Below, one piece after another: positions 1 to 64,000 of a stretch of 64,000 bases of DNA. Below the pieces are notes generated by a model. The model was not told the DNA's origin. It ran no database searches and saw nothing but the letters and a program-made list of their open reading frames with translations. The stretch's first letter is position 1. The number at the start of each line of letters is the position of its first letter. A program made the translations under genes and the position numbers. The stretch is from Hylemonella gracilis (GTDB taxonomy: Bacteria > Pseudomonadota > Gammaproteobacteria > Burkholderiales > Burkholderiaceae_C): the NCBI RefSeq assembly GCF_004328645.1, contig NZ_CP031395.1:124001-188000 (forward strand), written 5' to 3'.

Positions 1-536
1 TTTCTTGAGAACAGCTTGTCATTCTCAATTTCAGAGATCCGTTGCCGAAGAATCTCGATCGCCTTCTTCGATCCCCGGTATAGCAGGTTCGTACGAGCCA
101 CAGCGTAACTAAGACAACCGAACGCTCTAGATACAGGAATCTTGTCAACTGTGCTGGGCCTTTGCCCTTGCGATGCCATCTCGCCGAGTATCACACTCGA
201 CCAAACAAATTCTTCATCTACTGCACGGGACAAAGCAATCGAGCCATCGGATATTCCATAGTCCTCCAAGCTAAGCAGCCTAGCCGTCTGTGAAATCGGA
301 AATGCCTCCGGAGCATATGTCGCGATCCAGCCTAACAACTCTGGCGCATCAGCCTCTCGGACTATGACGAGACTCGGTCGCACCTGTGTCACATCTTGAT
401 ATCCGACAATGAACTCACCAATTGTTGAAGGCAGAGACTCCGAGCTGCGCAGCGATTCCCTGCGGCCTTCCCGTGAGTAGAGAGACCTCACCAGTTCTGC
501 GGGTGCCTCTGTCGTCCAATGCAGCTTCAATTGCAT
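1..536 (-). CDS. Unrecognised third gene of kinase-helicase operon (3' end off window)
   Basis: An open frame starts with ATG at 536 and runs without a stop to the left edge (at least 178 codons), so the C-terminus lies outside the window. A TAAGGA Shine-Dalgarno motif overlaps the stop of the helicase gene, whose stop codon lies 8 bp upstream, which supports both this start and co-transcription. The protein begins MQLKLHWTTEAPAELV and is a soluble-looking, mixed-charge sequence with no transmembrane segment, signal peptide or motif that I recognise. The visible end (SKKAIEILRQRISEIEND) looks like the start of an amphipathic helix or coiled coil. Codon use and base composition match the AT-richer kinase and helicase genes, not the core genome. 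No function is assigned; by context it is a partner of the other two. Confidence 0.7.
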   Translation of the reverse strand, partial: MQLKLHWTTEAPAELVRSLYSREGRRESLRSSESLPSTIGEFIVGYQDVTQVRPSLVIVREADAPELLGWIATYAPEAFPISQTARLLSLEDYGISDGSIALSRAVDEEFVWSSVILGEMASQGQRPSTVDKIPVSRAFGCLSYAVARTNLLYRGSKKAIEILRQRISEIENDKLFSR

Positions 537-544
537 ACCAATCC

Positions 545-1684
545 TTAGAACACAGCACCAATATCGGGTATGACCTCAGCCGCAAATGCCGTAGCCATTG
601 CGGCTGGTAGCTTCCCCGTAAAGTAAACACGCAACGAAGTCTTGGCTCGAGTAACCGCAGTGAATTGCAGAGTTCGCCTCCCAAGTGGTCCTTTGTACAT
701 TCGTTCTGCGGCAACAATGTTCACCGCACGAAACTCCATGCCCTTGGCCGAATGGCAGGTCACTACGAAGACTCTTTTTCCATCCGGGAAATCTCTTCCA
801 TCTTCGCCGTGATACTCCACAAAGTCTCTAAACTCAGCCGCGTCGAACGAGCTACGTACTGCATCTAGCACTCCATGCTTGAAAGTCGGGAGCAAAACTC
901 CCACGGTCTCCCCAGGGAAAGACTTCAGCTGCAATCTAACGTTTTCAGTAAGTTTGAGACACTGCTCAGCCAGATCTGAGCATTTCACGGATTCTGCCGT
1001 GGACGGCAACTTTTCGTCGTATTGGCAGCGTTTCAGAAGCGTAGGCTGCCCCGGATCAGGCGGATAGATCGTATCCGCAACGTGGCAAATAGCACGTCCA
1101 ATTCGGTAGTGAAACTGAAGTAGTCTTTCGGCGTAACCCGCCGCTTTTGCGGCCTCTACTCCATTCCCTGCATAAATCGACTGACGAGTATCGCCAGCAA
1201 CCATGATGCGAGGCGACAAACGTCCCAGAACCGCTAGCTCCGGCCCCTCCAGGTCTTGCACTTCATCGATAACTATCGCGTCATAGAAACCATTCGGCAA
1301 TTGCTGCGTTATGTCAGCCAAATGGTTTGAGAAATACTTCCGACTGTCCTCGTAGTGCTCTGGAATGTCCTTCAACAAATCTGGCCGATAGTCCGCTGCA
1401 ATTTCATAGGCCCATTTCCGATAGGTCTTTACTTGCTCGGGCTCTATGATCTTCTTTGGTCCAATTCCAGTCTTAATGAACTCCGAAAGCGAACGTCCAA
1501 CTGTTAAAAAGAGAACATTTTTCTTCCCCGCCACTGCCAGCCATTTCAGCCGCAACAAAAGTAGGTTTGTCTTACCGCTTCCAGGCGGCCCAAGAACGAT
1601 GTATTTCCCATCTTGTGGCAAGTTAACTACTGCCTTTTGTTCGTCAATGAGGTCTTTCTCCTCTTTCCACCAGCTCCCCTGCAT
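545..1684 (-). CDS. Compact UvrD/Rep-like superfamily 1 helicase/ATPase
   Basis: A 379-aa protein with the core motifs of UvrD/Rep-type SF1 helicases: Walker A GPPGSGKT (residues 32-39), Walker B IVIDEVQD (137-144), motif III GDTRQSIY (164-171), a HYRIGRAI segment near 192 resembling motif IV, HSAKGMEF (311-318) and TAVTRAKTSL (342-351) resembling motifs V and VI. It is about half the length of UvrD, so the large 1B and 2B insertions appear reduced or absent, as in small accessory SF1 helicases of defence and mobile loci. The ATG lies 1 nt after the kinase stop (TGA-A-ATG), suggesting translational coupling. ATP-driven nucleic-acid translocation is inferred from the family; the substrate is unknown. 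Base composition is lower in GC than in the core genes. Confidence 0.85.
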   Translation of the reverse strand: MQGSWWKEEKDLIDEQKAVVNLPQDGKYIVLGPPGSGKTNLLLLRLKWLAVAGKKNVLFLTVGRSLSEFIKTGIGPKKIIEPEQVKTYRKWAYEIAADYRPDLLKDIPEHYEDSRKYFSNHLADITQQLPNGFYDAIVIDEVQDLEGPELAVLGRLSPRIMVAGDTRQSIYAGNGVEAAKAAGYAERLLQFHYRIGRAICHVADTIYPPDPGQPTLLKRCQYDEKLPSTAESVKCSDLAEQCLKLTENVRLQLKSFPGETVGVLLPTFKHGVLDAVRSSFDAAEFRDFVEYHGEDGRDFPDGKRVFVVTCHSAKGMEFRAVNIVAAERMYKGPLGRRTLQFTAVTRAKTSLRVYFTGKLPAAMATAFAAEVIPDIGAVF

Positions 1685-1685
1685 T

Positions 1686-3086
1686 TCAATCCCCTAGTTG
1701 GAGTTCAACTTGCGTCGGCTCACCCTGCTCCAGTATCTCCACAGCGCGTACCAACAAGTTTGCTACTACTTCGAATACCGACTGAGCATGAACTTCGAAG
1801 TTCGTGCTATCAGGTTCCATCACCGTGACGACCCTTCCGACACGGAATTGAGGTTCGGAGGTTTTATGCACCAATGCACCTTGCACCGTAATGCCTGCCG
1901 ACCCTCCAGCGCCGTCAATAGCAGGCGGCCAGTGCACTGCGATATAGAAATCAGTCGCTTGATCGGTTGCAGGGAAATGAAGCCGCAGAATTGAACGCGA
2001 CCAATCGTTGTTCGTCGATCTATCCTCTATCGGGGAATCAGAAAAATTTTCTCTAATGAGCCTATAAACGGATTCAAACAGTGAGCGGGAAACGTCCTTC
2101 CGTTCCAATTCTCGCTTTTGTAACTCTTGCTGCTCGGCATGTTGCTTAGTTTTCACCACGCCAAGCGCTGCCAGTCTTTTTTGAACGCCCTTAATATCAG
2201 TCGCAGGCGTCGAGAATCTTTCCCAATCAACTAGCTTTAGTCTCTTATTTGGATCTTTGATGAGGCAGTGGAGAGCAAGGGTCCGAAGCTCGATCGGCAC
2301 ATCTTTGATCCCATCGAAATTTGGAGTCTTTTGCTGTACCGCTAGTGCAACTGCATAGCGATTTCCCGTCTTTGCTTCTTCCTCGAACATTGGCGACCTG
2401 ACAATCAGATCATGGAGGACTCCGCCTACTTGGTAAACGGTAAGTGCGGTCCAGAGTCCCGGCGATGGCGGCAGTGTTCGAAATAGATACTCAGGAGAAC
2501 TGTACTGAGCAGTAGCAATGAACGGGCGCGCATCGCCGTAATCAGTGTTGTCTGCTCGATCCTCATCAACCGTTGCCTCGCGGACTACGCCAAGATCTAT
2601 CAATACGAGCTTGTCAAATTCTGGTGAGATCAGAATATTTGCCGGCTTGATATCACGATGCACCAAGGTCTTTGATTCCAAGAACCTTACTGCCTCAATC
2701 AGCTGCCCCATTAATGGATAGATAGCATCGCGAGGTACATCTATCAGCACCCTGGCTAAGTCTTTCCAAGGAAAGTAGTCCATTTCTATGAAACAAGTCT
2801 CCTGCTCGAAGGACACGTATCTCAATTGGACCAGGCTGGAGCAGGTATGACCGATTAGCTGGCGCTGAAGCTCAATGCGCCTACGTTCCGCAGTGCCCCC
2901 CTTGCCAGAAAGAAACTCCGGGAGATACACCTTAATCGCAACATCGCCCGAACTGGTTTCCGCGCAAAAGACTGCAGCGGATCCGCCAAATCCAAGGCGA
3001 CCCCCAAGCTTATAGCCCCGACTAGCTGAGTATGTCGCGCATTGCCTTTGAAGCTCCTCAAGCTGGAACTCGGTCATCTCCGCCAT
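1686..3086 (-). CDS. Hanks-type Ser/Thr protein kinase with C-terminal extension
   Basis: A 466-aa protein. The N-terminal half is a eukaryotic-like kinase domain: glycine-rich loop RLGFGGSAAV (residues 30-39), VAIK lysine (K52), catalytic loop HRDIKPAN (143-150, D145) and metal-binding DLG (164-166) in place of DFG, followed by an SSPEYLF segment in the substrate-lobe position. A charged linker then leads to about 120 residues with no motif I recognise. There is no transmembrane helix, so it should be cytoplasmic. ATG 3086 was chosen over the in-frame GTG at 3173 because GGGGGG lies 4 nt upstream of it. It is the first gene of a three-gene operon next to a tRNA. Kinase activity is supported by intact motifs; the target and the biological role are unknown. 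Confidence 0.85.
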   Translation of the reverse strand: MAEMTEFQLEELQRQCATYSASRGYKLGGRLGFGGSAAVFCAETSSGDVAIKVYLPEFLSGKGGTAERRRIELQRQLIGHTCSSLVQLRYVSFEQETCFIEMDYFPWKDLARVLIDVPRDAIYPLMGQLIEAVRFLESKTLVHRDIKPANILISPEFDKLVLIDLGVVREATVDEDRADNTDYGDARPFIATAQYSSPEYLFRTLPPSPGLWTALTVYQVGGVLHDLIVRSPMFEEEAKTGNRYAVALAVQQKTPNFDGIKDVPIELRTLALHCLIKDPNKRLKLVDWERFSTPATDIKGVQKRLAALGVVKTKQHAEQQELQKRELERKDVSRSLFESVYRLIRENFSDSPIEDRSTNNDWSRSILRLHFPATDQATDFYIAVHWPPAIDGAGGSAGITVQGALVHKTSEPQFRVGRVVTVMEPDSTNFEVHAQSVFEVVANLLVRAVEILEQGEPTQVELQLGD

Positions 3087-3181
3087 TTGCCCCCCAAGAC
3101 AAACTGGTTGTGCTCTCCGTACTTTACCGCTCTCTGAAGGGCTTGAATTGCCTGCGGAGACCCCTAAACTCACACGCTCAT

Positions 3182-3201
3182 TGGCTACATGATGGCTACA
3201 T
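3182..3201. repeat. Tandem 9-bp repeat TGGCTACAT beside tRNA
   Basis: TGGCTACAT occurs at 3182-3190 and again at 3193-3201, separated by GA. It lies between the AT-rich kinase operon and the tRNA terminator. Short direct repeats like this near a tRNA attachment site resemble arm-type binding sites for tyrosine integrases. That role is inferred only; no integrase gene is in the window. Confidence 0.4.
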
Positions 3202-3212
3202 AAACCAAAAAT

Positions 3213-3249
3213 AAGAAAGCCCGCTATTAAATTAATAGCGGGCTTTCTT
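3213..3249 (-). terminator. Perfect 18-bp palindromic terminator downstream of tRNA-CAU
   Basis: The arms 3213-3230 and 3232-3249 are exact reverse complements (AAGAAAGCCCGCTATTAA) around a single base. On the minus strand the hairpin is followed by TTATTTTT, so it should end transcription from the tRNA gene. The plus-strand side is also T-rich, so it may act in both directions and insulate the left-hand operon from the core genome. Confidence 0.8.
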
Positions 3250-3258
3250 TTGTTTATC

Positions 3259-3335
3259 TGGTAGGGCGTGCTGGGCTCGAACCAGCGACCAAGGGATTAT
3301 GAGTCCCCTGCTCTGACCAACTGAGCTAACGCCCC
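3259..3335 (-). tRNA. tRNA with CAU anticodon (tRNA-Met or lysidine-type tRNA-Ile)
   Basis: A full cloverleaf is visible on the minus strand: acceptor GGGGCGT paired with ACGCCCT, D-arm GCTCAGTTGGTCAGAGC, anticodon stem GGGGA with loop CTCATAA, T-arm GCTGG-TTCGAGC-CCAGC, and encoded CCA. The anticodon CAU could be elongator Met or tRNA-Ile2; the sequence alone does not settle this. Position 1-72 is a G-U pair, a slightly unusual end that could reflect replacement of the 3' end by an integrating element. It is the boundary between the AT-rich left region and the core genome. Confidence 0.93.
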
Positions 3336-3415
3336 CCACGCATGCACCGCAAGCGCCATGCATGCGAAGTGGGAGATTGTAAGAGGGGCTCGAACCCTGT
3401 CGCTCTGCCTCGCGC

Positions 3416-4435
3416 CTATTTGCCGTGGCTCAGCGCGTTGCCCAGCAGCTTGGAGGTGACGTCAACGATCTGGATCATGCGGTCGTAGGCCATGCGGGTA
3501 GGGCCGATAACCCCCAAGGTGCCAACGATCTGACCATCCACCTCGTAAGGCGCGCTGACCACGGACAGTTCCTCGTAAGGCACAACCTGGCTTTCGCCGC
3601 CGATGAAGATGCGCACGCCTTCGGCCTGGCCCGCGCTGTCAAGCAGGCGCATGAGCTGCGCCTTCTGCTCGAACAGATCGAACGCCCGGCGCAGATGGCT
3701 CATGTCGCTGGAGAAGTCACTGACCGCCAGCAGATTGCGCTCGCCCGCAATCACCACCTCTTCCTGCGGCTGGCTCATGGCCTCGGTGCCGACGGTGACG
3801 GCCGCCTGCATCAGCGCGGCGATCTCGCCGCGCAGCTTCTCGACTTCGCCCTGCAGGCGCTCTTTCACCTGTTCCAGGGTCAGGCCCAGGTAATGGGCGT
3901 TGAGGTAGTTGGCGGCTTCGTTGAGCTGGGAGGCGGAATAGTCCGCCCCGGTGAAGATCACACGGTTCTGCACGTCGCCCTCGGGCGAGACGAGGATGAC
4001 CAGGATGCGTCGCTCGCCCAGACGCAGGAATTCGATGTGGCGAAAGACCGACGAGCGGCGTGGTGCGACCACGACGCCGACGAACTGCGAGAGGGAGGAC
4101 AGCAGATTCGCCGCGCTGCTGATGACTTTCTGCGGTTGGTCGGGCACGAGTTGGTGCGGCGCGAATTGGGGCGAGGCCACCTGCTCGCGCTGCACCGTCA
4201 GCATGGTGTCGACGAAAAGTCGGTAGCCCCGGGCCGTGGGCACGCGCCCGGCGCTGGTGTGCGGGCTGGCGATCAGACCCAACTCCTCCAGATCGGACAT
4301 GACGTTGCGGATGGTCGCCGGCGACAGCTCCAGCCCCGAGGCGCGCGACAAAGTGCGTGAACCGACCGGCTGCCCATCGGCGATGTAACGCTCCACCAGC
4401 GTCTTCAGTAGCAACTTGGCACGGTCATCCAGCAT
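3416..4435 (-). CDS. hrcA: Heat-inducible transcription repressor HrcA
   Basis: A 339-aa protein, the usual length for HrcA. The N-terminus ([20 protein letters not shown], then [20 protein letters not shown]) is the winged-helix DNA-binding domain, followed by the central dimerisation/GAF-like region. HrcA dimers bind CIRCE operators (TTAGCACTC-N9-GAGTGCTAA) and repress chaperone genes until heat stress titrates GroE away; this is family knowledge. No CIRCE is visible at hrcA itself, but a perfect one lies before rpoH at the right end of this window. The gene is divergent from nadK, which is the standard Burkholderiales order. Confidence 0.97.
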
Positions 4436-4523
4436 GGAAAATCATTCTAACGACGCGCCTTGTGCGCACTTGCCCGATTCTTGCAGAACCCTGCCCCGGC
4501 AGGATTGAAAGTCGGCGCCGATA

Positions 4524-4539
4524 CTGTATATTGATACAT
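4524..4539 (+). promoter_or_regulatory. LexA-like SOS box upstream of nadK-recN
   Basis: CTGTATATTGATACAT matches 13 of 16 positions of the proteobacterial LexA operator CTGTATATATATACAG. It lies 16 bp before the nadK start codon, in the promoter region that also serves recN, a classical SOS gene. Binding by LexA is inferred from the match and from the downstream gene. Confidence 0.6.
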
Positions 4540-4555
4540 ACCAACGGTTTCCACC

Positions 4556-5488
4556 ATGAGCCTCCAATTCCACCAAGTCGCCCTGATCGGCCGCTACCCG
4601 CTCGCCTCACAGCCCGGCGGCAACCCGGGTGCGGCCAGCGGCCGGGCGCGGCCAGCGCTGGGCGGCATCGCCGCGCTGCTGCAGGCGCAAGGCTGCGCCG
4701 TGGTGGCGGAAGCGCAGACCGCCACCGCCGCCGACGGTCTGGAAGGCCTGCCCACCCTGGCGCTGGAAGACATCGCCGCCCGCTGCGATCTGGCCTTGGT
4801 CGTGGGGGGCGACGGCACCATGCTGGGGGCGGGCCGGGTGCTGTTCCACCCCGGCACGGGCCAAGGCCTGCCGCTGATCGGCATCAACAGCGGCCGCCTG
4901 GGTTTCATCACCGACATTTCACTCGACAGCTACGCCAGCGTGCTGCCGCCCATGCTGCGGGGCGAGTTCGAGGCGGAAGGGCGCGCCCTCATGCGGGCCC
5001 GGGTGCTCCGCCCAGGACCGGACGGCGAACGCTGCGTCTTTGACGCCCTGGCCATGAACGACGTGGTGGTGCACCGAGGCAACTCTTCGGGCATGGTGGA
5101 ATTGCACGTGGAAGTGGACGGCCGTTTCGTCGCCAACCACCGGGCCGATGGCCTCATCATCGCCACGCCCACCGGTTCCACCGCCTACTCGCTTTCAGCT
5201 GGTGGCCCCATCCTGCATCCCGCCATCGCCGGCTGGGTGCTCGCACCGATCGCGCCGCATTCCCTGTCCAATCGGCCTGTGGTCCTCCCCTCGGACTCGG
5301 AAATCTCGCTGGAGATCGTTTCAGAGCGGGAAGCCATGGTCAATTTCGACATGCAGACGCTGACCGCGCTGCAGCAGGGCGACCGCATCCTGGTTCGTCG
5401 CTCGGCGCACACCGCGCGCTTCCTGCACCCGCGCGGCTGGAGCTATTTCGACACCCTGCGCAAGAAATTGCACTGGAATGAAACCTAG
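4556..5488 (+). CDS. nadK: NAD kinase
   Basis: A 310-aa protein that phosphorylates NAD to NADP using ATP or polyphosphate. The diagnostic GGDGT motif ([13 protein letters not shown]) falls near residue 85, and [45 protein letters not shown] and SNRPVVLP follow in the usual order. The ATG at 4556 starts the typical [14 protein letters not shown]-terminus just after the LexA-like box. It is the first gene of the nadK-recN pair, which is separated by a 146-bp spacer containing a GC hairpin. Intact and of normal length. Confidence 0.97.
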
Positions 5489-5530
5489 ATTCGACTCACC
5501 CCAGGCTCCGCGCCTTGTTGGGCGCTGCGC

Positions 5531-5550
5531 CGCCCCCCTTGCAGGGGGCG
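5531..5550. repeat. GC-rich hairpin between nadK and recN
   Basis: CGCCCCC and GGGGGCG arms flank a six-base loop, inside the GGGCGCTGCGCC...CTCCCAGCAGCCC context typical of short intergenic repeats in Comamonadaceae-type genomes. It may act as an attenuator or mRNA stabiliser between nadK and recN. There is no T-run after it, so it is not a clear intrinsic terminator. Confidence 0.45.
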
Positions 5551-5634
5551 CTCCCAGCAGCCCAGCCAAGCCGGTTCTGCGGGAGCCCTCGCCTGGGTTG
5601 ATCGGCAACCCACCATTTGAGGAGCGTCACGCAA

Positions 5635-7323
5635 ATGGCACTTAAGAGAATTGTCCTGCGGGACTTCGTCATCATCAGCGAACTCGACCTCGAATTCGCG
5701 CCCGGCTTCACCGTCCTGACCGGCGAAACCGGCGCGGGTAAGTCCATCCTGATCGACGCGCTGCAACTCGTCACGGGCGCGCGCGCCGACACGGGGCTGA
5801 TCCGCGAAGGCGCGCCGCGCACCGACGTGAGCGTGGAGTTCGACCAGTGCCAGCTCTACAACGCCTGGCTGGAAACCGCCGGCTTCGACACCGGCTTCGA
5901 CCCGGGCGCCACGCTGCTGCTGCGCCGCACGGTAGACACCCAGGGCAAGAGCCGCGCGTGGATCAACGGCAGCCCCGCCACGGCCACGCAGCTGCGTGAA
6001 CTGGGCGAACAACTGTTCGACATCCACGGCCAGCACGCCTGGCAAAGCCTGACCCGCAACGAGGCCGTGCGCGGCTTGCTCGATGCCTACGGCCGCATCG
6101 ACACCGAGTCGCTGGCCCGTGCCTGGACGCATTGGCGGCAGACCGTGAAAACGCTGGAAGAAGCCCGCGCCGCCCAGGACAAGCTGCAAAGCGAACGCGA
6201 GCGCCTGAGTTGGCAGATCGGCGAGGTGGAGAAACTCAATCCCCAGGCTGGGGAATGGGAGACTCTCAACACCGACCACGGCCGCCTGGCCCACGCCCAG
6301 GCCCTGTTGGACGCCGCCCAGGCTGCACTGGACGCCCTCGATGGCGGCGACGACGGCGCGGACGGCAGCGCGCGACACGCACTTGGCGCGGCGCGCCAGT
6401 CGCTGCAAAATCAGGAGCACCTAGAACCGGAATTCAAGGCCCTCTCGGACGTTCTGTCCTCCAGCCTGGCGCAGGTGGAGGACAGTGCGCACAGCCTGCG
6501 GTCCTATTTGCGCCGCACCGACCTGGATCCGGAACGCCTGGCCGAACTCGACGCGCGGCTGACGCAATGGATGGCCCTGGCCCGCCGTTACAAACGTGCG
6601 CCGGAGGAATTGGCCGCCGCCCTGGTGGGCTGGCGCGAAGAGCTTGCCCGCTTGGACGCCGCGGCCGATCTGGACGCGCTGCAAAAGACGGAACAGGACG
6701 CGCGCGCCAGCTACATGCGGGCGGCGCAGACCGTCTCTCAGGCCCGCGCCGTCGCCGCGCCCCGCCTGGCCCAGGCCATCACCCAGGCCATGCAAGGACT
6801 GGGCATGGAAGGCGGTCGCTTCGACGTGGCGCTACAAACAACCGAGCAGCCACAGGGACACGGTTTGGAAGAGGTGCAATTCCTCGTGGCCGGGCACGCG
6901 GGCAGCACGCCGCGTCCCATCGGCAAGGTGGCGTCGGGCGGTGAGCTGTCGCGCATCGCGCTGGCCATCGCCGTCACCACCAGCCAGCTCGGCGCGGCGC
7001 AGACCCTGATCTTCGACGAAGTGGACTCCGGCGTGGGCGGTGCGGTAGCCGAAACTGTGGGGCGCCTGATGCAACGCCTGGGCCGCGACCGCCAGGTACT
7101 GGCCGTGACGCACTTGCCCCAGGTCGCGTCCTGCGCGGACAACCATCTGCAAGTGTCCAAGCAGCGGGAAGGCAGTGCCACGCTCAGCAGTGTCGCCCCG
7201 GTGCAAGGCGAGGCACGCGTGCAGGAAATCGCGCGCATGCTGGGCGGCGAGCGCCTGACCGGCGCGACCCTGGCCCATGCCAAGGAAATGCTGCAGGACC
7301 AAGGGCAACCCGGCCTGATCTGA
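5635..7323 (+). CDS. recN: DNA repair protein RecN
   Basis: A 562-aa SMC-like ATPase of double-strand-break repair. The N-terminus holds Walker A GETGAGKS; a central coiled-coil-rich segment follows; the C-terminal half has the ABC signature [13 protein letters not shown] and Walker [13 protein letters not shown] chose ATG 5635 ([11 protein letters not shown]), which has GAGGAG upstream and matches the family N-terminus, over the in-frame ATG at 5617. RecN is a core SOS gene, in keeping with the LexA-like box before nadK. Intact. Confidence 0.97.
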
Positions 7324-7357
7324 GCAGCACCCGACCAGCACGCGCAGAATCTCTGCC

Positions 7358-8299
7358 ATGGAAATCGTCCTCATCACCGGCATGTCCGGTTCTGGTAAGT
7401 CGGTGGCGCTCCACGCGCTCGAAGACGCGGGCTATTACTGCGTGGACAACCTGCCGCCCGAACTGCTGGAACCCTTTGTCGCGCTGGAACAGCGCCAAAG
7501 GGCTCGCCACGTCGCCATCGCCGTGGACGTGCGCAGCGCCACCTCGCTACCGCAACTGCCGGCCTTGCTGACCACGCTGCGTGAGCAGGGTCACGCAATC
7601 AAATCCCTGTTTCTTGATGCCGCGACCGACACCCTGGTGCGGCGCTATTCCGAGACACGGCGCAAACATCCACTGTCCAACACGCCAGTCGCCATCCCAC
7701 TGACGGGCACGCAGACCGCTGGTGCGGCGGACAAAAAAGCTGCGACGCAGGCCGGGAAGGACGTGGACATCGGTGAGGCAATCGATCCCGACCGCGCCCT
7801 GATCGAAGCCATCGAGCTGGAACGCGAGCTGCTGGCCGACTTGCGCGACCAAGCACAGGTCATCGACACCAGCGTGCTGCGCGCCGGGCAATTGCAAAGC
7901 TACATCAAGGAAGCCATCCGCCTGCCAGGCAACTCGCTCACCTTGGTGTTCGAATCCTTCGCCTTCAAACGCGGCATCCCGGTCGATGCGGACTATGTGT
8001 TCGACGTGCGCATGCTGCCCAACCCGCACTACGAACCCGGGCTGCGCGAGCTGACCGGACGCGACCAACCCGTCATCGACTACCTGCGCGCCCAGCCCGA
8101 AGTCGACCTGATGCGCCAGCACATCGAACGCTTCCTCAACCAATGGCTGGCCGCCCTGCTGCACAACCACCGCAGCTACGTCACGGTCGCCATCGGCTGC
8201 ACCGGCGGCCAGCACCGCTCGGTCTATCTGGTCGAGGAGCTGGCCCAGCGTTTCGCGACGCGCTGGACTACGCTCAAGCGGCACCGGGAAATCGCCTAA
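7358..8299 (+). CDS. rapZ: RNase adapter protein RapZ
   Basis: A 313-aa P-loop protein. Walker A is GMSGSGKS at residues 8-15, and the C-terminal domain holds [19 protein letters not shown], the family signature. In enterobacteria RapZ binds the sRNA GlmZ and guides RNase E, controlling glmS; whether that holds here is unknown. After the conserved [10 protein letters not shown] segment there is an insertion of about 30-35 residues ([20 protein letters not shown]...) before AIELERELL that typical RapZ lacks; it looks like a flexible linker. The last 4 bp overlap the end of convergent mutY. Confidence 0.93.
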
Positions 8300-9411
8300 C
8301 TCTGCTGCTCCAGCAGTTTCCGGACCGGCGCTGGCAAGCCCAGAGCGGGCCAGGCGTGCGCCGCATGCCAGATGCCTTGCTCCGAGACCTTCACCGAAGC
8401 CGGCAAGACCATGTGCACGGGGTGCAGATGCAAATCCTTGTGCGTCAGCACGTGCTTGAAGACCGGCAGTTCCCGCAGGCCCTCGCGCTGGCTGGCCGGC
8501 ACGGCCGCTTGCAGCAACTCGAAGCTGTCGAACAGTTCCAGGCAATGCAAGCCCGCCCAGACACTTTTCAAGGCATCTTCCGTACCGCCGGACGCAGGCC
8601 GCTGACGCAGCCAGACCGCGCCCTCGCGCGTCTGCGCCCACAGGAGCCAGAGGGATTGCGCCGTGCGCTTGAGCTTGCGGGTCTTCACGGGATAGACCTC
8701 GGGACGGCCCTCGCGGCGGGCCACGCAGAGGTCAGCCACCGGGCACATCAGACAGCCGGGCTTGCGCGGCAGGCAGACGGTGGCGCCCATGTCCATCACT
8801 GCCTGGGTGTAACGGGGCATGCTCTGGTCCAGGTCGTCGCGAGGCAACAGCTCATCCGCCAATTTCCACAAGGACTTTTCCTGCGCGGCCTGCGCGAGGT
8901 CACCGCCAAAGCCCAGCGCGCGCGTCAGCACCCGCTTGACGTTGCCATCCAGGATCGCGACGCGCTCGCCAAAACAGATCGAGGCGATAGCCGCCGCCGT
9001 CGAACGGCCGATGCCTGGCAACTCCTGCAAGGTGGCCGCGTTGCGCGGAAACGCGCCGCCATGCAGCGTCACCACTTTCTGCGCGCAGGCGTGCAGGTTG
9101 CGCGCCCGGCTGTAATACCCCAGGCCGCTCCAGAGCGCGAGCACGTCGTCGAGCGGCGCCGCGGCCAGCGTGGCCACGTCGGGAAAGCGCTGCAGGAAAC
9201 GGGCGTAGTAGTCACGCACCGTCGTGACCTGGGTCTGCTGCAGCATGATTTCCGAAAGCCAGACCCGGTAAGGGTCGTGCGTGTTCTGCCAGGGCAAATC
9301 ATGGCGACCGTGCACGGCCTGCCAGCGCAGCAGGCGATCGGGCCATTGCGCCACCTCTGCGGCCGGCATCAACGTGGCGGATGTCATGGTCTGTGGATCA
9401 CGCTTGCTCAT
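8296..9411 (-). CDS. mutY: A/G-specific adenine glycosylase MutY
   Basis: A 371-aa base-excision repair enzyme that removes adenine mispaired with 8-oxoguanine. The helix-hairpin-helix glycosylase fold is visible ([42 protein letters not shown]), then a C-x6-C-x2-C-x5-C iron-sulphur cluster loop ([17 protein letters not shown]) and a C-terminal NUDIX-like domain. ATG 9411 overlaps the mutM stop (ATGA), so I prefer it to the upstream TTG at 9423. MutM and MutY, partners in the GO system, are thus translationally coupled. Confidence 0.95.
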
Positions 9412-10235
9412 GTCTTCTGACAATGGGCGCAGAAATATGTCGCCCGCTGGCCCTGCCGGATCAACTTGATGGGGTGGCCGCAGATGGCGCAGGGTTGCCC
9501 GTCACGGCCATACACCTTGGCCTCGAACTGGAAGTTGCCACGTTCACCCACGGCGTTGCTGTAGTTGCGCAGCGTCGTGCCTCCCGCAGCCAGGGCGCGA
9601 CCCAGCACATCGCGTATCGCCGCGTGCAGCCTCGCCGCACGCGGCTTGCTGAGGCGCGCCGCGGACAGCGTGGGGCGGATGCCCGCGAGGAACAGCGCCT
9701 CGGACGCATAGATATTGCCCACACCAACCACCACATCGCCCGCCAATAGCACCTGCTTGATGGCGCTTCTGCGCTTTTTCAGCGCGGCATGGAAGGAGTC
9801 GGCGTCAAAATCCGCATCCAGAGGCTCCACGCCCAACCCGTCCAGCAGCTTGTGGGCAATAGGCGCGCTGTCGCTGTCGGCCCAGACCACGGCGCCGAAG
9901 CGGCGCGGATCGTTCAGGCGCAGCAGGCCACGGTCGGTCTGCAGATCGAAATGGTCGTGCGCCCCTCGAGGCCTCACGCCTTGCGCCGCCTGATCGGTGA
10001 AGCTCAAGCTGCCGGACATGCCCAGGTGCAGCAGCAGCAGACCTTCGTCCAGATCCAGCAAGAGGTATTTGCCGCGCCGCCGCACCCCTCGAACGCGCCG
10101 CCCCACCAGCTGTTCGGAGTCAATGCCCAAGGGCCAGCGCAAAGGCAGGCCTTGCCAGGCGGACACGATGCGCGCGCCCGCGATACGGTCCACAAAGCTC
10201 AGACGGGTGGCTTCGACTTCGGGCAACTCAGGCAT
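9408..10235 (-). CDS. mutM: Formamidopyrimidine-DNA glycosylase
   Basis: A 275-aa enzyme that excises 8-oxoguanine and FaPy lesions and nicks the abasic site. The start is fixed by the catalytic N-terminus MPELPEVE, since Pro2 is the nucleophile; the in-frame codons upstream to 10283 would mask it. Conserved elements include the central [24 protein letters not shown] helix segment and a C-terminal zinc finger C-x2-C-x16-C-x2-C ending CAHCQ. It overlaps mutY by 4 bp. Divergent from the TPR gene, with about 98 bp between. Confidence 0.97.
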
Positions 10236-10333
10236 GGAACGATGAAAAGACGCTGGAAAAACGGACATTATGAAGAGGGACAAAAGGCGTGTGCGCCTTG
10301 GCTTATCATGGCCCGACCCGATCCGGATCGCTT

Positions 10334-12280
10334 ATGTCAGCCCTACGCCCGCGCCTGCCCGCCTTGCTCCTGCCTGCCTTGCTGGCGCTTCTGCTCCCCC
10401 CGACCCAGGCCGCATCGGCCACACCTTCCAAGGCACCCGCGCTCGCGGATGTCCAGACTCCGGTCGCCGTGGAGAACTCCGCCCTCGATGGCGAACTCTT
10501 CTACCAGCTGCTGCTGGGCGAGTTGAGCGCGCAGCAAGGCGAAACAGGCATGGCCTATTCCCTGCTGCTCAATGCCGCGCGCAAGACCGACGAAGGGCGC
10601 CTGTACCTGCGAGCCATCGAAATCGCCCTGCGCGCACGCGCGGGTGATTCCGCTTTGCAGGCTGCCCGCGACTGGGCCAAGGCCCAGCCCGATTCTGCCG
10701 AAGCCAATCGGTATGTGCTACAGATTTTGCTGGGCCTCAATCGCCTGGACGACACCGTTGGACCACTGCAACGCGCACTCGCGCTGGCCGCGCCGCGGGA
10801 ACGCCCCGTACTGATCGCCACGCTGCCGCTCTACTTCTCCCGCAGCAATGACAAGGCGCACGCCGCCGCCGTGATGGAGCAGGCACTGCGGGCGCAGTTG
10901 CTCGATCCGACCCAACTTCCGAACCAGACCACACCGCTCGACAAGGCCACGGGTGCCTCGGCCTGGAGCGCGGTGGGCCGCATGCGCCTGATGGCGGACA
11001 ACCCGGCTGGCGTGTTGGAGGCCGCGCGACGCGGCGCCGCGCTCGACCCGCGCGCGCCTGAACCCATGCTGCTGGCCATGGCCTTGCTCTCGCCCCAACT
11101 TCCCGCGCGTTACGCCCCGCAACGCGATGAGGCCAGCGAGCTGCTGAGCCGTCACTTCGCCAGCAGTTCCTCCGCGTCCCCGAGCCTGCGGTTGAACTAC
11201 GCACGCGCCCTGGTCGACGCGCAGCGTTACGCCGAAGCCCAGGCCCAACTGAAGATCGTGACCCAGAGCCAGCCCGATCTGCCCGATGCCTGGCTGCTGC
11301 AAGGCATGCTGGAACTGCAGGACAAGCGCCCGTCCAATGCGGAAAAATCCCTGACGCGTTTTCTCGCGCTGATCGAAACGCAACGCAAGCAAGCCATGCC
11401 TCCAGTCGGCACGGACGAGGATGAGGACGACGAGGGTGCCGATGTCGAGCAGGACGGCAACCAGGTCATCCGCCTTCAGGACGGTCAGCAGGCCATCAAC
11501 CGCGCGGTTGCGCAGGCCTGTCTTGCACTGGCCCAGATTGCCGAGCAACGCAAGGACTACAAGGGCGCGGAGGCCTGGCTTGCGCGCATCGACACCCGCG
11601 GCAACGCGGCCGAGCAGTTGCGCGTGCAGCGGCAACGCGCCGGTCTGCTGGCCCGGCAGAATCGCATGGACGACGCGCTGGCCATGATTCGCAGCCTCCC
11701 AGACGGCAGCCCCGAGGAAGCGCGGGACAGGCTCTATGCCGAGGTGCAACTGCTGCGTGACAACAAACGCTATGTCCAGGCCTATGCCCTGCTCGACGAA
11801 GCCACCCGGCGCAACCCGCAGGACTACGACCTGCTGTACGACCTGTCCATGATGGCCGAGAAGCTGGGCAGGGCGGATGAAATGGAACGCATTCTGCGCC
11901 GCATCATGGCGGAGAAGCCGGACTATCACCACGCCTACAACGCACTGGGTTACTTCTTCGCGGACCGCAACATGCGCCTGCCCGAGGCGCGCGCGCTCAT
12001 CCAGAAGGCCCTGGACGCCGCGCCCGAGGACCCCTTCATCACCGACAGCCTGGCCTGGGTGACCTTCCGTGAAGGCGACAAACAGGAAGCCCTGCGCCTG
12101 TTGAAACAAGCCTACACAAGCCGACCAGACGCCGAAATCGCCGCCCACCTTGGCGAGGTGCTCTGGAGCACGGGACAGCGTGACGAGGCACGCAAGGTCT
12201 GGCGGGAAGGGCTGGAGCTGAACGTCACCAACGAAACCTTGCTCGACACGCTGCAACGACTGGGCGTCAAGAAGCCCTGA
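10334..12280 (+). CDS. Exported tetratricopeptide-repeat protein
   Basis: A 648-aa protein. The start MSALRPRLPALLLPALLALLLPP... is a signal peptide with likely cleavage after TQAASA, so the protein is periplasmic or envelope-associated. The rest is rich in TPR-like helix pairs (for example AEAQAQLKIVTQSQPDLPDAW, and near the C-terminus PDYHHAYNALGYFFADRN and AALDAAPEDPFITDSLAWV). An acidic loop (DEDEDDEGADVEQD) interrupts the array. Genes of this type sit upstream of lolB-ispE in many Betaproteobacteria. The molecular role is not established. ATG 10334 was preferred to 10289 because it gives the signal peptide. Confidence 0.85.
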   Translation: MSALRPRLPALLLPALLALLLPPTQAASATPSKAPALADVQTPVAVENSALDGELFYQLLLGELSAQQGETGMAYSLLLNAARKTDEGRLYLRAIEIALRARAGDSALQAARDWAKAQPDSAEANRYVLQILLGLNRLDDTVGPLQRALALAAPRERPVLIATLPLYFSRSNDKAHAAAVMEQALRAQLLDPTQLPNQTTPLDKATGASAWSAVGRMRLMADNPAGVLEAARRGAALDPRAPEPMLLAMALLSPQLPARYAPQRDEASELLSRHFASSSSASPSLRLNYARALVDAQRYAEAQAQLKIVTQSQPDLPDAWLLQGMLELQDKRPSNAEKSLTRFLALIETQRKQAMPPVGTDEDEDDEGADVEQDGNQVIRLQDGQQAINRAVAQACLALAQIAEQRKDYKGAEAWLARIDTRGNAAEQLRVQRQRAGLLARQNRMDDALAMIRSLPDGSPEEARDRLYAEVQLLRDNKRYVQAYALLDEATRRNPQDYDLLYDLSMMAEKLGRADEMERILRRIMAEKPDYHHAYNALGYFFADRNMRLPEARALIQKALDAAPEDPFITDSLAWVTFREGDKQEALRLLKQAYTSRPDAEIAAHLGEVLWSTGQRDEARKVWREGLELNVTNETLLDTLQRLGVKKP

Positions 12281-12306
12281 TCGCGCGGCCCGCCACAACT
12301 CGCTTG

Positions 12307-12417
12307 ATGCGAAAGGCCCCTGACGTCATCTGCGCCCTGCTGGCTGGCTGGGCATGGGTATCGGGAAAGGCGCCGGAGAACGCTACACTCGCCCGCCATG
12401 TCGCTGCCCCTGCATGA
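12307..12417 (+). other. 36-codon frame where lolB would be expected
   Basis: Between the TPR gene and ispE there are only 117 bp. A short frame here (MRKAPDVICALLAGWAWVSGK...) starts with a basic residue pair and a hydrophobic stretch, then stops inside the beginning of ispE. In related genomes an outer-membrane lipoprotein gene, lolB, usually lies between these two genes. The frame could be a collapsed remnant, or chance. There is no convincing ribosome site, and no real gene is claimed. Confidence 0.2.
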
Positions 12418-13387
12418 TGTCTCCGCGCCCGCCAAGCTGAATCTTTTTCTGCATGTCACGGGCCGACGCGCCGACGGCTACCACCAGCTGCAGTCGGTCT
12501 TCACCCTCATCGATTGGGCTGACACCCTGCACTTCGAGGCTCGCCCACACCGGCAGCACGACGGAGGTCTGAGCCGCGAGGACCTGACCACGCCCTTGCC
12601 CGAGGACGACTTGGTGCTGCGCGCCGCCCGCGCCCTGCAGACCGCCACCGGCCATGCTGGTGGCGCCCACATCGCGATCGCCAAGCACGTTCCGGCGCAA
12701 GCGGGCCTGGGCGGAGGATCTTCCGACGCGGCCTCGACCCTGCTGGCGCTCAACCGTCTGTGGAAACTCAAGCTCGGTCTGGAGCAACTGGCGGCGATCG
12801 GCCTCACCCTCGGCGCGGACGTCCCGTATTTCCTGCACGCGGCAAATGCCAGCCATGCGACGGCCTGGGTCGAGGGTGTGGGCGAGCGCGTCATACCCTT
12901 GCCTGCTGGCCTGGAGCCGAGACTGCTGCTGCCTGGCCATGCCCTGCTGGTGGTGAAGCCGGAGGCGGGCCTGGAGACTGCCGCGATTTTCCGTGACCCG
13001 ACTTTGAAACGCGATAGTTTTGCTGCTACAATCACAGGCTTTGCTGCTGACCCCAGCTTGGATTCAGCAAGTACGGAAAATTCGGGCGACCTTGGGCAAA
13101 ATCAAAGCGCGCAAGGTTTCAAGAAATTCCTGCTTGAGGATTCACGCAACGACTTGCAGCCGGTTGCCCAGCGGCTCTGCCCTGGCGTCACGCAAGCCCT
13201 GGAATGGTTGAGTTCCCTGGGTTTGTCGGGACGGATGACCGGTTCAGGCAGCGCGGTTTTTGCATGGGTGCCGCCTGACATGCATGTGCGTGCCAGGTTT
13301 TCAAGCTCGGCGATCGCCGTGCCCGCCCGAATGCAGAGCCGCTGGTGCAACAGTCTGGACGTCCATCCGCTTGCCAATTGGGCCTAG
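12398..13387 (+). CDS. ispE: 4-diphosphocytidyl-2-C-methyl-D-erythritol kinase
   Basis: A 329-aa GHMP kinase of the MEP isoprenoid pathway. N-terminal APAKLNLFLHVTGRRADGYHQL holds the substrate-binding Lys/Asp region, PAQAGLGGGSSDAAS is the ATP-binding glycine loop, and MTGSGSAVFA is the C-terminal motif 3. It is longer than the usual 280-290 aa because of an insertion of about 40 residues between IFRDPTLKRD and RNDLQPVAQ. The DNA of that insertion is locally AT-rich and contains a consensus-like sigma-70 promoter pointing at tRNA-Gln and prs. Confidence 0.95.
   Translation: MSLPLHDVSAPAKLNLFLHVTGRRADGYHQLQSVFTLIDWADTLHFEARPHRQHDGGLSREDLTTPLPEDDLVLRAARALQTATGHAGGAHIAIAKHVPAQAGLGGGSSDAASTLLALNRLWKLKLGLEQLAAIGLTLGADVPYFLHAANASHATAWVEGVGERVIPLPAGLEPRLLLPGHALLVVKPEAGLETAAIFRDPTLKRDSFAATITGFAADPSLDSASTENSGDLGQNQSAQGFKKFLLEDSRNDLQPVAQRLCPGVTQALEWLSSLGLSGRMTGSGSAVFAWVPPDMHVRARFSSSAIAVPARMQSRWCNSLDVHPLANWA
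13004..13032 (+). promoter_or_regulatory. Sigma-70 promoter inside ispE, facing tRNA-Gln/prs
   Basis: TTGAAA (13004-13009) and TACAAT (13027-13032) are separated by exactly 17 bp, each hexamer one base from consensus. The segment is AT-rich compared with the rest of ispE. Transcription from here would run through the end of ispE into tRNA-Gln, about 460 bp downstream, and on to prs. Activity is inferred from the match. Confidence 0.65.
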
Positions 13388-13491
13388 TGGGCGAATCCGG
13401 CGGCAAAAGAGAACGTCAGGGAGTTCGGATTCATTCCGAAGCGTAAGAGTTTTAAGGTAGGCGGTTGTGGTGACTGACCGTCGACCTGTGT

Positions 13492-13568
13492 AGGGGAGTC
13501 GCCAAGTTGGTTAAGGCACCGGATTTTGATTCCGGCATGCGAGGGTTCGAGTCCTTCCTCCCCTGCCA
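13492..13568 (+). tRNA. tRNA-Gln (UUG)
   Basis: The cloverleaf is complete: acceptor AGGGGAG with CTCCCCT, D-arm GCCAAGTTGGTTAAGGC, anticodon stem CCGGA/TCCGG around TTTTGAT with anticodon TTG, T-arm GAGGG-TTCGAGT-CCTTC and encoded CCA. It lies between ispE and prs, the usual place in this group, and is probably co-transcribed with prs. Confidence 0.95.
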
Positions 13569-13654
13569 AATTTCTGCATTCGTACCAGTCACCCACGCTT
13601 AGAACAAGCGCGTTGCCTCCTTCCACCTCCGACGTCTCCACGCTGGGCTCTTCC

Positions 13655-14638
13655 ATGCAGATCGCAGCCACATCCCCGGATTTCATGCTCTTCACGGGCA
13701 ATGCCAACCCCACCCTGGCGGCGGACATTGCCAAGCATTTGGGCATCAGTCTCGGCGCCGCGACCGTCGGGCGTTTTTCCGACGGCGAAGTCACGGTGGA
13801 AATCAACCAGAACGTGCGCGCGCGCGATGTGTTCGTGGTGCAGTCCACCTGCGCGCCGACCAACGACTCCTTGATGGAACTGCTGATCATGGTCGACGCG
13901 CTCAAGCGCGCATCGGCCGAGCGCATCAGCGCCGTCATTCCCTATTTCGGTTATGCGCGCCAGGACCGGCGCCCGCGTTCCAGCCGCGTGCCGATCTCGG
14001 CCAAGGTCGTGGCCAACCTGCTCCAAACCGTGGGCGTCTCCAGCGTGCTGACCATGGACCTGCACGCCGACCAGATTCAGGGCTTCTTCAACATCCCGGT
14101 GGACAATATTTACGCTTCGCCAGTGCTGCTGGGCGACTTGCGCCAGCAGAACTACGAAGACCTGATCGTGGTCAGTCCCGACGTGGGTGGCGTGGTGCGC
14201 GCCCGCGCGCTGGCCAAACAGTTGAACTGCGACCTCGCCATCATCGACAAGCGCCGGCCCAAGGCCAACGTCAGCGAAGTGATGAACGTGATCGGGGACA
14301 TCGAAGGTCGCAATTGCGTCATCATGGACGACATGATCGACACGGCCGGCACGCTGGTGAAGGCGGCTGAGGTGTTGAAGGAGCGGGGCGCGAAAAGCGT
14401 CTACGCCTACTGCACGCACCCCATCCTGTCCGGGCCGGCCATTGAGCGCATTTCCAAGAGCGCCGCGCTGGATGAAGTGGTGGTGACCAACACCATTCCA
14501 CTGGCCGAACTGGCCCGCGCCTGCGACAAGATCCGTCAGCTTTCCGTGGCCCCGCTGTTCGCGGAGACCATCCACCGCATCGCCCGGGGCGAGTCGGTCC
14601 TGAGTTTGTTCTCGGAACAGGACGCACCGCTGCTCTGA
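13655..14638 (+). CDS. prs: Ribose-phosphate pyrophosphokinase
   Basis: A 327-aa enzyme that makes PRPP from ribose 5-phosphate and ATP for nucleotide, NAD, His and Trp synthesis. Visible signatures: [30 protein letters not shown], the flexible-loop DKRRPKAN region, and the PRPP-binding motif [12 protein letters not shown]. The start [19 protein letters not shown] matches the family; the longer frame back to 13526 runs into the tRNA and is not used. Intact. Prs feeds PRPP to NadC, encoded nearby, though not in the same transcript. Confidence 0.97.
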
Positions 14639-14670
14639 GCGGCGGTCGACTTGCAACGAGACCAAAAGCC

Positions 14671-14692
14671 GCCCGCATCGAAAGACGCGGGC
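14671..14692 (+). terminator. Weak hairpin between prs and rplY
   Basis: GCCCGC and GCGGGC arms with TC/GA closing a GAAA tetraloop and one A-C mismatch. It is followed by ATTGTTG, a poor T-run, so termination would be partial. It may separate prs from rplY or form part of the rplY leader. Confidence 0.35.
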
Positions 14693-14773
14693 ATTGTTGA
14701 AACCGGAACCACACTGGTCGCGGTGGGTTCCGCAGGAAGTCTTGCATCGCCAAGCTTCCAAAAGGAGTGAACC

Positions 14774-15433
14774 ATGAAATTCGTCGCTTTTGAGCGCGCC
14801 AAGCAAGGTACGGGTGCGAGCCGCCGCCTGCGTCACACGGGCCGCACGCCCGGCATCGTCTATGGTGGCACCGTTGAACCCTCGCTGATCGAGGTGGACC
14901 ACAACGCGCTGTGGCATGCCCTGAAGAAGGAAGCCTTCCACTCGTCCATCCTGGACATGGAAGTGAGCGGCAAGAGCAGCCAGGTATTGCTGCGTGATGT
15001 GCAGATGCACCCCTACAAGCCCCTGGTGCTGCACATCGACTTCCAGCGCGTGGACGCCAATACCAAGCTGCACATGAAGGTGCCGCTGCATTACAGCGGC
15101 GAGGAAAACTCCCCGGCCATCAAGGACAAGTCCCTGGTGAACCACATCGTCACCGAGCTGGAAATCTCCTGCCTGCCCAAGGACCTGCCCGAGTTCATCG
15201 CCGTGGACCTGAGCAAGCTGACCAAGGGCGCCTCGCTGCACCTCAAGGACATCACCCTGCCCAAGGGCGTGACGGCCGTGACCCATGGCAAGACCAACCC
15301 GGTGCTGGTCGCCGCGGTGGCGCCTGCCGGTGAGGAAGAAGTGGCTCCCGCCGCTGAAGCCGCGCCCGCGGCCGATGCCAAGGCCGCTGCTCCGGCCAAG
15401 ACAGCGCCGGCCAAGGCGCCTGCCAAGAAGTAA
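14774..15433 (+). CDS. rplY: 50S ribosomal protein L25, long (CTC-type) form
   Basis: A 219-aa protein that binds 5S rRNA. N-terminal [23 protein letters not shown] and PGIVYGG are the L25 domain; the C-terminal TL5/CTC domain follows (SYSGEE-like beta segment, [20 protein letters not shown]). It ends in a low-complexity Ala/Pro/Lys tail. A strong AAAGGAGTG ribosome site precedes the ATG. It lies before pth, the standard bacterial pairing. Confidence 0.96.
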
Positions 15434-15498
15434 TCACTTCTTGCGCGGCAAGAGTGTTGTGGTCCGGGCGACAACCCGGACCGGGCAACACTCAACCC

Positions 15499-15526
15499 AA
15501 CGGCCCGCTTCGGCGGGCCGTTTTCC
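15499..15526 (+). terminator. Intrinsic terminator after rplY
   Basis: Perfect stem AACGGCCCGC / GCGGGCCGTT closed by the stable TTCG tetraloop, followed by TTCC. It lies 66 bp after the rplY stop and about 50 bp before pth. Confidence 0.85.
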
Positions 15527-15574
15527 GTTCCGGCATCGAAGCCCGGCGGACGGACGGCCATCGATAATCCTGCC

Positions 15575-16252
15575 ATGCTCAAACTACTCGTCGGCCTGGG
15601 CAACCCCGGCCCTGAATACGAAGCCACACGGCACAATGCCGGTTTCTGGTGGATCGATGCCGTGGCCCGGGAACTCAAGACCAACTTGAGCCTGGAGAGG
15701 GGCTACAACGGCCTGATGGCACGCACCACGTACAAGGGGCAAACGCTCTGGCTGCTGGAACCCATGACGTTCATGAACGAATCGGGCAAATCGGTCGCGG
15801 CGCTGGCGCGCTTCTTCAAGATCCAGCCCGAGGAAATTCTGGTCGCCCATGACGAAATGGACATCGTGCCCGGCGAAGTCAAGCTCAAGCGCGGTGGCGG
15901 CCACGCGGGACACAACGGCTTGCGTAGCTTGCACGCTCATCTTGGCAGCGACGACTACTGGCGCTTGCGCATTGGCGTGGGCCATCCCGGCGTGAAGTCC
16001 GAAGTCGTGAACTGGGTGCTCAAGAAGCCATCGCCCGACCACCGCGCCGCCATCGAGGACGCGATGATCCGCACCCTCCAGGCTCTGCCGGATTTGCTCA
16101 GCGGCGCCATGGATAAGGCCACCATGCACATCCACACGAGCAAGCCGCCACGGCCGAAACCACCGAAGCCGCACAAATCAGAGGCCCCGGGCACGCCAAC
16201 AACTCCGGCGACGGTGGACAAGAATCTGGCGGACAGCAAACCCGCAGCCTGA
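15575..16252 (+). CDS. pth: Peptidyl-tRNA hydrolase
   Basis: A 225-aa enzyme that frees tRNA from dropped-off peptidyl-t[23 protein letters not shown] contains the Asn and catalytic His of the family; [20 protein letters not shown] and [14 protein letters not shown] are the other conserved blocks. The C-terminus carries an extra Pro/Lys-rich tail ([14 protein letters not shown]) beyond the usual 190-200 aa. Convergent with the ferredoxin gene, 3 bp apart. Confidence 0.96.
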
Positions 16253-16255
16253 ATT

Positions 16256-17028
<773 letters not shown>

Positions 17029-17130
17029 GGCGACAGCGTCTCCAGACTCAAATGCGCCTCAGATGCGCGAACAGCCATTATGAAGCGCGGACACGAAACA
17101 CCCCGCAGGCTCCTCTGGCTCGCCGCCAGT

Positions 17131-18252
17131 TCAGGCCGCGCCGAGGTGGGGCACCAAGCCCGTAAGTGGCTGGCCCGCCTTCTGCGCGGCCGTGAAGGTC
17201 AGCATGCGATCGATGGGCAGGCGCGCACGGGGAATCAGGACAGGATCGACATGGACTTCGTTCATGCCCGTCTCGAGCACCTGAGCGACGCCAGCCAGGC
17301 CATTCATGGCCATCCAGGGACAGTGCGCGCAGCTCTTGCAGGTGGCGCTGTTGCCGGCCGTGGGCGCTTCGATGAAGGTCTTGCCGGGGTTGAGCGTGCG
17401 CAGCTTGTGCATCATGCCCTTGTCGGTGGCGACGATGAATTCCTGTGCGTCGAGCTCCTTCGCCGCCTTCAAAATGCCCGAGGTCGAACCCACGGCGTCC
17501 GCCAGCGCCACCACGCCACTGGGCGACTCCGGGTGCACCAGCACCTTGGCCTTTGGGTGTTCCCTCTTGAGCTCTTCCAACTCGAAGGCCTTGAACTCGT
17601 CGTGCACGATGCAGGCGCCGTTCCACATCAGCATGTCGGCGCCGGTCTCGCGTTGGATGTAGGCCCCCAGGTGGCGATCGGGCGCCCAAAGGATCTTGTG
17701 GCCCTGGTCCTTCAGGGCACGCACGATGTCCAGCGCGCAGCTGGAGGTGACCAGCCAGTCCGCCCGCGCCTTCACCGCCGCGCTGGTGTTGGCGTAGACG
17801 ACCACGGTGCGGTCCGGATGCGCGTCGCAAAAGGCGCTGAACTCGTCCACGGGGCAGCCCAGATCCAGCGAGCAGGTCGCGTCCAGGTCGGGCATCAGGA
17901 TGGTCTTTTCGGGGCTGAGGATTTTGGCCGTCTCGCCCATGAAACGCACGCCGGAAACCACCAGCGTCTGCGCCGCATGGTCCCGGCCGAAGCGGGCCAT
18001 TTCCAGTGAATCGCTGACAATGCCACCAGTCTCCTCGGCCAAGTCCTGCAGGTCTGGGTGCACGTAGTAGTGCGACACCATGACGGCGTTTTTTTCCTGG
18101 AGCAGGCGTCGAATCTTGTCCTTGAGCGCGACCCGCTCGGCGGGCGCGGGCTCGGCTGGCACGCGGGCCCACGCGTGATGCGTGGAGCACGCCGCGCCTG
18201 CGCTCAGGCTTTCGGGTTGCTCGTATTCGACGTCGATGACTGCGCTGTCCAT
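17131..18252 (-). CDS. nadA: Quinolinate synthase A
   Basis: A 373-aa [4Fe-4S] enzyme condensing iminoaspartate with dihydroxyacetone phosphate to quinolinate. Conserved elements: [65 protein letters not shown] and [15 protein letters not shown], which supply the cluster cysteines. The start [15 protein letters not shown] was chosen at 18252; the frame is open much farther upstream, but that part overlaps nadC. It follows nadC by 26 bp, and nadB is not in the window. Confidence 0.96.
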
Positions 18253-18278
18253 GATTGCTCCATCACTCCAACCGACCG

Positions 18279-19202
18279 TCACAGGTCCAAGAAGCGCATC
18301 GAGAAGTCGACCGCCTTCACGTCTTTGGTCAAGGCGCCGATCGAGATGCGGTCCACACCGGTGGCCGCGATCTCGCGCACCGTGCCCATGTTCACGCCAC
18401 CGGATACCTCGAGGATCGCCCGACCCGCATTGATGCGCACGGCATCGCGCAGCGTCGGCAGGTCCATATTGTCCAGCAGCACCATGGTCGCACCGGCCTG
18501 TAGGGCCTCTTCGAGCTGGGCCAGTGTCTCGACTTCGATCTCGATGAACCGGGCCGCCGCCGCGACGGACGCGGTGGCACGCACCTGGGCCAGGACCTCG
18601 GTCACGCCGCCCGCGGCGGCGATGTGGTTTTCCTTGATCAGCACGGCGTCGTACAGGCCGATGCGGTGGTTCCAGCCCCCGCCACAGTGCACCGCGTATT
18701 TCTGCGCCAGCCGCAGGCCGGGCAGGGTCTTGCGGGTGTCGACGACGCGGGCGCACACCTTGGCGCTGGTGCCGGACACCTCGGCAATCGCGGCGACGTA
18801 GTCCGCGGTGCGGGTGGCCACGGCGCTGAGCAGCTGCAGGAAGTTCAGCACGGTGCGCTCGGCCGTCAGCAGGCCACGCGCGGGCCCCGTCAGCTCCAGC
18901 ACGGCCTGGTCTGGCTGGCAACGCTGGCCTTCGGCCACCAACCATTTCCATTGCGCGCCGGGCGCTGCCTGCCGCAAGGCAGCCTCAGCCCAGGGCGCGC
19001 CGCAGATGATTGCGGCCTCACGCGCGAGGATGCGGGCGCGCGCGATTTTGCCGGCTGGCACCAAGGCAGCGGTCAAGTCACCGGCGCCCACGTCTTCCGC
19101 CAGGGCACGTGCCACGTCGGCCTCGGCCAGGCGCCACAGCAGGTCGGCGGTGTAATCGAGCACGGGGGAAGGCGCGGTTAACGCGGACATGGACAACTCC
19201 AT
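18279..19202 (-). CDS. nadC: Nicotinate-nucleotide pyrophosphorylase (carboxylating)
   Basis: A 307-aa enzyme converting quinolinate and PRPP to nicotinate mononucleotide. The N-terminal domain ([26 protein letters not shown]) and the barrel ([71 protein letters not shown]) are complete. Its first 100 codons belong to a 335-bp segment repeated in exact tandem upstream, so the gene now follows two chimeric frames instead of gpsA directly. The start ATG overlaps the stop of the nearer chimera (TGATG). Confidence 0.96.
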
Positions 19203-19537
19203 CAGCGGATTTCAGGACTGGGCTCGCGCTCCATCAGGGCCTGGTCTGGCTGGCAACGCTGGCCTTCGGCCACCAACCATTTCCATTGCGCGCCGGGCGC
19301 TGCCTGCCGCAAGGCAGCCTCAGCCCAGGGCGCGCCGCAGATGATTGCGGCCTCACGCGCGAGGATGCGGGCGCGCGCGATTTTGCCGGCTGGCACCAAG
19401 GCAGCGGTCAAGTCACCGGCGCCCACGTCTTCCGCCAGGGCACGTGCCACGTCGGCCTCGGCCAGGCGCCACAGCAGGTCGGCGGTGTAATCGAGCACGG
19501 GGGAAGGCGCGGTTAACGCGGACATGGACAACTCCAT
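19202..19537 (-). pseudogene. Chimeric NadC(1-100)-GpsA(tail) frame, copy 1
   Basis: A 111-codon frame created by the tandem repeat. It encodes NadC residues 1-100, then [11 protein letters not shown], the GpsA C-terminus, and stops at the gpsA stop codon. The N-terminal NadC domain is largely present, but the catalytic barrel is absent, so no enzyme activity is expected. The stop TGA overlaps the ATG of intact nadC, and the start overlaps the stop of copy 2, so ribosomes could pass down the chain by coupled re-initiation. Whether a stable peptide is made is unknown. Confidence 0.8.
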
Positions 19538-19872
19538 CAGCGGATTTCAGGACTGGGCTCGCGCTCCATCAGGGCCTGGTCTGGCTGGCAACGCTGGCCT
19601 TCGGCCACCAACCATTTCCATTGCGCGCCGGGCGCTGCCTGCCGCAAGGCAGCCTCAGCCCAGGGCGCGCCGCAGATGATTGCGGCCTCACGCGCGAGGA
19701 TGCGGGCGCGCGCGATTTTGCCGGCTGGCACCAAGGCAGCGGTCAAGTCACCGGCGCCCACGTCTTCCGCCAGGGCACGTGCCACGTCGGCCTCGGCCAG
19801 GCGCCACAGCAGGTCGGCGGTGTAATCGAGCACGGGGGAAGGCGCGGTTAACGCGGACATGGACAACTCCAT
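19537..19872 (-). pseudogene. Chimeric NadC(1-100)-GpsA(tail) frame, copy 2
   Basis: Identical in sequence to copy 1. Its ATG overlaps the stop codon of intact gpsA (TGATG), exactly as nadC must have done before the duplication. It is the first cistron after gpsA in the minus-strand operon. As with copy 1, it would give a 111-aa NadC N-terminal fragment with an 11-residue GpsA tail. Confidence 0.8.
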
Positions 19873-20921
19873 CAGCGGATTTCAGGACTGGGCTCGCGCT
19901 CCATCAGGGCCTGCACGGCCTGCTGCGGCTGCATCTCACCATCCAGCAGAGCCACGACGGCCTCGGTGACGGGCATGTCCACGCCCAGGTGCCGCGCCCT
20001 TTGCGCGACCGTGCGGGCGCAGTAGACGCCTTCGGCCACATGGCCAAGCGAGGTCACGGCCTCGTCCAGGGTCTTGCCCTGGGCCAGCAGCAACCCCACC
20101 TTGCGGTTGCGGCTGAGGTCGCCGGTGGCGGTCAGCACCAAGTCTCCCAAGCCAGACAGGCCCATGAAGGTCTCGGCGCGCGCGCCCAGGGCAAGACCGA
20201 AACGCATCATCTCGGCCAGGCCGCGGGTGATCAGCGCGGCACGGGCATTCAGACCCAGGCTCAGTCCGTCACACAGGCCAGTGGCGATGGCCAGGATGTT
20301 CTTGACGGCGCCGCCCACCTCCACACCGACCAGGTCGTCGTTTTCATAGACCCGCAGGCGCGGGCTGTGGAAGGCCTGTACCAGGCGTTCGCGCACCAAG
20401 GCATGGGCACTGGCCGCGACCAGGGCCGTGGGCTGTCCCTGGGCGACTTCCTGCGCGAAGCTGGGACCGCTCAGCACACCGGCTTGCAGTCCCGGCGCGA
20501 CCTGCGCCTGCACCTCATGGGCCATCAGCCCCACGGGCTGTGCCTGCCCTGCCTCGCCATCGGTGCTAGCCCCGGGCCGGGGCAGGCTGCGCTCCAAGCC
20601 CTTGCAGATCCAGGCGACGGGCACTCGGCAATTCCGCAACTCTTGCAGCAGACCACGCAGGCCGGCCATGGGCGCGCCCAGGATGACCAAATCCTGTTCC
20701 GTGCAGAAGTTCACGACCTCGGCGCCATCCACGATCTTCAGATCACCCGGCAAGGGCAGGCCCGGCAGGTAGCGCGCATTGACACGGTCGGCGCGCATGG
20801 CACGCGCTTGCGCAGCGTCGCGCGCCCAAAGGGTAACCCGATGGGCCTGACGCGGGTTGTCGCTGGCGCTGACGGCCAGCGCCGTGCCCCATGCGCCAGC
20901 GCCCAGGACCAGGATGTTCAT
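19872..20921 (-). CDS. gpsA: Glycerol-3-phosphate dehydrogenase [NAD(P)+]
   Basis: A 349-aa enzyme making sn-glycerol 3-phosphate for phospholipids. [16 protein letters not shown] is the Rossmann nucleotide loop; [17 protein letters not shown] contains the catalytic Lys; [20 protein letters not shown] is the substrate-binding motif. An insertion ([19 protein letters not shown]) lengthens it slightly over the usual 330 aa. It follows secB by about 21 bp in the same direction, and its stop overlaps the start of the first chimeric frame. Confidence 0.97.
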
Positions 20922-20942
20922 GCGGGGGCGCTCGGCCTGGCG

Positions 20943-21404
20943 TTACTGAATCTGTTGTCCCGCGGCGCCATTCGTCGCCCCGCCGGCCACTTGTTGCTGC
21001 TCATACAAGGCCTGGAAGTTGATTTCCTGCAGGTGCACGGGCGGAAAGCCCGCGCGCTGGACCAAGTCCGCCATATTGCCGCGCAGGTAGGGGAAGACGA
21101 TCTGGGGGCAAACCACGCCCAGCACGGGTCCCATCTGGGTCGACGGCACGTTGCGAATCTCGAAGATGCCGGCCTGCTTGGCTTCCACCAGAAACACTGT
21201 CTTGTCTGCGATCTTGGTGGTGACAGTGGCGGTCACGCTGACCTCGAACACCCCATCGGCCACGGGCTCGCCCGCGACATTGAGCTGGATGTCAACCGAC
21301 GGCTGCTCGTTCTGCAGAAAGATGGCCGGGGAATTGGGTTGTTCCAGCGAGGCCTCCTTGAGGTAGACACGCTGAATCTGGAAGACAGGTTGTTGTTCGG
21401 CCAT
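20943..21404 (-). CDS. secB: Protein-export chaperone SecB
   Basis: A 153-aa cytoplasmic chaperone that holds preproteins unfolded for Sec[23 protein letters not shown] and [29 protein letters not shown] are the conserved family segments. It lies between grxC and gpsA, matching the common grxC-secB-gpsA order of proteobacteria. Intact. Confidence 0.97.
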
Positions 21405-21508
21405 GATGGTCTCGGTTGTCTCTTGGAATGTGAACTGTGAGGTACGAACCCGCCCGGCGGCAATCGCCAGACAGGTCGAAATGGGTCACGCGCGCCGCCG
21501 TGTGCGTG

Positions 21509-21775
21509 TCAGGCGGGAGTATGACCGAGCAGGGGCAGCAAACCGCCCTGCGCATCCAGCGCCATCAGGTCATCGCAGCCCCCGACGTGCGTCTGGCCGA
21601 TGAAAATCTGCGGCACCGTGCGGCGACCGGTGATGGCCATCATCTGGTCACGCTGCGCCGGATCGGCATCGATGCGAACTTCCTCGATTTGCTCCACGCC
21701 CCGGGCCTTGAGCAATTGCTTGGCGCGAATGCAATAAGGACAAACCGCCGTGGTGTACATCTTGACGTGCTGCAT
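21509..21775 (-). CDS. grxC: Glutaredoxin 3
   Basis: An 88-aa dithiol glutaredoxin. The redox motif CPYC is at residues 12-15, followed by the TVPQIFIG cis-proline segment and the GGCDD glutathione-binding motif. It reduces protein disulphides with glutathione. Three bp separate it from the upstream rhodanese gene, and 104 bp lie between it and secB. Confidence 0.95.
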
Positions 21776-21778
21776 GGT

Positions 21779-22213
21779 TCAACCCTTGGCAGTTTTGCCA
21801 TCCTGGGCCTTGCCGGAGGAGGCGACGGGCAGATTGGCGGCGCGCCAACCCTTCATCCCACCGGACAGGGCGATGGCGCGCTCATAGCCGAGGCCTTTGG
21901 CCGTTCGGGCTGCCGCAACCGCGCGCGAACCGCTGGCACACATGAAGATCACCGGCACCGCCTTGTTCTTCACCGTCTGCGGCAGTTGCTCGCTCAGTTG
22001 CGCCAGGGGCACGCTTTTGGCGCCATTGGCATGCGCCGCCGCGTATTCGTCGGCGCTGCTCACGTCGACGAGCACCGCTTTTTCACGGTTGATCAGTTGC
22101 ACGGCGGCCGCGGGCGTGAGAGCGCCAGCCCCGCTCAGGGCGGGACGCAGCAGCAGGAGGCCGGAGACGAGGACCACAAGAATCAGGGCCCAGTTATGAA
22201 GAATGAAATCCAC
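21779..22213 (-). CDS. Membrane-anchored rhodanese-like protein
   Basis: A 144-aa protein with one N-terminal transmembrane helix ([15 protein letters not shown]) and a rhodanese domain. The active-site loop CASGSRA keeps the catalytic Cys and the C-x4-R pattern. It resembles E. coli YibN, which is also encoded next to grxC and secB. A sulphur-transfer or membrane-associated redox role is inferred. It is divergent from gpmA with about 93 bp between. Confidence 0.88.
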
Positions 22214-22306
22214 GGAAATCCTTGCACCGGTTCTAGAAAGAAGGAGATTTTAAAATGGCGGGCTTACCCCCGCGAAAAACGCCTTCCTTACCCTTATACA
22301 AGCGAC

Positions 22307-23046
22307 ATGTACAAACTCGTGCTCATCCGCCACGGTGAATCAACCTGGAACCTGGAAAACCGCTTCACCGGCTGGACGGATGTGGATCTCACCCCCACCG
22401 GCGTGGCCCAGGCCATGGCTGCGGGCCAGCTGCTGAAGGCCGAAGGCTATGACTTCGACGTGGCCTACACCAGCGTGCTCCAGCGCGCCATCCACACCCT
22501 CTGGCATGTGCTGGACGGCTTAGACCGCGCCTGGCTGCCCGTGGTCAAGCACTGGCGCCTGAACGAGCGTCATTACGGCGCGCTCCAAGGACTGAACAAG
22601 GCCGACATGACCCGGCAGTACGGCGAAGCCCAGGTCCTGGTCTGGCGCCGCAGCTACGACACGCCGCCACCGGCACTGGAAGCCACCGATCCGCGCAGCG
22701 AACGCGGCGATCGGCGTTACGCCCAGCTGGCGCAAGCCGAGATTCCGCTGACCGAATGCCTGAAGGACACCGTGGCACGGGTCATCCCGTTCTGGAACGA
22801 CAGCATGGCCCCGCCATCAAGGCGGGCAAGCGCCTGGTCGTGGCCGCGCATGGCAATTCCATCCGGGCCCTGCTCAAGCATCTGGACGGGATTTCTGACG
22901 CGGACATCGTGGGCCTGAACATTCCCAACGGGATTCCACTGGTCTACGAGTTGGACGCGGACCTGCGACCCATCCGCCATTACTACCTGGGTGACGCGGA
23001 AGCAGCGGCCAAGGCAGCGGCGGCCGTGGCGCGGCAAGGCACCTGA
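22307..23046 (+). pseudogene. gpmA: 2,3-bisphosphoglycerate-dependent phosphoglycerate mutase, frameshifted
   Basis: The first frame ([23 protein letters not shown], catalytic His in RHGE) runs well to PFWNDSM, then turns to nonsense and stops at 22918. The remainder ([22 protein letters not shown], holding the second catalytic His) continues in another frame to 23046. One missing C in the CCCC run at 22809-22812 would restore a 246-aa GpmA of normal length. The sequence on both sides is perfectly conserved, so this is either a very recent mutation or a homopolymer base-calling error. Glycolytic mutase is normally important, which favours the latter. Confidence 0.9.
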
Positions 23047-23214
23047 GCGAGGTGCCCTGCCCCGTTCAGGAAGTTACCAAGTCCATGTCCCCGGCCAGAC
23101 CCAAGAAAGCCGCGAGCGTGTATATTGGCTACGGATTCCATCCGCCACGTGCGGGTGGAAAAAACAACTCTTAGGCCTCTTCATTCGAGCCTCCTTATTC
23201 CTCGGGCAAATACC

Positions 23215-24657
23215 ATGGGGCAAAAACTGAAAATTGCAGGCTGGGTTTCGCTGGGCGTGCTCGCGGGCGCGCTCACCACGGTGTCGCTGCAGACTGTCGC
23301 GCGCAACGCGGCGGCACCACTGCCACTGGAAGAACTGCAGCAGCTGGCCGCTGTATTCAGCCTGATCAAGACCGATTACGTCGAACCGGTCGATGAAAAG
23401 AAACTCATCACGGACGCGATCTCGGGCATGGTGTCCAGCCTGGACCCGCATTCCCAGTACTTCGACAAGAAGAGCTATAAGGAATTCCGCGAAGGCACCT
23501 CGGGCCGTTTCGTGGGCGTGGGCATCGAGATCACGCAAGAAGACGGACTGGTCAAGATCGTCTCGCCCATCGAGGGTTCCCCTGCCGATCGCGCCGGACT
23601 CAAGACCAATGACCTGATCACCCGCATCGACGACACCGCCGTCAAGGGCCTGACGCTGAACGAAGCCGTCAAGCGCATGCGCGGCGAGCCCAACACCAAG
23701 GTCATCCTGACCATCTTCCGCAAGGATGAGAACCGGTCCTTCCCGGTGACCATCGTGCGCGAGGAGATCAAGACCCAGTCCGTCAAGGGCAAGGTGATCG
23801 AGCCGGGTTACGCCTGGGTGCGCCTGTCCCAGTTCCAGGAACGGACGGTCGAGGATTTCGTCAGGAAGATTGGCGACATCTACAAGCAGGAGCCCAATCT
23901 CAAGGGTCTGGTGCTGGACCTGCGCAACGATCCTGGGGGCCTGCTGGACGCGGCTGTCGCGATTTCCGCGGCCTTCCTGCCCGAGAACGTGACCGTGGTG
24001 TCCACCGATGGCCAGTTGGCGGAGAGCAAGTACACCTTCAAGGCCTCGCCCGAACATTACCTGCGCCGCAGCGGGGCAGATCCGCTCAAGCGCCTGCCGG
24101 CGACCCTCAAGAAGGTCCCGCTGGTGGTGCTGGTCAACGAAGGTTCCGCCTCGGCCAGCGAGATTGTGGCCGGGGCCCTGCAGGACCACAAGCGCGCCAC
24201 CCTCATGGGTAGCCAGACCTTTGGCAAGGGCTCGGTCCAGACCGTGCGCCCACTGGGACCGGATACCGGACTGAAGATCACCACCGCGCGTTATTACACC
24301 CCCTCGGGTCGCTCGATCCAGGCCAAGGGCATCCTGCCCGAGATACTGGTGGACGAAACCCCGGAAGGGGATCTGTTCGCCGCCCTGCGTACCCGTGAGG
24401 CCGACCTGGACAAGCATTTGTCCAACGGCGACGGCAAGGAGGAAAAACGCCAGCAGGACGAGCGCTCCAAGGCGCGCGACGCAGCCATGAAGCGCCTCGA
24501 GGAAGAAGCCAAGAAGCCGCCGTCCGAGCGCAAGCTGCCCGAATACGGTAGTTCGGAAGACTTCCAGCTCATGCAGGCGCTGAACCAGCTCAAGGGCCGG
24601 CCGGTGATGGTCAGCAAGACGCTGGCCGAACGCAAGGAAGAGCCGAAAGAAAACTGA
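23215..24657 (+). CDS. ctpA: C-terminal processing peptidase, S41 family
   Basis: A 480-aa envelope protease. An N-terminal signal-anchor (KIAGWVSLGVLAGALTTVSL) is followed by a PDZ domain (roughly residues 90-170, with VGVGIEITQEDGLVKIVSPIEGSPADRAG) and the S41 catalytic domain with Ser in NEGSASASEIVAGAL and Lys in QTFGKGSVQT. The C-terminus is charged. It trims the C-termini of periplasmic substrates. ATG 23215 was chosen because it gives the signal-anchor. It follows gpmA, as in many Betaproteobacteria, and is followed after 13 bp by a moeB-like gene. Confidence 0.95.
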   Translation: MGQKLKIAGWVSLGVLAGALTTVSLQTVARNAAAPLPLEELQQLAAVFSLIKTDYVEPVDEKKLITDAISGMVSSLDPHSQYFDKKSYKEFREGTSGRFVGVGIEITQEDGLVKIVSPIEGSPADRAGLKTNDLITRIDDTAVKGLTLNEAVKRMRGEPNTKVILTIFRKDENRSFPVTIVREEIKTQSVKGKVIEPGYAWVRLSQFQERTVEDFVRKIGDIYKQEPNLKGLVLDLRNDPGGLLDAAVAISAAFLPENVTVVSTDGQLAESKYTFKASPEHYLRRSGADPLKRLPATLKKVPLVVLVNEGSASASEIVAGALQDHKRATLMGSQTFGKGSVQTVRPLGPDTGLKITTARYYTPSGRSIQAKGILPEILVDETPEGDLFAALRTREADLDKHLSNGDGKEEKRQQDERSKARDAAMKRLEEEAKKPPSERKLPEYGSSEDFQLMQALNQLKGRPVMVSKTLAERKEEPKEN

Positions 24658-24670
24658 ATCGGCTCAGTCC

Positions 24671-25465
24671 ATGACCGATGACGAGTTGCTGCGGTATTCG
24701 CGGCATATCCTGCTGGACGAGATCGGCATCGAAGGCCAGCAGCGCATTCTGGACGGCAAAGTTCTGCTGATCGGCGCGGGAGGACTGGGGTCACCCGCCG
24801 CGCTCTACCTGGCCGCGGCGGGCGTTGGCGCCGGCACCGGACAGATCACCCTGGTGGATCCGGACACGGTGGACCTGACCAATCTGCAGCGGCAGATTGC
24901 CCACAGCACCGCGCGCGTGGGCATGCCCAAAGTGGCCTCCGCCGAAGACGCCATCACCGCGCTGAATCCCGCCGTAAGGGTACGGGCCATCGCTCGGCGC
25001 GCCGACGCCGAGTTGCTGGCATCCCTGGTGGCCGAGACCGACGTGGTGCTCGATTGCAGCGACAACTACGCCACCAGGCAAGCCGTGAACGCCGCCTGCG
25101 TGCAAGCCGTCAAGCCCCTGGTTTCGGGTGCCGTGATCCGTTTTGACGGACAGGTCGCCGTCTATGACCCGCGACAGGAAGAATCCCCCTGTTACGCCTG
25201 TCTGTTCGACCCGCGCGAGGCATTCGAAGAAGCGATGTGCTCCACGATGGGTGTCTTCGCGCCCCTGGTCGGCGTGATCGGCGCCACGCAGGCCGCGGAA
25301 GCGCTGCGCTTGCTCATGGCCTCGGCAGATGGCGCCAAGCACTCATTGCCCACCTCACCTCTGACCGGCCGCCTGCTGATGCTTGATGGCCTGCGCATGC
25401 GCTGGAACGAAGTTCAGGTGCCTCGCAACCCCGCCTGCCCGGTGTGTGGTCGTCCCCACGGGTGA
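24671..25465 (+). CDS. HesA/MoeB/ThiF-family adenylyltransferase
   Basis: A 264-aa E1-like enzyme. RYSRHILLDEIGIEGQQ and the nucleotide loop LLIGAGGLGSPAALYLAAAGVG are typical, as are NLQRQIAHS, DCSDNYATRQAVN and zinc-binding CYAC with CPVC at the C-terminus. Members adenylate the C-terminal Gly-Gly of MoaD or ThiS for molybdopterin or thiamine sulphur transfer. The sequence alone does not say which carrier it serves, and no moa or thi gene is near. It is probably co-transcribed with ctpA. Confidence 0.9.
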   Translation: MTDDELLRYSRHILLDEIGIEGQQRILDGKVLLIGAGGLGSPAALYLAAAGVGAGTGQITLVDPDTVDLTNLQRQIAHSTARVGMPKVASAEDAITALNPAVRVRAIARRADAELLASLVAETDVVLDCSDNYATRQAVNAACVQAVKPLVSGAVIRFDGQVAVYDPRQEESPCYACLFDPREAFEEAMCSTMGVFAPLVGVIGATQAAEALRLLMASADGAKHSLPTSPLTGRLLMLDGLRMRWNEVQVPRNPACPVCGRPHG

Positions 25466-25626
25466 ACCTCGCCGATCAACCTGAGCAGGCACCCCTCACC
25501 GCAGCAGGATGCAAGCCGCTGAAAGCCCGATTTGCAGGCTTTACCCCACGGTATTCCCGCGCCAGCCGCCCACGGGGTCGATAGACTTTACCTTTCCTTA
25601 CAGTCCCCCAACCCCGTCCTGTCATT

Positions 25627-26520
25627 TTGCTGGTGTCCACATTCCGAGCGCCTCCGGCGTCCCCCGCCCCGTCCTCCAAACCCTCGCCCCGGTCCGTTCA
25701 AGGCCAAGGGGCGGGACGGGTATTGGCCGTCACCAGTGGCAAGGGCGGCGTGGGCAAGACTTTCGTTTCCGCCAATCTGGCCGCCGCGCTGGCACGGCGC
25801 GGCCTGCGTGTGCTGGTGCTGGATGCCGACCTGGGCTTAGCCAATCTGGACGTGGTGCTCAACCTCTACGCCCGCATCACCCTGCACGATGTACTGACCG
25901 GCAAGGCTAAACTTGAACAGGCCATCGTCCCCGCGCCGGGCGGATTCTCGGTTTTGATGGGTGGCTCGGGCATGGCGGAGTACGCCCGGCTCACACCGGA
26001 CATGCGTGACAAGTTCACGCAGGTGCTGAACACGCTGACGCCCCGGTACGACGTGGTGCTGCTGGACACCGGCGCGGGCATTTCCGACGCTGTGTTGTTT
26101 GCGATCTCGCTCGCCTCCGAAGTGCTGCTGGTCGCCACCCCGGAACCGACGTCCTTGACCGATGCCTATGCCACCATCAAGGTGCTGGTCAATCAGCAGC
26201 GCCGTCCCCGCATCCACATGATCGTCAACCAGGCCAGCCGCCCCGGGGACGGTCGCGCAATCACCATGCAATTGCAGCAGGTTGTGGAACGTTTTGTCGT
26301 GCCCGAAGGCGCGGAAGGTGCCGAGGGTGCCTCGCATGCGGGAGAAGCCGGTCGCCTGATCCACCTGGGAGACATCCCCAGCGATCCGGCCGTGCGTCAG
26401 GCGGTGATGCGTCGCCAATTGCTGATGCAGGCCATGCCCGGCGCCCCAGCCGCCCTGGCCATGGTTCAGGTGGCCAGCAAGCTGCAAGACACCGCCCTGC
26501 GTCCCGGCACAGGGGATTGA
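25627..26520 (+). CDS. Orphan FlhG/MinD-like ParA-family ATPase
   Basis: About 297 aa. After a Pro/Ser-rich leader, VTSGKGGVGKTFVSANLAAALA is the deviant Walker A of ParA/MinD proteins; LVLDADLGLANLDVVLNL and VVLLDTGAGISDAVLF are switch and Walker B elements; the DLGLANLDV form is typical of FlhG/FleN, which limit flagellar number. No flhF, fliA or other flagellar gene is in the window. The start is uncertain: the frame opens with TTG 25627 or GTG 25633, without a good ribosome site. The 160 bp upstream hold no other gene. Confidence 0.8.
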   Translation: MLVSTFRAPPASPAPSSKPSPRSVQGQGAGRVLAVTSGKGGVGKTFVSANLAAALARRGLRVLVLDADLGLANLDVVLNLYARITLHDVLTGKAKLEQAIVPAPGGFSVLMGGSGMAEYARLTPDMRDKFTQVLNTLTPRYDVVLLDTGAGISDAVLFAISLASEVLLVATPEPTSLTDAYATIKVLVNQQRRPRIHMIVNQASRPGDGRAITMQLQQVVERFVVPEGAEGAEGASHAGEAGRLIHLGDIPSDPAVRQAVMRRQLLMQAMPGAPAALAMVQVASKLQDTALRPGTGD

Positions 26521-26579
26521 CCCATTCATCGTCGCAGCCGCCAGGCCCGCACCTGGGTGCTCCCTGGATCTGCACCGAC

Positions 26580-27764
26580 TCACCAGGGCGAATCCTCGCC
26601 CCCGTCGTCATCTTCTTCCAGGACGCCGCCCACCACGGCAGCATCCATGGCTTTCACATGCCCGCCCGACGCAAACCAGCGGTAGACGGCGGGACGCGCC
26701 CGCAAAAGCGCCTTGGGATCGGCATGGAACAAGGCAAAGGATTCGGCGAAGGACTCCTGGACGGATTCTCGACCGTAGTCCGTCGGCGGAGGCAGACCGG
26801 CCAGCGCGCGCGCATAGGCCGCGATGACTGGCCCGGGGCCCCTCAGGCGCTCGGCCTCGGCGATCAATTCATCGTAACGACGCACCAATTCGTCGTGCCG
26901 CCGGATGAGCGCGTTGTAGCGAGCCGGCTGGTCTCGCAAGCGCCATGCATCACTGCGGTACTTCTCGGCGGCGACGCGGTGACTTTCGGCAACGCACAGC
27001 GCGCGCCGCGCAGGTGCGCGCTCCACGGCATGGCCAATTTCATGGAGCAGGGGAAACAGCACGGCGTCACGCGGGGCGGCGACGTCACCCACGAAGAGAT
27101 ACCGGTTGAACCTCGCGCCCGCCGGATACAGCGTGATCCGCGCCAGGCAACCATCCAGCTCATACCGCGCGGCCTTGTCACGCCCCAGATCGCGCTGGCT
27201 GCGCTCGAAGCGCACCGTGCGAAGGACGGTCAGTTCCTCGGGCAGCAGCAGCGCGAGTGACTCGGTCAGAGACTGGCGCTCCGCCTCGCTCCAGTCTCCC
27301 CGGAAATTGCGCTCCAGCCCGAAACGCTCGCGGATCTTCGATTCCGTGAGCGCCGCCTCGCGAGGTGCGTCGCCACGCGACGACAGGACGCGCAGGCTGT
27401 CGTTCTGGCCGATTAGCACCGACACGGGCGACGAACCCTGGCCCACGACGTGGATGCGCATGTCGTACTCGCCGCCTGTACGTCCAAGCAAAACGGCCGC
27501 CCACAAGGCGCCTATCTCGGCCGTGGGCAACAGCGGCAAGGTCGCCGCGTTCAGCGCCATTTCCTTGCCATCGGCGTCCACCCAGACGGCACGGCGACCA
27601 TCAAGGCGTCGGAGAATCTCATCCGGCAAGGCGCGCACCTGCTTTTCCGGCAGGGGCTCATGCCGCAGCTCCGTTCTGTCGTAGAAAAGTTGCGGTGTTC
27701 CACAACCGCCGAGCAGCAACGCGACCGCCAGAAGCGGGAGAACGGCCTTGACGGGGAATCTCAA
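26580..27764 (-). CDS. Lipoprotein with HEIGH metallopeptidase-like motif
   Basis: A 394-aa protein. A signal peptide ends in a lipobox (LLLGGC), so the mature protein begins at a lipidated Cys in the envelope. The motif FPLLHEIGHAVE contains an HExxH zinc-binding pattern near residue 235, within an otherwise charged helical domain. I do not recognise a named family. Protease activity is inferred from the motif alone; the third zinc ligand is not obvious. It lies just after folE on the same strand (22-bp gap). Confidence 0.75.
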   Translation of the reverse strand: MRFPVKAVLPLLAVALLLGGCGTPQLFYDRTELRHEPLPEKQVRALPDEILRRLDGRRAVWVDADGKEMALNAATLPLLPTAEIGALWAAVLLGRTGGEYDMRIHVVGQGSSPVSVLIGQNDSLRVLSSRGDAPREAALTESKIRERFGLERNFRGDWSEAERQSLTESLALLLPEELTVLRTVRFERSQRDLGRDKAARYELDGCLARITLYPAGARFNRYLFVGDVAAPRDAVLFPLLHEIGHAVERAPARRALCVAESHRVAAEKYRSDAWRLRDQPARYNALIRRHDELVRRYDELIAEAERLRGPGPVIAAYARALAGLPPPTDYGRESVQESFAESFALFHADPKALLRARPAVYRWFASGGHVKAMDAAVVGGVLEEDDDGGEDSPW

Positions 27765-27786
27765 GCGCCGCCCCAGGTCGTGCCGC

Positions 27787-28521
27787 CTACCTCTGACGCG
27801 GGATCAGGGACAGGAACTCCTGCCGCAGGACCGCGTCCTTGAGGAACACGCCGCGCATCACGGAATTGAGCATCTTGCTGTCCATGTCACGCACGCCACG
27901 CCAGGACATGCAGTAGTGGTTGGCCTCCATCACCAGCGCCAGGCCATCGGGCCGGGTCTTCTTCATGATCAGGTCGGCCAGCTGCACCACGGCTTCTTCC
28001 TGGATCTGCGGGCGACTCATCACCCATTCCGCCAAACGTGCGTACTTCGAAAGACCGATCACGTTGGTGGCCTGGTTCGGCATGACACCGATCCAGAGCC
28101 GGCCGATCACCGGCACGAAATGATGGCTGCAGGCGCTGCGCACGGTGATGGGGCCGACGATCATCAGTTCGTTCAGATGCTCGGCGTTGGGGAACTCCGT
28201 GATACGGGGCGAGGGTAAGTACCGCCCCTTGAACACTTCGTTCAGGTACATCTTGGCCACGCGGCGAGCCGTGCTCCCCGTATTGTGGTCGTTCCCCGTG
28301 TCGATCACGAGGCTGTCGAGCACCCCCTGCATCTTGCTCTCGACCTCGTCGAGCAGGGCCTCCAGCTCACCGGGCTGAATGAAATCGGCGATGTTGTCGT
28401 TGGCGTTGAATCGCTGCTTGGCCGCCTTCACACGCTCACGGATCTTGACGGACACCGGCACGCCTTCGTCGGCACCTGCGAGGGTGGTGGACAAGGCTGC
28501 AGAAATGAGGGAGGAAGTCAT
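27787..28521 (-). CDS. folE: GTP cyclohydrolase I
   Basis: A 244-aa enzyme converting GTP to 7,8-dihydroneopterin triphosphate, the first step of folate synthesis. DTGNDHNTGSTARRVAKMYLNEVFKGRY, ITVRSACSHHFVPVIGRLWIGVMP (zinc-binding Cys and His pair) and EANHYCMSWRGVRD (third ligand Cys) are diagnostic for the zinc-dependent FolE1 type. The next folate enzyme, NudB, is encoded about 2.2 kb upstream on the same strand. Confidence 0.96.
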   Translation of the reverse strand: MTSSLISAALSTTLAGADEGVPVSVKIRERVKAAKQRFNANDNIADFIQPGELEALLDEVESKMQGVLDSLVIDTGNDHNTGSTARRVAKMYLNEVFKGRYLPSPRITEFPNAEHLNELMIVGPITVRSACSHHFVPVIGRLWIGVMPNQATNVIGLSKYARLAEWVMSRPQIQEEAVVQLADLIMKKTRPDGLALVMEANHYCMSWRGVRDMDSKMLNSVMRGVFLKDAVLRQEFLSLIPRQR

Positions 28522-28541
28522 GGGAATATCGTAACAGGGGC

Positions 28542-29902
28542 TTAATACCTCTGCCCGAGCACGAACAAAGCCAACCGGACCGCGCCGAGAGCGAGTCTGT
28601 CAAGGAAACGCTGACGCCAGGGGCGACGCGCGAAATCGGCGGCCGCGACCACGCTTCCCCCGCTGCGCATGGCCTCCAGCAGGCGGTCGCGCAGATCGTT
28701 GGCGAAGGTCGCATCCTCGACCACCACATTGGCTTCGCGCGCCAACAAGAGGCTCAGCGGATCCAGGTTGGACGAGCCCACGGTGGCCCAGGGTTTCGCG
28801 CCGGGCAGCCGGCTCTCAGCGTCAATCACCGCCACCTTGGCATGCAGAAAACTGGCCGAATATTCGTGAATTTCCACGCCCGCCGCCAACAGCGCCCCAT
28901 AGACCGTGCGCACTGCGTGATACTGCATGAAGTATTCATACCGCCCCTGCAGCAGCAGGCGCACGCGCACCCCACGCCGGACCGCCTCGATCAGCGCTTG
29001 CCGCAACTTGCGACCGGGCAGGAAATAGGCGTTGGCGATGATGATCTCCTCGCGCGCCGCGCCGATCGCCTTGCGGTAGGCACGCTCGATGTGCCTGCGG
29101 TGCAGCAGGTTGTCACGCAGCACCAGGGCCGCACGCGCGGAACCGGTCGCCTCCCCTGGCTGCAGCGCCCCCGATCCGATCAGGCGAGCGGCAGGTTCTC
29201 CCGTCTCCGCATGCCGCGTCAGATGCCGGCTGTTGCGCGCGTCGCGCAGCCAGTCCTGGGGCTGCAGACGACGCCAGATCTGCGTCATCGCCTCATGCGC
29301 CACGGCCACCAAGGGGCCTTGCACACGCACCGCGAAATCGAAGCGCGGGGCTTTCAACGGGCCATGGTTGGGGTCGATCCGATCGTCCAGCACATTGATG
29401 CCACCGCAGAAGGCGATCTCGCCGTCAATCAGGCAGAGCTTACGGTGCAGGCGCCGCCAGCGGCTCGGTCGAAGCAAGGACAACCAGCGCAACCAGGCCC
29501 CGCCGGGCTTGTAGAGACGCCAGCGCACGCCGGCGGTGTTCAGACGCTGCACCCAAGCCGCCGGCAGCTGCGGCGTTCCGACCCCGTCAGCCAACAGCCA
29601 GACGGACACGCCCCGCTCGGCGGCGCGCACCAGGGCCTCCACGATCAGGTGCGCGGCCTCGTCGCTCCAGAATATGTAGGTTTCGAGCCGGATTTCGCGC
29701 CGCGCACCGTCCATGGCCCTCACCATGGCGGGAAACAGCTCGCCCCCCCTTGCAGCAAATGCACCTGATGCCCGGGACGCAGACTCACCGTCCGCGCCGC
29801 GCGCCGCACCATGCGGCGCAAGGCGCGCTGTGTCGCGCGGCGGCGGACGGCCCACTCACGCAGTGGATGCAGGTGGCGCCTGGATGCCATCAATGGCCGC
29901 AT
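28542..29902 (-). pseudogene. clsB: Cardiolipin synthase B-type phospholipase D protein, frameshifted
   Basis: Two PLD motifs are visible: HRKLCLIDGEIAFCGGIN and HAKVAVIDAESRLPGAKPWATVGSSNLDPLS. The start belongs at ATG 29902, which has GAGG 8 nt upstream overlapping the end of the EEP gene. From there the frame reads to HQVHLLQGG and breaks at a run of seven C on the plus strand (29743-29749). The rest (GELFPAMVRAMDGARREIRLETYIF...) is in another frame to 28542. One more base in the run gives a normal protein of about 453 aa. It is either a base-calling error, a recent mutation, or a slippery tract. Confidence 0.85.
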
Positions 29903-29912
29903 GATGACGGCC

Positions 29913-30698
29913 TCATGGGAACAGGCTGAATTCGGCGATCAGCGGCAGATGGTCTGACATGCGCCACCAGGCGCGGCCTCGCGGCACCTGAACCCGCAGG
30001 GGCGTCAGGCCGCGCACATAGACATAGTCCAGTTGCACCAGGGGCAGGCGTGCCGGGAAGGTCGGGTGCGCGGCGGGTTCCCAGGTCCGCAGCCCCATGG
30101 CTTCGAAATGCCGGTGCACGCGCTCGCCCCAGTCGTTGAAATCACCGGCCACGACCAGTGGCGCCTCGGGCGGTATCTCCCGGCGGATGTACTGGTCCAA
30201 CTGCGCGGCCTGCCGCACGCGGCTGGCCCGGATCAGCCCCAGGTGCACAACCAGCACATGCACGCCGTGCCCATGCACAGACACCAGGCCGTGGAGCAAG
30301 CCGCGCTGCTCGAAACGATGGTCCGACATGTCCTCGTGTCCGGCGGCCAGCACAGGCCAGCGCGACAACATGGCGTTGCCGTGCTCGCCATGGCGGGTGT
30401 AGGCATTCGTGCGGTAGATGGCTTCATACCCCTCGGGGGCGAGGTAATCGGCCTGAGGCAGCTCCGGCCAGCGGCTGAAATGCGCAGCCTCGCGGTGGTT
30501 GAGCTTGCGCACCTCCTGCAGGCAGACGATGTCCGCGTCCAGCTGTTCAACGGCCAGGCTCAGGTTATGGATCTCCAGCCGACGGCGCGGCCCCAATCCC
30601 AGCACACCCTTGTGGATGTTGTACGTGGCCACCCGCAGGGTCGTGGTCTGATGGCCGGACGGGGATTCGGCGGAACCTGGGCGTGACGCGGACTGCAT
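29913..30698 (-). CDS. Endonuclease/exonuclease/phosphatase (EEP) family protein
   Basis: A 261-aa protein with EEP motifs: RVATYNIHKGVLG, CLQEVR (catalytic Glu), VVAGDFNDWG and RMSDHLPLIAEF (catalytic Asp-His). It resembles E. coli YbhP, which is encoded beside clsB, and the same pairing occurs here (10-bp gap with the clsB ribosome site over its stop). A phosphodiesterase or phosphatase role is likely; the substrate is unknown. Confidence 0.88.
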   Translation of the reverse strand: MQSASRPGSAESPSGHQTTTLRVATYNIHKGVLGLGPRRRLEIHNLSLAVEQLDADIVCLQEVRKLNHREAAHFSRWPELPQADYLAPEGYEAIYRTNAYTRHGEHGNAMLSRWPVLAAGHEDMSDHRFEQRGLLHGLVSVHGHGVHVLVVHLGLIRASRVRQAAQLDQYIRREIPPEAPLVVAGDFNDWGERVHRHFEAMGLRTWEPAAHPTFPARLPLVQLDYVYVRGLTPLRVQVPRGRAWWRMSDHLPLIAEFSLFP

Positions 30699-30710
30699 GC
30701 CCGCATTTTT

Positions 30711-31217
30711 TCACGACTCAGCCGCAGGGCCCCCAGACAGGTCGGCGAAGCGAGGCAGCAACAGGCAGGCTTCGGCGTTGCTGGGTGACGCGCACACCTC
30801 GGCCGCTTCACGCCACGGCAGCCATTGGTAGGCCCGATGTTCGCGGGGTGCGAGCCTGATCGAGGTCCCCGCGGGCACGCACAGGCTGAACAGATGCTCG
30901 GTGTTGTGCGTCACGCCCGGGGCATACCGCTTGCGCCACCAGGGGTAGATCTCATAGACGTTTTCCAGCTCCCAATCGATCAGCCCCTGAGGCAACTGAC
31001 GGGCATCGATGCCGGTTTCCTCGTGCACTTCGCGCCACGCGGTGGTCGCGTAAGGCTCGTCCACATGGTCTTTGGAACCCGTGACCGATTGCCAGTAATC
31101 GGGCTCGTCGGCGGGCGTGTCAGCGCGCTGGATCAGCAGCACCTCCAGGGCCGGCGTGTGGATGAGCACCAGCACGGACTGCGGGATCTTGTTGCCATGA
31201 TTCTGAAACTGAACCAT
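30711..31217 (-). CDS. nudB: Dihydroneopterin triphosphate diphosphatase
   Basis: A 168-aa Nudix hydrolase of folate synthesis. The Nudix box is GSKDHVDEPYATTAWREVHEETGI, and the flanking DYWQSVTGS and NVYEIYPWWRKRYAPGVTHNTEH are characteristic of NudB. It removes pyrophosphate from the FolE product. ATG 31217 has GGAG 8 nt upstream and is preferred over the GTG at 31223. It starts 41 bp after the cache/CheW gene, so it may depend on that transcript. Confidence 0.93.
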   Translation of the reverse strand: MVQFQNHGNKIPQSVLVLIHTPALEVLLIQRADTPADEPDYWQSVTGSKDHVDEPYATTAWREVHEETGIDARQLPQGLIDWELENVYEIYPWWRKRYAPGVTHNTEHLFSLCVPAGTSIRLAPREHRAYQWLPWREAAEVCASPSNAEACLLLPRFADLSGGPAAES

Positions 31218-31258
31218 CGTCACGCTCCGTTACCGAGGGTGAGCCACCGCGAGGAAAC

Positions 31259-34096
31259 TCAGCCCACCGGCAAATTCAGGCCCGCGGCCCGGTCGCGTGA
31301 AATCTGTCCACCCACGTTGACCAGCCGGTCGTGCTGGTGCTCCTGCAACAACGCATCCAGGTCCTGGGCCTGGGCGGCCTGCTCCAGCACACCCGCCGCA
31401 CACTGCCTGAGCCAGGCCGTGGAGAGCCGGCACAGCATGCTCGACGACGGCGCAGCGCCAGCCGACGCCCCCAGCGACACGGCCACCGGCACGCCAATGA
31501 CGGCGTCGATCAAGGCCGTCTGCGCGCCAAATCCCACGGGCTGGAACTTGCGCCGATCCAGATCGAGCATCGGTCCCAGCGCGTCGACGCGCAGCGCGAG
31601 TTCACGCTCGCCACCATCGTCGAGCGCCACCCGCACGATGATCAGTTGCCGGTCCGGATGGGCCGCGCGCTGCACCTGCGCGGTCCGGGCCGTCGCGGTG
31701 AGCTCGTCCCCACCGTCGCGCGCCCGTCCGTCCTCGGCAGACGCATCGTCCCCCCGGTGCTGACCGGCATCGTTGCGCACGATGCTGCGCAAGTCGAGCA
31801 AGGGACAGACGCGGTTGCCAATCGGCGCCAGACCGAGAAAAGGCAGGCGCGCCGGCCCAGCCCCGCGGGCGGTCGCATCTGGCATGGCGGCCACGACCTG
31901 AGTCGAGTCGATACCCAGCCAATAGCTGCCGAGCATGAAGGTCGCCATCTGCACGCGCTGCGCCATGTCCACCCGCAGATCCTGGTTTTCCGGGGCAGGC
32001 ACGGTGGCAGCCGCCGGTTTGCGCTCGCACAGATGCCGCAGGGCCAGACAGCTCAAGCCATGGTCATAACCGTCCCGCGCGCGAAACTCGCGGTACCCCG
32101 CGCCGCGCGCCACGCCCACGCCATGCAGGTGGCCCGCCAGATTGACCATGCGCCCGCCGGTGCGGCAAGACTCGATCGCCCCTTCGGCCTGCAAGATGGC
32201 CAGAACCTCGTGGCGCCCCTGGGCCCGCACCAGATGATCCCGACTGTCGATGAAAGCCAGCATGTCACGCTCGCCACACCCCTCGGCACAATCGCTCAGT
32301 ATGGACTGGAGTTGTTGCGCGGCATCCCAGACGACGGCAATGCCGCCCAGGCTGGCACCCGTCAGGCCGCCTGAAGCGGCCGTGGGGTCTCGCACCGCCG
32401 CCGCATAGATGAAGGTCGAGCCCTCTTCATAAAAACGACTGGGCGCGTACCCGCTGACCACGTACTCCTGCGCACTGGACAGGCGCAGGCAACGCGCCAC
32501 CCACTCCTCGTCCAGGATCGTGCCGACCAGGGCCTGCTGCGCGGCGTTGGAAACCGCCATCACCTGCCCCTGGCGATCGAACAACACCAGGCTGCTGTAC
32601 ACGGTATAGAGCGCGTTGATGTCCCGCAGCACGGTCGTGGCCTGTTCGCAGCCCACCCGACCCGCGGCCAGGGTTTCGGCGAATTGCGGCGTAAGCGCCC
32701 ACCAACGGCAGTCATTGGCACGCTCATACAGATTGCGATCCAGAATCTGCATGGCCAGATCGGCCCGGCTCTGACCATCGCGCAAGATGGAGCGGGTCAC
32801 CACGCCATAGAGATCCTCCAGTGCGCTGGAAAAAGCCCGCGCGGTCTTGCGCGCGGTGGCACCAATTTCCGACAGCAAGGTCTTTGCGAACAGCAGGTCA
32901 CGCGGCGCGGCCGCCTCGCTGCGACCCTGCGCGCCCTCCTGCATCTGATTGATTTCAAGCAGGCCATTCCAGACCGAGCGCTCCAGCGCCGACTGGATGG
33001 CCACCGAGCGCCGTGGAATCTCACGCAGCTCATCAGACAGGAAATCCGCGTTGCCTGCCAGTTCCTTGATCAAGATGCTGTGCTCCGAGCCCGTCGCTTC
33101 GTCGAAAGCCACGTCCAGCGGCAGCAAGGCCAGACCACGCCAATCCGGCCCCCCATAGCCCTGAAAACTGCGGGCCTCGCGCACAACGGCGAGGTACCGG
33201 CGACTGAAATGCTGCAGCATGAAGGCTCCCGAGGCCTGTCCCGGCGGCAGGTCCCAGCGCACCTGCCAGCCCAGGGGCAACTGGTGCGTGTCGCTGGACG
33301 CCAGCACCCCGCCACGCGCATCCACCAGGGCCAGCACCACATCCCCGCCGTGCTCACGGTCATTGCCCTGAATGGAGGCAAAAAGGGCCGGCATTTCATC
33401 CGACATCTTGAAAGCCAGCACCAACACGCCCACCACCCGACCCTCCACCTCCACCCGATGGGCGTAGGACAGCGAGGGCTGACTTTGTCCAATAAAGCCA
33501 CGGACAGCGTAATCCTCGGTATAGGGCGCGTCGCTGGCCATGACCTGGCGCAGGAACGCCACATCGTCGGCCTGCACGGGTTCGCCCAGGGCCGTACCCT
33601 CCTCGTGCAAAGCGGCAGCCAGGCGGCAATCCGCGTCGAACAGATAGATGTTGCCGTAGACGGTGTACTTGCTGGCGTACTGGCGCAAGCGACTGGCGAT
33701 CAGCTCAGGACGACGCTCCTGGACGGATGCGCTCAGGAAATCGGCCACGCCGACATCGGTCGAAAAGAAGCCGATGTCGGCGGTACGCTCGAAAAGGTTG
33801 CGCACCAGCACGTCGATGCAGATCTGCGCGCGGCTGTTCAAGTCGTCCACGCAGTTGTGCACGGCCTCCGCGGCCAGACCATGCATCAGTTCGACGGACA
33901 GGGAGGAAAAGTCCAGCCGGGCCCGCGCCAGATCACCGCCGGACGAGGCATTCGACGACAACAGAGAGAGGGAGGACAAGAGGGAAAGATGGTCCCAGGC
34001 GTTCTCGACAAGGCGCAGTTCCTGACGCTGGCGTTCGACGCCCGGCATATAACGCAACCATTGCTCCGGCGCGGGCAAGGTATGGGTGATCGGCAT
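31259..34096 (-). CDS. Cytoplasmic duplicated cache-like sensor with C-terminal CheW domain
   Basis: A 945-aa protein. Two related sensor segments repeat the pattern RNLFERTADIGFFSTD...YTVYGNIYLFDADCRL and RNLYERANDCRWWALT...YTVYSSLVLFDRQGQV, suggesting an internal duplication of a cache-like fold. From about residue 715, MATFMLGSYWLGIDSTQVV, LPFLGLAPIGNRVCPLLDL and RQLIIVRVAL form a CheW-like domain with a loop insertion. There is no methyl-accepting hairpin, HAMP or transmembrane helix, so it is not a classical receptor. It probably couples a small-molecule signal to CheA or an analogous kinase complex. ATG 34096 has a GGGGAGGGG ribosome site. No other che gene is present. Confidence 0.82.
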   Translation of the reverse strand: MPITHTLPAPEQWLRYMPGVERQRQELRLVENAWDHLSLLSSLSLLSSNASSGGDLARARLDFSSLSVELMHGLAAEAVHNCVDDLNSRAQICIDVLVRNLFERTADIGFFSTDVGVADFLSASVQERRPELIASRLRQYASKYTVYGNIYLFDADCRLAAALHEEGTALGEPVQADDVAFLRQVMASDAPYTEDYAVRGFIGQSQPSLSYAHRVEVEGRVVGVLVLAFKMSDEMPALFASIQGNDREHGGDVVLALVDARGGVLASSDTHQLPLGWQVRWDLPPGQASGAFMLQHFSRRYLAVVREARSFQGYGGPDWRGLALLPLDVAFDEATGSEHSILIKELAGNADFLSDELREIPRRSVAIQSALERSVWNGLLEINQMQEGAQGRSEAAAPRDLLFAKTLLSEIGATARKTARAFSSALEDLYGVVTRSILRDGQSRADLAMQILDRNLYERANDCRWWALTPQFAETLAAGRVGCEQATTVLRDINALYTVYSSLVLFDRQGQVMAVSNAAQQALVGTILDEEWVARCLRLSSAQEYVVSGYAPSRFYEEGSTFIYAAAVRDPTAASGGLTGASLGGIAVVWDAAQQLQSILSDCAEGCGERDMLAFIDSRDHLVRAQGRHEVLAILQAEGAIESCRTGGRMVNLAGHLHGVGVARGAGYREFRARDGYDHGLSCLALRHLCERKPAAATVPAPENQDLRVDMAQRVQMATFMLGSYWLGIDSTQVVAAMPDATARGAGPARLPFLGLAPIGNRVCPLLDLRSIVRNDAGQHRGDDASAEDGRARDGGDELTATARTAQVQRAAHPDRQLIIVRVALDDGGERELALRVDALGPMLDLDRRKFQPVGFGAQTALIDAVIGVPVAVSLGASAGAAPSSSMLCRLSTAWLRQCAAGVLEQAAQAQDLDALLQEHQHDRLVNVGGQISRDRAAGLNLPVG

Positions 34097-34475
34097 GAAA
34101 CCCCTCCCCGGGTTTTTCAAAATGTAACAAGCATACAAGAGCAGTGTGACATTTCGCTCAAATCCTTGAGTAAGCAAGCAAATCAGTCTGATTGGATTGA
34201 GATAAGACAACATCCGCATAAAGACGCGCGCTTCATTTTCCACCGCCGCTGCGGAAATCTCCATACGCCATAGGGCGTATGCACGAGGCATGCCCGGAAG
34301 GCCTTTTGCGCGGACCCCATGAAAAAAGGCGTCCGAAGACGCCTTTTGCCATCATGTTGTCACCCCAACGCGCCTCGGTAAGCCTGCGCGTGGCACTGTT
34401 CACCGGTGCCGCAAGGCCTGGGAGCCGCGATGCCCCGACCCGCCTGCGGGAAGGCCTGATGGGGCCCCAGCGGGC
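34097..34475. other. Intergenic region between aspS and cache/CheW gene
   Basis: 379 bp without a gene. The part from about 34100 to 34270 is AT-rich and holds the leader and presumed promoter of the cache/CheW gene; I could not pick a convincing -35/-10 pair. The part beyond 34320 holds the aspS terminator and 3' flank. No tRNA, repeat or small ORF stands out. Confidence 0.6.
34324..34347 (-). terminator. Intrinsic terminator downstream of aspS
   Basis: AAAAGGCGTC and GACGCCTTTT form a perfect 10-bp stem with a four-base loop. On the minus strand the stem is followed by a T-run (TTTTTTC overlapping the arm). It lies about 130 bp after the aspS stop and separates aspS from the cache/CheW gene. 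Confidence 0.8.
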
Positions 34476-36269
<1,794 letters not shown>

Positions 36270-36335
36270 GGAAAATTTCTCTTTCTAGCTCGTTCTGATA
36301 AGGAGATGGGATCGGAAAGGCACCACGCGCTGAGC

Positions 36336-36965
36336 TCAGGTCGGATCGGAGGATCCGATTTGCACCTTGGTGCCGGGCGCGATCACGCCCATGGAAATCA
36401 CGTAGGTCAGGGCTTCGTCCACGCTCATCGACAGCACCACGCAATCCGCGCGGGGCAGCATGACGAAATAGCCCCCCGTGGGGTTGGGCGTGGTGGGAAC
36501 GAAAACGCTCAGATAGTCGCCCTGCAAGTGATTCACCAAGTCGCCCCCAGGCATGCCAGTCACGAATCCGATGGTCCACATGCCCGGTCGAGGCCACTGC
36601 ACGAGCACGGCCTGCCGGAAGGCATTGCCCTTCTCGGAAAACAGCGTGTCCGATACCTGTTTGACACCGGAGTAGACGGAGCGAACCACGGGGATGCGCT
36701 GCAGCAAGGCATTGCCCCAGGCAAGCAGTTGGTTGCCAATGAAGTTGGAGGCCATGGCACCGATCGCCAGCACGACCACCACGGCGAAGATCACGCCCAA
36801 TCCGGGAATGTGAAAGCCCAGCAAGGTGTCCGGATGCCAGGCGCTGGGCAGGATGCGCAGGGTCTGATCCAGCGTGCCAACGACCCAGTTCAGCACCCAC
36901 AAGGTGATGATGAGCGGCACCAGCACGAGCAGCCCGGCCAGCAGCCATTTTCGGAACTTCACCAT
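36336..36965 (-). CDS. DUF502 membrane protein
   Basis: A 209-aa protein with two N-terminal transmembrane helices (WLLAGLLVLVPLIITLWVL and GLGVIFAVVVVLAIGAM) and the DUF502 core (RIPVVRSVYSGVKQVSDTLF, VFVPTTPNPTGGYFVMLP). The function is unknown. I chose ATG 36965 because AGGAG lies about 10 nt upstream; in-frame ATGs at 37007 and 37004 would add 14 residues but have weaker ribosome sites. It lies between fmdB and aspS. Confidence 0.88.
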   Translation of the reverse strand: MVKFRKWLLAGLLVLVPLIITLWVLNWVVGTLDQTLRILPSAWHPDTLLGFHIPGLGVIFAVVVVLAIGAMASNFIGNQLLAWGNALLQRIPVVRSVYSGVKQVSDTLFSEKGNAFRQAVLVQWPRPGMWTIGFVTGMPGGDLVNHLQGDYLSVFVPTTPNPTGGYFVMLPRADCVVLSMSVDEALTYVISMGVIAPGTKVQIGSSDPT

Positions 36966-37031
36966 CACGGAAGAACTCCTGCCATCTTCAATGTCCTTTG
37001 CCATCATGCACGCCGGTCCGAGCCACCCGGC

Positions 37032-37391
37032 TCAAGCGCAGCCGCATCCCGAGCCACAGCTGTGACCCGATGCCGACGCAGCCGTTGTCGTGCCCCCACC
37101 CCCACCATCGGAAGGGCCGGAACCGGAACCACCACCTCCACCCGAATCGCCGGGAGAGCCACCGCCGCCGGAGGAGCCTCCGGACGAATCGGAGCCCCCG
37201 CCACCCGAACCTCCTCGGAAATCCGTGACGTACCAGCCGCTGCCCTTGAGCTGAAAACCAGCCGCCGTGACCTGCTTGCTGAATGTTGCCTTGCCGCAAT
37301 TCGGGCAGACCGTCAGCGGTTCATCGGAAATCTTTCGCAAAACGTCCTTGGCAAGGCCGCAGGCGCTGCACTTGTAGGCGTAGATAGGCAT
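37032..37391 (-). CDS. FmdB-family zinc-ribbon protein
   Basis: A 119-aa small regulatory-type protein. MPIYAYKCSACG...CPNCG is the zinc ribbon; the rest is a long Gly/Ser-rich linker ending in a Cys-rich tail (HSCGSGCGC). The family was first linked to expression of formamidase/amidase genes, but its role next to aspS is not established. It is the first gene of the fmdB-DUF502-aspS cluster. Confidence 0.9.
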   Translation of the reverse strand: MPIYAYKCSACGLAKDVLRKISDEPLTVCPNCGKATFSKQVTAAGFQLKGSGWYVTDFRGGSGGGGSDSSGGSSGGGGSPGDSGGGGGSGSGPSDGGGGGTTTAASASGHSCGSGCGCA

Positions 37392-37451
37392 GGCGCGATG
37401 TAACTCTGGAACGATGTCGATGAAAAATGATCTGCCGAGATGATCAGGCGA

Positions 37452-38591
37452 TCAGCGGTCCACCTTGAAGTTGGTGAACGTACGCGTGATCAGACGCATG
37501 GTGGTGGCGTCCGGCGTGTCCGGCGCGATCATGGAAGCCAGCCCTGCCGCGTCCGGGAACACGGCCGGGTCCTTGGCCAGCAGCGGATTGACGAACTTCA
37601 TGCTCGCCTTGTTCGGGTTGGCATAGAACACAGCGTTGGTCAGCGAGGCATGCACTTCGGGACGCAGGATGTAGTTGATGAACTTGTGCGCATTCTCAGG
37701 ATGCTTGGCATCCTTCGGGATGGCCAGCGTGTCGAAGAACAGCAGGCCGCCCATCTTGGGCAGCATCACCTGCAGATTCTGGGGCTTGCCGGCCTCGTTC
37801 GACTTGTCTTTGGCGATCATGATGTCGCCGGACCACCCAACCACGGCGCAGAGCTGACCGCTGGCCATCTGGTCAATGTAGTCAGATCCCGAACCGGCGA
37901 AGCGACCCACGTAAGGGCGGACGGCCTTGAGCATCTTGCCGGCCTCGGCATAGTCCGCCGCGCTCTTGCTGCGCGGATCCTTGCCGATGTACTTGAGCGC
38001 GATCGGCAGGATCTCGGACGCGGTGTCGAGAAAGGAGATGCCGCATTTCTGCAGCTTGGAAGCGTACTCGGGCTTGAACACCAAGTCCCAGGTGTTCGCC
38101 GGCAGGGGGGTGCCGCCGAGGGCTTTCTTGACCTGGTCGACGTTGATGCCCACCGTGGTGTAGCCCCAGAGCCAGTCCACCAGGTGCTCATTGCCTGGAT
38201 CCACCTTGGCCAGCTGGGCCTGGATGGCGGGATCGAGGTTCTTCAGATTGGGGAGCCTGGACTTGTCCAGCTTCATCAGCAGGCCGCCCTGGATCTGCAG
38301 CTTCGCAAAGTGCGAGCCGGGCACCACGATGTCGTAGCCGGACATGCCCGCCATCAGCTTGGCGTGCAAGGCCTCATTGCTGTCGAAGTTGTCGTAATTG
38401 ACCTTGATGCCGGTTTCCTTCTGGAAATTGGCAATGGTGTCCTCAGCGATGTAATCGGCCCAGTTGTAAATATTGAGCACCGGTTCCTCGGCGGCCTCCA
38501 CACGGGAGACCAGGCCCGTGAAACCGGTGACTGCCAACGCCATGGCCGCGACAAAAACGCGGAACCGAGGGGTCAAAGTCTTCATGTTCAT
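37452..38591 (-). CDS. Polyamine ABC transporter periplasmic-binding protein (PotF/PotD type)
   Basis: A 379-aa protein with a signal peptide (VFVAAMALAVTGFTGLVSRVEA, cleavage near AEEP). LNIYNWADYIAEDTIANFQKETGIKV is the hallmark N-terminus of PotF/PotD; SGYDIVVPGSHFAKLQIQ and WGYTTVGIN are conserved binding-pocket segments. It should bind putrescine or spermidine. No PotG, PotH or PotI partner is adjacent, so it is an orphan receptor. ATG 38591 has AAGGA at a good distance. Confidence 0.92.
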   Translation of the reverse strand: MNMKTLTPRFRVFVAAMALAVTGFTGLVSRVEAAEEPVLNIYNWADYIAEDTIANFQKETGIKVNYDNFDSNEALHAKLMAGMSGYDIVVPGSHFAKLQIQGGLLMKLDKSRLPNLKNLDPAIQAQLAKVDPGNEHLVDWLWGYTTVGINVDQVKKALGGTPLPANTWDLVFKPEYASKLQKCGISFLDTASEILPIALKYIGKDPRSKSAADYAEAGKMLKAVRPYVGRFAGSGSDYIDQMASGQLCAVVGWSGDIMIAKDKSNEAGKPQNLQVMLPKMGGLLFFDTLAIPKDAKHPENAHKFINYILRPEVHASLTNAVFYANPNKASMKFVNPLLAKDPAVFPDAAGLASMIAPDTPDATTMRLITRTFTNFKVDR

Positions 38592-38684
38592 CAATCCTTT
38601 CGAGCAACGAGCAGGCGGTGAAAATACGGATGCTGAAAGCGCCGAGCGGTTTCAGGTGAAACCCCGGGATTATCCGGTGAAATC

Positions 38685-40316
38685 CTAGCGGCCCTGGAAA
38701 AAACCGGCGAACGCACCGGCCATCGCCGGCCAGTTCCAGAGGGCTTGCATCAGCAGCACTCCTGTTGCAAAACCGATGCCTGCCGCCACCAGGATCTGCA
38801 GCAGCCGGCGGGTGGCTCGTTGCTCCGCGAGCAAAGCCTCCAGTGTCCGCCGGCCGCCACCCGTCGCCCCCAGGCCCGAGTGGTCGCGCAGGAAGTCGTG
38901 CAGCAAGCGCGGCAATTCAGGCAGTAGCTTGGCGTAGCGCGGCGCCTGATTCTTGAGTTCAGCCCAGAGGCGCTTGGGCCCGATCTGGTCGGCCATCCAC
39001 TTTTCCAGGAAAGGCTTGGCCGTGCTCCAGAGGTCCAGATCCGGATCGAGGTCGCGCCCCAGGCCCTCGATGTTGAGCAGCGTCTTCTGCAGCAGCACCA
39101 GTTGCGGCTGGATTTCGACGTTGAAACGGCGCGAGGTCTGGAACAGGCGCATCAACACCATGCCGAGCGAGATTTCCTTCAGCGGCCGGTCGAAATAGGG
39201 CTCGCAGACGGAGCGCACCGCCGCCTCCAACTCGTTGACCCGGGTCTCGGGTGGTACCCAGCCGCTCTCGATGTGCAACTCGGCCACGCGCTTGTAATCG
39301 CGGCGGAAAAAGGCCGTGAAGTTCTGCGCCAGGTATTCCTTGTCGAATTCCGTCAGCGTGCCCACGATGCCGAAATCGAGCGAGATGTAACGGCCGAAAG
39401 TGGCCGGATCCGTGCTGACGAAGATGTTGCCGGGATGCATGTCCGCATGAAAGAAGCCGTCGCGGAACACCTGCGTGAAGAAAATCGTTACACCGTCGCG
39501 CGCCAGCTTCTTCAGATCCACGCCTGCCTCGCGCAGGCGTTGCGTCTGGCTGATCGGGATGCCCTGCATGCGTTCCATCACGATCACGTCGGCGTGGCAG
39601 TAGTCCCAGAACATCTCCGGGATCAGCACCAGGTTCAGCCCGGCCATGTTGCGTCGCAGCTGGGCGGCACTGGCGGCCTCGCGCACGAGGTCCAGTTCAT
39701 CGTGCAGGTAACTGTCGAATTCCGCCACCACCTCGCGAGGTTTCAGGCGTCGGCCGTCGGCCGACAGCCCCTCTATCCAGGCCGCCATCCATCGCATCAG
39801 CGCCAGATCTTTCTCGATGACGGACAGCATGTTGGGGCGCAGCACCTTGACGGCCACCTCGCGTCCGACGTGCTGGCCGTCCTTGCCGCGCAGGCGGGCG
39901 AAGTGCACCTGGGCAATCGAGGCGCTGGCCACCGGCTCGCGCTGGAACTCACTGAAAATGCTGTCCAGTGGCTGGCGAAAAGACCGTTCGATGGTGGCGA
40001 CCGCCACCTCGGGGCTGAACGGCGGTACGCGGTCCTGCAGCTTGGCCAGTTCCTCGGCGATGTCTGGCGGCAGCAGGTCGCGCCGGGTGGACAGCACCTG
40101 GCCGAACTTCACGAAGATGGGGCCCAGACGCTCCAGGGCCTCGCGCAGACGCACACCGCGCGGTTTGTTCAAGGGTCGGCCAAAGGCCACGATGCGCGCG
40201 GCCACACGCAGCCAGGGTTTGCGGAAACTGGACAGCACCAGTTCGTCCAGACCGTAACGCAGCACGATCCAGACAATGTAAGCACCGCGCAGAAACCGAC
40301 TGGCCAGCCCGATCAT
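38685..40316 (-). CDS. ubiB: UbiB, ABC1-family ubiquinone synthesis kinase-like protein
   Basis: A 543-aa protein. The ABC1 signature KxGQ is in [56 protein letters not shown] and [11 protein letters not shown] are kinase-like motifs. C-terminal hydrophobic helices anchor it in the membrane. It supports ubiquinone synthesis as an atypical ATPase or lipid extractor. The ATG is fixed by the family start [11 protein letters not shown] and by a 4-bp ATGA overlap with ubiJ. Confidence 0.95.
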
Positions 40317-40933
40317 GGCTGTGCTCCAGCTCCGTCCGAAAAAGCAGGGACCCCGGAGCGAGCCGGCAACCAGGCACGCAAGGCCTGCGCCGCGCGCCGC
40401 GCGGCCTGGGCCAGGCTGTGGGCCGGCGCGTCGCCGATCAGACGCGCCAGATCCTCTTCGATGTCCCAGCGCAGGTGCTCGGTGAGCCAACTCAGCTCGG
40501 ACGCCAAGGCCACGTGGCCTTCGATGCGCACGGAGGGCTGCTCACCCGCGAGCAAGGCCTGCGCCACGGCCAAGGGTGACGTTTCCGTCACGGTCAGCGT
40601 CAAATCCGGAACCCGGGCATCCACAGTCGGCTCGGCATCCGCCAGGTCAAACAGCCCTGCCGGCGTGCACCGAAGCATGAAACCGAGGTCGCGCCACTGG
40701 AACAGAATCGCCCGCCCCTGCTGGCGCGCCAGACGGGTCATGGCCTCGGGCTCTTGCATCAGCACATGATTGAGCAGCAGCACGACACGGCGCTGCACCT
40801 CCCGTACCGCCCAAGCCGGGGGCTGGGGCAAGCGATCAAGTGACGGAAGTGGCAGGGGAAAAGGCGGCTTCGGCAGAACACCGAGCAGCTTTTGCGCGGC
40901 GTCTGCAAGCATGGACAAAGGGGACGACTGCAT
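40313..40933 (-). CDS. ubiJ: UbiJ-like SCP2-domain protein
   Basis: A 206-aa protein with a lipid-binding SCP2-like fold: [27 protein letters not shown] and a C-terminal segment with [23 protein letters not shown], typical of UbiJ. It is an accessory factor that presents ubiquinone intermediates to the Ubi complex. The stop overlaps the ubiB start. It belongs to the ubiE-ubiJ-ubiB group, here with a Tim44-like gene between ubiE and ubiJ. Confidence 0.9.
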
Positions 40934-41085
40934 AAGCCCCCGATTATTCCCGGTTCTGTCCCCGCGTCCGCACGCACGACTCACAAATCGAGGCAACAGT
41001 GGCGCTGGCTTCGCCGGACCGCTGGGTGCGCCCCGAGGGAGTGGCGCTGCAAAAGAACGGAACGCAAGCGGGAGGACGCGCCTAT

Positions 41086-42150
41086 TTACTGCAGGGCCTG
41101 CACACCCGCGACCAACCATCCGCGGCTGCCGTCGCGCGGCTTGGTCATGTTCCAGACCTCGCGGAAAGGGCTGGGGCCGCTGTGGCGATCCTCGCGCACC
41201 ATGCCGGAGAACTCCACGCTGGCCATGTATTCGCCGCCCATCTCCTCGATGCCGAGCAACTGCGCCTGCAGCATCTGGACTTCGGTCAGGTTGGGTTCAC
41301 CGCTGGACAGGCGCTCGCGCTCAGCAAGCTGGGCGCTGATCTCCGCCAGCATCTCGTCGGTCATCATGGAGCGCAGAGTCACCATGTCGGCCTTGTCCCA
41401 GGCGGCCTGCAAGTGAATAAAGTTGCTCTTGGCCACCTTCAGGAAACTCTCGACATCAAAACCGGCGGGAACGCTCCAGTCCGCGGCCTTTCCGTTCAAG
41501 GCCGAACCGATGACCACGCCCTGAGCCGAGCCGGCCGCCGTGGTGCTGGCGCCTTGCTCCCAGGGGCGCGCGGATGCATCGTTGCCCACGTTCTCGGGGA
41601 AGTAGGCTGAGGGAATGGTCGCCACGCCAGCGCCGCCCTGCCCCTGGAAGGCATAGCTGTTGCGCGAGGCCGTCGCCGCAGCGCGGGGACGGAGCAACCA
41701 GCGCATCGCCACAAAGGCCAAGAGCAGAACCAGCGCGATCAGCAGGAATTGGCCGAAGGCCGCGCCCAGCCCCAGGCTGCTGGCCAGCCAGGCCAAGCCC
41801 AGGCCTGCCGCCAAGCCCCCCAGCAAACCCATGCCGGTACGGCGAGCCGGCGCTGTCGCCGCACCGGCCGCAGAAGCGGCGGGAACCGCCGCGCCTGCGG
41901 CGCTTGCGGGACTTCCCCCCGAAGCGGCGGCGTTCTGCGCGGACGAAGGCGGTGCCGTGGGCGTCGCTGCAGGGGATTGGGCAGGGGTCGCGTCGCGACG
42001 CGCCACATTGCCGGACTGCTTGCCGACGGAAACACCACCACCCAGGCGACGGGCCTCGGCCTCCGTCGAACCGAGCGCCACCATCAAGCCCAAGGCGAGG
42101 GACAAGACCAGAGCCCCACCCCGCTTCACCTCATTCAACCCGCGCTTCAT
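41086..42150 (-). CDS. Tim44-like domain membrane protein
   Basis: A 354-aa protein. A signal sequence or membrane helix (GALVLSLALGLMVALGSTEAEA) leads into a Ser/Ala/Pro-rich linker, then two membrane segments (GLLGGLAAGLGLAWLASSLG and FGQFLLIALVLLLAFVAM). The C-terminal half is a Tim44-like domain (FDVESFLKVAKSNFIHLQAAWDKADMVTLRSMMTDEM). Function in bacteria is poorly known. ATG 42150 was preferred because a GGGGG motif lies 8 nt before it. Confidence 0.87.
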   Translation of the reverse strand: MKRGLNEVKRGGALVLSLALGLMVALGSTEAEARRLGGGVSVGKQSGNVARRDATPAQSPAATPTAPPSSAQNAAASGGSPASAAGAAVPAASAAGAATAPARRTGMGLLGGLAAGLGLAWLASSLGLGAAFGQFLLIALVLLLAFVAMRWLLRPRAAATASRNSYAFQGQGGAGVATIPSAYFPENVGNDASARPWEQGASTTAAGSAQGVVIGSALNGKAADWSVPAGFDVESFLKVAKSNFIHLQAAWDKADMVTLRSMMTDEMLAEISAQLAERERLSSGEPNLTEVQMLQAQLLGIEEMGGEYMASVEFSGMVREDRHSGPSPFREVWNMTKPRDGSRGWLVAGVQALQ

Positions 42151-42199
42151 GCACCAACCCCCAAACAAAACTACCGACAACTACGAATGCCGAACCGTA

Positions 42200-42931
42200 T
42201 CAGGTCTTGATTCCAACATGCAAGGCGACCACACCACCCGTCAGGTTATGGAAGTCCACATGGCCGAATCCGGCTTTGTGCATCAGGGCCTTGAGTTCCT
42301 CCTGCCCCGGGTGCATGCGGATGGACTCGGCCAGATACCGGTAGCTGTTCGCGTCGCCGGCGACGAACTTGCCCAGCAGGGGCAGCACCTTGAAAGAGTA
42401 CCAGTCATAGGCCTTTTCCAGCGGCGGTGCGACCTTGGAGAACTCCAGCACCAGCAGGCGGCCGCCGGGCTTGAGCACACGGCGCATTTCGGCCAGGGCA
42501 GCGTCCTTGTGGGTCATGTTGCGCAGGCCGAAGGCCACGCTGACGAGATCGAAATGCCCATCGGGGAAGGGCAGCTTCTCCGCATCGCAGACCACCGTGG
42601 GCAGCACCACGCCGGCGTCGAGCAGGCGGTCACGCCCGGTGCGCAGCATGGCTTCGTTGATGTCGGTGTGGACCACCTGACCGCGCGTGCCCACCTGACG
42701 GGCAAAGGCGAGCGCGAGGTCGCCCGTGCCACCTGCGATGTCCAGCGCCCGCTGGCCTTCCTTGAGATTGGCCACCATGACGGTGTAGCGCTTCCAGAGC
42801 CGGTGCAAGCCTCCGGACATCAGGTCGTTCATCACGTCATACCTGGACGCGACGGAATCGAACACGCCGCGCACGCGCCGTGCTTTTTCGGTCTCGTCGA
42901 CCGTTTCGAAACCAAAATGGGTCTGGCTCAT
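42200..42931 (-). CDS. ubiE: Demethylmenaquinone/2-methoxy-6-polyprenyl-1,4-benzoquinol methylase
   Basis: A 243-aa SAM-dependent C-methyltransferase. The start [39 protein letters not shown] is canonical; [15 protein letters not shown] is the SAM-binding loop, and [23 protein letters not shown] with [13 protein letters not shown] follow. It methylates the ubiquinone ring precursor. The open frame extends far upstream, but that part overlaps the DUF971 gene. Confidence 0.96.
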
Positions 42932-42944
42932 GGTTCGCCCTGCT

Positions 42945-43376
42945 TCAATGGTGGTGACCGCAGGCATGACCCCCGTGGCCATGGACCCCGCTGGCCGCCA
43001 TGGGCGCGTCGCGGCCCAGACCCGCAGCCTGCAGCTTGGCCTCGTACTCGGTCCAGAGTCGTGACTCCTGCGAGCCAAGGAAATAAAGATAGTCCCAGGT
43101 GTAAAGGCCACTGTTGTGGCCATCACTGAAAGCCGGCTGCACGGCATAGTTGCCCACCGGTTCCAGCCCCACCAGTTCCACCTCGCGCTTGCCGGTTTGC
43201 AGGACTTCCTGCCCCGGACCATGCCCTTGCACCTCGGCTGACGGCGAGTAGACCCGCATCAGCTCGAAGGGGATGCGAAAAATCTTGCCATCCGTGAACG
43301 CCACTTCAAGCACGCGCGATTTGCCGTGCACCGTCATATTCAGCGGCTTCGGCGCACCCGCTTTCAAACCAGCCAT
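42945..43376 (-). CDS. DUF971 (gamma-butyrobetaine hydroxylase-like N-terminal) domain protein
   Basis: A 143-aa protein. The domain runs from [35 protein letters not shown] to [24 protein letters not shown]; it is the same fold as the N-terminal zinc-ribbon-like part of gamma-butyrobetaine dioxygenase. The C-terminus is His-rich ([14 protein letters not shown]), suggesting metal binding. It precedes ubiE by 13 bp on the same strand, a common pairing in Betaproteobacteria. The function is not established. Confidence 0.9.
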
Positions 43377-43404
43377 CTGTGAGTCTCCTCCAAACTTGCG
43401 CGTG

Positions 43405-46400
43405 TCAGACCAGCACGCGCTCGATACCGCCAGCGTTGGCCGCGGCGACGTATTTCGGCATCCAGTCCTCGCCGAGGATCTTGCGTGCCATCTCGACCAC
43501 GATGTAGTCGGCTTCCAGCAGGCCATTGTCCAGGTCATTGCCGTAGCGATTCAGGCCCTGCAGGCAGCTCGGGCAGCTCGTGAGGATCTTCAGGTCGTCC
43601 TTCGGTCCCACCAGGCCGGTCTCGCGCAACGCGGCCTCGCCCTTCTTGAGCTCTTCCTCTTTGCGAAAACGTACCTGGGTCGAAATGTCGGGCCGAGTGA
43701 CGCCGAAAGTGCCACTCTCGCCGCAGCAACGCTCGCTCTTGACCACGTTCGGGCCGACCAGGGCCTTGACCGTCTTCATCGGTTCCTGCTGCTTGAGCGG
43801 CGTGTGGCAGGGATCGTGGTACAGGTAGGCACCGTCGCCTTCGAGTTTCAGCCCCTTTTCGAGCAGGAACTCATGGATGTCGATGATGCGGCAGCCGGGG
43901 AAGATGTCCTCGAACTTGTAACCCTGGAGCTGGTCGTAGCAGGTGCCACAGCTCACCACCACGGTCTTGATGTCCAGGTAATTGAGCGTGTTGGCCACCC
44001 GGTGGAAGAGCACGCGGTTGTCGGTGATGATCTGCTCGGCCTTGTCGAACTGCCCGCTGCCACGCTGCGGATAGCCGCAGCAGAGGTAGCCCGGCGGCAG
44101 CACGGTCTGCACACCCGCGTGCCAGAGCATGGCCTGGGTGGCCAGGCCCACTTGGCTGAACAGGCGTTCCGAGCCGCAGCCCGGGAAATAGAACACAGCC
44201 TCGGTCTCTGCCGTCGTCCGCGCTGCGTCGCGGATGATGGGCACATAGTTCTTGTCCTCGATGTCCAGCAGCGCACGCGCGGTCTTCTTGGGCAGGCCAC
44301 CCGGCAGCTTCTTGTTGATGAAGTGGATCACCTGCTCCTTGATCGGCGGCATGCCCACCGTGGCGGCGGGCTTGGCGGTCTGCGCGCGGGTGAGCCGGCG
44401 CAGCAGGTCGTTGGCCAGACGCTGGGCCTTGAAGCCCACCCCGACCATGGCGCCGCGCATCAACTTGATGGTGTCCGGATTGGTTGCGTTCAGGAAGAAC
44501 ATGGCCGCCGCGTTGCCGGGGCGGAAGCGCTTCTTGCCCATCTTGCGCAGCAGGTTGCGCATGTTCATGGTCACGTCGCCGAAGTCGATCTTGACCGGGC
44601 AGGGCGACTCGCACTTGTGGCAGACCGTGCAATGATCGGCCACGTCCTCGAACTCCTGCCAGTGCTTGATGCTGACGCCGCGGCGAGTCTGCTCCTCGTA
44701 GAGGAAGGCCTCGACCAGCAGCGAGGTGGCGAGAATCTTGTTGCGCGGCGAATACAGCAGGTTGGCGCGCGGCACATGGGTCGCGCAGACCGGCTTGCAC
44801 TTGCCGCAGCGCAGGCAGTCCTTGATGCTGTCGGCGATGGCACCAATGTCACTCTGCTGCATGATCAGCGATTCGTGCCCCATCAGGCCGAAGCTGGGCG
44901 TGTAGGCCTGGCTCAGATCGGCGGCGTGCATGTCCTCGTCGTCCTGCGCGACCGGCAGGTGTCGCAGCAGCTTGCCCTTGTTGAAACGCCCCTGCGGGTC
45001 GATCCGGGCTTTGTAGTCGGCGAAGGGTTGCAGCTCCTCGTCGGTCAGGAACTCCAGCTTGGTGATGCCGATGCCATGCTCGCCCGAGATCACGCCATCG
45101 AGCGAACGCGCGAGCTTCATGATGCGCGCCACCGCCTCGTGGGCGGTCTGCAGCATCTCGTAGTCGTCGCTGTTGACGGGAATGTTGGTGTGCACATTGC
45201 CGTCACCGGCGTGCATGTGCAGCGCCACCCACACGCGACCCTTGAGCACGCGCTTGTGGATGGCATTGCATTCGTCCAGCAACGGCTGGAAGGCCCCGCC
45301 GGTGAAGATGGCCTGCAGGGGCTGGCGGACCTGGGTCTTCCAGCTAGCGCGCAGTTCATGGCTCTGCAGTTGCGGGAACAGCGCATCGACGCGCTGGAGC
45401 CAGTCCAGCCATTGCGCACGCACCGTGCGCACCAGCGTCAGCGCCTGGCTGGCGCGCTCGGACAGCAGTTCCGCCGCCGAGACTTCGCTGCCGTCGTCCG
45501 CCGCCTGCTTGCCTGCCTTGAGCAGCGCCGCCAGGTCCGGGCGCTGGAAGAAGGCATCCAGCTCGTCCGCCAGCTTCAGCTTGTTGCGCAGGCTCAGTTC
45601 GATGTTGATGCGCTCGATGCCGTCGGTGTACTCGGCCATGCGCGGCAGCGGAATCACCACGTCTTCGTTGATCTTGAAGGCGTTGGTGTGCTTGCTGATG
45701 GCCGCAGTGCGCTTGCGGTCGGCCCAGAACTTCTTGCGGGCTTCGGGGCTGATCGCCGTGAAGCCTTCGCCGCTGCGCGAATTCGCCATGCGCACGACCT
45801 CGCTGGCGGCGCGCGCCACATGGTCGGGATCGTCGCCCACGATGTCGCCGATCAGCACCATCTTGGGCAAGCCGCCGCGCTTGCTCTTGGTGGCGTAACC
45901 CACCGCCTTCAGGTAGCGGTCATCCAGGTGTTCGAGGCCGGCGAGCAGCGTCCCGCTGCGTTTTTGCTCGGCGAACATGAAGTCCTTGATCTCGACGATC
46001 GACGGCACGGCGTCCTTGGCGTGGCCGAAAAACTCCAGGCAGACCGTGCGGGTGTGCTCGGGCATGCGGTGCACCACCCAGCGCGCGCTGGTGATCAGGC
46101 CATCGCAACCTTCTTTCTGCACGCCGGGCAGGCCGCTGAGGAACTTGTCCGTCACATCCTTGCCCAGACCTTCCTTGCGAAAACGCGGGCCCGGAATGTC
46201 CAATCGCTCAGTGCGGCGCAGTTTCTTTCCCGAGGCATCGAAATATTTCAGCTCGAAGCTGGCCACGTCGGCGTCGTGGATCTTGCCCAGGTTGTGGCCG
46301 ACGCGCGTCACCTCCAGCCACTCGGCCTCGGGCGTGACCATGCGCCAGCTCGCCAGGTTGTCCAGCGCCGTGCCCCAGAGCACGGCCTTCTTGCCGCCCG

Positions 46401-47343
46401 CGTTCATGGCGATGTTGCCCCCCACGCAGGACGCTTCGGCGCTGGTCGGGTCTACGGCGAAGACAAAACCACCCCGCTCGGCGGCGTCCGCCACGCGCTG
46501 CGTGACCACGCCGGCCTCGGTCCAGACCGTTGGGACCGGCTTGTCCAGCCCGGGCAACAGGATCATCTCGACCTCGGTCATGGCCTCCAGCTTCTCGGTG
46601 TTGATGACCGCGCTCTTCCAGGTCAACGGAATGGCGCCGCCGGTGTAACCGGTGCCGCCGCCGCGCGGCACGATGGTCAGTCCCAGCTCGATGCAACCAC
46701 GCACCAGGCCGGCCATCTCTTCCTCGCTGTCGGGCGTGAGCACGACAAAGGGGTATTCCACGCGCCAGTCCGTGGCGTCGGTCACGTGCGACACGCGCGA
46801 CAGGCCGTCGAACTTGACGTTGTCGCGGGCCGTCAGACGGCACAGCACGCGCTGGGCCTTGCGGCGCAGGGCCTCGACCTCACGAAAGGTCTCATCGAAG
46901 GCTTGCACCGCCGCGCGCGCGGCGTTGAGCAACTCGCCCACCAGGGCATCACGCTTGGCATCGAATGAGGGCGCGGCCCCCTCCTGCGCGGCGGCGGTAG
47001 GCATGGGCCGTCGGCGCTTCTCCACCTCGCCCAGGCGGTGGTGGAGGGCTTCGACCAGCTGGCCGCGCCGCTTGGGATTGTCCAGGAGGTCGTCCTGCAG
47101 GTAGGGATTGCGCTGCACCACCCAGATGTCGCCCAACACCTCATAGAGCATGCGGGCGGAGCGGCCTGTGCGGCGCTCCTCGCGCAACTGGTTCAGTACC
47201 TCCCAGGCCCGCGCACCCAGCAAGCGCTGGACGATTTCGCGGTCGGAGTAGGAGGTGTAGTTATAGGGAATTTCGCGGATGCGCTCGTGGTCGTGCGCGC
47301 GGACGGCGTCCGCGACGGCGTTTGGCAAGGTCGGTGCGTTCAT
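43405..47343 (-). CDS. Large FAD-linked oxidase/Fe-S protein (DUF3683 type)
   Basis: A 1312-aa protein with the parts of a D-2-hydroxyacid dehydrogenase fused in one chain. The N-terminal DUF3683 region ([21 protein letters not shown]) leads to a PCMH FAD-binding domain ([19 protein letters not shown] at about residues 226-244), FAD-oxidase C domain ([27 protein letters not shown]), two 4Fe-4S motifs ([11 protein letters not shown] and [12 protein letters not shown]) and two CCG domains ([12 protein letters not shown] and [10 protein letters not shown]). It probably oxidises a hydroxy acid such as D-lactate or glycolate and passes electrons to the quinone pool; the substrate is unproven. Long antisense frames opposite it are shadows. 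Confidence 0.92.
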
Positions 47344-47591
47344 GAAAGCCTGAAATCTCAGCCCGAAGTTTGCCTGGTAGCAGGTAGCAACACATAAGGC
47401 CCACACCGGCTGAAACTGGATGTTACCCCAGCGCCCCAAGCCGGGCTCAGCCCTGTGCCCAACGACCCTGCGCGCATCCCTCCTATGGAAATCCCGGAGC
47501 TTGAAGGCTTCGTCATGCGGGCTTAATCCGCTTGTCACAATTGCGCTCTACGCTGCCCGACTTACGCAACCCTTCCTAGGATTGATCACAC

Positions 47592-48944
47592 ATGAACAAA
47601 CCCTCGCTTGCCCATACCCTGGCCCGCCGCCCGCTCAGCACCCTGGCGCTGACGGTCGTCTCGGCGCTGTCCGCCCTGAGCTTCGCGCCCGCGGCCAAGG
47701 CACAGACCGAAATCCAGTGGTGGCACTCGATGACGGCCGTCAACAACGAATGGGTCAATGACCTGGCCAAGCAGTTCAACGAAAGTCAGACGGCCTACAA
47801 GGTCACCCCCGTCTTCAAGGGCACCTACGACGAGTCCATGACCGCCGCCATCGCCGCCTTCCGCGCCGGCAATGCGCCGCACATCCTGCAGGTGTTCGAA
47901 GTCGGCACGGCCACCATGATGGCCAGCAAAGGCGCCGTCGTTCCCGTGGGCAAGGTCATGACCGACGCGGGCTTCAAGTTCGACCCCAGCGCCTACGTGC
48001 CCGCCGTGGCCGGCTACTACACGGCCCCCAACGGCCAGATGCTGAGCTTCCCCTTCAACAGCTCGACGACCATCTTCTATTACAACAAAGACGCCTTCAA
48101 GGCCGCCGGTCTGAACCCGGACAAGGCCCCGACCACCTGGCCTGAAGTCGTGGCTGCGGCCACCAAGCTCAAGGACAGCGGTCACAAGTGCGCGTTCACC
48201 CCCGCATGGCAGGGCTGGACCCAGCTCGAGAGCTTCTCGGCCTGGCACAACGTGGAATTCGCCACCGAGCAGAACGGCTTGGGCGGCCTCGACGCACGCA
48301 TGAAGATCAACTCGCCGCTGCACGTGCGCCATATCGAAACCCTGGCCAAGATGGCCAAGGACGGCAGCATGGCCTACAAGGGCCGCGGCAATAAGGCCGA
48401 AGCCAGTTTCGTGTCGGGTGAGTGCGCGATGATCACCACGTCCTCGGGCTTCTACGGCAATGTGTCCAAGAACGCCAAGTTCGCCTATGGCCTGAGCACT
48501 CTGCCTTACTACCCGGATGTCCAGGGCGCGCCGCAAAACACCGTGATCGGCGGCGCCAGCCTCTGGGTCATGAGCGGCAAGAAGGCCGAGGAATACAAGG
48601 GCGTGGCCACCTTCTTCAACTTCATCTCCACGCCTGAAGTGCAATCCGCCAGCCACAAGCGCACCGGCTACCTACCCGTCACCACCGCCGCCTACAAGCT
48701 GACCGAAGCCTCGGGCTTCTACAAGCAGAACCCCGGCACCGACGTGGCCGTGACGCAGATGATCCGCAAAGTGACCGATAAGAGCCGTGGCATCCGCCTG
48801 GGCAACTATGTGCAGATCCGCACCATCGAGGACGAAGAACTCGAGCAAGTCTGGGCCGGCACGAAGTCCCCCAAGGACGCCCTGGACAGCATCGTGAGCC
48901 GCGGCAACGAACTGCTGGAGCGCTTCGAGAAGGCTAACAAGTAA
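47592..48944 (+). CDS. ugpB: sn-Glycerol-3-phosphate ABC transporter substrate-binding protein
   Basis: A 450-aa periplasmic protein with a signal peptide ending near AKAQTEI. IQWWHSMTAVNNEWVNDLAKQFNESQ, KGTYDESMTAAIAAFRAG, FNSSTTIFYYNKDAFKAAG and GGASLWVMSGKK match UgpB. It binds glycerol 3-phosphate (and possibly its diesters) and delivers it to UgpAEC. First gene of the ugp group, with a strong terminator after it that may set a higher UgpB level than the rest. Confidence 0.95.
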   Translation: MNKPSLAHTLARRPLSTLALTVVSALSALSFAPAAKAQTEIQWWHSMTAVNNEWVNDLAKQFNESQTAYKVTPVFKGTYDESMTAAIAAFRAGNAPHILQVFEVGTATMMASKGAVVPVGKVMTDAGFKFDPSAYVPAVAGYYTAPNGQMLSFPFNSSTTIFYYNKDAFKAAGLNPDKAPTTWPEVVAAATKLKDSGHKCAFTPAWQGWTQLESFSAWHNVEFATEQNGLGGLDARMKINSPLHVRHIETLAKMAKDGSMAYKGRGNKAEASFVSGECAMITTSSGFYGNVSKNAKFAYGLSTLPYYPDVQGAPQNTVIGGASLWVMSGKKAEEYKGVATFFNFISTPEVQSASHKRTGYLPVTTAAYKLTEASGFYKQNPGTDVAVTQMIRKVTDKSRGIRLGNYVQIRTIEDEELEQVWAGTKSPKDALDSIVSRGNELLERFEKANK

Positions 48945-48968
48945 GCTTTACCGCTCCGATGGCAATCA

Positions 48969-48998
48969 CCGCCATCCCGCTTTGGGATGGCGGTTTTT
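48969..48998 (+). terminator. Terminator after ugpB
   Basis: CCGCCATCCC and GGGATGGCGG form a perfect 10-bp stem around GCTTT, followed by TTTTT. It lies between ugpB and the photolyase gene, so either transcription attenuates here or phrB-ugpAECQ need another promoter. Confidence 0.85.
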
Positions 48999-49017
48999 CT
49001 TTCACACCCTGGAAACC

Positions 49018-50511
49018 ATGACGGCTCTGGCCTGGCTGCGCAACGATCTGCGCCTGCATGACAACCCGGCCCTGCACGCTGCCGCGGCGTTGCAGCAAGG
49101 CGTGGTCGCGGTCTACGTGCACTGCGACGCCTATGTCACGCGTTTCCCCATCGCACCCGCGCGGCTGGATTTCGTGCGCCGCCACCTGCGGCTGCTGACG
49201 TCGGCATTGGCGCGCCACCACATCGCCCTGCGGGTGCTGCGCGTGGCCCAGGCGGCGGAGATTGCACCCGCGCTGGCCCGGCTGGCCCAGGAACTGGGCA
49301 TCAGCCACTGCTTCTTCAATGCCGAGTACCCGCTCGACGAGCTGACGCGCGACCAACAGGTCCATCAATTGCTGCGCGCCCAGGGCGTGACGGTGAAGCG
49401 CTGCCATGACCGGGTGGTCCTTCCCCCAGGCAAGGTGCGCAACGAGGCGGGCGCGCCCTACAAGGTGTTCACCCCCTACAAGCGCAAATGGCTACAGCTG
49501 GCCAGCCTGCTGCCCCTGCGCCCCCTGGAGGAACCCGCGCCGCAGGTGGCACTGCCCTGCCCGCCCGCCAGCGCGCAAGACATCGACCGCTTGTTCGAAG
49601 GCCACACGTTGCGCGACCTGGACGCGCTCTGGCCGGCCGGTGAAACCGTGGCCCAGGCCCGGCTACAACGCTTCATCTCACAGGATCTCGACCGCTACCA
49701 GACACAACGCGACCTGCCCGCCGTGGCCGGCACCTCCGGTTTGTCGCCCTACCTGGCCATCGGCGCGCTGTCGCCCCGCCAAGCCCTCGCGGCGGTGCTG
49801 TCTCGCACCGGCGGGGACTGGAACGCCAACCCGGGCGTGAGCACATGGGTCAGTGAGCTGATCTGGCGCGAGTTCTACCAGCACCTGGTGGTGGACTATC
49901 CCCAGGTCTGCATGCACCGCGCCATGCAGGTCCACACCGAAGCCTTCCCCTGGCGCCAGGCTCCCGAGGATTTCGCGCTCTGGCGCGAGGGCCGCACCGG
50001 CATCCCCATCATCGACGCAGCCATGCGCCAGTTGAACGCCACCGGCTGGATGCACAACCGCCTGCGCATGCTGGTTGCCATGTTTCTCAGCAAGAACCTG
50101 CAGATCGACTGGCGTTGGGGCGAACGCTATTTCATGGAGCAACTGATTGACGGGGACTTCGCGGCCAACAACGGCGGCTGGCAATGGAGCGCCTCCACGG
50201 GCACCGACGCGGCGCCCTATTTCCGCATCTTCAACCCCGTCACCCAATCGCAGCGCTTCGACCCGCAAGGTCAGTTCATCCGTGAGTGGGTGCCGGAACT
50301 GGCAGGCTTGAATGACAAAGCCATCCATGCGCCCCACCTCGCGCCCTCCGGTCCGCCACCCGGCTACCCGGTGCCCATGGTCGATCTGGGCGCCAGCCGG
50401 AAGGCCACCATCGCCCTGTTCGCCAGCCTGGGACAGGCCCAAGTTGCAGGCCCGGTCGTCCAGGAAAACTCGCTGTCCGACACAGGGCCCACACCCCACC
50501 GTCCCGGTTAG
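49018..50511 (+). CDS. phrB: Deoxyribodipyrimidine photolyase
   Basis: A 497-aa light-dependent repair flavoprotein of the CPD class I type. ALAWLRNDLRLHDNPALHAA is the N-terminal antenna domain; WRQAPEDFALWREGRTGIPIIDAAMRQL, MHNRLRMLVAMFLSKNLQIDWRWGERYFMEQLIDGDFAANNGGWQW and STGTDAAPYFRIFNP make up the FAD domain. Start ATG 49018 directly follows the ugpB terminator. It sits between ugpB and ugpA, an unusual place for a repair gene. Confidence 0.95.
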   Translation: MTALAWLRNDLRLHDNPALHAAAALQQGVVAVYVHCDAYVTRFPIAPARLDFVRRHLRLLTSALARHHIALRVLRVAQAAEIAPALARLAQELGISHCFFNAEYPLDELTRDQQVHQLLRAQGVTVKRCHDRVVLPPGKVRNEAGAPYKVFTPYKRKWLQLASLLPLRPLEEPAPQVALPCPPASAQDIDRLFEGHTLRDLDALWPAGETVAQARLQRFISQDLDRYQTQRDLPAVAGTSGLSPYLAIGALSPRQALAAVLSRTGGDWNANPGVSTWVSELIWREFYQHLVVDYPQVCMHRAMQVHTEAFPWRQAPEDFALWREGRTGIPIIDAAMRQLNATGWMHNRLRMLVAMFLSKNLQIDWRWGERYFMEQLIDGDFAANNGGWQWSASTGTDAAPYFRIFNPVTQSQRFDPQGQFIREWVPELAGLNDKAIHAPHLAPSGPPPGYPVPMVDLGASRKATIALFASLGQAQVAGPVVQENSLSDTGPTPHRPG

Positions 50512-50559
50512 ACTCCAGCCCCTATTCCCGCCCTGCCGGCGGCTTACACCAATACACGC

Positions 50560-51441
50560 ATGGAAAAACGCGTCCTGTTCCGTTCCCGCTGGTTGCCCTG
50601 GGCCCTGCTGCTGCCGCAGTTGCTCATCATTGGCGTGTTCTTCTTCTGGCCCGCAGGCCAGGCCCTTCTGCAGTCCTTCCAGCAGCAGGACACCTTCGGC
50701 ATGTCCACCGAATGGGTGGGACTCGAAAACTTCGAACGCCTGTTCAGCGACCCCCTCTACCTGGCCTCGTTCAAGACCACGGCCTACTTCTCGGTGCTGG
50801 TGGCGGTGATCGGCCTGTCGCTGGCCCTGCTGATGGCCGTCTTCGCGGACCGGATCGTGCGCGGCGTGATGGTCTACCGCACCCTGCTCATCATGCCCTA
50901 CGCGGTCGCCCCGGCGGTGGCCGCCGTGATGTGGGTCTTCATGTTCTCGCCGTCCATCGGCCCCGTGGCCTGGGCGCTGGAGCGGGTCGGCATTCCCTGG
51001 AACCACCTGCTCAAGGGGGAGCACGCCATGGCGCTGATCGTGGCGGCGGCGATCTGGAAGCAGTTTTCCTACAACTTCCTCTTCTTTGTCGCCGGACTGC
51101 AGAGCATCCCGAAGTCGCTGATCGAAGCGGCCGCCATCGACGGCGCCGGGCCCTGGCGACGTTTCTGGACCATCCAGTTCCCCCTGTTGTCGCCGACCAC
51201 CTTCTTCCTGCTGGTGATGAACGTGGTCTATGCCTTCTTCGACACCTTCGCCATCGTCGACGCCGCCACCAGCGGCGGTCCGGGCAAGGAAACCTCCATC
51301 CTGGTCTACAAGGTCTATTACGACGGCTTCAAGGCCATGGACCTGGGCAGCTCCGCCGCGCAGTCGGTGGTGCTCATGGGCATCGTGATCGCGCTCACGG
51401 TGATCCAGTTCCGTTATGTCGAGCGCAAGGTGAATTATTGA
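50560..51441 (+). CDS. ugpA: Glycerol-3-phosphate ABC transporter permease UgpA
   Basis: A 293-aa inner-membrane permease with six predicted helices. The ABC-permease EAA loop [22 protein letters not shown] contacts UgpC. It starts 48 bp after phrB, and its stop lies 2 nt before the ugpE start, so the permease genes are translated together. Confidence 0.95.
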
Positions 51442-51443
51442 AT

Positions 51444-52295
51444 ATGGTTGAACGCCGTCTCACCCTGGGCATCCTGGCGCACGTGGTCCTGTGCCTGGGC
51501 GTCATCCTGATCGTCTTCCCGGTCTACCTGGCCTTCGTGGCCTCCACCCACACCTCGCAAGAGATCGTGCAGGCGCCCATGCCCATCCTGCCCGGAGACA
51601 ACGCCTGGGCCAGCTACAAGGCCGCCCTGCTGGGTGAAGGTGCCGGCGGCGGCTCGCAGGCGGCGGTCGGCCGCATGATGTGGGTCAGCCTGGTCAGCGC
51701 GCTGATCATCACCATCGGCAAGATCGCGATCTCGCTGCTGTCGGCCTTCGCCATCGTCTACTTCCGCTTCCCCTTCAAGATGGCCTGCTTCTGGGCCATC
51801 TTCATCACGCTGATGCTGCCGGTCGAGGTGCGCATCGGCCCGACCTACCAGGTGGTGGCCGACCTGCACATGCTCAACGGCTACGCGGGGCTCACGGTAC
51901 CGCTCATTGCCTCGGCCACCGCCACCTTCCTGTTCCGGCAGTTCTTCCTGACGGTACCGGACGAATTGGTGGAGGCCGCGCGCATGGACGGCGCGGGCCC
52001 CATGCGCTTCTTCAAGGACGTGCTGGTGCCGCTGTCGGCCACCAGCATCGCGGCCCTGTTCGTGATTCAGTTCATCTACGGCTGGAACCAGTACCTCTGG
52101 CCCCTGCTGGTCACGACCAAGGAAGACATGTACCCGGTGGTCATCGGCATCAAACGCATGCTCTCGGGCGGCGACGCGGCCAATGACTGGAATGTGGTCA
52201 TGGCCACGGCCATCCTGGCCATGCTGCCGCCGGTGCTGGTGGTCATATTGATGCAGAAATGGTTCGTCAAGGGCCTTGTGGACACGGAGAAATAA
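51444..52295 (+). CDS. ugpE: Glycerol-3-phosphate ABC transporter permease UgpE
   Basis: A 283-aa partner permease. [31 protein letters not shown] is the first helix region; [22 protein letters not shown] is the EAA loop. It follows ugpA by 2 nt. The in-frame extension upstream to 50712 overlaps ugpA and is a shadow. Confidence 0.95.
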
Positions 52296-52297
52296 AC

Positions 52298-53326
52298 ATG
52301 GCGGCCATCTCGCTGCGCGACATCATCAAACGCTACCCTTCCACCGTGAAGGGCCAGAAGGGCAACCAGGTCATTCATGGCGTCAACGCCGAAATCGCCG
52401 ATGGCGAATTCATCGTCATCGTCGGCCCCTCGGGCTGCGGCAAATCCACGCTGCTGCGCATGGTCGCGGGCCTGGAGGAAATCTCCGACGGCACGATCTC
52501 GATCGGCAACCGCGTGGTCAACAATCTGGAGCCGGCTGAGCGCGACATCGCCATGGTGTTCCAGAACTACGCGCTCTACCCGCACATGAGCGTGTTTGAC
52601 AACATGGCCTACGGACTGAAGATCGCCAAGGTGCCCAAGGACGAGATCAAAGTCCGGGTGGACAAGGCCGCGGCCATCCTCGAACTGGGCCACCTTCTGG
52701 ACCGCAAGCCCCGCCAGCTCTCGGGTGGCCAGCGCCAGCGCGTGGCCATGGGCCGCGCCATCGTGCGCCAGCCCCAGGTCTTCCTGTTCGACGAACCGCT
52801 GTCCAACCTGGACGCCAAGCTGCGCGCCCAGACGCGCCTGGAGATCCAGAAGCTGCACCGCGAACTGGGCATCACCAGCCTCTTCGTGACGCACGACCAG
52901 GTCGAGGCCATGACATTGGCGCAGCGCATGATCGTGATGAACGCGGGCGTGATGGAGCAGTTCGGCACGCCGCAGGAGGTCTACCACCGCCCGGCGTCGA
53001 CCTTCGTCGCCAGCTTCATCGGCTCGCCGCCCATGAACCTGCTGAAGCACGCACCGGGCGTGAAACCCGGCGCCATCCTGGGCGTCCGCCCCGAACACCT
53101 TCGCATCGCCAACCGCGGTGAAGGCTGGGAGGCACGACTCGAAACCCAGGAGCTGCTCGGCGCGGAACGCCTGCTCTACACCCGCGTGGGCGAGGAACAG
53201 GTCATCGTGCGCGTTGACGAAAGCCAGGTCACCCCCACGCCGTTCGCCAACGGCACGACCGTGCACCTGCAGTTCGCGCCGGAGCACATCCACCAGTTCG
53301 ACGCGGCCAGCGGCAAGCGCCTGTAA
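52298..53326 (+). CDS. ugpC: Glycerol-3-phosphate ABC transporter ATPase UgpC
   Basis: A 342-aa ABC ATPase. Walker [10 protein letters not shown], signature [14 protein letters not shown], Walker [15 protein letters not shown] and the switch His in FVTHDQ are all present. The C-terminal TOBE-like regulatory domain follows. It is coupled to ugpE (2 nt after its stop). Confidence 0.95.
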
Positions 53327-53356
53327 ACGCAGCCGCCCCCAACCCGGACAACGCCC

Positions 53357-54160
53357 ATGCCCGCCTCCTTCGGCAACACCCAAGCCTGGCCCTACCCGCG
53401 CTGGATCGCTCACCGGGGCGCCGGCAAGCTCGCGCCCGAGAACACCCTGGCCGCCTTCCGCCTGGGTGCCTCGCACGGCTACCGCATGTTCGAATGCGAC
53501 GTGAAACTCTCGGCCGATCGCGTGCCCTTCCTGATGCACGACGCGACCCTGGAACGCACGACGGACGGCCCGACGCAATTGCGCGTCGGCACGGACGGCG
53601 CCTCGGGTGACCACGCCAGCATGGTCGGCGGAGACTACCCCTGGAGCACGCTGTCGCGGCTGGACGCGGGCCGCTGGCACAGCCCGGCCTATGCGGGCGA
53701 GCCCTTACCCAGCTTCGAAGCCATCGCCAGCTACTGTCTGACCAACCAGCTGTTCCTCAACATCGAGATCAAACCCACGCCGGACACCGAAGAGGAAACC
53801 GGCCGGGTCGTGGCCGAACACGCCGCGCGACTCTGGCAGGGCCAGCCGGTCCCGCCTTTCCTGACCTCCTTCCGCCCCGAAGCGCTGGCCGCCGCCAAGG
53901 CCGCGCGGCCCGAGCTGCCGCGTGGCCTGCTGATCGACACCCTGTGGGACGGCTGGCTGGCCACCGCCCAGGCCCTGGGCTGCGTGGCCGTGGTCTGCAA
54001 CCACAAGCTGGCCGACGCGACCTACATGGCCCAGCTGCGCCGGGCCGGCCTGCGCGCCCTGTGCTACACGGTCAACGACGAAGCCAATGTGCAACGCCTG
54101 CTCGCCCTGGGCGTGGACGGCATCATCACGGACCGGGTCGATCTGTTCAAGCCGAGCTGA
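53357..54160 (+). CDS. ugpQ: Glycerophosphodiester phosphodiesterase UgpQ
   Basis: A 267-aa cytoplasmic enzyme. The GDPD signature WIAHRGAGKLAPENTLAAF, then ECDVKLSADRVPFLMHDATLERTTDG and FLNIEIKP carry the metal-binding residues. It hydrolyses glycerophosphodiesters taken up by the ugp system to glycerol 3-phosphate plus alcohol. Last gene of the ugp operon, converging on the ECF42 gene. Confidence 0.95.
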   Translation: MPASFGNTQAWPYPRWIAHRGAGKLAPENTLAAFRLGASHGYRMFECDVKLSADRVPFLMHDATLERTTDGPTQLRVGTDGASGDHASMVGGDYPWSTLSRLDAGRWHSPAYAGEPLPSFEAIASYCLTNQLFLNIEIKPTPDTEEETGRVVAEHAARLWQGQPVPPFLTSFRPEALAAAKAARPELPRGLLIDTLWDGWLATAQALGCVAVVCNHKLADATYMAQLRRAGLRALCYTVNDEANVQRLLALGVDGIITDRVDLFKPS

Positions 54161-54220
54161 ACGCCTGAGACGCTGACGTCGCCTGGCCACGCTCACGGCA
54201 GGCAAGCCTGGCCTGCCCAA

Positions 54221-55525
54221 TCAAGGCGCATCGGCCGGCAGGGCCGCCACGCGTTCCAGCAGCAGTTCGCGCTCGCGGACGTTCGCGGTCAGGGCCACGG
54301 CCCGCATCAGCTCCGCGCGGGCCTCCGCGTAACGACCCAGCTTCGTCAACAAATCGGCGCGTACGCTGGGCAACCACTGGTAATGGCGCAAGGCCGGGGC
54401 ATCGCGCAGCGCGTCCACGATCTCCAGCCCCGCCCGCGGTCCGCGGGCCATGCCCACGGCGACCGCGCGGTTGAGCTCCACCACGGGTGAAGGCCGGACG
54501 CGGGCCAACACGGCATACAGCTCGGCGATGCGCGCCCAGTCCGTGGCCTGTGCCGTGGCCGCGCGTGCATGGCAGGCCGCGATGGCTGCCTGCAAGACAT
54601 AAGGACCTGGCAACACACCTCCTGCGTCGGCCATGCCCTCGATCAGCGCCTCGGACCGCGACAGGGCCGCCAGCCCACGCCGGATCAGCAGGTGGTCCCA
54701 GCGCGCGCGGTCCTGGTCTTGGAGGAGGATGGGGCGGCCTTCGCGGTCGGTGCGGGCCGCGAGCCTGGATGACTGAAGTTCCAGCAAGGCCACGAGGCCC
54801 TGCGCCTCGGGCTCGCGTGGGGCCAGTTCGGCCAGCATGCGCGCCAGCCGCAGCGCCTCCTGGGTCAGCGCCGGCCGCATCCAGTCCTCGCCCGTGGTGG
54901 CGGTGTAACCTTCGTTGAACACGAGGTAGATCACCTCCAGCACCGAAGCCAGCCGGGGCGCCAACTCCGCACCGCGAGGCACTTCGTAAGGCACCTGGGC
55001 CTCGGCCAGCGTGCGCTTGGCGCGCACGATGCGCTGGGCGATGGTGGGCTCGGCCACCAGGAAGGCCCGGGCGATCTCGTGCGTGCTCAGGCCTCCCAAC
55101 AGTTTCAGCGTGAGCGCGACCCGCGCCTCGGCCGACAGGACCGGGTGGCAGGCGGTGAAGATCAAGCGCAGCAGGTCGTCGCCGATGTCATCCTGCCGCG
55201 CCGCATCCAGCGCGTCCACGAAATCGGGCACGACCAGGGCTTCCTGGGCCTCCAGATCGGCCCCCAGCGCCTGGAGTTTCTCGTCGCGCATCTTGCCGTG
55301 GCGCAGGTGGTCCAGCGCCCGGCGCTTGGCCGTGGTGGTCAGCCAGGCGCCGGGCTTGTCCGGAATGCCGTCGCGCGGCCAATGCTCCAGCGCCGCGACC
55401 AGCGCGTCTTGCGCCAGTTCCTCGGCCACGCCAAGGTCGCGCACCAAACGCGCGACCACCGCGACGATGCGCGCCGACTCGATGCGCCAGACCGCGGCGA
55501 TCGCCTGGTGGGTGGCCGAATGCAT
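54221..55525 (-). CDS. ECF42-type RNA polymerase sigma factor
   Basis: A 434-aa sigma factor. The N-terminal sigma-2 region (DLGVAEELAQDALVAALEHWPRDG, WLTTTAKRRALDHLR) and sigma-4 region (LLGGLSTHEIARAFLVAEPTIAQRIVRAKRTL) are followed by a long helical extension with TPR-like repeats (RIAELYAVLARVRPSPVVELNRAVAVGMA). This architecture is typical of the ECF42 group, which is encoded with YCII/DGPF proteins and has no classical anti-sigma factor. Both features fit here. The start MHSATHQAIAAVWRIES leaves a 4-bp gap from the VOC gene. Confidence 0.92.
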   Translation of the reverse strand: MHSATHQAIAAVWRIESARIVAVVARLVRDLGVAEELAQDALVAALEHWPRDGIPDKPGAWLTTTAKRRALDHLRHGKMRDEKLQALGADLEAQEALVVPDFVDALDAARQDDIGDDLLRLIFTACHPVLSAEARVALTLKLLGGLSTHEIARAFLVAEPTIAQRIVRAKRTLAEAQVPYEVPRGAELAPRLASVLEVIYLVFNEGYTATTGEDWMRPALTQEALRLARMLAELAPREPEAQGLVALLELQSSRLAARTDREGRPILLQDQDRARWDHLLIRRGLAALSRSEALIEGMADAGGVLPGPYVLQAAIAACHARAATAQATDWARIAELYAVLARVRPSPVVELNRAVAVGMARGPRAGLEIVDALRDAPALRHYQWLPSVRADLLTKLGRYAEARAELMRAVALTANVRERELLLERVAALPADAP

Positions 55526-55529
55526 CCCT

Positions 55530-55946
55530 TCAGTTTTGCGGAGCGTCCAGGGCGGCCGGATCCATCCACACCGGTTCCCAGATGTGGCCGTCCGGGTCAC
55601 AAAAGGCGTGTGCGTACATGAAGCCGTGATCTTCCGGGTCACGCGCGCTGCGGCCACCGTGGGCCAGGGCCTTGCGCACCAGTTCGTCCACCTCGGCCCG
55701 GCTGTCGCATGACAAAGCCACCAGCACCTCGGTGGTCTGGCGCGCGTCGGCGATGGTGGTGCCGCGCAGAAAGCTCTGGAAGAAGGGCTTCACCAGCAGC
55801 ATCACGAAAATGTCCTCGGACACCACCATGCAGGCGCCCTGCTCGTTGGTGAACTGCGGGTTGAAGTCGAAACCCAGGGCCCGGAAAAAGGCCTGGGAAC
55901 GGGCCATGTCCTCGATGGGCAGGTTGACGAATATCTTGTGGGCCAT
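55530..55946 (-). CDS. VOC-family (glyoxalase/extradiol-like) protein
   Basis: A 138-aa protein with one vicinal-oxygen-chelate fold: KIFVNLPIEDMARSQAFFRALGF at the start and DPDGHIWEPVWMDP at the end. No specific metal set is clear, so it may be an enzyme or binding protein. GAGGAG lies upstream of the ATG. It lies between a YCII gene and the ECF42 gene and is probably in the same operon. Confidence 0.88.
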   Translation of the reverse strand: MAHKIFVNLPIEDMARSQAFFRALGFDFNPQFTNEQGACMVVSEDIFVMLLVKPFFQSFLRGTTIADARQTTEVLVALSCDSRAEVDELVRKALAHGGRSARDPEDHGFMYAHAFCDPDGHIWEPVWMDPAALDAPQN

Positions 55947-55969
55947 GATGGGTCTCCTCGTGATTCCTG

Positions 55970-56392
55970 TCACATGTCGATCTTGCGGAAGCGCTCGGCC
56001 GTGGACTCCGACAGCAAGCCATCGAAGTCCTCCATCTCGAAGAGTTGTCGCACCTCGACGTGGCAGGGCACGCCCTCATTGATGGGGTTTGGAAAGCGGC
56101 GCGTCCATTCCAGCGCTTCCTCGCGGCTGCGGGTCTGGATCAGGGTGTAGCCAGCAACCAGCTCCTTGCTCTCGGCGAAGGGGCCGTCGATCACGGTCCG
56201 CTTGCCATCGGCGCCGTACTGCACGCGCCAACCTTTGCTGCTGGGCTGCAGGCCGGACCCGTCGAGCAGCACACCGGCCTGGGCCAGTTCCTCGTGGTAG
56301 GCCGCCATGGCGGCGAAGACGGGTTCCGGATTGTCGGGAAAACGGCCGGCCTCGGAATCGGCGGTGGCCTTGACGATGATCATGAAGCGCAT
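55970..56392 (-). CDS. YCII/DGPF-domain protein 1
   Basis: A 140-aa protein. MRFMIIVKATADSEAG is the YCII N-terminus, and VIDGPFAESKELVAGYTLIQTRSREEALEWTRRFP contains the DGPF-type motif. These proteins are the conserved companions of ECF42 sigma factors; a role in sensing or modulating the sigma factor is inferred from that link, not from this sequence. Confidence 0.9.
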   Translation of the reverse strand: MRFMIIVKATADSEAGRFPDNPEPVFAAMAAYHEELAQAGVLLDGSGLQPSSKGWRVQYGADGKRTVIDGPFAESKELVAGYTLIQTRSREEALEWTRRFPNPINEGVPCHVEVRQLFEMEDFDGLLSESTAERFRKIDM

Positions 56393-56476
56393 GGGAATCT
56401 CCTTTCTTGGCGGTTCATTCCCACGACGAAAGGCGCGGAACGGAATCGACAGGCTGCACAAAAAAATATGCGGGAT

Positions 56477-57031
56477 TCAGGAAGACTCGGCCAAGGCCTT
56501 CAGATCGGACAGCCCCGCCTCGAAGTCGGTGCCCACCATGCGGTCCATGTCGATGAAGACATGCATGACCTTGGCCATGAGGGGCAAGGGGCCCACGCCC
56601 TCCATGGCCCAACTCACCTCGGTCAGGCCATCCCCCTGGGGAACGAGCGTGAAAGTCACGCGATTGTGCGCCTCGAAGGGCTCGTGCATGTCCAGGGTCA
56701 TCACCACCCGCTGGGGCGCGCTGGACTCGACGATCGCGATGCTGCCCCGGCCCACGGTGCGGGCATTCCCCTCGAAATCGAGGGCCGCGCCCGGGCCGGC
56801 CTCGGGTCCGCGGTAGCGGGAAGTCATGCCCGGATCCTTCTTCATGTAAGGGTTCCAGATGTTGAAGCGGCGCAGGTCGTTGATCAGCGGATGGATGCGC
56901 TCGGCGGTCGCCTGGATGCGCAGGCTGCGCCGCACCTGAAAGCTGTCGGACTGGCGTGACGCGTACAGCAGCAAGGCGACCACGGCCAACGCCAACACGG
57001 CGACAAGGGCCAAGAGGGATTTGACGATCAT
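56477..57031 (-). CDS. Membrane-anchored SRPBCC (polyketide cyclase-like) protein
   Basis: A 184-aa protein with one N-terminal transmembrane helix ([20 protein letters not shown]) and a helix-grip SRPBCC domain ([36 protein letters not shown]). Such domains bind small hydrophobic ligands. It lies upstream of YCII gene 1 in the ECF42 cluster and may supply or sense the signal; this is inferred. Confidence 0.85.
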
Positions 57032-57158
57032 GGGACAACTCCTGAGAACGGGCCGGACATCGGCCCCTGCCCTCACGACGAAGCAGTCCCCGCCAAATCG
57101 ACAGGACCACGACCCAGCGCCGGAAAAACTTCAGGTCCGGTTCAGGCCTTCGACCGCC

Positions 57159-57518
57159 TCAGAGGAAACAGGGCCCCAACTCCCGCACCTCCACGGTGGC
57201 CCACTCGGCCGCCGGGCAGGCCAGGGCGATCTCCACCGCCTGCTCACGGGTCGGGCAGTCCAGCAGGAAGTACCCGCCCACCATTTCCTTGGCTTCGGCA
57301 AAGGGTCCGTCCAGCACCTGGGCCACGCCGCCGGCACAAGCGCGCGCGACACGGGTCGCCGTGCGCTGCGAAGCCAGGGATTCGGCGCCGCGCAGCAGGC
57401 CACGGGCCTGCAGGTCGGCCGCATAGCGCTGCATGCGTTCGTAGGCCACCCGGCCCTCGGCCTCGCCGCGGGCTTCTCGTTGCCCGATGGGCTCCAGGAT
57501 CAACAGCATGTACGGCAT
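57159..57518 (-). CDS. YCII/DGPF-domain protein 2
   Basis: A 119-aa protein. [22 protein letters not shown] is the YCII start and [35 protein letters not shown] the DGPF motif. It is a second, diverged companion of the ECF42 factor. A gap of about 127 bp separates it from the SRPBCC gene. Confidence 0.88.
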
Positions 57519-57553
57519 CGGCACTCCGAAAGTGTGGGAATGAGAGATTCTGC

Positions 57554-57847
57554 TCAGGCCGGGCGCCAGCCACGCACCAGAACCCATTGCAGGGTGCCCG
57601 CGCCCACCACCAGAGCCACGTACGAGGCCATCTGACCGTCGTGTCCGAATTGCCAGAAGCAGACGGTGAGCACGGCCAGTCCCAACAGCCAATGCGCCAG
57701 CATCTGCCCCCACCAGGGCAGGATGGCCGCGCGCCGCCCCAGCAGCAAGCGTCCCAGAAGCGGCAGCAGCAGGGCCAGCACGGTCGCCGGCGCGGCAAAA
57801 TTGAGCCCGTGCCAAAGCAGGAGAGAAGACGAATCGGAAGGGTTCAT
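57554..57847 (-). CDS. Small integral membrane protein
   Basis: A 97-aa hydrophobic protein with about three membrane helices ([39 protein letters not shown] and [20 protein letters not shown]). I do not recognise a family. It is the first gene of the minus-strand cluster that leads to the ECF42 factor and is divergent from hemA. Confidence 0.65.
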
Positions 57848-57879
57848 GGTGGGGTTCTGTCGGGTGCGGCCGCAAATTT

Positions 57880-57885
57880 TATAAT
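57880..57885 (+). promoter_or_regulatory. Candidate -10 box for hemA
   Basis: TATAAT lies 40 bp upstream of the hemA ATG. The best upstream hexamer, TTCTGT at 57855, has a long 19-bp spacer, so the -35 is weak. Only the -10 is claimed. Confidence 0.45.
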
Positions 57886-57925
57886 CCAGCCCTCTCGCAA
57901 CGCATCACGCACTCACCACTACTCC

Positions 57926-59212
57926 ATGGCCGTCTGGGCTCTCGGCATCAACCACACGACCGCGCCGCTGGATCTGCGCGGTCGATTTGCTTTTGCGCCT
58001 GAGCAATTGCCCCCGACTCTGGACAAACTGCGCGCGTCCTTGCGCACCGCACCGCAGGGTGGTCTGGCCGAGGCGGCCATCCTGTCCACCTGCAACCGGA
58101 CCGAGATTTACTGCGCCAGCGAGGCGGCTGAAATCACGCCCACCTTGCAGTGGCTGGCGCAGAGTGGCGGCATTTCCGCCGAGGAACTGCGCAGCCACAC
58201 CTACACGCTGCAAGGCGACGAGGCAGCGCGCCACGCCTTCCGCGTGGCCAGCGGGCTGGATTCCATGGTGCTGGGCGAGGCGCAGATCCTGGGCCAGATG
58301 AAGGACGCGGTGCGCGCCGCCGAGGAAGCCGGCGCGCTGGGCCAGACATTGAACCAGCTGTTCCAGCGCAGTTTTGCGGTGGCCAAGGAAGTGCGCAGCT
58401 CCACCGAAATTGGCGCGCACAGCATCAGCATGGCCGCCGCCGCCGTGCGGCTGGCGGCCAATCTGTTCGAGGATCTGCGACAGATCCGCATCCTCTTCGT
58501 CGGCGCGGGCGAGATGATCGAGCTGGCCGCCACGCACTTCGCGGCCAAGAACCCCACCTCCATCGCCATCGCCAACCGCACCCTGGAACGCGGCGAGGCC
58601 CTGGCCACCCGCTTCGGCGGCGAGTCCATGCGCCTGGCCGACCTGCCGGCGCGCCTGCACGAATTCGACGCCGTGATCTCCTGCACCGCCAGCACCCTGC
58701 CGCTGATCGGCCTGGGCGCGGTCGAGCGGGCGCTCAAGCAACGCAAGCATCGCCCCATGTTCATGGTGGATTTGGCCGTGCCGCGCGACATCGAACCCGA
58801 AGTGGGCCAGTTGGGGGATGTCTATCTCTACACCGTGGACGACCTCGCCACCGTGGTGCAAGCCGGCCAGGCCCAGCGCCAGGCAGCCGTGGCGCAGGCC
58901 GAAGTCATCATCGACACTGGCGTGCGCAACTTCATGCACTGGATGGACCAGCGCGACCCGGCGAATGGCGTGGTCTCTCTCATCCAGCAACTCAACACCC
59001 AGGCCGACAGCTGGCGCGCCACCGAACTGGCCCGCGCGCGCAAGCTCATGGCCAAGGGCGAAAGCATGGACGCCGTGCTCGAAGCCCTGGCGCGCGGCCT
59101 GACGCAGAAGATGCTGCACGGCGCCCTGGCCGAATTGAACGCGGGCGACAGCACCGCGCGCGAGCGCGCGGCGCAGGCCATCCAGCGCATCTTCCTGCGC
59201 AAAGAGCGTTAA
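57926..59212 (+). CDS. hemA: Glutamyl-tRNA reductase
   Basis: A 428-aa enzyme starting the C5 pathway of haem synthesis. [22 protein letters not shown] is the family start; the catalytic Cys lies in [27 protein letters not shown] and [18 protein letters not shown] (NADPH binding) follow. ATG 57926 was chosen for the canonical N-terminus. The prfA gene follows 3 bp after its stop, a common arrangement. Confidence 0.97.
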
Positions 59213-59215
59213 CCG

Positions 59216-60316
59216 TTGAAAGACTTCCTGCGTCAGCAGCTGGAGCGTTATGCCCAGCGCCTTGAAGAGCTGAACTTCCTGCTCAGCCGCGAGGACATCA
59301 TGGCGGACATGAAGCAGTTCCTCGCCCTCTCGCGCGAGCACAACGACGTCACGGCCATCGCGGGGCGCTACGCCGAGTACCGGCAGCGCGAAACCGATCT
59401 GGCCAGCGCGCGCGAAATGCTGGCGGAACCGGACATGGCGGAAATCGCCCAGGAAGAGATCACCGCCGCCACGGCCGATCTGGCCCGACTGGAAAATGAA
59501 TTGCAACGCCTGTTGCTGCCCAAGGACCCTGACGACGAGCGCAACGCCTTCCTTGAAATCCGCGCGGGCACGGGCGGCGACGAGTCGGCCCTGTTCGCGG
59601 CCGACCTGCTGCGCATGTACACGCGCTACGCCGACCAGCGCGGCTGGAAGACGGAGATCATGAGCGAGTCGCCGAGTGAACTCGGTGGCTACAAGGAAGT
59701 GGTATTGCGCATCGACGGCAGTGCTGCCGACGACAGTGGCGTCTACGGCGATCTGCGCTACGAATCCGGCGGGCACCGCGTGCAACGCGTGCCCACCACC
59801 GAAACCCAGGGACGCATCCACACCAGCGCCTGCACGGTGGCCGTGCTGCCCGAACCCGACGAACAGGAAGCGGTACAGATCAATCCGGCTGACCTGCGCA
59901 TTGACACCTTTCGCGCCAGCGGCGCGGGTGGCCAGCACATCAACAAGACCGACTCGGCCGTGCGCGTCACGCACATCCCGACCGGCATCGTCGCCGAATG
60001 CCAGGACGACCGCAGCCAGCACCGCAACAAGGCCCGGGCCCTGCAGGTATTGGCCGCGCGCATCCACGAAAAGGAGCGCAGCGAGCGCGCCGCCAAGGAC
60101 GCGGCCACCCGCAAGGGCTTGGTCGGCAGTGGGGACCGCAGCGACCGCATCCGCACCTACAACTTTCCGCAAGGGCGGCTGACCGACCACCGCATCAACC
60201 TCACGCTCTACAAGCTGGGCCTGGTGATGGAAGGCGCGCTCGACGACGTGGTCCAGGCCTTGCGGCAGGCACGCGAAGCCGAGCAATTGGCCGACCTGGA
60301 AATTGCCCAGCGCTGA
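59216..60316 (+). CDS. prfA: Peptide chain release factor 1
   Basis: A 366-aa release factor for UAA and UAG. The stop-codon anticodon-like region and the GGQ tripeptide ([17 protein letters not shown]) are present. The start is TTG (59216), giving [19 protein letters not shown], the family N-terminus; there is no in-frame ATG near. It is coupled to hemA, and PrmC, encoded next, methylates the GGQ glutamine. Confidence 0.95.
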
Positions 60317-60414
60317 CCTGCCTCGCGGCTCGCGCCCCGGCGTCCGGTGCCAGGGTACAAGCGATTTGCCCCACGTTAACGGGTGCTTTACGTCCCAGGG
60401 TTCTAATAAGCGCC

Positions 60415-61266
60415 ATGCAGATACAACAAGCCCTCAGCACCGCTTGTTCCTCCTTGGGCCTGGAACGGCTGGACGCGCAACTGCTGCTGCTGCACGCCCT
60501 GGACAAACCGCTGGTGGACCGTGCCTGGCTGATCGCGCATGACACGGACACCCTGGCCCGCCCGGCCGAAGTGCGCTACATCGAGCTGGCGCGCCGGCGC
60601 GCCGCGGGCACGCCACTGCCCTACCTGACGGGCAACATCGAATTCCACGGCATGCCGCTGCACATCGACAGCCGCGTGCTCATCCCCCGGCCCGACACGG
60701 AAACGCTGGTCGATTGGGCCCTCGCATGCCTGCATGACAGCCGCGTCGCCGACGGCCCCATTCCCCAGATCATCGACCTGGGCACCGGCAGCGGCGCCGT
60801 GGCCCTGGCGATCGCCCGCTTCCTCGTGCAGACCGGACAGGCTGGCGCAGTCCATGCCCTGGACGTCAGCCCCGATGCACTGGCGCTGGCCCAGGCCAAC
60901 GCCGAGCGTCTGGGTCTGCCGGTGCAGTTCATGCTGGGCGCCTGGCTCACCGGCATCAGCGCGCGCTACGACCTCATCGTGTCCAACCCGCCCTACATCG
61001 CCGAAAGCGATCCTCACCTGGACGCACTGGGGCACGAACCCCGGCTGGCGCTGATCTCCGGGCCCGACGGTCTGGATGCCATCCGCACCATCGTGCGGCA
61101 AGCGCCAGACCATCTGCAACCCGGCGGCTGGTTGCTGCTGGAGCATGGTTGGGACCAGGCCTTGGCCGTGCGCGAGCTGCTCGCGCAGGCAGGCTTCACG
61201 CAGGTGCAGTCTCGCCGCGACCTGGCGGGCATCGAACGCTGCAGTGGGGGTCGCTGGCCAGGCTGA
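60415..61266 (+). CDS. prmC: Release factor glutamine methyltransferase
   Basis: A 283-aa SAM-dependent methyltransferase. LIPRPDTETLVDWAL, IIDLGTGSGAVALAIA (SAM loop) and the catalytic NPPY (IVSNPPYIAESDPHL) are diagnostic. It N5-methylates the GGQ glutamine of PrfA and PrfB, in keeping with its place after prfA, with about 98 bp between. Confidence 0.97.
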   Translation: MQIQQALSTACSSLGLERLDAQLLLLHALDKPLVDRAWLIAHDTDTLARPAEVRYIELARRRAAGTPLPYLTGNIEFHGMPLHIDSRVLIPRPDTETLVDWALACLHDSRVADGPIPQIIDLGTGSGAVALAIARFLVQTGQAGAVHALDVSPDALALAQANAERLGLPVQFMLGAWLTGISARYDLIVSNPPYIAESDPHLDALGHEPRLALISGPDGLDAIRTIVRQAPDHLQPGGWLLLEHGWDQALAVRELLAQAGFTQVQSRRDLAGIERCSGGRWPG

Positions 61267-61457
61267 AGGCAGACACTCCGCAATCTCGCTGCGGAACACC
61301 ACGCTCGGGACACGCGGCGCATCGCACATTGAGTCCTCCTTGAGGCATCAATTGAGTCTGGTTTTCAATCCGAATCCGATTTCTTAAGACCTTGGTTTTG
61401 TATTCGCGCAATGCTGCATGAGAATCCCGCTTTCCATTCGCGTACCGGAGTCTCCTC

Positions 61458-61955
61458 ATGCAGGGCCAACAACAAATCATCCATACCCTCAACGAGCTGC
61501 TCGCCGGCGAGTTGACCGCAGTGGATCAATACCTCCAGCACGGCGAGATGTACGCCGACATGGGCTTTCACCGTCTGGCCACCCAGGCGCTGCATGAATC
61601 CGAGCACGAGCGCCAGCATGCCCGCGCGCTGATCCAGCGCATCCTGTTCCTCGAAGGCAAACCCGATCTTTCCAAGCGTCACGCGCTGAAGATCGGCTCG
61701 AACGTGCCGGACATGCTCAAGGCCGACCTGGCGGTCGAATACAGCGTGACCGCCGAGTTGAAGAAGGCCATTGCCGCCGCCGAGCAGGCGCAGGATTACG
61801 TCACCCGCGAAATGCTCGTCGTGCAGCTCGACGACACCGAGATGGACCATGCCTACTGGCTGGAAAAGCAGATCCGCCTCATTGACATGGTGGGCCTGGC
61901 CAACTACCAGCAGAGCCAGATGGGTGAAGCGAACGACGGCACCGCCGCGACCTGA
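61458..61955 (+). CDS. Bacterioferritin subunit, ferroxidase-competent, lacking haem Met
   Basis: A 165-aa four-helix ferritin subunit. In E. coli Bfr numbering the dinuclear iron ligands are present: E18, E51, H54, E94, and E128/H131 matching E127/H130. The haem-ligand position 52 is Arg instead of Met. So it can oxidise iron but should not bind haem by itself. It is followed after 11 bp by a second subunit with the reverse pattern. Iron-responsive expression is expected, but no clear Fur site is seen directly upstream. Confidence 0.93.
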
Positions 61956-61966
61956 AGGAGTCCGCC

Positions 61967-62449
61967 ATGCAAGGCAACAAGAAAGTCATCGAGGTTCTGA
62001 ACAAGGTGCTCAAGAACGAGCTGACCGCGATCAATCAGTATTTCCTGCACGCGCGCATGTTCCGCAACTGGGGACTGGAAAAACTCAACGACTATCAATA
62101 CAAGCAGTCGATCCGCGTGATGAAGGAAGCCGACGAATTGATCGAGCGCATCCTGTTTCTGGAAGGGCTGCCCAATCTGCAGGACCTGGGCAAGCTGCGG
62201 ATCGGCGAAAACCCGGTCGAATGCCTGCAAAGCGATCTGAAGTGCGAAACGGAAACCCAGCGCCCGCAACTGCTGGCGGCCATCGCGCTGGCCGAGCAGT
62301 GCGAGGATTACGTGAGCCGCGATCTGCTCGAAGAATTGTTGGAGCACTGCGAGGAGGCCATCGACTGGCTGGAAACGCAGCAACGCCTGATCTCCGACGT
62401 CACTCTGCCCAACTATCTGCAGGCGCAGATGGGTGAGTCATCCTCATAA
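61967..62449 (+). CDS. Bacterioferritin subunit, haem-binding, ferroxidase-deficient
   Basis: A 160-aa ferritin subunit. Met52 (RVMKEAD) is present for haem ligation, but ferroxidase ligands are lost: position 51 is Val, 54 is Glu, and the E127 and H130 equivalents are Cys128 and Ala131; E18 and E94 remain. It probably assembles with the upstream subunit into a mixed 24-mer, supplying haem for iron release with Bfd. Ribosome site AAGGAG. Confidence 0.93.
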
Positions 62450-62499
62450 GCCACTGATTCAGCGGAGCGCCCAGCGCCAGCTTGATTTGCCAAAAAGCC

Positions 62500-62522
62500 A
62501 GGGCCGCTGATGCGGCCCTTTT
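62500..62522 (+). terminator. Terminator after the bacterioferritin pair
   Basis: AGGGCCGC and GCGGCCCT form a stem around TGAT, followed by TTTT, with A-rich sequence on the other side. It lies between the convergent bfr pair and bfd, so it may serve both. Confidence 0.75.
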
Positions 62523-62548
62523 AGCTGGCAACGAAGAAGGCGTGTGCG

Positions 62549-62785
62549 CTAGACGGCGGCCATCCAGGTCACGGGCTGTGCACCCGGCATCTGCAGGGCC
62601 TGGCTCAGATGCGCCAGCTTGTGGCTGGGCCGACATTCGGACCATAGCGCGCGGGCACAGTCCTCACATTTGCCACATTGCGTCGCGACACCCAGCTCCA
62701 GCTGGATGTCGTCGAACTCGGCCCCAGACCGCGCCGCATGGGCGATCGTGTGGTCGGAGACGCGGTGGCAAACACAGACAATCAT
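62549..62785 (-). CDS. bfd: Bacterioferritin-associated ferredoxin
   Basis: A 78-aa [2Fe-2S] protein. The four cysteines are in CVCHRVSDHTI and CGKCEDCA, the Bfd pattern. It reduces bacterioferritin iron through haem so that iron can be released when needed. It is convergent with the bfr pair, and a Fur-like site lies in its upstream region. Confidence 0.92.
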   Translation of the reverse strand: MIVCVCHRVSDHTIAHAARSGAEFDDIQLELGVATQCGKCEDCARALWSECRPSHKLAHLSQALQMPGAQPVTWMAAV

Positions 62786-62840
62786 GGCATCCAGATCCTT
62801 GGAAACTGCACGGGCTGTAGACGTGCAGATCATAACGCAC

Positions 62841-62859
62841 ACAAATGATAATGGTTTGT
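62841..62859 (-). promoter_or_regulatory. Possible Fur box upstream of bfd
   Basis: ACAAATGATAATGGTTTGT is a 19-bp imperfect palindrome (ACAAA...TTTGT) whose centre, AATGATAAT, matches the Fur consensus; 11 of 19 bases agree. It lies 56 bp upstream of the bfd start. Bfd is often Fur-repressed, which supports the call. Confidence 0.4.
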
Positions 62860-62957
62860 AATACCACCACAAACCCTAGGCCAACCCACTCATCCACGCC
62901 CTTTTCCCCCGGTCATGGGCCAAGCACCCCGCTCGGAACAGGGGCGGAACTTCCGGC

Positions 62958-62984
62958 TTAGCACTCAATCGAAGAGAGTGCTAA
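62958..62984 (+). promoter_or_regulatory. CIRCE operator upstream of rpoH
   Basis: TTAGCACTC, nine bases (AATCGAAGA), then GAGTGCTAA: an exact match to the HrcA operator. It lies 35 bp before the rpoH ATG and overlaps a possible -10 (TAATAT at 62982). HrcA, encoded near the left end of this window, should repress rpoH here. Confidence 0.92.
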
Positions 62985-63019
62985 TATCTTGCGGAACTGC
63001 TCTTGAAAGGAGTGCTGGA

Positions 63020-63997
63020 ATGACCGCCATGACCGCTGTATCCACATCCTCGGCCCCCTCTGCGGCGCTGGCCGTCGCCAACCCGTGGGCGCTGGTGCCC
63101 CCGCTGGGCAATCTGGACGCCTACATCACGGCGGTCAATCGCATGCCCATGCTGACGGCGGAGGAAGAGCAGGAATTCGCACGCAAGTTCCGAGACCACA
63201 ACGACCTCGACGCTGCGGGCAAGCTGGTGCTGTCCCACCTGAGGCTGGTGGTCGCGACCGCGCGCCAGTACCTCGGTTATGGCCTGCCGCACGGCGACCT
63301 GATCCAGGAAGGCAATGTGGGCCTGATGAAGGCCGTCAAGCGCTTCGACCCCGACCAGGGCGTGCGCCTGGTCAGCTATGCGCTGCACTGGATCAAGGCC
63401 GAGATCCATGAATACATCCTGAAGAACTGGCGCATGGTCAAGGTGGCGACCACCAAGGCCCAGCGCAAGCTGTTCTTCAATCTGCGCTCCAAGAAGCAAG
63501 GCTACAAGGCCGCCAGTGCCGCCGATTCCGCCCTGACGGACGGCATCGACTCGGCCACCCACCGTGAGACCCTGAGCGAGCACGAAATCGACCAGATGGC
63601 GCGCGAGCTGAACGTCAAGCGCGAGGATGTCATCGAGATGGAAACCCGTCTGTCCGGTGGCGACGTGATGCTGGACCCCGGTCCGGGCGAAGACGGCGAA
63701 GACAGCTTCGGCCCCATTGCCTATCTGGCCGACGCGGGCGATGAACCGACGGCGATGATCGAGGCTCGCCAGCGCGACCGCCTGGCCAGCGACGGTATTG
63801 CCACTGCCCTCGCGACGCTGGATGCGCGCAGTCGCCGCATCGTGGAGGAGCGTTGGCTCAAGGTCAACGACGACAGCTCGGGCGGCATGACCCTGCACGA
63901 GCTGGCAGCCGAGTACGGCGTGAGCGCCGAACGCATCCGCCAAATCGAGGTGGCCGCCATGAAGAAGATGAAAACGGCGCTGGCGGAATACGCCTGA
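63020..63997 (+). CDS. rpoH: RNA polymerase sigma-32 factor
   Basis: A 325-aa heat-shock sigma factor. Region 2 is clear (HLRLVVATARQYLGYGLPHGDLIQEGNVGLMKAVKRFDPDQGVRLVSYALHWIKAEIHEYI), with the RpoH-box segment RKLFFNLRSKK; region 4 ends the protein (LHELAAEYGVSAERIRQIE). It directs transcription of chaperones and proteases. The ATG at 63020 has AAAGGAG upstream. A perfect CIRCE site precedes it, so it should be under HrcA as well as post-transcriptional heat control. Confidence 0.97.
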   Translation: MTAMTAVSTSSAPSAALAVANPWALVPPLGNLDAYITAVNRMPMLTAEEEQEFARKFRDHNDLDAAGKLVLSHLRLVVATARQYLGYGLPHGDLIQEGNVGLMKAVKRFDPDQGVRLVSYALHWIKAEIHEYILKNWRMVKVATTKAQRKLFFNLRSKKQGYKAASAADSALTDGIDSATHRETLSEHEIDQMARELNVKREDVIEMETRLSGGDVMLDPGPGEDGEDSFGPIAYLADAGDEPTAMIEARQRDRLASDGIATALATLDARSRRIVEERWLKVNDDSSGGMTLHELAAEYGVSAERIRQIEVAAMKKMKTALAEYA

Positions 63998-64000
63998 ACA

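Follow-up and report, generated by a model that had tools for sequence, protein, structure and literature searches.

Hylemonella gracilis NS1 is a soil bacterium. In the window analysed here, a stretch of 64,000 nucleotides of its genome, the housekeeping genes gpsA and nadC lie on the minus strand with a repeated sequence at their junction. A unit of 335 bp is present there three times, head-to-tail and in identical copies (18903-19907), and between the two genes stand two chimeric reading frames. The features at this locus, from the gpsA side to the nadC side, are as follows:

19872..20921, minus strand: gpsA, intact, 349 amino acids (Pfam PF01210, PF07479 and PF20618)
19967..19990, minus strand: segment of gpsA with predicted pairing to the start and ribosome-binding site of the frame directly after gpsA (folding prediction)
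19908..19913, unstranded: closing GGCCTG, 6 bp; the same 6 bp opens each copy (microhomology)
19898..19913, unstranded: gpsA-side 16-bp endpoint, with 14 of 16 bases as at the nadC-side endpoint
19573..19907, minus strand: repeat copy adjoining gpsA, 335 bp (exact self-comparison)
19537..19872, minus strand: chimeric frame 1, NadC residues 1-100 plus the GpsA tail, 111 codons (open reading frame, Pfam)
19238..19572, minus strand: middle repeat copy, 335 bp (exact self-comparison)
19202..19537, minus strand: chimeric frame 2, same sequence as frame 1 (open reading frame, Pfam)
18903..19237, minus strand: repeat copy adjoining intact nadC, 335 bp, identical to the other two copies
18279..19202, minus strand: nadC, intact, 307 amino acids from the first ATG (open reading frame, Pfam)
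18893..18908, unstranded: nadC-side 16-bp endpoint, with 14 of 16 bases as at the gpsA-side endpoint

The array is evident by two means. Tandem Repeats Finder reports 18893-19913 as a repeat of period 335 with 3.0 copies and 99% matches. In exact self-comparison, a shift of 335 gives no mismatch between 18903-19578 and 19238-19913 (676 bases), and a shift of 670 gives none over 18903-19243 (341 bases). Chance is excluded as the source of an exact self-match of 676 bp. These analyses confirm the exact tandem triplication of the original prediction, along with the microhomology GGCCTG that it placed at the unit ends, which is refined here to 14 matches in a 16-bp stretch. The absence of any difference among the three copies, their head-to-tail arrangement at a single locus and the short similarity of the endpoints (6 bp exact, 14 of 16 overall) are the characteristics of a recent bacterial tandem duplication or amplification.

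Perfect identity of the copies is also what would be seen if one true copy had been expanded during HGAP assembly or scaffolding, and, in the available portion of the strain paper, PacBio alone is named for DNA (PMC9948732). According to the same portion, H. gracilis NS1 (CP031395) was sequenced on the PacBio RS II with P6-C4 chemistry, yielding 70,101 reads with an N50 of 17,309 nt, and was assembled with HGAP3 into one contig of 3,822,245 bp (PMC9948732); the genome analysed here is likewise one contig of 3,822,245 bp. However, a read set of this number and length should include individual reads that cross the whole 1-kb array. Moreover, no other such exact array occurs in 400 kb of the same genome: 20 random 20-kb stretches, about 10.5% of the genome, contain none with at least two full exact copies (period 10-1499, run of at least 60). 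This 400-kb sample gives no sign that exact tandem copies are in excess across the genome. The assembly artefact that had been raised as possible is thus distinctly unlikely, given the published read lengths as far as the available text reports them.

By NadC, the nearest named relatives are H. gracilis ATCC 19624 (89% identity) and Niagara R (88%). In both assemblies the unit is present once and nadC directly follows gpsA, although these are draft or scaffold records, in which a single copy could reflect short-read collapse. This comparison of copy number in sister strains had been proposed as a check, and with that proviso about short reads, absence of the array from near relatives is what a recent duplication would leave. 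A second NadC N-terminal match is found at none of 86 nadC loci (L033-L118), which have one match each and which include some genomes twice and many draft or metagenome assemblies whose short reads could hide copies. Among plasmid records, a near-mode search found nothing similar to 18600-20200. The gpsA-nadC array is the only one in the window with at least two full exact copies, and 115 loci of other genomes (708,393 bases, overlapping) contain one such array, of 29-bp period, in L031.

The arrangement of the two genes differs within the genus. In four other members, represented by 16-kb stretches (L035-L038), gpsA and nadC are separated by approximately 7.7 kb (for example, L035:4269-12004), so adjacency itself varies. 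Within the interval in G018, an ABC transporter is the match of one large frame; the other two frames tested lack any Pfam match.

The sequences of the relatives also bear on the age of the array. Leaving out 7 gap columns, the NS1 unit differs from that of ATCC 19624 at 47 of 334 aligned bases, and, with 11 gap columns left out, from that of Niagara R at 56 of 330. When the copies are treated as a star tree with zero changes, the upper limit on the age of the array, in the absence of homogenisation, would be approximately 4% of the time since ATCC 19624 diverged; any copying between repeats weakens this limit. The very recent origin claimed from the start is in keeping with the lack of differences between copies and with the single copy in both nearest relatives.

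The gpsA tail, the stop codon and the nadC ribosome-binding site and start are all contained in every copy, and both full genes therefore survive. In a consensus scan of 18200-21500, both strands lacked sigma-70-like promoters, so that there is no visible promoter for the repeat to multiply; two terminator-like sites lie near 18605-18627 on the plus strand, with 1.6 expected by chance in 18200-21500. Pfam recognizes both domains in GpsA and likewise in NadC. At three copies gpsA and nadC are both complete, whereas in phase variation a change in copy number breaks or restores a gene. As originally described, the two chimeric frames are open between gpsA and nadC, and each comprises 111 codons made up of the NadC start and the GpsA tail.

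The position of the nadC start is best judged across the three strains. In NS1, the ATG of TGATG is in frame with nadC and lies 12 nt upstream of a second ATG (Met5). The spacing between these two ATGs is 11 nt in ATCC 19624 and 10 nt in Niagara R, which places the TGATG ATG out of frame in both. The sequence ATGTCC at Met5 is identical in the three strains, and in NS1 a GGAG is located six bases upstream of Met5. The TGATG ATG is doubted as a start because it is out of frame in the relatives while the Met5 ATG is conserved. From these alignments, nadC translation likely begins at Met5, which lies 11 nt past the gpsA stop and has its ribosome-binding site immediately after that stop; the ATG of TGATG probably does not function as the nadC start. 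The likely start at 19190 gives a NadC of 303 amino acids, and the corresponding likely starts of the chimeric frames, 19860 (frame 1) and 19525 (frame 2), give 107 residues each. Coupling through the TGATG overlap, as first envisaged, is therefore not supported, given the frames of the relatives, but the broader idea of stop-and-restart survives; nadC translation may occur by stop-and-restart or by fresh initiation.

Across the whole genome, the QRPTase_N domain is matched at three places, namely intact nadC and the two chimeras. In the chimera, the match covers model positions 2-59 of 82 with a score above the Pfam cut-off, and Pfam gives no match to QRPTase_C. If the chimeric NadC fragments are made, they could poison NadC dimers, as might be suspected from open frames that carry the nadC start region and score as an N-terminal domain. 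However, the similarity ends inside the N-terminal domain and the C-terminal domain is absent, which makes folding doubtful. In addition, a protein-collection search with the 111-aa chimera returned 106 matches from 197 candidates, all restricted to approximately 61-194 aa, and the chimera itself was absent from them. The best match by E-value is 61% identical to the query and covers 83% of it; no match exceeds 80% identity, a value reached over 32% of the query. With an N-terminal domain that is partial and no C-terminal domain, the proposed interference of NadC fragments with the enzyme is unsupported and extremely improbable.

The array straddles the gpsA-nadC translational junction and could have been selected either because two extra stop-and-restart steps lower nadC expression or because extra ribosome-binding sites and the distance from gpsA uncouple and raise it. 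Folding prediction with 150-300 upstream bases gives an accessibility of 0.09-0.10 for a start directly after gpsA. For the nadC start after a chimera, nine of the 12 settings give a predicted value of 0.31-0.32, and the three settings with 250 upstream bases give 0.13-0.17. When the upstream stretch is swapped for 71 other gpsA stretches, the last of which partly overlaps the 19967-19990 segment, accessibility is 0.10 or lower once and has a median of 0.32.

In the folding prediction, the gpsA segment around GTGGACATGCCC (minus strand, 19967-19990; present as well in L039 and L040) pairs with the ribosome-binding site of nadC and with its start. Such pairing is predicted in three Hylemonella genomes, and its effect is strongest in NS1; the start accessibility predicted for the relatives is 0.14-0.18 in ATCC 19624 and 0.23 in Niagara R (150-300 upstream bases). 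When gpsA is divided into 40-nt tiles, no tile of ATCC 19624 forms a stronger duplex with the start region than the segment does, but in NS1 and Niagara R the segment ranks only second. Judged from these models, the pairing may represent a translational-coupling hairpin, from which the array moves nadC away; this is a weak lead as opposed to a finding.

Several observations argue against selection through nadC expression. The array leaves the 53 bases upstream of the nadC start unaltered, and local initiation of nadC is therefore likely the same. With 53-120 upstream bases, the predicted difference in accessibility is no greater than 0.02. Furthermore, the folding prediction ignores translating ribosomes, and the predicted effect of pairing is weaker in the relatives. 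The strain paper, in its main text, contains no mention of NAD, nicotinate, quinolinate, tandem or "duplicat" (PMC9948732). Selection of the array through nadC expression is consequently considered unlikely. A more specific version, in which the gpsA segment covers the nadC ribosome-binding site, the array offers a decoy start and copy number serves as a reversible uncoupling dial, is very unlikely. If it were true, nadC would be well translated only when gpsA is, and the array would free the real nadC start. The copy number of the 335-bp unit would then uncouple NAD synthesis from gpsA, and a change in copy number at a gene junction would act as a translational dial.

The array is best explained, with considerable confidence, as a recent and probably nearly neutral small tandem amplification that began with a duplication at short sites and then expanded between copies. 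In the first step, misalignment through replication slippage or template switching would have occurred between two similar 16-bp sites, which read CAGGCC(C/G)TG(A/C)TGGAGC in gene sense, and would have duplicated the DNA that extends from the 3' end of gpsA to nadC codon 100. In the second step, unequal exchange or slippage between identical copies would have taken the 335-bp duplicate to three copies. We infer both the mechanism of these steps and the absence of a strong effect. RecA is encoded in the genome.

The similarity between the endpoints is unexceptional. The 2.3-kb single-copy stretch contains 717 exact 6-mer direct pairs spaced 100-600 bp apart, and two other places in it reach 14 of 16 matches or better. 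The endpoints thus fit a microhomology event without proving one. At NadC codons 99-100 (18903-18908), NS1 has CAG-GCC (Gln-Ala) and both relatives have CAG-ACC (Gln-Thr); the G for A at the nadC-side site in NS1 completes the 6-bp identity. Because CAGACC is found in both relatives, this identity requires either a prior change in NS1 or later copying between the repeats.

Direct repeats of comparable length have been studied in other bacteria. In Deinococcus, as described in the available part of that report, the median frequency of deletion between direct repeats of 438 bp is 6.5e-4, more than 10-fold above that in a study of 358-bp repeats in Helicobacter, and RecA is not needed for these deletions (PMC4627823). 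Such deletion frequencies, so far as that part of the report goes, suggest that repeats this long are unstable and that the NS1 array should change copy number readily. We infer that expansion, as opposed to deletion, also takes place at repeats of this kind. Since unstable arrays tend to collapse, an assembly with three copies might, as a counterpoint to neutrality, point to selection. Most likely, the array is a new instance of a known process, ordinary and unstable.

The NS1 array resembles the short-junction tandem duplications and amplifications that arise spontaneously in bacteria: the copies are exact and head-to-tail, the ends are similar over a short distance, the event is recent and seen in a single strain, and the flanking genes are retained. 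However, the NS1 unit is small (335 bp) and already present in three copies, and its nadC-side end is one base off both relatives. Waite et al. are said to have described, in 2001 and 2003, spontaneous sequence duplications in pneumococcal capsule genes (cited in PMC4022640). There, as in NS1, tandem duplications arise spontaneously within a gene region, but the pneumococcal duplications are internal to a reading frame, which they switch, whereas the NS1 array spans a gene junction and breaks neither gene. Microhomology-mediated tandem duplications are also known from fission yeast, where, as in NS1, duplication occurs between short matching sequences. Unlike the NS1 array, which is known from sequence alone, the fission yeast system is eukaryotic and reversible. 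In the part of the literature covered by the search, nothing was found on the gpsA-nadC array, which provides a clean, datable example of amplification at an operon junction that leaves both genes whole and creates chimeric frames.

Repeats of other kinds are present elsewhere in the NS1 genome. The inexact tandem arrays in the same-genome sample belong to one repetitive gene, a frame of 2,830 amino acids (L136:10655-19147; C1, approximately 3.19 Mb) with long, similar internal repeats of periods 321, 588, 906 and 1494, in which DUF5649 repeats are matched in 12 stretches. Additionally, an exact 250-bp direct repeat occupies L132:6315-6564 and recurs 1,358 bp further along.
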